A stretch of 64,000 bases of DNA, from NCBI GenBank assembly GCA_025786725.1, contig JAHLTZ010000053.1, positions 43,383 to 107,382 of the forward strand, read 5' to 3'. The position numbers and the translations under genes are program-made. The stretch is from Syncephalis fuscata. Taxonomy: Eukaryota; Zoopagomycota; Zoopagomycetes; Zoopagales; Piptocephalidaceae. Positions 1 to 64,000 of this stretch are shown piece after piece. Positions within the stretch are counted from its first letter, which is position 1; each line of letters opens with the position of its first letter. The notes under the pieces were generated by a model that ran no database searches, had not been told where the DNA came from, and saw nothing but the letters and a program-made list of their open reading frames with translations.

Positions 1-1399
1 ATTAACTGCTATTTACTGATTGTACCAATTGTTTAATATTAATAGCTGGTAAGTAGTATTATATAACAATGAACTATAAATTAATCACATTTTATTGATT
101 GATTGACCGATTATTCAATACTAATAGGCTGTAAGTAGTATTATATATTAATTAACCATGCATTAACTAAGCTATTTATTGATAATATTAATTATTTAAT
201 ATTAATAGTGGGTAAGTATTATTGTATTTTAATTAACTATACATTAACTATACTAATTACTAATAATATTAACTATTTAATATTAATAGATTGTAAGTGA
301 TATTATATATTAATTGATTATTTACCAATCGTATATGATGTACTATGCGCGTCAACAACTCAATATAATAGGGGGTAAGTGATATTGTATATTAATTATG
401 TTATTTACCAACTGTACTGATTATTTGATACTAATAGGCAGTAAGTAGTATTATATATTAATTAACTATGCATTAAATATGTTATTTACTGATTACACCA
501 ACTATTTAATATTAATAGAATGTAAGTTTTATTGTATATTAGTTAACTATACATTAACTCTGATATTAACTGATTATACCGATTATTTATATTAATAGGT
601 CGTAAGTGGTATTGTGTATTAATTAACTATAGATTAACTGATATTTACTGGTTGTACCAAATACTTAATATTAATAGGAAGTAAGTTATATTGCGTACTA
701 GCTAACTATATATTAACTGCTATTTACTACTTGTACCAATTATTTAATATCAATAGATGGTAAGTGGTATTGTGTAGTAACTAACTATGCATTAACTATT
801 ATATTTACTAATTGTGCCAACTATTTAATATTAATAGGCAGTAAGTAGCACTGTATATTGACTAATTACTCACTAATCACATGCTATTTACTGATTGTAC
901 CAATTATTTAATATTAATAGGCTGTAAGTGGTATTGTATATTAACTGCCTATATATTAACTGCTATTTATTGACTGTACCAATTATTTAATATTAATAGG
1001 CAGTAAGTGGTATTGTGTAGTAACTGACTATATATTAACTATTATATTTACTGATTGTGCCAATTATTTAATATTAATAGGAAGTAAGTTGTACTGTGTA
1101 TTAACTGACTATATATTAACTTCTATTTACTGATTGTATCAATTGTTTAATATTAATAGCGAGTAAGTTGTATCGTGTATTAACTGACTATATATTAACT
1201 GCTATTTACTGATTGTGTCAATTGTTTAATATTAATAGTTTGTAAGTAATATTCTATATTAATTGACTATAAACTAATCACATGTTATTCACTATATATA
1301 TCAATAACTTAATAATAATAGGCTGTAAGTAGCATTATATATTGATGGCTTATGCATTAATTATATGTCATGTAATATCTTTATTTGTAAATACAGGAT
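1..1399 (+). CDS. 3' part of a micro-exon gene: seventeen consecutive 3-nt exons
   Basis: I read this as the downstream half of a spliced gene whose internal exons are each exactly one triplet. Each unit is acceptor (TTAATATTAATAG), NNN, then donor GTAAGT. Micro-exons lie at 46-48, 128-130, 209-211, 290-292, 372-374, 438-440, 519-521, 599-601, 678-680, 757-759, 838-840, 921-923, 1000-1002, 1081-1083, 1160-1162, 1239-1241 and 1322-1324. The last exon starts at 1397 after ATACAG. In phase 1, the phase fixed by the related gene at 63306, the joined codons contain no stop until TGA formed across 1324/1397-1398. The tail then has the pattern C-x4-C-x3-C-stop, so a small cysteine-containing secreted peptide is inferred. 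A second frame (phase 0) is also open, to a TGA near 1493. The 5' exons lie outside the window. Splicing is not shown by DNA alone. Confidence 0.6.
49..1396 (+). repeat. tandem array of paralogous introns, about 80 bp period
   Basis: The introns between the micro-exons resemble one another along their whole length: GTAAGT, then TATTGTATATTAA, then ATATTAACTGCTATTTACTGATTG, then CCAATTATTTAATATTAATAG (pieces, with variants). Start-to-start spacing is 79-83 bp, except one unit of 66 bp (372 to 438). Similarity outside the splice signals indicates duplication of an intron plus 3-nt exon unit rather than independent gain. Confidence 0.85.
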
Positions 1400-3057
1400 A
1401 ATCGATGGTCTCAAGACATTAGCATTGGTAGTGCAATCAAGCCACTATTCCAATACACTTTAGGTATATATTCGGTGAAAAGCAAGACCATTTGACAATT
1501 ACGCCGTCCAGTCCACCTATATATCAAGTTTTGGCTAATGCTCCGGTTTACCCAGTCTTTAACCAATGGAATCATTATGTTACCAACAAGCTTGCAATCA
1601 GTTGTCTCTATTCAACTTTGCAAGCTTATAGTAATAAACCTATGGTTTCATCTTAACTATATACAATCAAATTGCTATATCTATAACCATGTTTTATTTA
1701 CATTCGATAATTAACAACTATTAATCAAATAGTTAAATTAACAAAATGTATATGATCATATCACCTAAGCTATAGGCATAGATTGGTATGAATAGTAGCA
1801 AAGCTATCATTATCATATAGCCAAATAATAGTATGCTGAAACTAGAATAAAAACGCTTTTTTAATAGAACATGGCAATAAAGCATAGGATATTATAATAC
1901 AAAATAAATAGACAAATCAAATACGTGAATAGTGATAGTGAAACTATACTGTATGCAATTGGCCAAGAGTAATGAACTAAATGAATCAAAATCTGCTAAA
2001 AGAATACAGTTAGCAATGAGCTTTTAGCCTTTGTTAGTATAATTTTTACAATTTACAATATTAATGGTATAGATGGTCATATAGTACAAATACACAGGAT
2101 AGATATGCACAGTACAATAATAATGATAAATAAATAGCTTAATAATCAATGACACTCAACAGCCAGTTTCATTTTCAATAAAGCGGATATTTTGTTTAAA
2201 TGTGTGGCTATTATAGCTATTTAACTGCCAAGTCACATCAAACAACCAATAGTGTGCTTAATATTATCAAAAAAGTTATTTTATTTAGTTAATAAAAATA
2301 TTATAAGATTCAATACAAATCAAGTGGTTTAAATGATCCGTCACAGCACCCTTTTAAGCTTTTTTTGCCATGTTCCATGACTTTTTTAAATTGGAACATT
2401 GGAGCGATTACTGCGACATTTAAAAGTAGATGTTACGAGTAGATTGTTATAGTTTATCAATGACAAATGCCATGTTGACGGTTTTATTTTGCATATCTTT
2501 ACTCTTGCTTGATAAACCAACTAATTAATTTAAGTTGATCAAAGCAATAACACTTTTATGTAATTTATAATTATTTAATTGCTAAATCTGATATTTGAAA
2601 TGCTCTAAATAAGCCAATCTAATCTTATTTGTTGGTTATTTTTTTGCTTGCATTAAAATTTATTTATTTATTTTAATGTTTGTTTCATTAGTTGTTTGTT
2701 TTTATTTTTCAATAAAGACATTTATTTTAACATTAACTACTATGCCAACATTATTATTCTAATTTTTACAGAGCATGTTTTTTATTGTATTTTTTGAGTT
2801 GCATTTGCTACAATTAACTAAACTATGTAAATAAACAAAGTTTTAAATTAAAATTCGTTGCATTTATTGTAATTGGCTTTTTCAAATTTTCTCTATTTTA
2901 CTTTGACGCTCATATTTTGAGCCCTTAAAGCAAAACTCATTCCAATTGAAGTCGCACTGCTATACATAACAATTATATTGTTTTTTATTAAATATTGTTA
3001 ATAAATTGATTTAAATAAGCAATACAATATAGTATTTGATTTCTTTGAAATGTTTGA
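1400..3057. other. 3' UTR of the micro-exon gene, then AT-rich spacer
   Basis: The first part, to about 1690, is probably the 3' untranslated region of the micro-exon gene; AATAAA occurs at 1633-1638. From about 1700 to 3057 the DNA is very AT-rich with long T and A runs. I see no convincing coding exon, RNA gene or repeat family in it. Confidence 0.5.
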
Positions 3058-3666
3058 GGCCGATTATTATTGTTGTTGGCTATGTGTAGAAAAATTGATT
3101 GGATATTAATAAAAGTCATATAATTGATTTTATATCGTTTCATAGTTGTTATTGCTGTTACTATGTACAGTGTGGTTTATTGCGTTTAAATGGTCTCTTC
3201 TATTTTCCAATCTTCTACTGTCGCATTTGGGGAGATTTGCAATGTGAGATACTCGTCTATGGTGACAAAAAGGTAGGACGACTAACGTTTCTAATGTTCA
3301 CTACTCTCTTGAACATCCTTGGTATTAACTTGATAGACGGAGTTTATTTACCAATCATTGATAAAGCAAATCGACCTCCACCATATGCAATAATAATAGG
3401 TTGAGTGTTTTCACTAGAAAGATATTGTGGTGACAGTTGTAACCAGAATATACGGCATGCCGTTGAGGTTACTTGAACAGATGTTGATGTAAATAAGAGA
3501 AATAAATACTAGTGATTGAATATGTTATTTATTGATGTTTATATATACATGCTATTTATATTGTTATATTTAACATTATCACATAATATATTAATGAGTA
3601 AAACAATAGGATAGCAATAGGAAAAGGAAATGAAATAAGTAAATAAAAATGTGGGAATCAAAGTAC
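3058..3666 (+). repeat. duplicated segment, copy 1 (partner at 60866-61464)
   Basis: Direct-orientation duplicate of the segment near 60.9-61.5 kb. It contains a short open frame ending in TGA at 3402-3404 (last residues PPPYAIIIG), matching the ORF of copy 2 in frame. In this copy the codon equivalent to the ATG of copy 2 is ATA (about 3132), so it lacks that start and may be a decayed copy. The 250 bp after the stop are almost identical between copies, while the coding part carries roughly twenty differences, about half of them silent. No known family was recognised. Confidence 0.75.
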
Positions 3667-4319
3667 AATAGCTTCTTAGTGTTAAATAATTTATTAGTAG
3701 ACCCATATGATTCAGTGTCAAAAGACTAAAATTGACATATTTAATTGAACTACGCATTTGTTATTCTACTAAACATGGAACTAGGTGGTGAGTTATATTA
3801 AATATCAAAATTATAATGCTTTGAGTACTTCAAAGCAATAATATAAATTAACATTTATTTATACTATTATTTATCTATTTATTATATTTTATTGCTAGTA
3901 ACATGAAGTAATATTTAAAACTTACTTCGATATTGAAAATAGTACGGAGTTGACATAGCGCCACTTCAACAAATAATAATTTTAATATCAAAAACTGATT
4001 GATGATCTATTGTTTAATTTATTAATCTTCTTTATCCCTCAGTTTGAGGCTAAGTGGCATAAAGTAAAATAGCTTTTGGAAGATAAAAAGGGCAAAATAT
4101 GAATATCGTCATTATTGGTAATGGGTGGGAGTCTGAGTTGTCGGATTACGATGAAATTAACCGAATAGATGATACGATCAGTAATGATAGTAATAGTAAT
4201 AATAGTTAGTAATAGTGATATAATGATAATATGTAGTGGTACAATTTGACTTTTGTCACCGACCAGCGCTTCTCTTTTTCTTTTGCGGCTTTCCTTGGTT
4301 CTTTCTTTTTGATATAATT
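3667..4319. other. intergenic, upstream of IDH2
   Basis: AT-rich spacer leading into IDH2. The last 100 bases before the ATG include a pyrimidine-rich stretch typical of a 5' leader. No further element recognised. Confidence 0.4.
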
Positions 4320-6066
<1,747 letters not shown>

Positions 6067-6322
6067 TTAATCTCCTGCTTATGTGCGTGTATGCGTCACT
6101 AGAATGCTTATCTGACAATGGCTACACACTTGTCAACATCAATAAACACGTAATGATCGCTGTTATACCTAAATAAGATGGTGTAATTTACTAATGAATG
6201 AGAAAGAAAAGAAAAAATGTAATATCAACATTATAATAATTGTAATAATTCAAAGCATATATATTTTCTATGAAAAAGACTGAAAATAACAAAAATAAAA
6301 GACAGTTACGCAAATAATGGTC
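6067..6322. terminator. convergent 3' ends of IDH2 and the LRR gene
   Basis: About 255 bp of AT-rich DNA between two converging stop codons. It should hold both polyadenylation regions (for example AATAAACAC near 6140 for IDH2). No gene seen. Confidence 0.4.
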
Positions 6323-7846
6323 CTATCCACAATTATATTGATGATAATCAGGTAATGATTGTATTAGTGTACGTTTACCGTCGTCTATCAAGGTAACAAG
6401 TGCACTGCGCACTTTAATTAGACACGGCAATCGACAGAATCGTAATTGCCAAGGCGCATAGGCTGTACGGAACTTTTGCCATATCATAATACTAAGTGTA
6501 TCGTGATAGAGATACGTACCACAGTGCCAACAAGTATCGCCTGTTGCATCAAGTAATGATGTAGTACCATCCAATCTACTCGATTGACGTAATCCAATAG
6601 GCAAATGATGTGGCATTGTTGTAGTTGTAGTTGTAGTTGTAGTTGCTGAGTAGTTATTCTGTTGACCCACTAGTTGTATACACTGTGAATAGAGACCGTA
6701 ATTATGTGCATAGACTTGAAATGGTACTTGATATACACCACGCTTACTTCGTCTCTTTCTTAGTTGTGATGGCTGTACACCCTCAAACTTAACTGGTAAT
6801 CCTGTCCACCATTCATGACTAGGCAATGCATCATTGGTATCGATATCAATAGATGTATCGATATCAATAGATGTATCGATATCATTTATAGTGGTGGCAC
6901 TATGTGAAATGGTCGATGAATTCGGATCTACTATCGTGTGAAATTGTCGTAACCAAAAGGGACATGGTCGATCTTCAATCATCGGCATACTAGATGTTTT
7001 AGATTCTCTTGAATGTTCATCATCCAATCGAATGGTTGGTGCAATCATTAATGGATTATCTTTAAACCAAAAGCATACTAGCAATGCTTGTTGACATAAT
7101 TCAGCCGGTAATGACTTTAGTCGATTACCGGAAACATCAAGTGAACACAAATCTTTGAGTTCAGCCAATTCTTGTGGCAAGTGTTCCAAGCAATTATTAT
7201 AAAGATTAAGATTATTAAGTCGTTTCAATTGTGAAATGCCTTTGGGCAGTGTACATAATTGATTGTTGGATAGATCCAACTCTTCCAATCCAGCTAATCC
7301 ATAAATAGAGGTTGATAATTGAGTAATACAATTATTACCAAGTCTTAGAATACGTAATTGTTGAAGTTGAGGCAATGCCAGTGTTAAAACACGCTAAATA
7401 ATAACCATTAATATTTATACAAATATATACATATGGATATTACTTACAAAATTGGTAATATGTTGCCGTGTTAACTGAATCATATTTGTGGCCGTAAATG
7501 GTACTTGAATAGTTTCAACCGGTGTAGTTAACTTTGGTCTCGTTGTTGATAGTCGTGATGACCTCGTTGACCGCTTCCCTTCTGATAGAGGCGGCGATGG
7601 CAGTTGCGTATATTGAGACGTCATATTGATTGGTATGTTTTGAGAAGTGATATGCTGTAACGGTTGATCGTTCTTATTATAGTCATTAGTCTGTCCCGTA
7701 GTAGCTGCCATTGCTATCGCTTCATCGTAGTCTGACGTATCTTCATCAATTGGCTGCAATCTCTCCTCGCTATAATAACGAGACAGTGTATAGCCATCCT
7801 CGTTGTCTGCCCGCAAACTCCAAAGAATGATTTCATTACACGTCAT
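6323..7846 (-). CDS. leucine-rich-repeat protein with low-complexity flanks
   Basis: Two exons (7846-7448 and 7393-6323; intron GTAAGT...TTTAG) give about 489 aa. Residues 1-130 are polar and disordered. The centre holds about five leucine-rich repeats, for example LRILRLGNNCITQLSTSIYG, LEELDLSNNQLCTLPKGI and LNNLNLYNNCLEHLPQEL, so it is probably a protein-binding scaffold. Downstream are DIDTSIDIDT repeats (about 6835-6885) and a run of Thr from an ACT/ACA microsatellite (6625-6650). The C-terminal 90 residues contain CWHCGTYLYHD and further Cys residues, perhaps a small metal site. LRR proteins of this build occur widely in fungi, but I cannot name an orthologue. The gene is divergent from ARP6 and convergent with IDH2. 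Confidence 0.8.
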
Positions 7847-8171
7847 AGTTAAAGATAGAAGAATGCCCGCTAATCAGTAGAAATAACCATTAATGCAGTA
7901 TCTCATTCAGACGCAATAGATAAGCTGTTGAATACTTGATCAACTAGGCAATGCTATGCTTACTGACTAGAAGAATAAGTCAGTGTGTGCTGTGTAAGGG
8001 GAAAAGAAAAAGAAACGTTGGTCACCGTTAAGAACGAGAGAGTTGCGGTATTTTGACCACTGTTCTATTGGTAACAATAGTAAAATATGATTAATATTAT
8101 CGCCGCCTTCTTATCGTTTAAAACTTTTCCTTCTTTTTATTCTATTACTGTACAAGAATATACAAAGTGTG
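7847..8171. promoter_or_regulatory. shared divergent promoter region, LRR gene / ARP6
   Basis: A 325-bp gap between two divergent start codons, so both promoters must lie here. No clear TATA box is seen; a T/C-rich stretch (about 8100-8150) precedes the ARP6 ATG. Confidence 0.4.
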
Positions 8172-10394
8172 ATGTCGACCGACCGTACACTAGCTATTGT
8201 CGATAATGGGGCTTACAGTATTAAGGCCGGGGTGATGGGCCGCGATGAACAGCCACAGTAAGTGGAAAGAGTACAGGAAGGGACGCAGTGTGACGCTTGC
8301 ACAGTACAGTCGTGATTAATAGACCTTTATCAACGGTATAGCGTAATGCCTAACTGCTTGGCTAAAGTAAAAGGGGCACGGCAATGGCTTGTAGCGGATG
8401 AGTTGAATTCTACGCATAATTATGCTGGTCTTTACTATCGATTGCCCTTTGAAAAGGTAATACTAATAGTGAAGTAGCTAATAAATAGTAATTAACATAG
8501 AACTAATGTTAACTAGGGTATTCTAGTTGATTGGGATGTTGAACGTACTGTTTGGGAACGACTATTTTCATCAAATCTATTAAATGTAAGTTAAAAAGAG
8601 ATATGTAAATACAAATGGTTAATCAATTATATTACAGTGTAATCTTGATACAACGTGGTTATGGTTGACTGAACCTTGTTTAAATCTACCCAATGTACAA
8701 GAAACATATGATCAAGTATTATTTGAAGAGTTTGGACTGGATGGATATGCACGCCACACAGGTAATTAGATGAATATATATATGTGTGTGTGTAGTTATT
8801 AATATAATCAATTGTATAGCACCGGAATGGTGTATTAGAAATGATTTAAGTAATTTATTTAACGATTCAATAGCACCTTCAGTCAATGAATTAAATACAG
8901 CCACCATATCAACTATGCCTGATACAAATATATACGATAGAGACTGTGTACTTATTGTAGATGTTGGTTACTCGTTTACCCATGCTGTTCCATTTCTAAA
9001 TGGACAAATGATTAGTAGTGCTATTAGAAGGTAAATCTGGCTAATTAACAGCCATAATGTTGATCTTACTAAACTATTACAGATTAAATGTAGGAGGCAA
9101 ATTCTTAACAAATCATTTAAAAGAGATGATTTCATTTAGGTAATTATTAGTAATATACGAGCTATCTAAAGTTGTATTTAATAATATTGATATTAGACAG
9201 TGGAATATGATGGATGAAACGTATTTAGTTAATCAAATTAAAGAAACGTGCTGTTTTGTATCTTCAGATATCTATCGTGATCTTCGTATCTGTCAGTAAG
9301 TATTTGTATCATTTAAATATCCTTTACTAGATAGATAGTTGTAATAATAATAACAATTATCATTATTATGTATAATTTAGAGATAATCCACGATCTAATG
9401 ACATTTTACAAGCTTATATATTACCCGACTTTGTTGATACACATCAAGGCTATGTCAAGGTAAGTAGTAGCAACTTTATAATAATTAATATTTATTGTAA
9501 TAAAATTAGACACCCGAACAAGTGAAATCGGCACCATTGGCCGAAGAACAAGTAAATTAAATCAAATCAGACCAATTCTTTGTATTCCTAATTGTACTTA
9601 TTGTTTCAGGTGTTATGGATGAATAATGAGCGATTCACCGTGCCTGAGGTACTATTCCATCCCTCAGATATTGGTTAGTATGAATAGCTAAAGAGTATTA
9701 TGGTAGAGTCAATACGATAATCTTTACCAAACATAGGTATGTCACAAGCCGGTTTGGCCGAATTAATCCTGCGTGCCGTCCAAGCCACTCCTGAAAGTAA
9801 ATATAAACGATTTAATACGTACCCATGAAGACACTATTTACATAGATTATATATTATAGCATTACACGCTCTATTATATGCCAATATCATTATAGTGGGT
9901 GGCAGTGCCCAATATCAAGGCTTCTATGATCGATTGTAAGTAGAAATAGCGAATATAATAAATGTAATAAATGTAATAAATGTGATATAATATCTGTAAT
10001 AATTAGATATTCTGAATTGCGTTCAATTGTACCCTCTGAACACAATCTCCGTATTGCCATGCCTCAAACGTAAGTTAATAACCACGTGTCACAATAAATG
10101 GCCTTTTGCATGGCCATTGCTTTAAATCAACGCTTTGTATCATCGTCCATAGACCACTGATCTAACCTACTACTATTATACTATTATGCCATCCTACTAT
10201 CATTTATCTCTCTTATCTCTTTTGTTACACGTTAAAGGCCGGAACAATATGCTTGGCAAGGTGCTTATCACCACATCCATCAACATGCATTGTCGCAGCT
10301 AAAAGAAGACATAGTAACGCGTGCTGAGTATCAAGAAGAGGGCTCATCTGCACATCATCGTCGTCGTCGTCATCACCGTCGTCGTCGTTATTAA
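8172..10394 (+). CDS. ARP6: actin-related protein 6, SWR1/SRCAP remodeller subunit
   Basis: Nuclear actin-fold protein; Arp6 is a core subunit of the SWR1 complex that deposits histone H2A.Z. Fourteen exons: 8172-8257, 8342-8456, 8517-8585, 8638-8761, 8820-9030, 9083-9139, 9197-9295, 9381-9459, 9510-9551, 9610-9673, 9737-9796, 9860-9935, 10007-10069, 10238-10394; about 433 aa, all in frame. Diagnostic pieces are IVDNGAYSIKAG at the N-terminus, VMPNC, GILVDWDVERTVW, VDVGYSFTHAVPF, LNVGGKFLTNHLKEMISFRQ, NERFTVPEVLFHPSDIG and PEQYAWQG. The order and spacing match animal ACTR6 and yeast Arp6. Unusual features are the very high intron number and a His/Arg-only C-terminal tail (about 10362-10391) made by a CGT/CAT microsatellite. 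Confidence 0.93.
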
Positions 10395-12698
10395 TATAGT
10401 GGCTATTCACTATAACATAACATACTATTATAATAAACAAGTTGTTTTTATTTACATGTCATTTAGTTTTACAAAAGCACTTTGAATATCTAACCATGTA
10501 TTCTTCTCTCTCTATATATACACATATATATATATATCATCTAGTATGTATCGACACGATAACCATACTAAATATAAACACGGCTATAACGTTGTTTAAT
10601 ACTGTGTGGGTATATCTGTCCTTGAAGTGATGAAACTCGCACAATGATTGACTCCTTGTTACTCCTACTGAATAAACGACCTTGATCACACTTTTCTACG
10701 TATTATTACTAAAATACTAAAATAAGTAGCAACTACTACCGATATACACACACACAGCAGTGAATGTGAGAGAACTCGAAAGATAAAAGATGGTCTTCAT
10801 CATTCACACACGCCTGCATCCAACGACAAATCCCTTATATTCCCACCCATAACATCCTCCTTTCCTTTTCTCAACCACTCCTGCTCTTTTCTCTTTTGTT
10901 CGCCCGGCCGCTTCATCTTTCCTCGTTCATCATTGCCTGCTACTCTTACTTTCGTTCATTTCTTTTCATCAGGACTTACTACTTACTACTACTTACTACT
11001 ACTACTTACTACTACTACTACTACTACTTACTACTTTGACATATTTCCACTTGGTTTGTTCGTTTGTGCGTTGTTCGTTTTAGCGCGTACTCCTCCAGTT
11101 TGCGACGTCTCTCTGTTGTAGTAACAACAACAACAGCAGCAATAACACGCCATACTAGCGTTTAGTACGCTCTAAAGCTTTCTCTCACTTTCACTTTCAC
11201 TTTTTTGTTTAACTTGTGCGTTTTCGGTCACGCTCGCTCTTCATTATCATCTGAAGCAATTATACCGTTTGGTGTTTGCCACTTGTTTGTTTGTTTGTTT
11301 GTCTGTTTGCTCAACCGTTTATTTGTTTGTCTGTTTGTGTCCGCGTCCATTGACTCGGTCATAGCCTTGCCTTTACAGCTATTTGGATTGTCGTGTGATT
11401 GTTTGGTATAATAGTGTGCGTGTGTACCCTTATTATACTAGTATTACAACTTTGGTACACGCCAACTATTAATCCGATCTGCCTCCATTAGCACATCATT
11501 GCCATACTCTGCACGCATATACGCAGACACACGTCTCGATTATCACGCGCTCATCTGTTTTTTTTCATTTCACGCTGTGAACTTGACTAAACACACACAC
11601 ACACGCCCATCCACGCACACACTTACACACACATATATATATAACAACTGTGGCCGCTCATCTATCAATAACGGCACAACGATCCACACCTTTTCGGTTA
11701 CTTTTGAAAAACGTATACTTTGATCTTACTGATTACTGTATTGTGCTAGCACAGATCTCTGTTCATCAAACGCAACACTAAAAAATCACTATTATTACTG
11801 CTACTGCTACTACTATTAACACTCCTACTATACTAGTACTACTATTCCTACATTTGCAACAACAACAACAACAACTATACTGACATTTGCGTGCACTTGC
11901 TTCTATTTGGCCTAAATTATAACTATTGCCGTTATTAGTGTTATCCATTTATATAACACTACAGATTCGTCCACTTACAAGCAAGACTGCAAGTTTGGAA
12001 TTGCACCTTCACTCGTTTCAACTTGTGTGTAGGTAAGCACGAGTAACTTGTTAATACATTTCAACATTGTCTAACTATTAATGTGCATTTATTACACTCG
12101 ACGTGGATTTATTTCATATTATAATTATTATTGATTGGCATTTGTGCTTTAATATTAGTTATCCATTCTTTATCGACGTGTATAGCTTGCCTTTCGTGCA
12201 GTTTTTTGTTGCTGTCATTACTGCTATTGTCGGTTTATTCTCGTGTGCTTTTCGTTGCAGCAAATACTATTGCTCAGTATTATTTTAAAGGTATGTGCAT
12301 TAATACTACTATTTAACGGTCTAGCTATATTAATAAGTCAATAGAGTAACTTGTGATACGAATTTGAACGTCTCCCTCCTTCCTGCCATAATCCGCTGTT
12401 ATTAGTATTTGAATAACATTGCCATTTGTGGTATTAAGCTTTGTGCTTTCTTTCTCGCATTCTTTCTTTTGCTAGACCTTGTTTCCACGCATATTACACC
12501 ACGCATACTCGCGCACTTTCCAACTGATTTATTTACTACTACAAACCAACCATTTAAACGCCACCTTTACTACTTGTCCGCGCTCCGATTGCAACGCATT
12601 TGACCGGCCAATCTATTAACTTGGTTCGATCGACCTTTGAATTTTTTCTGCACTTATACTTGTCTTTGCGCTAGTCGCTTATTTGTTTTTATTTTAAC
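10395..12698 (+). promoter_or_regulatory. long pyrimidine-rich leader and promoter region of STRAP
   Basis: 2.3 kb without a convincing coding exon. The + strand is strongly C/T-rich, with microsatellites (a TAC/TACT repeat at 10976-11035, TTTG repeats near 11281-11335, CA repeats near 11590-11640). Donor-like GTAAGC (about 12033) and several acceptor-like tags suggest one or more introns in a long 5' UTR of the STRAP gene. A non-coding transcript is an alternative. Confidence 0.4.
10976..11035 (+). repeat. TACTACT / TTACTAC microsatellite
   Basis: About 60 bp built only of ACT/TACT repeats, inside the pyrimidine-rich leader region. Confidence 0.9.
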
Positions 12699-14413
12699 AT
12701 GATGCCCTACCGCCCACCACAACGCCAACAATCCCCTGCTCGTCAGCGTACTCCTCCGCTTCGTCAGCCATCGCCAACGCATCAGCGTAACTCGAGCTAT
12801 AGCCAGGCCACGAATAACTCGGATCCATACGGCTCACCATCCAATAGCCGAAACCAAACCAGGCTGGTCCAACGATGGTACCAGGCCATCCAGGTGGCCA
12901 ATTAACACAGGTAGCGGTGGTATTAAACAAATACCGCTTACCTGTTCTGGCCACACACGTCCGTTGTTCAGCTACAGTTTTCGCCAGTACTTGAAGATGG
13001 CAGCTATTTATTAATTAGCGCCTGTAAAGACGGCAATCCTATGCTGCGTATTGGTGCAACCGGCGATTGGATCGGAACATTCAAGGGCCATAAAGGTGCT
13101 GTGTGGTGTGCACGTCTTAATATGGATGCTTCACGTGCTGTTACCGCTTCAGCTGATTTCTCTGCTAAAGTATGGGATACATTCAGCGGTGAAGTACTGC
13201 ATACATTCCAACACAAGCATATAGTCCGTGCCGTCGACATTTCACCTGATGGCCGCTACGTTGTCAGCGGCGGTCACGAGAAAGTCGTGCGTATGTACGA
13301 TCTATCATCGCCTGATGCTGCACCTCGTTTGGCTATGGGCCACGAAGCAACCATTAAAGGCATTGTTTGGGATCAATGGCATGGCGTGTTGATCACGCAT
13401 GCCGAAGAACGTAGCGTTCGTATTTGGGATTTACGTACGCTGAAGCAGACCAACTTGCTTGAAACGCAAGAGCGCGTCACCTCGGTCGAATTATCGAGCG
13501 ATGGTGCAGTCATTAGCGCTACAGCCGGCAAGGCGGTCTATTTCTGGGATGCAGATACCTACGAATTGGTCAAAACGATCAATATGACCTTCGAGGCTAG
13601 CTGTGTTACTCTACATCCTACACGGGCCAGATTTGTTGTTGGTTCCAGCTCGGATCTATGGGTTCGTGTCTACGATTTGGCATCTGGCCAAGAGCTAGAA
13701 TTGTACAAAGGCCATCACGGACCAGTGCACACCGTCAGCTACAGTCCCGATGGTGAGGTGTATGCAACGGGTTCGGAAGATGGTACAATTCGTTTGTGGC
13801 AAACCATTCCTGGTACCGAGTATGGTCTATGGCAAGCTCAGTACACGGACGAAGAAGCTGCGCACTAGCTGCATTGGCTGCCGATGAAGAAGAAGCTATG
13901 TTGGCTGCCGCTATTGCCGCCGAATTAAATGGCGCGCAACAACATTCACCACCACAGCAACATCAAGCTTTGTCACAAGGCTATAGTCCACAACAACACA
14001 GCAGCAGCACAACAACACAGCAGCAGCAGCAGCAAGCGCAGCAGCTGTCACCACAACAGTTGCAACAGTTACAACAATTGCAACAGCAGGAGCAGCAATA
14101 TCAACAGCAGCTCCAGCAACAAATCCTCCAGCATTTGCAACAGCAACAACAGGGACTTGGCTCTGCTGGTCTAACAAGCAATTTCCCACCACAAATGCAA
14201 TATTCACCACAGCCACAGCAGCAGCAGCAACAGCTCGCCTCAATGATGGCATCTGTTCAACCACAAGGATCGCCACCTCTGCAACAACAAGGCATGCCAC
14301 GCACATCTGGTGCCTATGTCCCACCACATGCACAGCGTATAACAGGTCGACCTGGTAACCAAGCTGCCGCTGCTCCATACGGAGTTCCATCTGGTCTACT
14401 TGCTTTCCAATAA
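12699..14413 (+). CDS. STRAP: STRAP-type WD40 protein with Q-rich tails; four frame breaks
   Basis: WD-repeat protein of the STRAP/UNRIP family, a scaffold linked to the SMN complex, mRNA regulation and receptor kinases in animals. The conserved core includes IPLTCSGHTRP, VVQLQFSPVLEDGSYLLIS, the stretch GDWIGTFKGHKGAVW, FSAKVWDTFSGEVL, and GPVHTVSYSPDGEVYATGSE followed by DGTIRLWQ. It is preceded by a Q/P/S-rich N-terminus (from ATG 12699) and followed by an Ala/Glu-rich stretch and a polyglutamine tail ending at 14413, both longer than in animal STRAP. No intron is needed. Reading through requires one extra base at about 12855-12863, 12903-12911, 12958-12963 and 13853-13867; every break is in the same direction. 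Sequencing deletions are the simplest reading. A pseudogene is less likely because the WD core of about 275 codons is intact. Confidence 0.85.
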
Positions 14414-15346
14414 AGCATTGATTAGACGGCTATTTAGATGGTGGATAATTATTAGCAATTTAAACAAAACGTGCTACATCTCAAGTAGTTGTACACGAGG
14501 CATTATTGCTACTATTATGCTGTGTAAGCATTTGCCTAGATTATTGTACCAGTTTAACTGGCACCATGTCCCCTCCACTCTGCTCGCTTTGCTTACATTG
14601 TCGGATCGCGACAATGTTTGATACCAACCATTGACCGATACCGTTTTAATTTGACGCCCATACAATCAATATCATTACTACATTTACTACTATGTTTATC
14701 CGCTTACATATGCACATTCATTACTGTTATTCTATCTCATGACGATGATCACGACGATGACGACGATGACGACTTGAATAATGGCCTGAATTCAACTCCA
14801 TTGTGCTCAGCTGCCCTTTGTATCTAAGCATTTACGTTTTACGAGAGCCTTTGAATAGAATTGTTCTTGTTGATTTAACTTTGTTGTCTACATTCATGTT
14901 TATTACTGTGTAAAGTGTACTAATTGTTTAAATGGTAAAATGGCACTAACCTATATATAAACTCTCTATTCTTCTACAATGCTATTATTATATACTTGCA
15001 TTACTGCATACCATTCTATCATATAATGATGTACAGTAGTATAATTGTGCAATAGAAGTGATATATACATATGCATACTGGATAATAAATCTATGCTGAT
15101 GAGTATTTTTATTCTTGATGTCATTCACCACCTATAATCATCTTCAATAGATTTGAATGTTATTAAGTGCTAGTCATTTTACATTCAAATCACACTAAAT
15201 GGTTAATAAATTGTTTAGTTTTTACAAAAAGAAAATATTATCTTTATTTAATAATAATTCACAGATGACTACAATTTTCATTAATAAATAATTATAAAAC
15301 TTTATTTCCTAGTTTATACGATTCATATACTATACACTAAGCAATC
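14414..15346. other. 3' UTR of STRAP and spacer before TACO1
   Basis: Pyrimidine-rich DNA to about 14830, with a GACGAT repeat near 14735-14775, then AT-rich spacer. It holds one copy of a dispersed element (15097-15225, listed separately). No gene seen. Confidence 0.4.
15097..15225 (+). repeat. dispersed element of about 120 bp, copy 1
   Basis: Shares roughly 80% identity by eye with 44597-44722 in the same orientation. Common blocks include TCAATAGATT, TAGTCATTTTACATTCAAAT and CACACTAAATGGT. Neither copy is coding; both lie a few hundred bases downstream of a gene. Confidence 0.75.
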
Positions 15347-16561
15347 ATGCTGCGTAATGCAATAACTAGGTCGTGTGCCTATTCGGCAAGACAAAGCACT
15401 GTATTTCAGACGAGTATTTTACCCGCCATCTTTACCGAGCAGCGACGTCATGCAGGACATAGTAAATGGGCTAAAATCAAACGCACTAAAGGTGCTGCTG
15501 ACATGAAGCGCGGCCTTGTCTTTTCTAAAATTAGTTTAGAGATCGTGTCGGCAATTCGGCGTAGGTATAGTACATAAGAAGTAGCTAGTGAGTGCTTATA
15601 CTCGGTAAATAGATCAAGGACCTGATTCCAGCTTGAATTTGCGCTTAGCGGCAGCACTTAATAAAGCACGCGCTCATTCTTTACCCAAAGAAAATATTGA
15701 TAAAGCCTTTAAGAAAGCAAGCTACTGCATAGACTGTATGACTACCAAACGGCTGACTAAAGCAAACTAGGCAACTAGCAAGGCACAGGGTGGCGCTGAT
15801 GTTGAAGATGTTGCCTATGAAGCATTTGGAACACATGGCGTGGCTCTTATTATGTTAGTAACTTGTAATGTGTTAATGTCAAATCTTTAATCATATATTT
15901 ATTAGTGAAGCAGTAACAGACAATCGTACCCGAACAATCATGAAAATACGCTCTACATTAACTAAATTCAAGCAAGTATTGCCATAGTACCTATCAAACT
16001 GATCTAATACAAATAGTTTAGCGGTCAATTAACACCCGTAGCTTATTTATTTGAACGAAAAGGTAGATACACAGAATGCTATTTATTAACTACTAAACAT
16101 TGCTATTGTGTTAGGTGTTGTACAGTTTAGTCCTGCTTCATCTTCGGTAGACGCTCATGTGGCAGAAAATGACGAGTCCAACGGACTTGACGATTCAGAA
16201 TTAGATCAAGCGATGGAAGCAGCCATTGAAGCAGGGGCCGAAGATGTAGACGAGGTGTCACCCGGTCTACTAGAGGCAAGTAGCAGTCCAGGCTAAATGG
16301 ATCGATTATATCTAATCTGCTTGCTATTTAGGCGTTTGTGCTGTATCCGAACTACAAGCAGTATCGCGCGCTCTGGCCAACTTGCCTGCCTACCAAATAG
16401 AAGCTGTAGAGCTGCGCTATCAAGCTGAAACTCCAATCGATGAGCCGCAGGATCCAGAAGCGCGCGAAGCTCTAGGCAGAATGCTTGAAGATTTAGATTC
16501 GATTGAAGACGTTGTACGTCTCTATACCAATCTGCCAACCAACAGCTCGCTTCTGCCATGA
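15347..16561 (+). CDS. TACO1: mitochondrial YebC/TACO1 family translational activator
   Basis: YebC-family protein; the mitochondrial member TACO1 aids translation of organelle mRNAs. Seven exons: 15347-15560, 15613-15716, 15771-15853, 15906-15975, 16017-16062, 16115-16279, 16332-16561; about 303 aa in frame throughout. The N-terminal 40 residues look like a mitochondrial targeting sequence. The family block AGHSKWAKIKRTKGAADMKR follows, then LPKENIDKAFKK, the block YEAFGTHGVALIIEAVTDNR and PVAYLFERKGVVQF. The C-terminal part has the acidic insert usual in this family. The intron after 15716 appears to start with GC (GCAAGC), a GC-AG intron. Confidence 0.9.
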
Positions 16562-17015
16562 TACCAAAGCAAGCTTGTAGTATCTGCATTTACAATAAAC
16601 ATTTACGCCCTTTAAGCACTACCATGGCATTAAATCCGATTGTTTTGTCCGCCATTCGATTACTATAACCATTTTCTTTAAAATGGCAGTATAGAAATGT
16701 AATTTTTGAGTAAAATGTTTGTATATGTTTTAATGTGTTTGCATGGTGTCGACAAAATAACCAACCCATGTTTATTTATCGACTTTTGTAGCTCAACAAC
16801 GGCGGCGGTCACATATGGAACAACACAGCGCTTTTTTACTTTTGGCCCTTTTCAGCGGCGGCCTGACCGACAAGTTGTCCCTTTTCTTTGCTTAGTTTCC
16901 TTACATCCAACGTCTTCATTGACGCGTGCTGTCTTAGATCTTATCATCATCTCTTTCCAACCAGATTACCACATCGGCACTTGCCAGAGTAGTGAGTCGC
17001 CAACCAGCCAGTAGC
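16562..17015. other. intergenic, TACO1 to zinc-finger gene
   Basis: About 450 bp. The first part is a TACO1 3' end. From about 16800 the DNA becomes more GC-rich and probably carries the 5' leader of the next gene. No separate gene recognised. Confidence 0.35.
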
Positions 17016-18512
17016 ATGAGCGACAGCGTATCCGAGGGGCCTACGCTAAGAACCTCGTCAGGTCTTAAGATCCGTATAAAGCTTTCGGGCTTGTCGCGGC
17101 CAGGTTCCACGGTGGGTTCGCCTGAGTCGTCGCCAGTAGCTACGTTGGCCGGTTCCTCTACGTCCGGCGAAAATGGCCACAATATCGATATGTTAACAGC
17201 ACTGCCATCACCAGCAGGCGCTGGTATATCAGGTGGATCAGATGATATGGCAGCTGGTGGGTTTAATGCTAGTGCACGAAAACGCCGAGCGCGTACTAGT
17301 GCCACTCCATCGGACAATTCGCCACAACAGCCACAGAAACGACGACGACGTACAAAGAAGCAAATAGAGGCAGATCAGGCAGCTGAATTAGAGTGCGTAA
17401 ATCGTAGTTGGGTATTGATTTAAGCTAACTGTACAAATTGTTAGATCTGGTACTACAACACCATTAAAAATGGAGGCTATCAGCGCTGGAGACAATTATC
17501 CCCGTACCATGGTTACATCTAATAGTAACAGTGGTAACGGTGCCAGTAATACTAACACTATTAGCGATTCACTAGGTGGGTATCGTTTGTTATTGTAGCT
17601 GTATTTATTTCGTTTTAAATACATAAGCTAATGGCAACTGAATAGCTCGTACGGAACGAACTACTATGGCCTCAGCTGTATCGGCTCAGTTAAAGCAAGC
17701 AACGGTTGTAAATCGCATTAGTTATACATCAGCCGAATACCGTGCAGCACGACCCCGTCATTGGACATGTCAGCCAGTTACAATACGCACACTTGGTGGT
17801 GGCAGTATTCAAATACAATCATGGCATTCACGTAAGTATTTATTTATACTAATGTCAAATATCTAATAATAGACATTTAGGTGACAAATTAGCTATGAAC
17901 CATGTTGTAAGACAGCCAACCACTAATGCAGCATCGTCATCAACGACATCAACAGCCGCAGCAACGACAATACTAGCTCATGGTGATTCAAGTGGACATT
18001 GGGGTGAGTAGCACTGATAATGTTATTCATAGATATTGGATACTAAGCTATTTATCAATTTAGATGACCTTAATATGATATCAGATAGTCAGGGTCGCCG
18101 ACCAGGATTATATCGTGAAGACTCTGGCTTACTTGATGTAACAAACAATCCTACACCTAGTGATGAAGAGATGGCTTTTAGTGGCAACGGGATTCCACAC
18201 GGTATGCCTATCGCTTCTAATGCAGGTCACAAAAAGGATAAGCCTTTTGCATGCAGCTATCCAGGTTGTACACGGGCATTTGGCGATCAACCTGGCCTGA
18301 CACGGCATATTACCGTATCTCATGGTGAACGGCCATATGTCTGTGAATATGAAGGATGCGACCGTCGATTCTACGATGCAGCTAAACTACGACGACATCA
18401 TGGTGCACATGCTCGATTGGAAATACAGCGAAAGGATAAACTACCTGCCACTCCAGAATCTATACACGGTAAACGACCAAATCAAAAACCAGCTATTGAA
18501 ACCAGTGGATAG
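17016..18512 (+). CDS. nuclear protein with two C-terminal C2H2 zinc fingers
   Basis: Five exons: 17016-17392, 17445-17575, 17646-17831, 17881-18003, 18064-18512; about 421 aa, intact. The N-terminus is Ser/Gly-rich with KIRIKLSG and a strong basic cluster KRRRRTKK, a likely nuclear signal. A short conserved-looking block, PRHWTCQPVTIRTLGGGSI, follows. The C-terminus has two classical fingers: CSYPGCTRAFGDQPGLTRH with a second His after four residues, and CEYEGCDRRFYDAAKLRRH with HGAH. A DNA- or chromatin-binding role is inferred from the fingers. I could not assign an orthologue with confidence. Confidence 0.8.
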
Positions 18513-18811
18513 TAATAGTAATAACATCAATAATATTAATAATGCATGGTTATTAGATCAACAAAACTATTATTCATTTAAATGTCCTTTATGACTTTAT
18601 TCCATTGTTTTTTTTGCTTTCATTTGCTTTTGTGCGTGCCTGTGTGTCGTTAATTTTCCAATAATAATAACAATAAATAAATGTTAATAATATAATTAGT
18701 GATTACCATTATTGTTACCACCATTATTGTCGGATGATTGAATGACGTAGGACAGAAATCAACACTTGACAGTATCCAACTACTTATTCTATTCATCATC
18801 AGTAACTCATC

Positions 18812-21430
18812 ATGTCGTTTACCAAGCGTAAGTTTTATATATATACATAGTTTTATTTACTTGAATGACCATGATAATATACATATATATATATACATAT
18901 ATAAATATATAGAAAAAGTATTTTCCGCTTTGCCAGCTACCGAGCGAGGACGAGCTGTTTTACTAGGCGGTGACCCCAAGGAAGGCCGACGAGTAGTCTA
19001 TTGTAATGGCCGCACAATTATTCTACGGGACTTGGCGGTAAGACGAGTATAATAGCGCTGTATATATATACATATATATAGTATTCATTTACAAATGTCT
19101 AACCACTATAAACAATATAACCAACCAATATATAGGACCCGGTGCATCGGTGGAGTATGCTGGTCATTCTTTTACAACAACAACGGCTCGTATCTCTCCT
19201 ACCGGCTATTATGTAGCATCTTCAGGTATAATATTTATAATAGGCGTGGTTGCATCCATCTAATAAATACTAGATATACGAGGTACTGTTCGTATCTGGG
19301 ATGCTACACAACCAGAACAGATTTTAAAATCCGAATTCCATATTTTGGGCGGTAAAATTAATGATTTGTCCTGGGATGGCGATAGTCAGCGAATTATTGC
19401 TGTAGGCGAGGGTCGTGAACGGTAATTATTATATATATTATATTGTATTATACACTTTAATGAGTCATTTATTTAATGATCCTAGATTTGGACATGCATT
19501 TACATTTGATTCAGGCAATAGTGTTGGTGAAATTATCGGTCATAATAAACCGATTAATTCATGCCATATTCGATCAAATCGTCCTTATCGAGCAGTTACA
19601 GCTGGTGATGACAATATCGTCTGCTTCTTCCACGGACCACCATTCCGTTTCCAGTTCTCCATCAAGGATCATAGTCGATTTGTTAACTGTGTTCGATTCT
19701 CGCCTAATGGCGATCATTTTGCCAGTGTTAGCGCTGATACTAAGGTAGATCTATAGTGCGAAACAATCACAATGATACTAATAAGTATATTTAGATGTTT
19801 TTATATGACGGTAAATCGGGCGAGCGTGTTTCCGAAATGTCCAGCAGTACAAATGAAGGCGGCCACACTGGTGGTATTTACTCTCTAGCTTGGAGTCCAG
19901 ATAGCACTCAAATATTGACATCATCGGCTGATGGTAGCACTAAGATATGGGATGTTGCTACCGGCAAAGTTGCAACGTTAGTAGTTATTTATTAGATAGA
20001 TGATGTACCTCATGTTTGTTTATTGGTGAATAGAACCTTCAAGTTTGCCGAACAAGCCAATGTTGGACACCAACAAGTCGGCAATCTTTGGCAAGGAGAT
20101 CATTTGGTATCGTTATCATTGTCGGGTGATTTGAACTGTCTTGATCCACGTGCACCTGAAAAGCCATCACGTATCGTCAATGTAAATATTATAAACTGGC
20201 ATGACTAATATTAGATAGATGCTAAGCTTTACATATATGTATATATAGGGACATCAATGTGCTATTACAGGTTTGGCTGTTCAAGGAGAAAAGACCATGT
20301 GGTCGTCTAGTTATGACGGTAGAGTCTATATCCTTTATCTGTATACATTATAGCCATTTGTATGATGATTAGCATCTAACATAATAATAACCTTGACTTT
20401 TTGCTACGCCAGTGGGATGTATCGACGGGAGAGACATCGATTATTGCCAATGATAAACCTATATCGTCAACCATTGGATTGGTACGTGATCCAACAGTTG
20501 ATCGTATTTATACAACTGGATTAGATGAGCAGCTACGAGCAATTCCTAATGGTAGCCAGTCGTTTGCGTAAGTATTTGGCTGGTTATGATACATCAGAGT
20601 AGTAATACAGATAATATTAGAGAGAAGACTGTATCGGTGGGTGGTGCGCCCAAACAAATCTGCGTCAATGCCGGCGGTATAGTTGCTGTGACAACAATGC
20701 AAGGATCAGTAGTTGTATTACGTGGTGAGAATGAAGTTATTGATAAATTGGAGGATCCAAAAATTACAGCTGTTTCTGCGGCAATTACCTCTGATGGTGC
20801 ACGCTTGGCTGTTGGCAGTCAGGTAAATGCCTGATGATGTTGGAAGAGTACGCTGTATATTGATTATATTTCTATATAGGATAACCAAATTCAAGAATAT
20901 GCACTATCCAATAATAAAGTGCAATGGGATACACCTGTGGCAGTCTACAGCAATAGGCGTGCAGCAGCTACAGTTCTAGTCTATTCAACTGATGGAAAAT
21001 CACTTGTGGCCGGCGATAGCCAAGGAAAGCTTATTGTATATGATACACAAACCATGAAGTAAGTTCAGTATAATGATTAGCAATATTTTATTAATCAATC
21101 TTGTATATTTACTACCTAGGCTACATTGACACAATGGGCCTCGCATACTGCACGCATTACCAGCATTGCTTGGTCTCCTAGTGGCAAATATGTAGCTTCT
21201 GGTGCTCTCGATACCAATGTATACATATGGAGTGTGGATGCTCCTAGCAAACGTATAGCTATTCTAGGTAAGAGGGGGTCTAGTGTAGACACATAACAAT
21301 TATTCACTGAATACTATTAGGTGCCCATACGGATGAGGTGTCATCTGTGCAGTTCATTGACAATGATACACTGGCTACTGCTGGACGTGATGGCGCTATT
21401 AAGATTTGGCAGCTGAAGCATCACAATTAA
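18812..21430 (+). CDS. AIP1: actin-interacting protein 1 (WDR1/Aip1), WD40 double propeller
   Basis: Aip1/WDR1 works with cofilin to disassemble actin filaments. Thirteen exons: 18812-18827, 18913-19037, 19136-19225, 19274-19421, 19486-19744, 19795-19976, 20034-20181, 20249-20318 (end uncertain), 20413-20567, 20621-20822, 20880-21058, 21120-21267, 21321-21430. The protein starts [17 protein letters not shown] as in WDR1. It keeps [50 protein letters not shown] and the C-terminal block [20 protein letters not shown]. About 600 aa, the usual size. Two frame gaps occur at exon starts: GACCC at 19136-19142 and AGGCT at 21119-21123 each need one more base. The donor of exon 8 is unclear (GTAGAG or GTCTAT). 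The rest is intact. Confidence 0.93.
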
Positions 21431-21696
21431 ACAAATGGCCTACCTTTCATAGGCTATAATCATTTGTTAATCAATAAATACGATTGAACAATAGTTATGT
21501 TAACATTCATCACAGTTAAAGATTACAGAGTACTAATTATAATATAATGATATAAATTGTTTGTTTTTTGTTTTAACACTATTACAAACAAGTTAACATT
21601 AACACATATTAACTAATAAATAATTAAATACATTACTAGTTTAATTGGCATAAATTGTATTTATTATATTCCAGTATGTGCAAGACAATATACAAC
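21431..21696. terminator. convergent 3' ends of AIP1 and the next gene
   Basis: About 265 bp, AT-rich, between two converging stops. AATAAA near 21473 probably serves AIP1. Confidence 0.4.
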
Positions 21697-22380
21697 TTAT
21701 TTATTGCTTTGCATTTGTTGCTTAGAAATACTCTTAAGCTGTCTCACTTCTGACACGCTTATCGGATTCAATCTATTAAATTTAGACGAGAATTCAGGAT
21801 GTCGTAACGCGTATTGATGAACCAATATTCTAAAATTATAAACATCAATCTTCAAATGGGTAGGCCGATCTGGATAATACAACATGTTTTGCATTCTTTC
21901 ACGAATAAACGCACAATTACTGGCCATCACCTCAGGTTTATCGGAAAACCAAATGGGTGCCAGATTAGTATCGACATTATGGTCTATGCCTAAGATTACA
22001 CATCCAAGTATCCATAGATGGAATGGAGTTCTGGGCAGCTCAAAACTGCAAACAATACGTTCACGTAAACGCTTAATATCGCTTACTAGAGTTCTCTCGG
22101 GGACACTATCAAGATTAACAACGCGTTCAACTAGTCGTTTTTCACGGCGTGCTGTATTTCTTTTATCTCTATTGCGATAGAACCAGACTCTACTAAAGTG
22201 GCGTTGTCGTGTAACTGGATCGGCATCAATGAGTTGTCGGCGTTTACGCCCGCACTTTTGACGCATAAATGTGACTTGGTGCTTTTGTTTACAATGGGCA
22301 CGAAGCGAAGTTAAACATGCGTATTTTCGCTTACAAGCTAAACAAGTAAGAGCAGGTGGATTTTTCGGTAGTCGAGGCAT
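21697..22380 (-). CDS. single C2H2 zinc-finger protein, unknown role
   Basis: Intronless frame of 227 aa from ATG at 22380. The N-terminus has one C2H2 finger, CLACKRKYACLTSLRAH followed by CKQKH. A Lys/Arg-rich linker follows and then an alpha-helical-looking region with PRTPFHLWILGCVILGI, with no further known motif. One finger with a basic linker suggests nucleic-acid binding, but this is inference. The length of the open frame and the presence of the finger support a real gene. Confidence 0.65.
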   Translation of the reverse strand: MPRLPKNPPALTCLACKRKYACLTSLRAHCKQKHQVTFMRQKCGRKRRQLIDADPVTRQRHFSRVWFYRNRDKRNTARREKRLVERVVNLDSVPERTLVSDIKRLRERIVCSFELPRTPFHLWILGCVILGIDHNVDTNLAPIWFSDKPEVMASNCAFIRERMQNMLYYPDRPTHLKIDVYNFRILVHQYALRHPEFSSKFNRLNPISVSEVRQLKSISKQQMQSNK

Positions 22381-22924
22381 AGTAATGAAAGCAAGAAAGG
22401 CTTTCGGTATGTATTATATAACAAAGCGCAGAGCAATGGAATCGAGTGCAGATCATTAAACGAATGCCAGTGCTAAATGCTATATACTCTATCGATGTCG
22501 TCTATTGAGACATTGGAAATTGCTATATTGGTATGTTTCAAGCAGGCGACTATTACGTCAATTTACATATTAATGATAGACTCGCGATAGCCGGTCTTGC
22601 TTACTACCATGGCAAGTCTGTGTGAAACTGCGCTGCTTGCATTTCTCAACAATTAATTAATTGAATCTGTACGACAACGCTGTTCCATATCCTAATTTAA
22701 CAGGTAAATAAATGATTGACTGTTATACAGCTATGACTTTATATTTTTATTCAGTACAAATATTAAATTGCCATCTAAAGTATTAAATTTACACACTATT
22801 TGGTTACTGATTATAATAATTCAAACTTCGACAAAGCGTATTAAATTATTTAAATTACTTGGATAGCTGGCATTTGCCGTTTAAAATCAATTTTCCATGT
22901 ATACATTTATTTATTTAAAATGAA
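22381..22924. other. intergenic
   Basis: Upstream of the zinc-finger gene and downstream of the F-box gene, both on the minus strand. AT-rich; nothing recognised. Confidence 0.35.
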
Positions 22925-24598
22925 CTATGTTATATATTTTTTTATTACATCAACTACATTATTATAGCACAAAAGTAAAATGATGCAGTCGTTGTTAAGT
23001 TTCTGATTACTATGCGTATCAATTATCATAAATTCTTTACCCAATTTAACGATAAGTGCATTTGCCGAACCGCCACAAAGTATTGGCGTGAAATAATCGG
23101 TAAATGTGTCTGGTATAGTTAGTTCACGAACACGTTCTGGATGTATTAAATCAACTATAGCAATACCATGCTTCAAAGTCGTATGTGCAATGCGTGAACC
23201 TATAATTCCGCCATTGTTCATAAAATTGTGCGTTAGACTTCGCCAGTTAAAACTAGTAAACCATCGATCCAAAACGTCCATCTCAATAGTGCGCAGTACC
23301 GCTCCGTCGTCTAAATTTAAAATTGTCCAAACTCGATTAGTTGTCAAAAGCAGCTGCTCCTGAGCAATTAATGGCACAATTCCTTTGCTTCTACCAATTG
23401 CGACCATAATGGTGTCATTTTAGCCGTCTTTGTAACCGAAGCACTGTCAGATAGATTCGACAAAATACCCAGTGTTATGGGGCTCATAGCGCCATCTTCA
23501 ATATTATTATCTTCTTCGTTAGTTTCTCTGGCGAACGTTGACAATACTTTTACATTAGCCACGCTTATAAGAGCACGATCATCATCCAAACGTCGTATTG
23601 GCGAAGAACCTTCGACTAATTTCGGCAAGCAACACTGACCAATTGCCAAACATCGAGCATCCATGGTCTGCAAATAGGCATGGAATAACCATACACTCCA
23701 GTTCAGTATTGGTTGTTGTTTACTGGCATCCATACTAATGTCCATATGGAATACAGTCGCGGTTAAGTCATCAGTCTTTTGAAAAAACGCAGCAACATTC
23801 TTGCCGTCGATACTGCCCGTACACCATCTTCGTGTGTGTAAGTTATACACTCGTGTCCAGACAGCTTGGCCAGAGTCGTTCATCTCCTGTATATCTGTCA
23901 GTAGTAGCCACTGGCCACACAAATCAAAAGACTTGCTCCAAGAGCCTGGTATACGGTACGGTGGAAGTCGATGCGCCTGGCCGACCGGCCACACTAATAT
24001 ATCGGCAGTGTAGTATTTGCCAGTTTGAAAACTACGACGTGTCGATCGAACAGATGCTACTATATAACTGCTGGATAATTGGATTTGCCATACTTCGGTG
24101 TCGGGGCTACGCCTAGACAATAAAGTCGTCGTAGATGCCATGTTGGTGGCTGCTTTCTGTTTGTCAGTGACTGGCACTGCTCAAAGTAGACGCAATCTTT
24201 TAAAGGCATGCGCTGTATCAAAAGTCGTTGTAATACTTGGTATTGTCGTGCTGGCGGATTAGAATGCGAGACAAGCCTATAGTCTTCATTTTTCTTGAAC
24301 CATCGCATTTCTGTGGCTGCTCGACAGCAATACGCCTGAAACCAGTCAAGTTCATAGGGGCCAAGCAACAATGTTTGCTATCTATCTTGGACGAAGTCCG
24401 ACGTATATACCAGCGTAGCCATGCCATTTCATGCGCAACTTGTTCCGGATAGTCGGCGTGAAAATGTAGCCACCAAATCCGCTGCTGAGCTCCCACTCGC
24501 CACCACAGCCAGCTACAAGTAGTAGCTAGCTTTAACAATGATATACTATCGGCAAATAGCGCAAGGCGTACAATAACAGTTTCTGGCATCTGTTGCAT
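22925..24598 (-). CDS. F-box protein; three frame breaks
   Basis: Starts at ATG 24598. Residues 3-50 form an F-box-like motif (LALFADSISLLKLATTCSWL, then the Trp-rich end with WWRVG and RIWWLHF), which would bind Skp1 in an SCF ubiquitin ligase. The text continues through WFQAYCCRAATEMRWFKK, typical of the segment after an F-box, and a long C-terminal beta-propeller-like region with VWQIQLSSSYIVASV and WTRVYNLHTRRW. Four open segments, read in order, are each offset by one base: 24598 to about 24370, to about 24165, to about 23390, then to the stop at 22925. All three breaks are 'one base missing'. No introns needed; about 555 aa. Substrate unknown. Confidence 0.7.
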
Positions 24599-26124
24599 CG
24601 CGTATTAAAGACAAAGCGTAGCAAAAAAGTGGCACCAATTATTCTGATGGATGTATACTACTATAAATCTAAATTAAATGTATTCAATATCAAATTTGCT
24701 TTGAATAAACTAGAATATTTACTTATATATCCGCTGTGTTGCAGCAATAAACTAAGAGTAAACGTTTTAGTTTACAACGCTAATATGCATCAACACCTGG
24801 TGATGTGTGCCCCAAAAATATCATTTCCTGTTTAGGTACCCGTGTTTCGTTGATTCGTGCCATTGTCATTGTCTTGAAGTTTTTAGAGGGCAGTTGGTAT
24901 AATGAACACGCAGTATTCAGCTGTCGCCTATTCTAGCTGCTATACATGAGTATCCGTGTATGAGCATTTGTTTCTATTTAAATTTAGTTATACTACAATG
25001 GATAACATCTAATACATTTATTGTTTGAAACATTTTAATTATTATTAAATTTTAATTTATACAGCTATAGCATTTACATGTACATTTACCAATATCGCTT
25101 ATTAATATTTCAAAAACATAATTATATTGTTACAACACCATTAGTGTGATGTTGTAACGTTGATCAAACAAACAAGTAGGAGGAGGAAACATAAGAAATA
25201 GCTTAGTCAGATGTCTTAATACTAATTCAGTAAAATAGTCGCTGTTAGTATCAAATGGCTTTGACGTCTAAATATAGCTTAAATCAGCATATTTATAATA
25301 AAAGTTGCAACTATATAGATTCTGACAATAGACCAAAGAAATGAAATAAGAAAATTATTTTAATTATTAATGAACGATATTATTATGTTTTACAGTACTG
25401 TTGAAACTTTAATAAGAGCTACATAACATAAAATGTACGGTAAATACAATGTTAAGTACATTAAACGCAACAAAGCTTAAATAAAACCTCGATCGTCTAT
25501 GTAATAGTGAATTTTAACAGTGTTTTCATTATAGCGCTACAAACAGATTACAATACTAGTACTTATGCACCCACTCGACCATTAATTGAACGCCAATTCA
25601 TTTTATTTACTATAAAACCACCCACCCATCTTAAGCATTTGTATGCATAAGCATTGCATTACAGACTATCGCAAGCATTTATTCTTGTTAATACTATGAT
25701 AGCTTTTAAAATCATAAAAGTAACAGCGGTGTTTTATGTTGATAAAATATTCTAATACTAGAATAGCAATTCAATTAAGCCGCTATATAATACTATTAAA
25801 ATGTACTGTCAATCGTATGTTTTTATTCAACTAAAACCTACATTTGCTGCAGAATGTTTAAAACAATTACCCAAGGCTGTATAATGTAAGCGCCAAACTT
25901 TGAAGTAAAACTATATTCTTACATATTTACCAAGTTATATAATTAATTGTTGTTGTCGTCAAATTTGCTATATTCAAGTATGATAGCTTAATTTTAAAAT
26001 AATTTATTTTATACTAAATAAACAGCAATTACGTGTGAAATAGTGTTTATTTAGTTGGTTAATAAAATGATACTTTCATATACTAATTTATTCACTAATA
26101 ATATGGTGCTAATTAATATGCTAG
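24599..26124. other. 1.5-kb AT-rich spacer
   Basis: Between the divergent F-box gene and the IBTK-like fragment. Very AT-rich. I looked here for the missing ankyrin, RCC1 and BTB exons of IBTK and saw none. A segment near 25420-25500 resembles 31875-31955 weakly (about 75% by eye). Confidence 0.4.
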
Positions 26125-27063
26125 ATCACCAAAAAAGCATGAATCAAAAATAACATCATCAGAACGACTTTTATTAGTCGATATTATGCAGGAGCAGAAG
26201 GCAACTAGTTCAACAACAAGCTCTTCAGCGTCCAAAAAACAAGCAGCCAGCATAGCTAAATCAATAGCAGTAACATCTCCAAACACGGTAACTGCCATGC
26301 ATTATTCTTACTTTAACCGACTAATAGATACTGGATAATAGATGTCTCGTGTTGCCATGCCGGCATCGCCACCAGCAACAAAAGAGACGACGACGATTCC
26401 AATAGCTATAAAGCCGAAATTATCACAACGTGAACGAAAACGTCAGTCACAACACACGGGCAAAGACCAAATATCACCACGCACGCCACCTACTGCTGCT
26501 GCCGCTGTCACTTGGGGACTGCCCACTTCGAGTTCTATCACTTCAATTATTCCTACTGGTCAATCACCTAGCAAAGCAGCACCATCACCAATAGCAATAA
26601 ATAAAACTCGACGAGATTCGAAAGAAGGAAGAGTGGAACGACCAAGTCATCGAGTGATAGAACAATCTGCTGCACACAAATCTAATTCGGCCCGTGGCTG
26701 GTCAGTGCCACTCATTGGAACTACACCTCTAATGTCAAGTACGTCTAGTAAGGATTTCCAAATATAACAACACCTGTGCATGATACACTGAGGACGGATG
26801 TGCATAAGCGTCGACCATCTCGTAAACAACAGTTGAATCCATCATCGTCAACACCCTCTGTATCAACTACTTCTGGTGAATTCACCTTTATTCAAATTCA
26901 ACGAGAACAAGAAGCGGAACAGCGTCGATTAAGTGAACTGCGCTCGAATAAACGCAGCCTTGTTGATATTCAAACGGAAGAATTAGTGATCCAGGCATGG
27001 CGGGAATACTATGCTGATTTGGGCATTGAGAATTGGGAACCGCCGGCCGATTTTAAGATATAA
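26125..27063 (+). CDS. IBTK-like C-terminal segment, apparently lacking its N-terminal domains
   Basis: Resembles only the C-terminal tail of IBTK (inhibitor of Bruton kinase, normally ankyrin-RCC1-BTB repeats plus tail). Matches in order are KLSQRERKRQSQ, AVTWGLPTSSS, the stretch FIQIQREQEAEQRRL and RSLVDIQTEELVIQAW followed by REYY. The exon 26125-26288 is open upstream of the first ATG (26186) back to an acceptor-like CTAG at 26121-26124, suggesting that earlier exons once existed. Exon 2 begins at 26342 (ATAATAG, ATG). One base is missing at about 26755-26768, where the frame changes before NITTPVHD. The result is about 280 aa from ATG 26186. It is either a 5'-truncated relic or a short gene that kept only the tail. 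Confidence 0.55.
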
Positions 27064-27160
27064 TTGACAATAAATTTAATATACACGACGATTATACATC
27101 AATAGCTAATACAATATTATTAATGAATTATTTATTATTTATTGTTTAATTAAACATAGC

Positions 27161-28331
27161 TTAAGCATTGCTTGGTTGATTAAGTCTATTGAATATTTCT
27201 TGCTCATGTGGAAATACAATATTCATTAGCATCTCGTGTGGAGTGTATCGCTGAGCAGGATCTGGTAACAGCAAAAGTGTGATCCACAGGACAATGGCAA
27301 TAGTATTATATTGGTCAGCAATACTGTTGAATTTTGAATCAATCTCAATTAACTCATGCTGAATCTTCTTCAGGTTGAATGCTTTAATTAAAGTAGTCTT
27401 ATATCTATCTTTTATCTCTTTAATATTTAAATTGAGGGAATTACCGTATGGAAGCCTTTTCATCAATAGCTCGTACAATACTACACCAATCGCCCAAGAT
27501 TCGGATTTAGTAAAACTAAATTTAATACCATGCACAAATGTCTCAGGACTACAATAGGCTAATGTCACACACGTTAAACGACCCTCCATACTAGATGGTA
27601 CTTCAATAGCATTATAAAAATTGATAAGTTTGAGTGAAACAAGGCCCGTATTATCTATGTCAATAAGAATGTCTGATACAAATGTTAGGTGATATTGAAG
27701 ATGTGTACAAACTTACTATTGGGCTGGATATTACGATGTATAATATTTTTGCAATGAAGATAGGCATTGGCTATTGTAATTCAAGTTATGTTTGTAAATA
27801 TAACTACAGCTGTAAGTAAAGTCACCTACCCATTAACAATTGGCGGGTAATGCTATAAGCAGCCTTGTATCGATCAACTATAGAAGCCTGGTCTATAAAT
27901 TCGCTGAGACTAACAGTAGTTTCTGTTCTTGGATAAACTGTACAATCAAACCCATTATTTGTACTAAAGGTGTTTGTAATCGGTAAAAAAAGATTATGAA
28001 CCCAGTAGGGTAGACCACATTCATCATTGCCTGGATTTGAATTAAAGATTTTCTACAGCAATATTAACATTTATTATAGTATATACATTCAGCAAAAGTA
28101 TTACCTTTATAATGTTTAGTCCTTCGTATATATTGCCTTTTGTTTGGCACATTTTAAAAAAACGGGTTTTTGGAAAAAGTATGCTTTAGTGTTATTATAT
28201 GGCCTTTTAGATATCCATTTAATATCGTTAAACCAGCTACTGATGAAAATCTGGATATTCTCTAGCAATGACTGTTTTAAAGGCTTTCGAATAATTTTGT
28301 TGATGTTACATGGCTTTATTGGGACTAGCAC
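27161..28331 (-). CDS. kinase-fold protein with altered catalytic motifs (pseudokinase)
   Basis: Four exons: 28331-28105, 28052-27830, 27770-27717, 27672-27161; about 338 aa. The C-lobe is recognisable: LHCKNIIHRNIQPNNILID (catalytic loop), LKLINF (DFG position), YCSPE (APE) and SWAIGVVLYELLMKRLPYG (helix F). The catalytic HRD Asp is Asn (HRN) and the DFG Asp is Asn (INF), while QPNN keeps the usual Asn. Both Asp changes predict no phosphotransfer, so a binding or regulatory role is inferred. One base appears to be missing in exon 1 near 28138-28145, where the frame moves to GNIYEGLNIIK. The first exon has weak similarity to kinase N-lobes. Start at ATG 28331. Confidence 0.7.
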
Positions 28332-29016
28332 ATAATACTTTTGTAATAGTGTTGGATGTTAGCTACAAACAACTACAGCTATAACGATAATAATTTTAAG
28401 CGGATATCAAAAAGCATTTTCTAATAAGAATGGACTGAGCAGCGCTAAGTAAATGGTTAATGGCTTAGAAAAGAAAATTTGATTGATTTTCATAACCAAT
28501 ATCTGGCTTCAATTGTTATAGTCCCGTTGTAGCAACGACATGTGGAATTGGACCGATTCGGCATTATTATCATATTGATGATTTAAAATAGAATAGTTGT
28601 GTATTTGATTTCCATACAAAGATTGCATGTTTAAAAACAATAGCTGCAAATATCATCACATTTATATTAACAGACAATTCATTACTCCACATTTTATAAT
28701 GTACTGAAATTTGCTATATGTTATGATACAACGGCATTTGGTGTAGATTGCCTTTATTGATCTTATTATTATTACATTTATTTGTTATTATTAATGTCTG
28801 TTCTCATACTATTTGCTTTTTGTTTAGCTGATGTCTCTAATTTCATTCTGATGTAAAATTTAAAAATATGATTTATTTGAAGATCAAGACTGCTTTTATC
28901 TATAGCAAGTATTTAATTGCTGTAACAGTGTATAATAAACAAACAAGCAATTTATTTGGATTACGTATTCATGCGCGCGACAATCCCATACTATACTTTA
29001 CTATTAATGTACTGAT
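28332..29016. other. intergenic
   Basis: AT-rich spacer between two minus-strand genes. An open frame on the plus strand ending at 29098 overlaps the last E2 exon and is its shadow. Nothing else recognised. Confidence 0.4.
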
Positions 29017-31896
29017 CTATTCGTATTCAACAGATCTGGCAGCACATCGTCGTGCACTGCGTGCGTATCGACGCCGCTCGTCTGCAGTACCAAAGTAAAG
29101 CGCTGCCGCCTAAATGGTGCAAGTTGTTAATTTGCTGCTATAGCCTATTTCATCAACATCAAATAATACCTTAGTATTAACATGTGTGGCCGGATTTGGC
29201 GATGGATCTTCGGTGAATAATGGGGCTATTTGTTGCAAATGCTCTTTTAAATATTCTTCTCGCTTCACACTATTAGCAATATGGCATGTATCAGTTTATT
29301 GTATTTACTCGACTAAATAAATAGAACGGTATCGCTTGGAATACCTCATTACTTACCGATAATAAGGAATGCCGTCCTCGGTAACGTGGCAATGATAGAC
29401 GGGTGTGCGGAATACGGCTCGCGGCCATACTTCAGGGAAATCTTTGTGAAATACAAGTTTTAGCTGAAAGAAGCCGCCATCATAATTGCTAAATAGTGTA
29501 ATATTGTTTGGATTAATTGATAATATATGTGCCAAGTGTTAGTGTTATCCAACTGCACAGCAGTGGCTATTCCTTACGTCATTGGTTTGCCAAAGATGGA
29601 CACGTTCCAAATATATGGATTGTCATCTTCCAAAGACAGTTCCATACCTATGGAATGTAACATGTATGCGTTATTAATAAACTATATAAATATGTGATTC
29701 ATCAGCCATATTCATGCTTACCTTCCAAACTATTCGAGTTGATAATCTGCTGTAATTGGCCACGTAAATTATCACCTGTCCCGCACTCGTCTTTAATCCA
29801 CTCCTTTGACTGTTCCTCCCATGTGCATTGCTCTTTTAGCAGTATTTGCTTGATATTTAACAAGCGTTCAACCAATTGGCTGTAGTTGAATATCCCACTC
29901 ATTTCATCATGTTCACTCTCAAACGGCATCATTTGAAATGGTGATCTGTCCTCAATCAGCTTAGATTCTGCCTCGCAAATAGCCTATGTTTAAATTAGAA
30001 ATACAGGAATTAAAAGCAGTTTAATGTGTATCTACCAAATAAGCGTTGAAATGCCATAAAAATAGTCGTTTACTAATATCGGCAAAATCATCGGTGTAAA
30101 TACCCGATCGATATGTGTATGGCATTATAGTGGTTACTTTAACATTGGATGGCATGTTGGATGGTATTCTTTTAAGCACTTCACAGTTTATTGATGTGTG
30201 CTGTTTTTTGCGAATACCTAATAGTGTCTCCAGTCGATCGCAGACTGATATGCGAATGGTTTCTAAATGTGTAAAAATATAGTTAAATCGTGCTTTATAT
30301 TTGCGTTGATTTTATTAATTACCATGCATCGTTTTACATTTATATTGCTCTTCGCGTATACTTAATAGTGCTTCAAATGCTTCACGATAATTGATAATAT
30401 TTTCATACCAATCTCCAACGCTTTCATAATAATAATAATTAATTAGAGGCATTCTGTTATTGTATATTTGTGCAGCTTCATTCGTTTCTGTAGCTTTGGT
30501 CTTGTCAGTAGTATTCATTTCATTTGGACTCTCATTTTCTGTTGTGTCCATGGAATTTGATGCTGCGTCATTAGCAATGGAACTATGACTACTTGATGGC
30601 TGCACCGATACCGGCGATATACATATGGTAGCGTTTATCGATGCTGTATCTTTGGAATTGATTACCTCGTTGTCATTGTCAACCAGCATTGTTGTAGTTG
30701 ACGGCAATTCAATCAATTCCACGTTCTTGAAATCGACCAAATCATTATCTGCTATCGTTGTTTCTATTGATTCAGATTTAGTTTCTACAGCATCCTTGGA
30801 ATCCATTGTTTCATCACTCGTCACCATTGTCATAGATGTTGGTGCAACCTCTGCTGTATATTTAGAATTGATTGCATCGCCATTAGATGCCATTGACGTA
30901 GATGATGTTGACGGCTCAGCCTCCATCAAATCAAGACCTTGAGTATGTTTTTCAATGGATGTTTCCAATTTTGAATCTCCACCAGTGAGATTTTTAAATA
31001 GCTCTATTCTAGTAGCAAAGTCGCATGTTTCAATAATATATTTTTTATCAAACCTGGTGAAGTCTGAATCTTCTTCAATCTAAGGCGAATCCAATAAAAA
31101 ATATTATTGAATATTATTTATATTTTATTATTGATCTACTTACTGCTATTTCAGACATGGTACTTTGGATTACCATTAAAACAGATAAAAAACCGTATGC
31201 CGAAGACCCTATTATTAATAGTAATAAATCAATATACTTTTCGATATCCATTGAGTTATTTACATTGTTCACCTGCTGATCCGGTCCAAGTGCCCAGCAG
31301 TGACCGCCAATTTGTTAGTTGAAAAATTAAACTAGTTATACATTATTTACCAAGAATATAAGACACACTTTGCCATCGGCGTAAAACTACACATATTAAC
31401 AGAATGGTTAATATACAAAACATTTATCAGTAATGGCAAAGTGCTTACATTGGGATTAAATCGTGTTTGACCTCCATCAGTTGTCTACATTTTATATTAA
31501 ATACTAATAGTGCCGTTTTATTTTAATTGCTACTTACAATAATTCTTACTACAGTCGGCACTGATGGATATTGGCGTGGAAATTCCATAAGAAATTCAAA
31601 CATGCCTAACGCATAACTAAGTAAAGAATCGTGTCATAGTCAGTAAACTTTGGCAAAGCCTTACTTTACTGCCAGCATTGTAATTAGTATTTTCTCAACT
31701 TACGGCGTGTGGACTGGGCCAACAATAAGAGCTCGTACTTTCGTATATTGTCATCTTGATACTTAATAAATATCTGCTCGTCTGGTGCACAAAGATACTC
31801 AAGCAATTCGCGCTGTAGGCGAAGTAATGCTTGGTCAACATTGTCGCTACTACTGTTACTAAACTTGTTGCGTGAAGTGGTATGTAAAATGTGCAA
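29017..31896 (-). CDS. double ubiquitin-conjugating protein: active E2 plus inactive E2-like domain
   Basis: Exons from 5' to 3': about 31896-31704, 31616-31538, 31484-31449, 31386-31351, 31294-31264, 31208-31144, 31079-30323, 30262-30036, 29983-29722, 29648-29578, 29488-29357, 29269-29170, 29109-29017. The N-terminal domain resembles the BIRC6/UBE2Z type: YALGMFEFLMEFPRQYPSVP, the stretch TRFNPNFYADGKVCLIFLG (active Cys at about 31364) and TW. A Ser/Thr-rich linker follows (30323-31079). The C-terminal domain is a second UBC fold, NPYIWNVSIFGKPMT then GGFFQLKLVFHKDFPE. It reads HCHVTEDGIPYYR where HPN and the active Cys are expected, so it is probably inactive. One base seems missing at the 31704/31616 junction and one extra at 29640-29642. 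The acceptor at 31295 is not AG. The 5' start is unresolved. Confidence 0.75.
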
Positions 31897-32791
31897 AAGA
31901 CAATGTTAAATACATTAAATGCAATTGCCTAAATAAAAACTCCGCTCATTTATGTATACCTATTTGTAAGAATGTAAATAATAAGCAATAGCAATAAAAA
32001 TGTACATATTAAACATTAAATTGAATAATATTTGCTATTTATTATTTGTAATAAGGTATATATGTGTTTGGTGGGTAAAATACAAGTTATACTAATCTAA
32101 ATTTGGTACAAATATATACATTACAGTCAAGCACTTGTGACTATTTTTACATTATAGGAATGTATTACTTTTGTGGTGTACGTGTGCATGTTCAGAATAT
32201 TTCTTTATTGCAATTATTTTATGGAGCTACTGTACTTTGACTCCCACATTTTTATTTATCCATTTCACCCCTCAACACTTTAAATACAATTAAATATTTA
32301 CTTATCACTATAACATGTATAATATTACATTCAACATTAGTTAATTCATGTGTAATTATCAATACAATAATGTAATTAAATATGCCCAAAATGCACTACT
32401 AGAAAATTAGAAAATAAAACAGACCATTCAAACGCAAGAATTCACATTGTATGTAGTAACAACAACAACAAATGCAGAATAGCATGGATTGCGATCATAT
32501 GGCTTTTATTAATATTCGATCAATCTTGCTACATATGGCCAGCAACAACAACAATAATTGGTCTCAAATGTTTCAATGAAATCAAGTAGTATGTTACATT
32601 ATTTATTTAAGTCATTTCATTAACAATATTTTAATAGGAAGTAATATAGCTATGTTGTGCATAATGGCATGACTCTGATTGAAACGAATTGTGCTTTGGG
32701 GACAGATGTAGGAGTCAAAGTACAGTTCAACCTATTTTATAACTAAATACGTTACAATATTATACTAACAATCATACTATTTATTCATTTT
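31897..32791. other. intergenic
   Basis: 0.9 kb of AT-rich DNA between two minus-strand genes. It must contain the promoter and possibly a first exon of the double-E2 gene. Nothing else recognised. Confidence 0.4.
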
Positions 32792-33764
32792 CTAATCACG
32801 ATTTAACTCGTTTAGAATACGAAGAACGTTTAAAAACAAATTGATAAAATCAAGATACAAATCAATAGCGGCTATGATATACTCATCACACGACAAGTGA
32901 AGCATAATCTGTTGAGTATCATATACGATATAGGCCGAAAAGATAATAGATGAGAATACAGCAATGCCAAATTCTAACCATCTAGAAAAGGGGAAGAATA
33001 TCTGTATAAGGCTGGCGATGACAATCCCCCAAACACTTGCAGCCAAACTATAAATAGATTCGTTAGAATGCCATTGATTAGCTAAAACTATAGATGATCC
33101 AATCACTGCAACACTTACAATGGTCCCATTCCAGAAAAGTCGTACTTTGTCTGCATAGTAAAAAGTGTTAAGCCAACGAAAATACCCACTGTAATAGCGA
33201 GTGCCTGCAATACTATGACCGTGTCATAAAAGGTCACTAGTAAACGACATAAGTGCTACAGTCCTATTTGATAGTGCTTTGTTTCACCTACCGATAGCAC
33301 CAACGGTGTAACTTTCTGCAAGAGTGAAAAGTCCTAGCAAGTACATATTGGCTGGATGCGATTCACGATAGTACAAAAGCGCAATCAATATACCCATAGT
33401 AGATAGTGCAGTGCCCAGTAAGACCCATGGACTAGTTTGCACCCAGCTTTTTATACTATCATTTGTTATGAACAGGGCACTGATACCAGCCGTAACCAAC
33501 AGCTGCGTCGTAAATATACCGTAGACTTTACGAACAAACGCTATAGAAGTGGCCAATTAGCGCTGTATATCAAGCAATATTGGCGCACTTACCTTGCCGA
33601 ATAGTGACGTCGGATTCAGCCACATTGACACCGTATTTAAAGTCATCAGGTAAGTGGTCAGTTGGCAGTGCCCTACTACTGCCTTGTTGTGTAGTCCCAA
33701 GATCTATGGCACTTCCATAAGGTGGTGGTGCTGACTGGCTAATACTTTGATAGTTGGTCGACAT
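32792..33764 (-). CDS. BAX-inhibitor/lifeguard family membrane protein (TMBIM4-like)
   Basis: Four exons: 33764-33593, 33540-33292, 33236-33119, 33047-32792; 264 aa, intact. Cytosolic Pro/Ser-rich N-terminus, then the family signature TIRQAFVRKVYGIFTTQLL. About seven membrane segments follow, including VTFYDTVIVLQALAITVGIF and the C-terminal block IVYDTQQIMLHLSCDEYIIA with DLYLDFINLFLNVLR. It is closest to TMBIM4 / fungal Bxi1, which act in ER or Golgi calcium handling and cell-death control. Divergent from USP8 with a gap of about 300 bp. Confidence 0.92.
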
Positions 33765-34070
33765 GTTAAAAGAGTTGAAAAGAAACAAGGCTAGCGAGAG
33801 GGATTCTATGTTTCAGATACACCTCATTTATTAATAATACGTCACATGATAATGATGAGTTGTCATTATTGATGATGGTCCGCTACACCCTTAACATAGC
33901 GACATTCTTTCTTTTTGTAGTCTCCCTTAGGAGATTGGCCCACACACACACACAACTACTGCTACTGAAGCTTTATTTAAATATTAAGACTCCTTTAAAC
34001 TTGTATAACACTTGGTATTTCGTATTCGTTTGTATACACGATTTGGATACGTGTATGCATATGAAGAAGA
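33765..34070. promoter_or_regulatory. shared divergent promoter region, TMBIM4-like / USP8-like
   Basis: A 306-bp gap between two divergent ATGs. A (CA)n run near 33943-33955. No clear TATA box seen. Confidence 0.35.
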
Positions 34071-37920
<3,850 letters not shown>

Positions 37921-37956
37921 GAAGCACTATGTCTATGCTGTACATCTATACGTTTA

Positions 37957-38960
37957 TTAGGACGATTTGGATCGATGACGTCGATATGACACTTCCTGTC
38001 GTATGTTCATTTCATGTTCAATCAAATATTGTTTAAAATCTATTTGAAGATTAAAACACTTATATAATAAATAACACCATTGAACCAGTGCTTACCTGGA
38101 TAGCGTAAATCAAATGGAACACAAATAAACCCTAAACGATCTCTTCCATAAGCATGTCCCACTAGAATAGGCAATTGCCACCAACAACTTGTACTAATAT
38201 CATCTATACTTATTGGCGTATTATTTGTAAATTCATAAAGACGTTTATATGCCTTCGTTGCTTGTATAGACGTAATACCCGGTAAAGTATAGATTTGAGT
38301 GAATGCAACGAATGATTACATTGTTTGTCAGAGGAGTTGTTATAGCCATTTGCGCACGTAATCCACGTTCAAATTGTTGTCGAATGCTTGGTATACTGCC
38401 ATTACAATTCATTGACATTGCATAGATGATACTGCCGAATTATTTAATGATACATCTAAATCATAAAGTAGCTGAAACTCTTCCTTTGATGGTTCAATAT
38501 TAGCTTTCTGACACAGTTTAAAGAAAGTGGATATCAAATGGTATGATGTTGCCGTTTCATTAAATTGCATCTGTATTCTATTTTTACTCTCTCGTTGTTT
38601 CGTAATATTAGCACTAATAGTAGAGTTTTGAGGAAAAGACAAGTGATTAGGGAGATTGGCCGACATTGTTATCTCCTTATACTCGGTCTTTACTACTGCG
38701 GGAGTAATATCACGCGTATGTAAAACAATATCAACGTTTGCGTTCGAGGAATAAGTACGCGAAGGAGACGAATAGGGAGGCGATAGAATAGGAGTAAGTA
38801 GCTGGTGTAATCTCTGTAGAGATGTTTCGTTAACGTGTTTTTTGTGTGGTGTATTTTGAAAGTAATCTGGATGAACACGAAAAAGAAGACGACGTAAATG
38901 CTGTTTTACAGCTTTAGACAGCAGTGAAGACGAAGAAGCTGTCGTTGAAGACATCGACAT
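37957..38960 (-). CDS. TCAIM-like protein (DUF4460/DUF4461 type)
   Basis: Start ATG at 38960. The N-terminus carries the J-domain-like DUF4460 block LRRLLFRVHPDYFQNTPHKK followed by VNETSLQRLHQLL, matching animal TCAIM (T-cell activation inhibitor, mitochondrial). The C-terminal part (YKRLYEFTNNTPISID, WWQLPILVGHAYG) fits the accompanying DUF4461. The function in fungi is unknown; mitochondrial location is the family expectation. The frame changes by one base (missing) near 38430. A last exon 38058-37957 follows an intron with donor at 38095, but its phase does not join cleanly. Convergent with USP8, only 36 bp between stops. Confidence 0.75.
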
Positions 38961-40109
38961 GATGGTAAATAGATAGAATAAAGAAATGGTTAAATAATAT
39001 AACAATAGTTATAAAAAGATAAAAAATATAAAAATGATTTATATTAATTATATTCAAATGCCAAGCAAATGACGGTGGCTATCCTATTACTTATAGTCAC
39101 TGCACCATTAACAATACAACCATTATAGATTATTACCTACTAATTGTATTAATAGACTAGTATAGATAGTAAAGGATGATTGGGTAGCTTTTGGGGTTAC
39201 CTCGCATAAGAACCTGTTACTCACATCTATTTAATACAGAGGCTCTATTGTTACTGCGCCTTTCTACGCCCTTCCTACCTTCATTCATTCATTCATTCGA
39301 TTTACTCTATCAATTGTCGTTCACAACTTGTAACTGTGATTACAGCCATTGTTACACTATTGCTCATTATTATAGCGCATTACTTTCTACTACTATCATT
39401 CTATATCAGTGCAGGCATTGTTTATTCTTTTCTCTTTTTGAAGTCAACTCTTCACACTGCGTACTACATAACACAATAACTATTATAATAGTTAACACCG
39501 CCCACTTACTCCACTATCCACACACACACACAATCTATACGTTTGCACTTGCATTCGTACTTGCCCCTTTGCTCTATAAAAGCACTATAAACATATAATA
39601 TAGCTTTACTGAAAGAGGAGAAGAAGGAGGAGGAGAAGAGAGCAAGTAAAGCAATCACGCAATTTCACACCGCCCAAACTCATATTATCCACGTGTGCAC
39701 AGGTGCGCGTCTTTGCCTGCCTATCTTTTCCTTTCTATAGTTTTATTTTGTATTATTGTTATTGCGGCAATAGCCGTAGTAACGACGATCGCCTTTTTTA
39801 TCGACCACTACTGTTCGTAACAGCGTAATTCCATATTATATTTAATCTATTGTACGGCACTATTTATCAAGCCATTCATCTTTATTACGGCAATTGATCG
39901 CCACAAGTTTCTTTGTTGTCTCGTGGTTGGTCATCATCTTCTTAACGCGAGGAAAGAGCACAAGCAGAGATTATTGTGTTGCTTCAAGGACTTGTTGGCT
40001 GGCTGTGTTGCTTTGTGTATATCGTTGTTGGTCCATCTTTGTTATTATCAAGTAGCAAGGCTTTAACTTTCTTTTACTACCATCTACTGTCATTCACAGC
40101 TAAGAAGCA
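38961..40109 (+). promoter_or_regulatory. divergent promoter region and pyrimidine-rich leader
   Basis: 1.15 kb between the TCAIM-like gene (-) and the SxIP gene (+). From about 39240 the + strand is C/T-rich with CATT and CA repeats, resembling the long leader in front of STRAP, so a long 5' UTR is inferred. No coding exon recognised. Confidence 0.4.
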
Positions 40110-43100
40110 ATGTCGAATCAGCAAAATGTAAGTAGATACTATAACTTTTATTTATATTACTAATAGTTGTATATGTATATGTATATCTACTATTATGCTT
40201 CTACCTCGTGTAACTCGTGTGTGCTTCTATTAATGATACGCGTTAACAGTCACGACCCAGTGGCATTCCAATGCCAAGTCGAAGTGGTACACCAACGCAG
40301 ATGCATCGTCCCAGTGGATTGCCACGACCAGCAGGTGGTGCATCTACATTGCCCAGAGTAGAAAGTAGACGGCCATCCTTGACGTCGAGTGGTTCATTAA
40401 ATAGTATACAAGCCACTGCCATGGCCAATGCAGTAGCTGCGGCCAATTCTCGTATTCCTACACCACTTCGTAAATCGTCAATGGATGCTGCGTTAAATGG
40501 ATTAAATGCCGTGCCAGCAGCTACAGTTACTTCAGCGGCAACCATGGCCAATTAATGGATTTATTTACACCATCCGAATCTATTAAAACTCAGTTAAATA
40601 ATAGTAATAATAATACGACAACAGCAATACCAAAGAAATCAACAATAACAACAACAGCATCGGCATCATCATCAACAACAAGTGTTAATAATATCAATAA
40701 TGCTGATAGTAATAGTAATATAGCTGGCGGTGAAGCGAGTAATACAGGCGGTACACGAATTGTACGTACCAGCAGTGCAGGCAGTGGTGGTATGGTGCCT
40801 AAAAGCCCACTTACTATTGTTAGAGAAGAAAAGAATGGCAATGTTTCTGATGATTCATATGAAGACGAAGAAGTACTGGCCATCACGGGCGGTATAGCTG
40901 GTGTTGATCAGATGCGACAGCGTACAGCTACTCAGACACTGGCCGACTTTCTACGAACCACGGGGCCACAAGATTATGGTATGGCAACACAGCGACCACC
41001 TTCTCGTGCTCAAACACCAGTAAAGAAACGACGTGGTCTATTTTTCCGTCGTAAAAAGAAACAGCCTATACGTACAGCATCACCGGCACCTGGCAGTATT
41101 CCACGCCTACAAGATACGAGTGCGGATAGTGGTAATAAAGCACCTAGTGGTATTCCTGTACCATCAAGTATTGGACAGCCTTCACAAATTGCTCGACCTA
41201 TGTCGCCAGCTCATCGTGGCGGTAGTTGGCGATTACGACGTAAATTTGTTGCTCTTATGCCTGGATTGCCAGGTCAGCCACAGCTACGCACTCGTCCTCC
41301 TAGTGCACTGCGTAATCGAGTGGATATTTCTGAAAAGCCTGCGCTTATACCGACCACTAATAATCAAGGCAAACAATCGCTTGAAATGGTAGCGGCTACC
41401 AATGCGGCCAAGAATGCATTTCTATCTATCCCTGGTAATACTGGCTTTTCACAAAATGCTTCAGCCGCTAGTTCACCCTCTGGTTCACCCGTCTTGGCAC
41501 CACAGTCTATCAATGAATCAAGTGTACCAGCAGTGGGTCGAACTAGTATGGAAGAGCCGCTGTCACCGGTTGGCAAGTCATTGACATCATTTCAGTCTGA
41601 ATTTTCAGCAGCATTGGCCGCATTTCTACAACGACCCGATGGTGCTGGCATGTCGGCCAGTTCACGCATTGCTGCATTCCAAGCTGCCTATGGCGATATT
41701 CGATTAGAAGATACGTATAAACGAAAGCGTAAGGTACAATTTTCACGCACCGATGATCTAATCGACGAAGAAATGAAAATACCCAGCAAAGCAGCCACCG
41801 AACAAGTCGATGAATGTGACTCAGCCGTTGACGATGATAGTGTTGATGATAGTAACATTGATGAAGATGAAGACATATTTGTAACACTTGAAACACCTAT
41901 TAATGGTGCCAAGTCAAACATATTGAATCCATCGACCAGACGATTGACAGCATCCAATAGCAAAACGGTTGGTGTACAAGTTGATTTACATGGTCTATGT
42001 CAGCAATGTGAACGTCGTCTATCTTCACCTATAGCTGCAACAGCACCAACACAAGCAAAAACGACTAATACAACCGAAAATTATTCTATTAATGGATATC
42101 CAGGCTTGTACGGTCAAGATGGTGATGACAATAGCGAGTTAGGCCGTTCTATTTCACCACCACCTGCCTATCAATCATCGACTATGAATGAGTTTTTAGG
42201 CATGGTACGTACAGCGCGTCGTTCTGTTCGACATATGCAAGTACAGACCAGTGCTAGTTGTTTCTCGCCTGATATGGTAATAGCTGCTGATGCATTGGCA
42301 CCACAGCCACCACCACCACCTAAAGTGAACATGTCAACGCAAACAGTTAAATTTAGCACAGTAGGTCGTGGTGCAGGTGGCAATACAGTAGCCAATTCAC
42401 CATTAATGGCATTGGCTCGTCGTCATCGTCGATTACTTTCAGATACCATTAGTACAAATAGTAGTGTCAGCAGTCTTTTATTAGATACTGGCCTTGAAAC
42501 AGACGATGATTACGATGAATATGGCAATCGTAGTGGCGCTAATGATAGTGAAGGTAGCCGACTAGCGATCAACGTTCTTATGTCGCAACAATCCGATCTA
42601 CGTGGCCGACTTGAAGATGCCGAAGAGTTGCTACGCGTAGAACGTCGTGACAGAGAACGTCTTGAAACAGCCATGACGCAAGCAAGGGCCAAATTTGATG
42701 GTGTTTCCGCACAAGCTTATAAAGCAATACGTTCACTTATGGAAGAGCGAAGTGTGCTTATGGATGAAGTACAGCGATTACGTCGATTTGCTAACGAATT
42801 ACTAAATACATCAGTGATGGCAGCCAATTCAGCCAATGGTATTGCTAGTATCAATAAGCAGCAGCAACAACATCAACGCCGAATAGCAATATGGATCGCA
42901 ATTTAATGGTAATTGATGGTGATGATGATGATGATGATGGCTATGTCGATACAGATTCGCCGACCTTTTCAGCTACACCTTATGGTCAGCCTATGTCACC
43001 AGCTGACATTAAACAATTGACGGTATTGCCACCAGCAACAATAGTCACTACAAATACTACACGTAATGGTGGCGGTGGTGGTGGTCATAATAATGCTAAC

Positions 43101-43121
43101 AATAGATCGATTATGAATTGA
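40110..43121 (+). CDS. large Ser-rich, basic protein with SxIP motifs and C-terminal coiled coil
   Basis: Exon 1 is 40110-40127 and exon 2 starts at 40250; about 960 aa in total. The N-terminus has SxIP-type motifs in basic Pro/Ser-rich context: SGIP (40259-40270), SRIP (40448-40459) and SGIP (41146-41157). Such motifs bind EB1 proteins at microtubule plus ends, so a microtubule-tip or cortical scaffold role is inferred. Further features are RRGLFFRRKKKQP, a Cys pair CQQCERR, and a coiled coil of about 70 residues (about 42590-42810, LRGRLEDAEELLRVERRDRE). The tail has an Asp run and a Gly run. Frame breaks, one base missing each, are at about 40545-40556 and 42878-42886. The family was not recognised. 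Confidence 0.7.
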
Positions 43122-43813
43122 TAATACAAAAGCAAAAAAGAAGCTGCGCTTTTATGATCATTGAATATCATTTTGTTATGACTATTTTGTTATTTTTCTA
43201 ATTGTTTTTGCCTAAAAAACCTCTATATTGTTATTGTTGTTGATTTTTTTCTACCTATTTTATCTCTATACTTATACGGTTATATATATATATACACTTT
43301 ATCGTTTCTCTATACATTAAGTTTCATTAATATTTATGATTAAAATGATTATTTTTTACTTATATCCTACAATATACTTTTTATTTAATGGTTATAATAT
43401 TATTTGATCATTGATATAATTTAATACACAGTTAAACATTCAATTGCGCAAATATAATTAATTAACAATATCTAACACTTAATCATATTAAATAATTAAT
43501 AGAAATAAACCTTGATTATTGAGTTTAGTAAAATTGCAGATATTTGTGAATGAATAATAAATAGCTTCTAATAGAAAACGATGTTGTAACCAAGTGCGAA
43601 CCTTAATAATTTGAATATGGTTTTACTCAAGTCACATGTCTTCTGTCATACTGCCATGCTTAAGACAAAGACAACAGTATCCCTTGTTCTCTTCATCTCG
43701 CCTAGTTAAACCAACCAACCATTTTTATTCCTTTGTTCATCAGAAAGTATCTGATACTCGTTTTTGATATTATATCTTTATTTCTCTATATACACATTTA
43801 CTGATAAATTGAC
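43122..43813. other. intergenic
   Basis: AT-rich 3' UTR and spacer, then a C/T-rich stretch (43660-43800) that should hold the promoter and leader of PEN-2. Nothing else recognised. Confidence 0.4.
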
Positions 43814-44116
43814 ATGGCCAAGAAGTTGGACAAATTAAACGATGAGGAGATTACGGCTCTGACCCGTAAGATGTTTCTAGGCGGCTTACCTTTCCTGCCT
43901 TTTCTCTGGATTATAGCTGCGTTTTGGCTATATCCATCGGTGAAGAAGCGTGGTACGCAACTACCGCAACTACGTCGCTATCACACCTACTGTATGATAG
44001 GTGCGGCCTTCTGGCTTATTGCTACTACAGTATGGTTTGCCATATTTATTAATCGTCGTGCTGATTGGGGTGCTACTGGAGACCGTTGGACAGTGGTGCT
44101 AATTAAGGGCGCTTAA
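43814..44116 (+). CDS. PEN2: gamma-secretase subunit PEN-2 homologue
   Basis: Intronless, 100 aa, the usual length of PEN-2, the smallest subunit of gamma-secretase (presenilin, nicastrin, APH-1, PEN-2), an intramembrane protease. Visible landmarks are an acidic N-terminus, RKMFLGGLPFLPFLWIIAAF (half-hairpin membrane segment, compare YYLGGFAFLPFLW in animals), a second hydrophobic segment TYCMIGAAFWLIATTVWFAI, and the C-terminal WGATGD (WGALGD in animals). The enzyme is absent from the well-studied Dikarya. Start: the only ATG, 43814, follows a C/T-rich leader. Confidence 0.92.
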   Translation: MAKKLDKLNDEEITALTRKMFLGGLPFLPFLWIIAAFWLYPSVKKRGTQLPQLRRYHTYCMIGAAFWLIATTVWFAIFINRRADWGATGDRWTVVLIKGA

Positions 44117-45006
44117 TTGTAAGTGAAAGACAGTATTGGCGTAGAAAATGGCCTACCATTAATGTGGATTTTGTTACAGTAATTGCAATATAAGTAGTAT
44201 TATAGCGGCGATTGATTTGGACACCATACGTTAATAATAGGCAACAAAACAGCGAATAATTACTTTGTTCTCTACTGAGAATGTATTATAGATAATAAAG
44301 ATGTAGACTTTTTGGCTGTTACTGAATTTTAAGAAAGATTTTATATAGTCGAATATCAAGTATTTTGTTAAACAGCTAGAAAGAGCATCGAGTTGCATGT
44401 GTAATTTATATTAGATAAGATATTTGCTAACAATTTGTTATAGTGTAATAATCATAATATTCACAATGCCAATGTTAATTTACTACACTTATTATTTTAT
44501 TGATGGCATGTTCAATGACTATTTTTGTCCTCATAGTGAATGATTTTCATTACGCTTATTAGTTTAATTTAATATGCTATATAATAACTCTACAATAATG
44601 AGTATTTGATGATTAATGTCACTCACCACCCATCATCATGTTCAATAGATTGGATGTTACTAGATGTTAGTCATTTTACATTCAAATCACACTAAATGGT
44701 CAATAAATTGTTAATAAAAGGCATAAATAAAATAAATCATCGATGTTATTGTTTAAATGGATAGTGTGTAGATGTATCGAATGTAATTGTAATTTAGTTA
44801 TTCAAATATCAATAGCTTTCCAATCAAATAAATAATGACCGTTTAATCTTAACAAATACTACGCATAACATTAAGAAAACAACAGCAAAAGTTATTATTA
44901 TAAGATGCTGTAACTTTAATAAACACGCCATACATTTCTTTATTGAAATCATTTCAGTTCAATGTAAATATTTACATCTCTTTGTTGCCACTATCATATC
45001 ATTTAT
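44117..45006. other. intergenic
   Basis: AT-rich spacer downstream of PEN-2. It carries copy 2 of the dispersed element (44597-44722). No gene recognised. Confidence 0.4.
44597..44722 (+). repeat. dispersed element of about 120 bp, copy 2
   Basis: Partner of 15097-15225, same orientation, about 80% identical by eye. The best-kept part is TAGTCATTTTACATTCAAAT and CACACTAAATGGTCAATAAA. Confidence 0.75.
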
Positions 45007-45336
45007 TTAACCAATACATTTAACAAACGTGCAATAACAATACCAATTAATACTTGACTGGATAAAAATCAAATGAATATATTCCCCTCCATTTGGAAAA
45101 CCATGCCAAGCGATGACACCAACAACAACGTGTAATACTGCTGTTGATACTTGTGCCAATAAAGGCAATAATTGGTATTGTAAACTACATGCAAAAATGA
45201 TAAAAGATGTTGATAAGTGCAGTCCAGATATATTTGTTGATTTGGCACAAATATTTAAATGATTATAGCAAGTATTTGTTAGTAATAGAATACTTACATC
45301 TGGTTGATTGTTATTTGTATATAAGTTATAAAACAC
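45007..45336 (-). CDS. hydrophobic exon(s), possibly APH-1-like
   Basis: A frame with two hydrophobic stretches. The piece AVLHVVVGVIAWHG resembles the APH-1 transmembrane segment around its conserved His (LLHVFWGIVFFDG in animals). In the +1 frame after about 45060, LIGIVIARLLNVLVK could be the following membrane segment, which again needs one added base. A GTAAGT donor (about 45295) and a TGTAG acceptor (about 45185-45188) are present. Its proximity to PEN-2, another subunit of the same enzyme, makes the idea attractive, but the match is short and the N-terminal half of APH-1 is not seen. Confidence 0.25.
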   Translation of the reverse strand: MFYNLYTNNNQPDVSILLLTNTCYNHLNICAKSTNISGLHLSTSFIIFACSLQYQLLPLLAQVSTAVLHVVVGVIAWHGFPNGGEYIHLIFIQSSINWYCYCTFVKCIG

Positions 45337-45421
45337 ATTTAAAATAATTCTTTTGCTGTTTGGATATTATCATTATTTGTTATACAATACTATAAATAAA
45401 TGTAAAAGTTGTTAAAAGTTG

Positions 45422-45772
45422 TTAATCATGATGATCAGCTAATATAGAAACTATGCGTCCACCTGGAATACTGGCAATACTACGACTTGGGCGTAAGTAA
45501 CAGTTGTCAGAAGCACATAGCCCTATACTAGCTTCCTATCAAGATGACAATACGGTTTATTAAACGATATGATATGCAGCAATAAACATCACTGGACTAC
45601 TGGTTCACCCAATTGTAGCTAGTGTGTAAAGCTAAGTGTATACACCGCTGCATACTACGATTAAAACGGATATTGCCAAATGCTGCTGCATTATCAAATG
45701 GTCACAGCATAACCATAGTGGTATATCATCTAGCATACCGCGCTGTTGCGTGCGAGCCCGAGGGTCGTTCAT
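45422..45772 (-). CDS. small unassigned gene, two exons
   Basis: An open segment from ATG 45772 (MNDPRARTQQRGMLDDIPLW, then LCC) and a terminal exon 45535-45422 after a GATAG acceptor, reading EASIGLCASDNCYLRPSRSI and ending SILADHHD-stop. Local GC is higher than in the flanks and Cys residues cluster. The first segment probably needs one added base after LCCDH to continue as DNAAAFGNIRF. I do not recognise a family; the coding status is tentative. Confidence 0.35.
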
Positions 45773-45875
45773 TTTTCCGTGACTGGCGACACGGCGTTTA
45801 AATGATATGATACTAATGAAGTTATACTGTGATTCATTTAACAACACCTACAAGTAAACAGTATAGATATACGTT

Positions 45876-46130
45876 CGCCTATTACAGGCGTTCACATACC
45901 ACATCCGGTCTAGTGTGTTATGGTAGTATTCAGCAAGTTAATTCTACCCCACACCTCCAGCGCGCGCTCAATGCAAATAGGCACTAGTATATGGCCACCC
46001 ATTACAGGCGCACCGCCTTAACATGAGGTGAAGCACAGCAAAACTATCCAACTTGCTAAATAATGTTGCAGCCACTCCCAATTTCCACATGCATCCGCAC
46101 TACACTAGTATACAACCGCCTATTACAGGC
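45876..46130. repeat. three copies of a short hairpin motif
   Basis: CGCCTATTACAGGCG (45876-45890) is a perfect 5-bp inverted repeat with a 5-nt loop. A diverged copy, CACCCATTACAGGCG, is at 45996-46010, and CCGCCTATTACAGGC at 46116-46130. Spacing is 120 bp each time, and the last two are preceded by ACTAGTATA at a similar distance. They lie in a more GC-rich patch upstream of the small unassigned gene. Confidence 0.6.
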
Positions 46131-47376
46131 AACTGTATAATACCGATCCAGTATAATAAATAGTCTGCAATATTATATTACACACACAATATAGCCCACA
46201 AGCAAAAACACAGTATCTCACGATCAACCAGCAAGGGATCATATGCCACCGGATGTAGCTACTAAACCTGATGGTATACCATTAACAAGCAGCTTACAGC
46301 ACATTAACAACTAAAACAGAGAAGGCGAGATAAGAGCAAAAGTAAGCTAACACAACCTTATAAACTTACTTTAAAATATATCTACCAATTAGAATGGATA
46401 ATATTGGTAAATAATATGTAGTAGCTGTCATTGGCATATTGCACCTGACTGAAACCTTCTAATGTCAGATACCATCTTATCAGTAAATTGGATTATAATC
46501 CCTTCCTTGTTTCCATATTTGCTCACTTTTTACCTTCCATTTGCTAATCATTTCTGTGCATAATCAGCATATCTACACTGGCTAGTTGAATTAATTGGCC
46601 AATGCGCTCGAAACATTATCTAATCCACCATATCAGCGGTATTTTCCGGCACTAGCAGATACGCCCTTTTTTCAAAATGCTTTTATCATTTCGCACACCA
46701 TTAAATTAACTAATCCACTCACAAATCTATTACTTTATTAATAAAATAAAATTGTTTGTTTTAAAATATGATATAGCACATAATTTATTAATTAAACGAA
46801 AACAGGAATAAATACGTAATCACATTAACTGCAAATGTCAGTATGAAGTTACAATACTATTGTTACTATTCTAGTGCCATGGCCATATTACTATAATGTC
46901 GTGACTAAGAATACACCATATGATTGAACAATATATTATGTGTAAGAGTTGTGGATATATGATTACTAACACGAACTAATAGCTTTGTTAAAATGAAATA
47001 GTACAAAATGCTCAAGTTCCACCATTAATTATATTTTCTATAAAATGATGGCATTATTCAATTTCAATAAATTACAATACTAATTTCTTGCCTCATTTTG
47101 CTTCTTAATGGTATATAAATTATTTAATTCACTGTAGCAACACTGTAATAACTAATGACAATAAAAATAAGTTTTTTAGTAATAACTATATTAATCAACT
47201 AACACACTGTATACTGAACGTTGAGCGTTAAGGTAAGTGTTAACATTAAAATTAGCATCTATGATCACGCCAGGATATGGTGTTGTTTGATTATATAAGT
47301 TGCAATTTTTTAATCAAAAATTTTACAATGTGACAAAATGCAATAAAATTTAGATTTAGAAAACAGTAGTAATTGT
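46131..47376. other. intergenic, AT-rich
   Basis: Spacer to the left of the large palindrome. No coding exon or RNA gene recognised. Confidence 0.35.
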
Positions 47377-48043
47377 TTAATTAATAAAGGCTTATTATGA
47401 TAATATACAGCTTTACGTATAATAAAGCAAATTGTCTGATAATTTGCACAAGTATGCACATAGCATATAGGTAGCTATCGGCAAAATATACCGTTATTGT
47501 GTTGCATGATGCTGTAATAGTTGTGATAATACATCAATAAATGTGCAAAAATAATAGTTTTGGTCATTCATGGCTTGTATACTTAAAATACAGCAAAACA
47601 AATGTCGAATTTGAATTCTCCATGCTTAGTTATACAGACTGGTATGATTTATAGAACAATGATTTTGCAAAAAAATGTTGACTAAAAATGCAATTTACGT
47701 ATTTTTAATTTACTTAGCAAAACATTGATAATATTATGTATAACTTTACTTAAAATAAACCAAACTGCATTATATTTTGCACAAGCATGTATATGACATA
47801 CAGGTAGTTATTGGCAAAGTATACCATAGCTGTGTTGCGCAATAATGCAATGATTGTGATAATACGTTAATAAATGTGTAAAAATAGTAGTTTTTAGTCA
47901 TTCATGGCTTATATACTTAAAATGCAGCAAAATAATTGCTAGATTCGGGATCTCCATGTTTAGTTATAAAGAATGGTATAAAATATAGAACAATGATTTT
48001 TGCAAAAAATATTAGTCAAAATTCAATTTACGCGTATTTAGTT
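47377..48043 (+). repeat. large inverted repeat, left arm (667 bp, two 333-bp units)
   Basis: Pairs with 48223-48889 in reverse complement; a few single-base differences were noticed (e.g. within AAATAGTAGTTTTT), so identity is near 99%. The arm itself is two diverged tandem units offset by 333 bp: each contains TTTGCACAAG, TCATTCATGGCTT, TCTCCATG followed by TTAGTTATA, and TAGAACAATGATTTTGCAAA. Outer ends are TTAATTAATAAAGG. No open reading frame of note. Possible foldback transposable element or dsRNA source. Confidence 0.92.
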
Positions 48044-48222
48044 GTCAACAAAACCTTAGTTATATGTATATTTGTAGCATAAACTGCCACCATGTATCGG
48101 TAGTTTTGCATAGCGACTTTTATTGTATTTGTTTGCGCTGTATAACACTTTGAATTTACTTTGGACCAAACCTTATTTCTGCATTAAAGTTCTAAAATTA
48201 TAAATTTGAATTACTTTTCATT
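48044..48222. other. spacer of the large inverted repeat
   Basis: 179 bp of unique AT-rich sequence forming the loop of the palindrome. No gene seen. Confidence 0.8.
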
Positions 48223-48889
48223 AACTAAATACGCGTAAATTGAATTTTGACTAATATTTTTTGCAAAAATCATTGTTCTATATTTTATACCATTCTTTAT
48301 AACTAAACATGGAGATCCCGAATCTAGCAATTATTTTGCTGCATTTTAAGTATATAAGCCATGAATGACTAAAAACTGCTATTTTTACACATTTATTAGC
48401 GTATTATCACAATCATTGCATTATTACGCAACACAGCTATGGTATACTTTGCCAATAACTACCTGTATGTCATATACATGCTTGTGCAAAATATAATGCA
48501 GTTTGGTTTATTTTAAGTAAAGTTATACATAATATTATCAATGTTTTGCTAAGTAAATTAAAAATACGTAAATTGCATTTTTAGTCAACATTTTTTTGCA
48601 AAATCATTGTTCTATAAATCATACCAGTCTGTATAACTAAGCATGGAGAATTCAAATTCGACATTTGTTTTGCTGTATTTTAAGTATACAAGCCATGAAT
48701 GACCAAAACTATTATTTTTGCACATTTATTGATGTATTATCACAACTATTACAGCATCATGCAACACAATAACGGTATATTTTGCCGATAGCTACCTATA
48801 TGCTATGTGCATACTTGTGCAAATTATCAGACAATTTGCTTTATTATACGTAAAGCTGTATATTATCATAATAAGCCTTTATTAATTAA
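48223..48889 (-). repeat. large inverted repeat, right arm (667 bp)
   Basis: Reverse complement of 47377-48043, same length. Its outer end is CCTTTATTAATTAA (to 48889). Flanking bases on the two sides show no obvious target-site duplication. Confidence 0.92.
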
Positions 48890-49255
48890 GCAGTTATAAA
48901 TACTTGAAATACATAGAAATTTTCAATTTTATTCTGGCCATCCAACTATATGAAGTAAATAAAACAAGCATGAAATGAGTAGGTTGGCTTCCATTTTCTT
49001 ATAACCACTTACCGCTCTCAACATCTAGCAATAACATGCCCATTTTATAAAAGATTTAACACACGATATTTTATTGAAATAGCAGCACTGATCATTTAAA
49101 GTAAATTATCAACCAGATTGTATTTGTCAATCTCTGTCTACATAACAGAGTATCCATGTAACAAAATTGATTACAACCAGCTTCAATCAATTTGATGATG
49201 GACGCATTATTTATATCCCATGCTATATATAGCGTCAAATGTTTATTTTAATAAA
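48890..49255. other. intergenic
   Basis: Spacer between the palindrome and the 3' end of the HAD gene. Nothing recognised. Confidence 0.35.
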
Positions 49256-50248
49256 TCATTGGGAGTGTAAGCGATTAATGCTATCGATGGCAGATTGAAA
49301 TGTATCAAAAGCCGTGTAGGAAATCTTTTCCCGAATGCAGTATGTCTCCAAGTCTCGTCCACGTCTTGCCAGCAGCAAGTCTGCTTCAAGAGCCGCACTT
49401 AAATCGCTTATGCCATCGCCGAGAAATATGGCATAAAACGGCTCATTACGAGCATGTGCTGCTTTGCGCGCATCTTGAATTGCTGATTCAGCCACCAAGA
49501 TTAGTTAATGTATATATCAACAGACTATCCATTACTTACCAATAGCTTTGTCGTGCCCATGATCACTAATATGATGCTATTAAAATGCTGCTTACATTAA
49601 TATGTAAATAAATTACCTTTTATCGCGGAAAGAAAATTGCCATCCATCTTTGCTGATTACCGCTTCATTAGCAATAATATCCATATACGCGCAACTATCT
49701 TGCAATCTTTGCTTCAAAAACCATTCAATAATCGAATGTACTCCACTGTTCACGGATACGCTTAAGTTTTATAATAGCCTATTGTAACTAATACTCCCTA
49801 CCTGCTAAGTACAGTAAACGGAATATTATACTTGCGACAAAGCGCTAAACAGTCAGGAACATCATTATCCAATGTCGCATCTAATAGATATGCTGAATTA
49901 GATTCAAAGCTTTTTAAAGGTTTATCATACCTTGAAGTAGCTCGGCCATTTCATCCCAGTCTAGATTAACGCGTCCCCATAGTTCTGTGCATAATGAGCT
50001 ATCGTTGATATATATATGTGAATAGTCTGTACAATAATTTGATTAAATAGCTTACCGAAAAGTACGCTTTCCCTCCAATACTTCTAAATCTAATTGGCGA
50101 CGCAATTCCTTGCCGACACAGTGGTCTATGATGACTGTACCAGTATCAGCCAAGGACATTGTGCCGTCAAAGTCTGAGAAAACGTGAATCCCCAGCGGAT
50201 TCGTCTTGTCCGAGTAAATGCATTGGTTGAAGTATTGGCCAGAGTCAT
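49256..50248 (-). CDS. HAD-superfamily phosphatase (MtnX/phosphoserine-phosphatase-like)
   Basis: Six exons: 50248-50056, 49998-49931, 49892-49802, 49760-49617, 49565-49540, 49482-49256; about 249 aa. HAD motif I is VFSDFDGTMSLADTG (nucleophile Asp in DFDGT), motif II probably YNIPFTVLSS, and motif IV IFLGDGISDLSAALEADLLL. The length and the GDGISD form fit the small fungal MtnX-like phosphatases. The substrate is not deducible. From ATG 50248 the frame needs one added base near 50200-50215 to reach NPLGIHVFSDFDGT. An in-frame upstream ATG is absent. Confidence 0.82.
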
Positions 50249-50640
50249 AATGTTCACCATAACACAATATTTTCGAATTCAATAAGAATAGCAAGTTAGG
50301 ATAAGAATACTGAGTAGTTTGGAAGCGGAGAATACACGAGTGTGTAGTTTTATGACCTCAATTCAAGGATAACTTCTAATGTTGCAATAGACACGTCATT
50401 CATTAAACTTTATCCTAATATGATAAACCACGTTGACTATGGCTCGTGTCAACCGGCTCTTTACTTTCAATACGGTATATTGCTAAATCATTAATAATTA
50501 CTAAAATAAATCACTATAATTCATTAATGATTATTTACGTTTAATTATATGGATCGTTGTACAGATATTGATCATTATGCTGAATAAATAAAAATAGCTT
50601 ATTTTCTATCACCAACTTTTTAACAACTACTCAACACTAT
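50249..50640. promoter_or_regulatory. divergent promoter region, HAD gene / Rua1-like gene
   Basis: 392 bp between divergent starts, AT-rich. No clear box motifs seen. Confidence 0.35.
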
Positions 50641-52513
50641 ATGCGTACTAGTCCTGCATGCTTATTGTACATCACAAACATTGACATGGATAATACAGGC
50701 AGCAACTTGAATCAGGCCATGAACACGGAAAGGCGCCCAGTTAAATTTGATTGCGATGATTACATTAATGATAGCATTGGTAATAATTTGAATTATTTTA
50801 CTGTATACACTGACATGATATATAAAGCAGCTTCTTGCTCAGCCATTGCCATGCATCCGTCGTCGCCGATTCTACCTTCGGACGATGCAACTTCACACAA
50901 CGAATATAGGCTCCAACTTCCTGGACTAGATTCTATCCTTAATAGCTCAGATGGCCTGTATATGCATTGGAACGAGTCTGTCTACGTCTCAAATGATAAT
51001 CAACATGCAAATTACAATGAATATAGTGAGTTTAGACTTGTATAGCCAGGCAGTTTAAACTCGTTAAATGATTAAGCTAATGACATGAATAACATTTTCT
51101 CTATTGAAGATGCAGCTATCCACTTTATAGCCAATTTGGTCAATATCATCCTTCAAATAGCCGTATTGTAGATATTCACCAAATATTACCTGAACAAGCA
51201 TCATTACATTTAAGCACTTCTTCTACTGAACCAGGCACACAATCCGCATCGTCTAGTGGCCATTATAACTATAATATAGAGGGTGATACCAACCATTACT
51301 CTCTTCTAGAATCAAAGGAGGAAAATGCACCATCCTCTACCATATTACCCAACAAAGGTGTCAATTTAGAATTGGTGTCTGACATTAGTACTAGTCCACA
51401 TACTAGTTGTTATAATAGCGATGCATTACCTTCATCATCTCCTCCTAAGAAAAATACAGTCCATTCATGTTCATTGGGTGCGATGGCGACTATGGGTACT
51501 TCTCAATTTCTCCAATTTAAACTACCAATATTAAAGGATACCAAGAAGTAGACTATATCAATGAAGAAAGTAGAGCAACAAGCTCAGGCAACAATCTAGC
51601 AATGATGCTTCTTCAGACTCAAATTATAAAACACAGTCTTTTTTTCCTCATATACATCGCAAACATTTTAAAAAACACGCTTTACCTAAGTGTAGTCAAC
51701 CAACTTCTAACAAGGAATTACACCATCCATTGTCTAATATCAATACGGTAATATTATAGTTTTTTAATGCACTATATTGATTATGTTTTAGTTACCAAAA
51801 AGTATTCAGAATTCATCTAGCGGAAGCAGTAATCTATTTGAGCATGCTCATTCTCTCAAATTAACTCAACGTATTACGCTTCCAGCGATACTGAATAAAA
51901 CCAACGAGCCAAAAAAATTGATTAACCATCAATCACTTTTTGCTCATTCAGCGGTTTTAAACCAACCGCTACATAGCAATAATAACAACGACTCCACCCA
52001 TAATCCTTATACACATCCGCTTCATCAATTTTCAAGTCTCCTACCACATCATACGGATATGTACTCACCCCATAAAGTTAAAGGATTAGGCAGAGCGAAA
52101 TTAGGCCAATGTCCCCTCTGTTATGGAATGGGCGAATCTGCATGGTTTCATATAAAAATAAGTAGCTATTGGTAAGTTCAATAATCGCCTGTAGACGACA
52201 TAAAAATCCGCAACTAACTATTGTTAGGTACCATATGAATTTCTTTCACGGTATTTCAAGCGTAACAAAGCAGCCTTATCATGATCCAATTTTAGTACAA
52301 AAACGTCCTTTGTTGCGTATTCCAAAACGGCCATCTGCTTCCTCTACCTCTAGCAATAGCTCTTTTGAATTCTTATCTGAATTGCATGATGGTTTGTGTC
52401 ATCACTGCCATCAGTGGATTCCAATGGACAGTGTAAAACAGGTTGTCGTCAAGGTTCCTATGATTTACTGGTGGAAACATGCACAGCGCTGCCATCACTC
52501 TAAAAAATTGTGA
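50641..52513 (+). CDS. Rua1-type transcription regulator (C-terminal zinc domain)
   Basis: The C-terminal 150 residues match the fungal 'transcription regulator Rua1, C-terminal' domain: GQCPLCYGMGESAWFHIKIS, YHMNFFHGIS, GLCHHCHQWIPM and WWKHAQRCHH. The Cys/His pairs presumably bind zinc. The remainder is Ser/Asn/His-rich and disordered. Exons: 50641-51025, about 51109-51747, 51792-52171, 52228-52513. Single added bases are needed at the 51025 junction and near 51546-51551 and 51570-51592. ATG 50641 or 50686 could start translation. In Ustilago, Rua1 controls glycolipid genes; a regulatory nuclear role here is inference. Confidence 0.8.
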
Positions 52514-53863
52514 TCTATTAGAAGTCATTTATTGCGCTTATTGCTAAAAAAATTCCAAAAATAGCTCAATTGCAAATAAACAATACTAGCTATATAGTTT
52601 TTAATTATAAACAATCCCTTACTACAAACTCAACTAAAACTATTATGTTTTGACATGATCATCGTTGAGGACATGATCTATGTAGATCGCACACTTGATT
52701 TGGTGCTATTTAGTTTGGCATTTATTTATATAGAAAATTTAGCTATAGGTTAAGCATTTCTTGTTAGTCTGATTTAGTTGAAAATAGTATAAATTTAAAT
52801 GAATAATAAAAAACTATAGCCTATGTATCCGTTTAAGTATGCCAAATCAGAATATGTATATTCAAATAATAATATTGGATCCAGTAATATCTAGTTTGAG
52901 TAATTAATAATTTGTGGATTGGATAGATTGAATAAAAGCACTTAATTAAATCAGCTTTATTACTTATGGAATATAAGCGAACAAATAGCATTGTTGTTGG
53001 TCATATAAAGAAATACAAAGCAGATACGAATTTAATAAACCTATTAAAACATTTATTTATTTATTTTGACAAATCAGAGTTTTAAGTGCAATGTGAGTAG
53101 CAATGCGGCTTTTAGATAAAAGTGTAAAATTCATGCTGTACGTAAAAAATTAAAAATTCAGTATGATACCTAATTAAAATGTGATGGCCAAAAAATAAAG
53201 GCTTACGTCGTACACTTCAACGCCTACCCCCGATTTCTTCGACCTATTGATGTAAGAAACAGGTGTAATTTTAAGCCAAAGCCGTCACGAGGACCGTTAA
53301 AGCACGAATGATTTAGAAATATAGTTTCATATTCGTTGGAATCGGAAGAAAAGAGGAATCATTCCGTAGAAGTATTGTTTCACATTTTATTACGTGGCCG
53401 AACCTGTTGTGATCGGTAAAAGAATTATGGTTTAATTGTAGTAGAGCATAATTAGATATTACTTGATAAAATAAAGAGCTTTGCAGTATAATCAAATATT
53501 AATAAAGATACATGTCGTATATACTTGTTAATGTTTACAATGAGCTCTGCACACGTATGACACTTAATAGTGTGCAGAATGTATTAAGGCAAAAAAGCTT
53601 TAATAGGAGTCTATGCTGTCATGACCATTGGTTTGAGCTCGCCTGTAGCTTAACATAATAAGATCAAACGCGGTCCTCAGCACGTTGAAACGTGCCTTAT
53701 TCCGCGCCGTAGACGGAGCATAACAAACTGGTTTGTTTCAAGGTTTTTCTAAAAGCTAGTATAAGAACAAAAAACTGTACTCATATAGTAAATAAATCCA
53801 TACTACTTTCATTTACTTTCTTACTCTGTTGTTAACAATAGATACGATGAGCTATAGTCATTG
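52514..53863. other. intergenic
   Basis: 1.35 kb. AT-rich to about 53160, then of mixed composition. A short perfect hairpin, GCACGTTGAAACGTGC, lies at about 53678-53693. No gene recognised. Upstream of the protease gene. Confidence 0.35.
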
Positions 53864-56635
53864 ATGTTGCTGTAGCTCTGCTTTTGATGCTGGTCATCAA
53901 TAGTATGAACCATGCCGCTGCGTCTTTGCAGCCCAGCTCTACTCTACCAGAGCACACACTTGTTTCTCGCGCCAACCAAGCTGCGCCAGAAAAATCCAAC
54001 ACCACCGTGCTAATGACACATCACCAGACATGACATCTTATTTGCTTATTTTAGCTGCAAATCCTGGCACCAAAGAGGCCCGTGACCAGCAAGATGGTTT
54101 AGTAACATTTTTGCAAAAAAATCTAAAGGCTCACGTGAGACAAAAATTTGATACTCTCTTAAATGGTATCTCAATCGATGTTGAGGACACATTTGCAATA
54201 TTTCATGGACTACAAAGTCTACCAACTATCAAAAATGTCGAACGTATAGTAGGATCATCGCTTATGGCACCACGGCCTGATTTTATTGGTGATTATTCTA
54301 CGTTAAATGCGCCTCAAGAAAACGATGCTGGTCTTAGTTCCAATATCGACCGTGACGGCGGCAATGGAATTAAAATAGGAATAATTGATTCCGGCATCGA
54401 TTATCACCATATTGCACTTGGTGGCTGTTTCGGAGAAGGCTGCAAGATTGGCTACGGCTATGATTTTGTTGGCGACAATTTCAACGGCCTTAACACACCA
54501 ATGCCCGACAATGATCCGATGGACGAGTGTAACGGACATGGCACCCATGTTGCTGGAATCATTGGAGCAGTTTCTGAGATCAAGGTTGGCATTGCTCCAC
54601 GAGCAACCTTGGGGCATACCGTGTTATGGGCTGTGGCAATGCCACCGTCAATGATATTGTCATTAAAGGAATGGAGAGAGCCTATGCCGACCATATGGAC
54701 ATTGTCAATTTATCATTGGCCACGCTAAAGTACTACACTGATACGGCCATCTCTCAGGCTGCCCAACAGCTTGTTAGTCTTGGTGTGGTGGTAGTAGCGG
54801 CCGCTGGCAATGACGGAAATATTGGTCTTTTTTCGTTAGCTAGTCCAGGAACAGCACCTGGTGTAATTACCGTTGCTGCAGCTGATCCCCAAAATCCTGG
54901 ATTATTTACTTTTATGGTCAATATTACAGATCGACCAGTGCGCTACATGACGACAACAAAGTCAGTGATGCCTGCTTTAGGCACAGCACAAGAGGTGGCC
55001 ATGGTTGAAAAAGAGAGCTGGGACAAATGCCAGACTTTGAAAAAGCAATATAAAAATCAGTTTATTCTTATGAAACGAGGTGCCTGTGACTTTATAACCA
55101 TGGGCCGCAATGCTCAGCAAGCTGGTGCGTCAGGTGTTATAGTACTGAATACCACGCCTCAAGTCGAAATACCCAATCTGGACAGCAGCATTAAAATACC
55201 CGTCCTAATGGTGGTTAAAGAAGACGGCCCTATTATTGAGGCGGAAATGAAGGCGGCAGGAGATAAACCAACCTTTTACATTCGTTGGGAGCAGAGAGGT
55301 AGGAAAGAAGTCAAGTCCAACAACTGGCTATGGTCGAAATTTTCTTCCTGTGGCCCCATCTCCGATTTTACCAATGTTAAGCCGGATCTATCGGCCAATG
55401 GTGATAGCGTTTATAGTATCTATCCACGCAAACTTGGTAATTACGCCGTGTATACAGGTACTAGCATGGCTGCACCATTTGTTTCCGGTCTAGCTGCGGT
55501 GGCATTACAGCGAATGGGTACTAGTGTTAAACTTGCTGATCGACCTGCTGAGGTACGGCGAATGCTTGTTCAAACTGCCGATTTACTTCCAATGACCCAG
55601 AAGATTGGATCGACTAATGAGACATTTATTAGTCCAGTAATAATGACGGGTGTTGGTGTGGTGCGTGGCAGTGCTACTCGTGAGCCCAACTGGGGCATAT
55701 CGCCATCTTCAATTGCTTTTGTTGGAGCTCAAGCTGGTACGACGGATGCAGTGCGCAAGTTTGACATTAGTTTGATAGGCCCAATGCCAGCTGGTACAGT
55801 TACTTTTCGACACCGGCCTGCAGTAGGCAGGCTTGTTGAACCGGTGCAAGTCCAAAGTAATACATCGCCACTGCTGGATGTTGGCACCTTTTTGGCCAAA
55901 CCAAGCTCAGTTACGATTGAATCTGCTGGTGGTGGCAAAACTGCAACACAAAAGATATCAATAACCATTGGAGCAACTGCCCCTTCGCCCAACTCACAAG
56001 TTTGGATTTTATCTGGTGTAATTGAAGCTGTGCACAAAGATTCAGCCGGTAAGATAACAATACGTCGTATTCCTTACCAAACCACTTTGGGCTCAGTTCA
56101 ATCACTTAAGCCAATTCGTGTCTCTTCCAAGTTTCCGTTAGTCAAATCGACCGGTAATTTTTCTCAGCCAACTGTCACACCTAGTCCGTTTTCACTAGTT
56201 AATCTTTCCTATCAATTGGATTATCCAACAACTAATGTATTTGCTATTGTTGAGGATGCAAGTACAGGAAAGCAACTAGGAATAGCTGAGGGTGTTGGCG
56301 GACACCATGAGTATTCTACCATGGTTAATAGTGATTATTTTCTTTCGTCATGGGCCGGCCTAATTCGCCCAATGACTTCGTTTGGAGTTTCTGGTCCAAC
56401 TCCATCACCTTTACCCGATGGCAGCTATCGATTGAAACTATTTGCTTTACGTATGTTTTCAGATATTTCTAGTGAAAAATCGTACGACTCCTGGACATCA
56501 CCTTCAATCAATGTGGTAGGAGTTGCTGCTGCTGCTGCTGCTGCATCCGTCAATCGAGCCCAGCCTAATAGTACTGATAATACCACTACTTCTTTATCTT
56601 CTTCAGATGGTGCTACCCCAACACCAACTAAATAA
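53864..56635 (+). CDS. secreted subtilisin-like serine protease (S8) with PA domain
   Basis: Intronless, about 925 aa. A signal peptide (LLLMLVINSMNHAAA region) follows ATG 53864 if one base is added near 53873. Then an I9-like propeptide (SYLLILAANPGTKEARDQQD) and the S8 catalytic domain: Asp in IGIIDSGIDYHH (54387-54389), His in NGHGTHVAG (54546-54548), Ser in GTSMAAPFVSG (55463-55465). A PA domain is inserted before the Ser (MKRGACDFITMGRNAQQAGA). A Fn3-like C-terminal region ends in a Ser/Thr-rich tail. The layout resembles Vpr-type fungal extracellular proteases. Further single added bases are needed near 54028 and in the G run at 54610-54613. All three breaks are 'one missing'. The catalytic triad is intact. 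Confidence 0.9.
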
Positions 56636-58297
56636 ACATATTTATATTTATATAATGCAATATAAAAGCGCTATAGCTACCAGTCTATGTATAAATGTAT
56701 CTTTTACAGATTTATTCTCTTTTTTGTTACACACTATACATTACCAATAAATTTTGTCTATTTATCGCCAACTGTATTTATTAATAATATATACTTTATT
56801 AATTATATTTTATAAATAAAAACATCAACTGCTGTATCGTAATATCTTTGTTACTCACTGAACAAATATAATTTGTAATTGATTGGCTTAAGTTATCAAC
56901 ATATAATCCAAGATATGGCAACATACATTGTCGACAGTAACAATCATAGCGCCCAATTGGTATTACTGCGTCCAACCTTACATTTCTACACATTATTTAT
57001 ACCATAGTGATGTGTCTAATAATAAGTATCATTATTAACATATTACACCATTATTTAATTAACTAATATATTCACTGATACACATCGCTAAAAGTACCTA
57101 TTTATAAAGCAATAATTATCTTAATGCAACTATTAACCACTCATTAATTGAAACAATGATTATATTATCCCACGACCAGACAGCATTAGAATTACTTTAT
57201 TACCTCTTTTTCGCTATTATTTAACAAATGTTATTTTAGCTTTTTACTGTTCTTTCTTTTCTATTAAAAAAGTCAAACATTAGCTTGGGCAGCGTACCTA
57301 TATAATAAGCTACCCTAGAGCTATATAAACCATACAATTGGGACACAAACATATAATAAAATTGGTTTTATTTGCTTCTTTCTCGTAATACTACTACTAG
57401 CAACATTCTTAAATATTACACTACGCATTTTGTACGTCGAGATTTACGATTACACAGCATTTTAAAAAGTATTACACGCGTTTACGGCATCCAAATAAAT
57501 TGCCTATCGCTAAAATGCCCATGCTTTAAACAATTATAACTACCTTTGGTGATTTAACATGTTCAATATTGTCTTGTTTTGTTATCGCATCAGTCTTTTG
57601 TGATTAAGCTACATTGTGAATATCAACTTAAATTAACACTGCATAAATTTCTATTTTACTATTATACATTTCTATCAAAAATTAATCAAAATTCACTGTG
57701 TAATCATTTGCTTACATTGGTGCAATTAAGCTGGACTTTCATGTCAATGCACTGGCATTTTGCCTTGAAAAACCGGTTATATAATCTATTGCATCGGGTT
57801 TGCCAAATAGTATCGATTAAGATCGATACATCGCCAAGTATAGTCACTTAATGACTAACGGTCATATAACACATACTAATCAATCAACTTAATGGCTTTA
57901 CTTATCTTTAGTTAGTGCTAATAGCTTTATATTGTTAAATCAGTTCAAGCGTTTTATAGTGTTATTATAGTATATTATAAAGCTATCCAGTAAACAAGGC
58001 CTGTGTTTCTACTGATGCGTATAGGTGCGTTTTTTATCATGTGGTTCATGACCAGTATGAGATGCATGCTGCTATCCAGTTTAGCAACAATGTGACCCAT
58101 GCGGTAGTTTCCGAAATGCATAACAGGTTTATTGTGATAACTCGCTGACCTGTTATATTATAATCAGACCTTGACAACTAAAAACGTGCTCTTGAATCGC
58201 ATTAACTCTTTTAGTTGCTTTGCCAACTCTTTCCACTTTGCACCAATACATTTATTATTTCATATCATGTTATTTCTATGCATGCTATTTCCACATA
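56636..58297. other. intergenic, AT-rich
   Basis: 1.66 kb between the protease and the 7TM gene. Several chance open frames under 100 codons; none has a start, motif or codon pattern that I trust. Confidence 0.4.
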
Positions 58298-59282
58298 ATG
58301 CCATTTATTAACTATACTAGCCCAGACTACAATGATTGGGTGAATAGTGACATAAAACAATGGGGTGCCCGTCTTCATCCACTTGGTGAAATGAACATAT
58401 TTGATTTCTTTATGGAAGCTACTGGTGATATTGCTAATCAACGTCTTCGACTGTTTGGGATACAATCTCTGGTTCTAGTAGATGTTATAATGTTTTCTAT
58501 ATTTGTACGCAACCTTGTTATTGTTGGTAGAATGGTCATATCACGACCCCGTAACATGATCTCATGGTGCTGCTTGATTCCATCAGCCTTTGGTATTGTA
58601 AATGGCATAGTTGCTATATCTATGTACACAGATTTGCCTATTAATTGCCGGACTATGATATGGATTGTTGGATTTAGTATGTCATCTGCGATGATTTGCA
58701 ATAGTTTAATACTTCTTCAAAAGGTTTATTTAGTACTTTTTCGACAAAAATGGATACTTTATATCAGTATCCCGGTGATAATATCACAACTCGCGTTTCC
58801 GTTTCTTTTAATCTATCATAGTTTTATTAGCTTAGAAGAAAAAGAAGGCTGCACATTTTATTATCCTCCTTTCTTTCTTTGGTACTGGTTTTCAGTTAAC
58901 GCGCCGATCAACGTAGTATTCTCAGCCATCTTTTGTCGAGTCGCCCTAAAGCAGTATCGTCTATTTGGATCGGAAGCATGGAAGAAGTTGGCACGTGATG
59001 GAATACAAACAATGTTTTTGGCCACATTATGCAATATCGTTTGTTCCATTTTTATCATTTTATTTAAGAGCATAGTCAACGCTGACACTCTTTTTTTTGT
59101 AGATTAGTAAGTAATAACATTATTTATTTATTTGTAGCTTACAAATCATTAGTGTGGTCGTTACAACAATATTAATCAATCATTGCCGAGATTTTGGCAA
59201 AAGTGCTAAGTATAATCATCGCCCAAAAACCGATCATATGCTTAATCTATCTCAGATTGCTACTGCAAAGACTATGCATTGA
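58298..59282 (+). CDS. seven-transmembrane receptor-like protein
   Basis: Two exons, 58298-59106 and 59138-59282 (donor GTAAGT, acceptor TTTGTAG); about 317 aa. The N-terminus MPFINYTSPDYNDW carries a possible N-glycosylation site (NYT). Hydrophobic segments in order: FGIQSLVLVDVIMFSIFV, WCCLIPSAFGIVNGIVAI, MIWIVGFSMSSAMICNSLIL, WILYISIPVIISQLAFPFLL, WYWFSVNAPINVVFSAIF, TMFLATLCNIVCSIFIILF, and from exon 2 IISVVVTTILI, giving seven. The tail is basic and about 35 residues long. The arrangement fits a GPCR-like protein, but no family motif is recognised. The first in-frame ATG is 58298. Confidence 0.75.
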
Positions 59283-60415
59283 TGCATTAATTATCTTTGT
59301 TATTTTGGATTAGCGCAATACATCAAACTACAATTAGATAACATTTTTATAAATCATTATGTGTTTATGGTGACTAGCCTTAGTAGAACGCTATACGAAT
59401 ATATTAAAACAGTATACTACAATAAACAGCATTTCAAAAGTCACTTTTGTATCATTCATATGTTATATGTCAATGTAAGTTGCTTTCAAATGTATTGTCT
59501 TGCATGTCTAGAATAACACAATTATAATTCTTGATTATTGGTTTATCAATACAACATGTTTGACCATTAACATTATAGCTATTTAATTTAATAGTGTCTA
59601 TATATATATGAGTAACATATATATTTGCAAAATGTATACACAATTCTGATGTTAGCGGTTTTCCAATGCTGATTTTAAAAATGCTATATATACAAAAAAT
59701 TAAAGTACTATTTATTTTACTAATATAATATTATAAACTGTAATGGAACGACATACTGCAGCTACTAGTGATTCTACTGCTGATATGTCTATGTCTATTC
59801 CATATGTTCCAGTAGTTATAAAATATTCTATCGTTTTCCTACAATAAGCAATGTACAATTATACCAATATTACACTATAGATCAGTATTCATATTATGAT
59901 ATTAAATCATACTTGCCATGATAAAACGTGCTAGCAAACACAAATATGATACATACCAACACCTAGTGGTATATCAAGCCAGATCACATAGTTCAACCTG
60001 CTTTATATATTGTTTTATTTAGTCATTTTAAATTAGTAATTAAACCATATTACTTGAATTTTGTTTAGCAATATATATCTACCATTGACTTGGCTAAGGA
60101 AACTACGTACAACCTTTTGTGTTATTATTAAAGAAATTTGCTTTATTTGATTTAAACCAAATAGTACGTTTACTACCTATTTCATATTATCAAACGATGT
60201 TATTGTTACAATTTTAATCATCTTACAAATTATTCTAACACATATTACACATCCAAAAAGTACTCACTATAACATTATAAGTTATCGGCGTCCATAATTA
60301 CGTGTATTTCTACCTTAGTATTAAAATATAAATGAAGCAATTTTCCATTAATTAGATAAAAAATAATGTTACACCAATATAATCACGTGACTTATAAAGT
60401 GATTTGAGCTAAAAT
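59283..60415. other. intergenic, AT-rich
   Basis: Spacer between the 7TM gene and tRNA-Val. A 35-codon ATG frame near 59742 is too short to support. Nothing else recognised. Confidence 0.35.
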
Positions 60416-60488
60416 GTTTTCGCCCGGATTCGAACCGGGGACCGTCTGTGTGTTAGACAGACGTGATAACCGACTACACCACGAAAAC
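60416..60488 (-). tRNA. tRNA-Val (anticodon AAC)
   Basis: On the minus strand the 73 bases fold as a full cloverleaf. The acceptor stem GTTTTCG/CGAAAAC pairs over 7 bp, the anticodon arm is TCTGT-CTAACAC-ACAGA, and the T arm has CCCGGTTCGAATCCGGG. The anticodon AAC reads Val codon GTT. There is no intron. A run of A on the minus-strand 3' side and T on the plus strand (60417-60420) belongs to the stem; A/T-rich DNA follows. Confidence 0.97.
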
Positions 60489-60865
60489 ACCACAAAATTT
60501 TATGGCAAAATTTATTATCTGTTTCAAAAGTCAAAATTGCAAAAAAAAAGAAAAATTAAAAATAGTTATATTGAATATACGACAAGCTATGTTTTATATA
60601 CGTACTCAAACATCATTTATTGGTTGCTATTTACTTTGCAATTCCCCATTCAGCACAATAAATTATCTTACGCAATTCATTGTAATGAGTTGATTAAATT
60701 AAATTGTGTTTAAATCGCCATTCACAATAAATATTAACGCAATATTATTATTTATTATTATTTCCATAAGTTGATTAAATGTAACAGAAAAATTGTATTA
60801 GTAACTGCTATTTTAAACAGTTAAATAAAAAATGTAACATAATATTTAATTTGATTAAAACATTT

Positions 60866-61464
60866 AAGGTTGATCATTGTTGTTGCTGGTTATGTATAGA
60901 AATATTGATAGAAGCCATTGATTGCGACTCCATGTCGTTCCACAGTTGTTGTTGTTACTACGTACAGTGTGATTTCTTGCGTCTGAATGGTCTCTTCTAT
61001 TTTCCAATCTTCTACTGCCGCATTTGGGGAAATTTGCAATGTGAGATACTCGTTTATGGTGACAAAAAGGTAGGACGACTAGCGTTTCTGATGTTCACTA
61101 CTCTCTTGAACATCCTTGGTATCAACTTGGTAGGCGCAGATTATTTGCCAATTATTGATGAAGCAAATCGACCTCCACCATATGCAATAATAATAGGTTG
61201 AGTGTTTTCACTAGAAAGATATTGTGGTGACAGTTGTAACCAGAATATACGGCATGCCGTTGAGGTTACTTGAACAGATGTTGATGTAAATAAGAGAAAT
61301 AAATACTAGTGATTGAATATGTTATTTATTGATGTTTATATATACATGCTATTTATATTGTTATATTTAACATTATCACATAATATATTAATGAGTAAAA
61401 CAATAAGATAGCAATAGGAAAAGGAAATGAAATAAGTAAATAAAAATGTGAGAGTCAAAGTAAA
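60866..61464 (+). repeat. duplicated segment, copy 2 (partner at 3058-3666)
   Basis: Direct duplicate of the segment at 3.1-3.7 kb. Divergence is highest at the 5' end and nearly absent in the last 250 bp. Includes the small ORF listed next. Confidence 0.8.
60932..61201 (+). CDS. small hypothetical protein of the duplicated segment
   Basis: 89 codons from ATG 60932: a Cys/Tyr-rich start (SFHSCCCYYVQCDFLRLNG), then YFPIFYCRIWGNLQCEILVYG and an end of PPPYAIIIG. About half of the differences from copy 1 are silent and the one length difference is a whole codon, which hints at coding constraint. No family recognised. It could also be the open part of a mobile or repeated element. Confidence 0.4.
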   Translation: MSFHSCCCYYVQCDFLRLNGLFYFPIFYCRIWGNLQCEILVYGDKKVGRLAFLMFTTLLNILGINLVGADYLPIIDEANRPPPYAIIIG

Positions 61465-63162
61465 ATGATTTGATCATATAAATATTACGCGCTCAATTCA
61501 ATATTTTGTTTTATTTTAATATATAGCTATACAACTTTTATTAATGCTCAATAAATAAAAATAATCTGTTTTTCTATTATTGCAATAATGTATAATATAA
61601 GCTGCTTACTCTAATAACTAGTTAGATTAAGCCTTGTAATAGTTGGCTTAATTGATGGTCGTGTACATGTGAGTATTTAAGAAGTTACAATGTGATTGGG
61701 AATATTTATTCATACAAACAACTAGAAGTATAAATTGTAGTGACAATGTCAAGTTATTTAACTACTAAACTTGTTAATTCAATTTTATTTATATCTCTCT
61801 GTTTTCTGTGCGTTATCTCAGTTTAACGCTGCTGCTGTTCTAGTCGCATCAGCAACAGCCAACTTTTGCTAAGTATAGTTCAACTTAGCATAGCTATAAT
61901 GTTTTGCTATAGATTAAACCAGTAAGCCTGTGAGCTTTCAATTGCTTTCCATTGGTTTCTGCTCTGACTTGTTCTTCTATATTCTATTTTGTTTGACTTG
62001 TCAGAAGTGGTTTTAAAAATGTGGACAGCACTTAGGCCTTGGATGATTACCGGTTTATATGCAATCCATAGCCATTATGCGCTCGAAATTGCTGATATTT
62101 GGGTAGAAATTTCCATTGTGTCTAGTCTAGTGTCTGCATATGGTATTGCGTGTAGTTTAGCCGATGTAGTTTAGTTTGCAACTGAAAACTGATAAAAATG
62201 ACTTGTTGGAATGTTCCGCTGTTCAAAATACTGTGATGCATTACCCTACAAATAGTACTTATTGTATAATCGATTCCAGGTGTTTTAGATTAGTTGCCAT
62301 TTGAATGCTGATAGTTGCACAATATATGTCATGATATGCCTGGATGTGATGCATTTGTGAATTCAAAACAATAATTACCCCTGTAACAATGGGCATCGTG
62401 TCGAATAAAATGCATACATGTACCAATCAACACGCTCTATAATTTAAAAGATTATGAGTGACTTATGCATGGCAGTAAAAACCTGTATAAATACCAGTTC
62501 AATACATCAAGCTTGTTTTTGTATTAATGTTGCGTGTTATTTTGTATGCATGCAGATATTGGAGACCGAGCCATTAAGTGGAAATGACAGTAAAGACATC
62601 ACTATCGTTTTCACAAAGCCAAACAATATACTTGTTTTCACCAAATAGCTAGGTCGTGTAACAAAAATACCGGCTAATATACCTATCTCTATTGCATATT
62701 AACTGAATTATTAGCGTTGTTACATCATTCGTGCGAATAACTGGTAGATTGAAGTAAAGTCCGAATAGATTATGCGTTATTTTGTATGGATGCAAATATT
62801 GAGGATCGAGTCATTCAGTAGAAGCAACAGGAGACATTATTACCGTTTTTACAAAGCCAAACAATATGCTTGTTTTTGCCAAATAGTTAAACCGTGTAAT
62901 AAAAAATACAGGATAAGGTGCATGTCTCTATCGCATATGTGCTGTTCATTGGAATTGCCGCGTCATTTGTGTAAATGCCGAGCAGGTTGAAACCAAGATT
63001 GGGCATGTTGAAACCAAGACTGGGAAGCATGCTGTCACGCCATGAATCTACTGGTACACGCGCACCTCAAAGTATTATTTGGATTGCTTTATTGGTTCAT
63101 ATTACACATCAATGGTATATCTCGTATACTGCAGCATACTAGCATCTCAACATAGCCATAAG
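61465..63162. other. spacer before the right-hand micro-exon gene
   Basis: Mixed AT-rich sequence. A 45-codon ATG frame ending at 62174 has no recognisable features. The region includes a degenerate tandem repeat (62534-62990). No firm gene. Confidence 0.35.
62534..62990 (+). repeat. degenerate tandem repeat, offset about 240 bp
   Basis: The sequence from 62534 (TGTTATTTTGTATGCATGCA) recurs from about 62774 (GTTATTTTGTATGGATGCAA). Shared blocks include ACAAAGCCAAACAATAT and CTTGTTTT followed by CCAAATAG. Roughly 75% identical by eye over 190 bp. Confidence 0.7.
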
Positions 63163-63170
63163 TATAAATA
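63163..63170 (+). promoter_or_regulatory. TATA box of the micro-exon gene
   Basis: TATAAATA, 136 bp upstream of the ATG at 63306, followed by a CA/CT-rich leader (63175-63300). It is the clearest TATA box in the window, consistent with a strongly regulated gene. Confidence 0.6.
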
Positions 63171-63305
63171 GCCCACAAAATACACACAACCAACTGCGAC
63201 ATCATTATCATACTCTACTTTTTACTAAACACACTACTCTCCACTTTACACCAACCACACTCTATTATCTCTCTTATTTGTTTGTCTTAACAAATCAATA
63301 TCACC

Positions 63306-64000
63306 ATGAAGCTTTCTATTGCCGTCGTTTGCACCATTGTCGTTGCGCTTGTGGCCGTTACAACCATGGTGGATGCTAAACCAGCTTTAGTTCGTCGTGG
63401 TATGTTGCAATAACAATAAATATAACAGCATTTGTTTATTAACAGTATTTCTAAATAATAATTACAATAGATCGTAAGTTATATTGTATGTTAACTATTT
63501 ACCCACTACTTATATACCATGTACTGTGTTTATAAACAACTAAATATCAATAGCTAGTAGGTTGCATTATATATTAATAGAACATACACTAATTATGTGT
63601 TATATTCTGTATCTATCAACAACTTAATATTAGTTCAATGCAAGTTGTATTGTATATTAATTTATTACTCACTAATTGCATGTTATGCGCCATGTGTACC
63701 AACAACGTAATACTAATAGGCGGTAAGTAATATTGTATATTGATGGCTTATAAATTAATTATATACCATGTATTGTGTATATCAACAATTTAATATTAAT
63801 AGCTGGTAAGTCGTACTGTATATTAACTTACTATGCGCTAATTGTATACTATGCACCGTGTATATCAATAACAATACTAATAGCATGTAAGTTGTATTGT
63901 ATATTAGTTGAGCATTATTTAACTATATATTGTGTATTATATGTATCAATAACTTGATAATAATAGGCGGTAAGTAGCAATATATATTGCTGACTTATAA
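63306..64000 (+). CDS. 5' part of a micro-exon gene encoding a secreted peptide
   Basis: Exon 1 is 63306-63399: MKLSIAVVCTIVVALVAV, then TTMVDA (signal peptide, cleavage likely after DA) and KPALVRR, ending in phase 1 before donor GTATGT at 63400. The next exons are tiny: 63471-63473, 63554-63556, 63634-63639 (6 nt, donor GCAAGT), 63720-63722, 63803-63805, 63884-63886, 63967-63969; the gene then runs off the window. Introns are 77-83 nt with acceptors such as TACTAATAG. All internal exons are multiples of three, so phase 1 is kept and no stop appears; two TGC codons (C-x2-C) form across junctions. The first acceptor could also be one of two upstream AACAG sites. Dibasic RR just before the array could be a processing site. 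Confidence 0.7.
63474..64000 (+). repeat. tandem array of paralogous introns, right end
   Basis: Same type of unit as at 1-1400: GTAAGT, TATTGTATATTAA and (TATT/TACT)AATAG recur with spacing 80-86 bp. The similarity between the two arrays (62 kb apart) is clear in the donor and acceptor blocks. Confidence 0.85.

Follow-up and report, generated by a model that had tools for sequence, protein, structure and literature searches.

Mature peptides of a Syncephalis fuscata gene family predicted to be encoded in runs of three-base micro-exons

The micro-exon genes (MEGs) of schistosomes and the bicycle genes of aphids are the closest known architectures to the one reported here. The coding sequence of MEGs is described as lying mostly in very small symmetrical exons that are alternatively spliced, and the genes as evolving fast and giving products that are secreted or gland-associated, at the parasite-host interface (PMC4350168). 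The bicycle genes are described as encoding putative secreted effectors from many micro-exons, almost all of phase 2, and as often escaping sequence search; one of them, megacycle, encodes its roughly 2,000 residues in over 100 micro-exons (PMC9168663). Single tiny exons have also been reported, among them the 1-nt exon of Fusarium CYP621A (PMC12940212) and, in the accounts given in PMC12940212, PMC7392893 and PMC11121469, the 1-nt exon of Arabidopsis APC11, the 3-nt exon of Drosophila homothorax and the micro-exon of Trichoderma Xlr2. These cases, with one micro-exon per gene as described in those accounts, show that spliceosomes include exons down to 1 nt, in fungi too.

The DNA studied here is from Syncephalis fuscata (Zoopagales), a member of a genus described as mycoparasitic (PMC10386755). 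It holds a protein-coding gene whose mature peptide is predicted to lie almost wholly in about 31 consecutive 3-nt micro-exons (one of them 6 nt), a reading that depends on modelled splicing and to which we assign a probability of about 0.93. An exon of only 3 nt is considered difficult for a spliceosome to handle, and the known cases are isolated; in S. fuscata about 30 would stand in a row per gene, and 2,716 exact units occur in the genome. As in MEGs, coding sequence would be carried mostly by very small symmetrical exons (3 or 6 nt in 460 of 467 modelled internal exons). MEG exons measure several to tens of nucleotides, whereas the internal exons here are nearly all exactly 3 nt, run uninterrupted for about 30 units, and belong to a tandem-repeat array that has intron-free twins and resides in a fungal genome. 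With the bicycle genes the family shares many micro-exons of nearly uniform phase and putative secreted products; unlike the longer bicycle exons, its exons amount to one codon each, in phase 1, between very short introns of one repeat family. Common descent with MEGs is unsupported: an alignment of eight intron-free members, in a protein search that reaches only relatives with shared short words, matched 13 proteins at E ≤ 1, all of S. fuscata, and a second protein search likewise returned S. fuscata proteins only. No report of micro-exons in Syncephalis was found in the literature as searched by title and start of abstract, with preprints and most subscription journals outside its scope.

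Anatomy of the micro-exon genes

The window, that is, the whole 64,000-nucleotide stretch analysed, corresponds to C249:43383-107382 of the 28.95 Mb assembly. An earlier note on this DNA had claimed 17 acceptor-NNN-GTAAGT units near its start, and all 17 are present as AG-NNN-GTAAGT between 46 and 1330, at the unit-to-unit distances that it gave (79-83 bp, one of 66). Its statement that the triplet differs each time was wrong, as the 17 units carry only 12 different triplets, with GCA and GCT occurring three times each and GAA twice. Searching the window for AATANTAATAGNNNGTAAGT with up to 3 mismatches yielded 31 matches, 17 of them the array units, where 2.8 were expected, and a count of 31 was reached in none of 100 shuffles. 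The run is also not confined to 1-1399, as had been supposed. It extends upstream to a leader exon at C249:42121, 1.26 kb before the window starts, so that the 17 units form the 3' half of a gene (gene 1) whose 31 micro-exons include a single one of 6 nt, the other 30 measuring 3 nt.

The part of the gene 1 array inside the window, 17 of the 31 micro-exons with their introns, occupies 1..1396 of the plus strand. Its micro-exons are CTG (46..48), GCT (128..130), TGG (209..211), ATT (290..292), GGG (372..374), GCA (438..440), AAT (519..521), GTC (599..601), GAA (678..680), ATG (757..759), GCA (838..840), GCT (921..923), GCA (1000..1002), GAA (1081..1083), CGA (1160..1162), TTT (1239..1241) and finally GCT (1322..1324). 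The leader exon measures 97 nt, encodes MKLSIAVVCTIVVALVAVTAMVDAKPALVRRG, which is signal-peptide-like and ends in RR, and closes in phase 1. All introns of gene 1 are in phase 1; each codon is therefore split across two micro-exons, and a micro-exon of three bases finishes one codon with its first two and opens the following codon with its third. The idea that every exon adds one codon's worth of peptide consequently stands for the 3-nt length and fails for the whole codon. Spliced in silico, gene 1 gives a product with six cysteines that ends in GDPAQCAACVENCKRRTGLDWGKCRNGSCRTIC, its mature part. The TGA stop is itself divided by the last intron, its first base being the T of the last micro-exon and its GA opening the terminal exon (1397..1725, plus strand; acceptor TTTGTAAATACAG), which continues into the 3' UTR; the end at 1725 marks the approximately 329 bases used in comparison with intron-free paralogs and is not a mapped UTR end.

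A second gene of the same family (gene 2) starts at 63306 on the plus strand and is cut by the contig end. Its leader exon (63306..63399, donor GTATGT) codes for MKLSIAVVCTIVVALVAVTTMVDAKPALVRR, a signal-peptide-like leader with a short propeptide that ends in RR, and supplies one further base. Seven micro-exons are visible, ATC (63471..63473), CTA (63554..63556, donor GTAGGT), the six-base TTCAAT (63634..63639, donor GCAAGT), GCG (63720..63722), CTG (63803..63805), CAT (63884..63886) and GCG (63967..63969), the last of which lies 31 bases short of the contig end, and these are the first seven micro-exons of locus L039 in sequence and order. Near both family genes of the window lies a repeat (2900-3900 and 60821-61466, 89% identity over 661 bases), found also near L041, L044, L045, L049, L050, L052, L056 and L058 and weakly at 32385-32648. 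As it recurs near family genes, these seem to be placed in larger duplicated blocks. A tRNA-Val (AAC) gene is found close to it, at 60414-60489 on the minus strand.

Splicing was modelled for 15 genes fetched in full, using a dynamic-programming chain that is anchored at both ends, on the leader donor and on the terminal acceptor, and places an equal prior on exon lengths of 1-15; the set contains four near-duplicate pairs (L040/L041, L044/L045, L046/L057 and L052/L053). In every one of the 15, the leader exon closes in phase 1. Among the 467 internal exons, 442 measure 3 nt and 18 measure 6 nt, which leaves 7 of some other length; 476 of the 482 introns do not exceed 100 nt, the median being 78. 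At least one exon that is not a multiple of 3 was obtained in L039, L041, L052, L053 and L054, so that the frames of four of these genes depend on a prior favouring 3 and 6, under which 14 of the 15 genes are wholly in frame. Six cysteines follow the leader in 11 of these 14, eight in L054 (49 micro-exons), four in L051 and two in the short L056 (6 micro-exons). The remaining gene, L039, retains a 2-nt unit whichever prior is used and is thereafter out of the six-cysteine frame. A model with a stricter acceptor was dropped since it left introns of about 160 nt, and those of 110-350 nt that were inspected hid at least one weaker micro-exon. Micro-exons reading TGA occur in L044, L045 and L051; they would be stops if read as codons and are harmless in phase 1.

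The micro-exon introns look like ordinary introns of S. fuscata with stronger donors, judging from two ordinary introns of a neighbouring gene (36609-36685, 77 nt, and 36857-36910, 54 nt, ending by eye in TTAATAATAG and ACTAATAG), the first open reading frame of which has a UCH domain. In the mechanism that we propose, the leader exon would supply a signal peptide and a short propeptide ending in RR, and the spliceosome would have to remove phase 1 introns of about 78 nt by intron definition, with the help of strong GTAAGT donors and of a compact acceptor, TTAATATTAATAG, whose AG is immediately preceded by a branch-site-like TTAAT. The product would be a secreted six-cysteine peptide. Some 30 tiny exons spliced in strict order, in each of maybe a hundred or so genes by extrapolation, would be an apparent fungal feat, and the arrays of S. 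fuscata would offer a natural test bed for intron definition, minimum exon size and splicing order.

Order-dependent coding, constrained splice sites and intron-free paralogs

Coding was examined in the 10 of the 15 genes whose chains consist only of multiples of 3. Read in phase 1, their 308 codons contain 0 stops and 54 cysteines, against 3 stops and 1 cysteine in phase 0 and 38 stops and 14 cysteines in phase 2. The absence of stops is weak evidence in itself, and was rejected as such, because triplets taken from introns of the repeat can do as well when the best frame is chosen, with 0-1 stops at 5 offsets; shuffles of exon order were used instead. Across 10,000 within-gene shuffles the mean was 21.3 stops (minimum 10) and 25.4 cysteines (maximum 41), and for the 7 non-redundant genes, with 0 stops and 40 cysteines in the real order, the corresponding values were 15.2 (minimum 6) and 18.3 (maximum 31). 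A reading that is both stop-free and cysteine-rich was thus obtained only with the spliced order in phase 1, beyond all 10,000 shuffles. A comparable order effect was absent from intronic triplets taken at 13 offsets in the 7 genes, where the strongest effect was the mild order dependence of one frame at offset -35, whose value for stops was reached in 31 of 1,000 shuffles and that for cysteines in 10.

The splice sites are conserved to a degree that the rest of the array is not. In the four close paralog pairs, with splice sites, introns and exons labelled from the uniform-prior chains, splice-site differences number 0 in 625 acceptor bases and 2 in 749 donor bases, where the intron-interior rate (299 of 8,994 bases, 3.3%) would predict approximately 46 splice-site changes; micro-exon bases differ at 15 of 392 positions (3.8%). 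Likewise, in the distant pair L040/L039 only 1 of 155 and 2 of 185 splice-site bases differ, compared with 281 of 2,096 in introns and 42 of 95 in micro-exons, the last figure not being taken as a substitution rate because later units of this pair appear partly non-homologous. The splice sites are thus strongly constrained, while the exonic triplets are free to vary.

Many matches to the leader run straight into a cysteine-rich reading frame without introns, and these intron-free paralogs, with the same leader and similar cysteine-rich peptides, agree with the spliced models in several respects. At the 3' end they align colinearly with the terminal exon of gene 1, homology starting from base 2 or 3 of that exon in 11 of 17 genes of the cysteine type and in 12 of 23 intron-free loci. 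The in silico product of L054 agrees with the intron-free L067 along CTYSECMEKCKTYC. Over 42 nt of DNA, 38 bases are identical and the 4 differences are all synonymous; in L054 these 42 nt are 14 micro-exons cut by 13 introns, identical under both priors. All six cysteines and the terminal ANP of the intron-free L059 recur in L052 and L053, and the three loci group together by leader and 3' end with a support of 0.995 (0.87 by the 3' end alone). More generally, exon order was shuffled 300 times per gene. In 11 of the 15 genes no shuffle came up to the similarity that the real spliced product shows to the intron-free set, L051, one of the 11, exceeding its best shuffle by a single point; that similarity was reached by 2 shuffles in L039, 5 in L042, 3 in L058 and 61 in L056. 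The intron-free twins would in this respect serve as a built-in record of spliced products. In combination, the order- and phase-dependent coding, the conserved splice sites, the intron-free paralogs with the same type of peptide and one GenBank protein that fits (see below) support the proposal of the earlier note that a fungal gene here encodes a secreted, cysteine-containing peptide in exons of 3 nt.

The same note had pointed out that skipping any unit keeps the frame, which is correct since the introns share phase 1, and an architecture serving combinatorial alternative splicing, in which skips among about 31 same-phase exons give many variants per locus, could be imagined on that ground. 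The introns are also similar to one another, and the small symmetrical exons of MEGs are described as alternatively spliced (PMC4350168). We nevertheless regard this purpose as unlikely: skips would often drop a cysteine of the scaffold, the uniformly strong and conserved splice sites favour constitutive use, and complete products are recorded by the intron-free paralogs. Because the latter keep full-length cysteine-rich products, complete in-order inclusion of the micro-exons is suggested as at least a main product.

Proposed turnover of the array and size of the family

The array can be read as a minisatellite-like tandem repeat, each unit of which consists of an intron and three bases of exon. 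A unit gained, lost or exchanged would add, remove or swap one codon and leave the frame intact, and turnover of this kind may act as a peptide diversifier. The first and last introns of gene 1 best match the first and last introns of the other genes in 8 of 8 cases. Its introns 0-9 match those of L046 position by position, other genes being less regular; for introns 10-29 the matches in L046 are shifted in position, as most are in the other genes. L044 and L045, whose intron interiors are 2.5% different, carry 35 and 32 micro-exons, a difference of three whole units. Our reading is that tandem-unit turnover in the middle of the array would edit the loop and the C-terminal half of the peptide in whole codons, and such turnover suggests codon-by-codon evolution of short disulfide peptides.

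The intron-free paralogs would be best explained by intron loss via a spliced-mRNA intermediate. Homology to a micro-exon locus extends upstream for at least 1.5 kb or so at about 80% identity in 4 of 8 intron-free loci, this length being the limit of the sequence compared, for approximately 500-660 bases in three others and for 88 bases in one. Origin as a plain retrocopy is unlikely for the loci with such upstream homology, on the basis of which gene conversion by cDNA is proposed instead. Movement of cassettes between loci is possible, since L067 and L054 have the mature peptide in common yet fall apart in the grouping by leader and 3' end.

The opposite direction, in which an introner-like element was inserted repeatedly three bases apart into ancestral intron-free genes, appears less likely still than a role in combinatorial splicing. 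The introns do resemble each other (best within-gene identity, medians of 0.83-0.89 in 9 genes), and intron-free members exist in divergent subfamilies. Introner elements, however, are near-identical introns dispersed in many unrelated genes, whereas each of the 100 matches listed, out of 2,716 to the unit pattern, lies in a cluster of at least 4. An exact 3-base spacing at about 30 sites is moreover hard to achieve by insertion and natural by tandem unit duplication, L044 and L045 differ by whole units, and precise removal of 49 introns in one step by cDNA is simpler than gaining them. As an overall account we lean, by a little more than even odds, towards the intron plus 3-nt unit being a codon-sized recombination cassette: unequal exchange would edit the six-cysteine peptide codon by codon, mRNA-based intron loss would sometimes freeze a product, and codon-skipped isoforms may also arise. 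We know of no gene architecture like such codon-per-repeat peptide diversification.

A genome-wide search for NNN-GTAAGT units, as suggested in the earlier note, returned 2,716 exact matches to TAATAG-N3-GTAAGT, with 5 for the reversed-pattern control. The corresponding counts were 26 for N2 (control 36), 14 for N4 (control 20) and 15 for N6 (control 7). Since the exact pattern fits 316 of the 444 modelled 3-nt exons of the 15 genes (71%), extrapolation leads to approximately 3,800 three-base exons, or roughly 120 genes at about 31 each; if the cassette account is true, this would amount to a peptide diversification system of that extrapolated size within one 29 Mb genome. Exact leader-donor junctions number 63 genome-wide, at least one of which (L083) has no array in its first 560 bases, and exact terminal acceptors number 46. 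The hydrophobic N-terminal leader peptide itself has at least 150 scored genomic matches among 314 candidates, at 65-100% identity, part of them without arrays. Two divergent subfamilies, L085 and L090, by eye mix 3-nt exons with longer small exons of approximately 9 to 33 nt and are possibly intermediates in array evolution.

A non-coding satellite, untranscribed or contained in one large intron, its triplets outside the mRNA or acting as stepping stones of recursive splicing, would be in keeping with the tandem repeat structure, with several GenBank models that join the leader exon to something else and with the stepwise removal of large introns for which recursive splice sites are a known route, yet it is very improbable, given that the absence of stops and the cysteine enrichment depend on order and phase, that the splice sites are constrained, that intron-free paralogs encode the same peptide (38 of 42 bases, only synonymous differences, across 13 introns) and that N3 exceeds N2, N4 or N6 more than 100-fold where stepping stones need no exact 3. 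A ratchet point of recursive splicing is a zero-length exon, AG|GT, of which nothing is kept in the mRNA; here, unlike there, three bases stand between AG and GT and behave as coding.

The predicted peptides and their annotation

Under the preferred reading, namely a protein-coding gene with its mature peptide in micro-exons, the family would probably act outside the cell. Many of its peptides have a cysteine spacing near Cx2Cx3C...C...C...C, and the RR ahead of the mature part may be a Kex2-like processing site. A Pfam scan of 8 proteins, the gene 1 peptide and 6 intron-free members among them, gave no family that reaches its cut-off. The gene 1 peptide scored 21.7 bits against the scorpion short toxin family PF00451 (curated cut-off 25.1), and PF00451 was not matched at E ≤ 1 by the other 7 of the 8 proteins, the 6 intron-free members included; this and the other matches below cut-off (TIL, Fer4_10 and others) were not accepted as membership. 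A profile of the intron-free members searched against PDB sequences gave one match, to an alpha scorpion toxin, at a non-significant E of 0.65. The CS-alpha-beta signature, as in PF00451, is CxxxC ... GxC ... CxC. Like CS-alpha-beta peptides such as defensins and scorpion short toxins, the gene 1 peptide has six cysteines, a CxxxC step and a GKC-like step (GKC); unlike them, it scores below the PF00451 cut-off and its last step is CxxxC instead of CxC. There are thus hints of a CS-alpha-beta-like scaffold, for which the CxC feature fails. The genes likely represent a diversifying family of secreted defensin-like peptides, the role of which would probably be to act on host fungi or competing microbes.

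Existing annotation was compared for six GenBank proteins. BDF19DRAFT_453770 (P0007), mapped to L069 with the fewest introns, yields the leader, CCA, AAG and a read-through exon, in other words two consecutive 3-nt exons after which the third intron is read through. On this protein-to-locus fit, two consecutive 3-nt exons appear to be already within a public gene model. P0002 and P0006 join the leader to a longer open reading frame in the array, P0011 maps as the leader followed by stretches of 74 and 6 nt, while no fit to their loci was obtained for P0003 and P0010. Runs of about 30 three-base exons are absent from the public gene models checked, an illustration of how an expanded family of secreted peptides can escape annotation.

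The same leader also precedes very different mature peptides (L082, L084, L086, L081, L035 and L071), among them a His/Lys-rich one that contains KR and a CC-rich one; shared by several peptide classes, it looks like a general secretion leader. Elsewhere in the window, at 54030-56635, a subtilisin-like protease spans two overlapping open reading frames, the second with Peptidase_S8 and PA domains, which are probably one gene with an intron.
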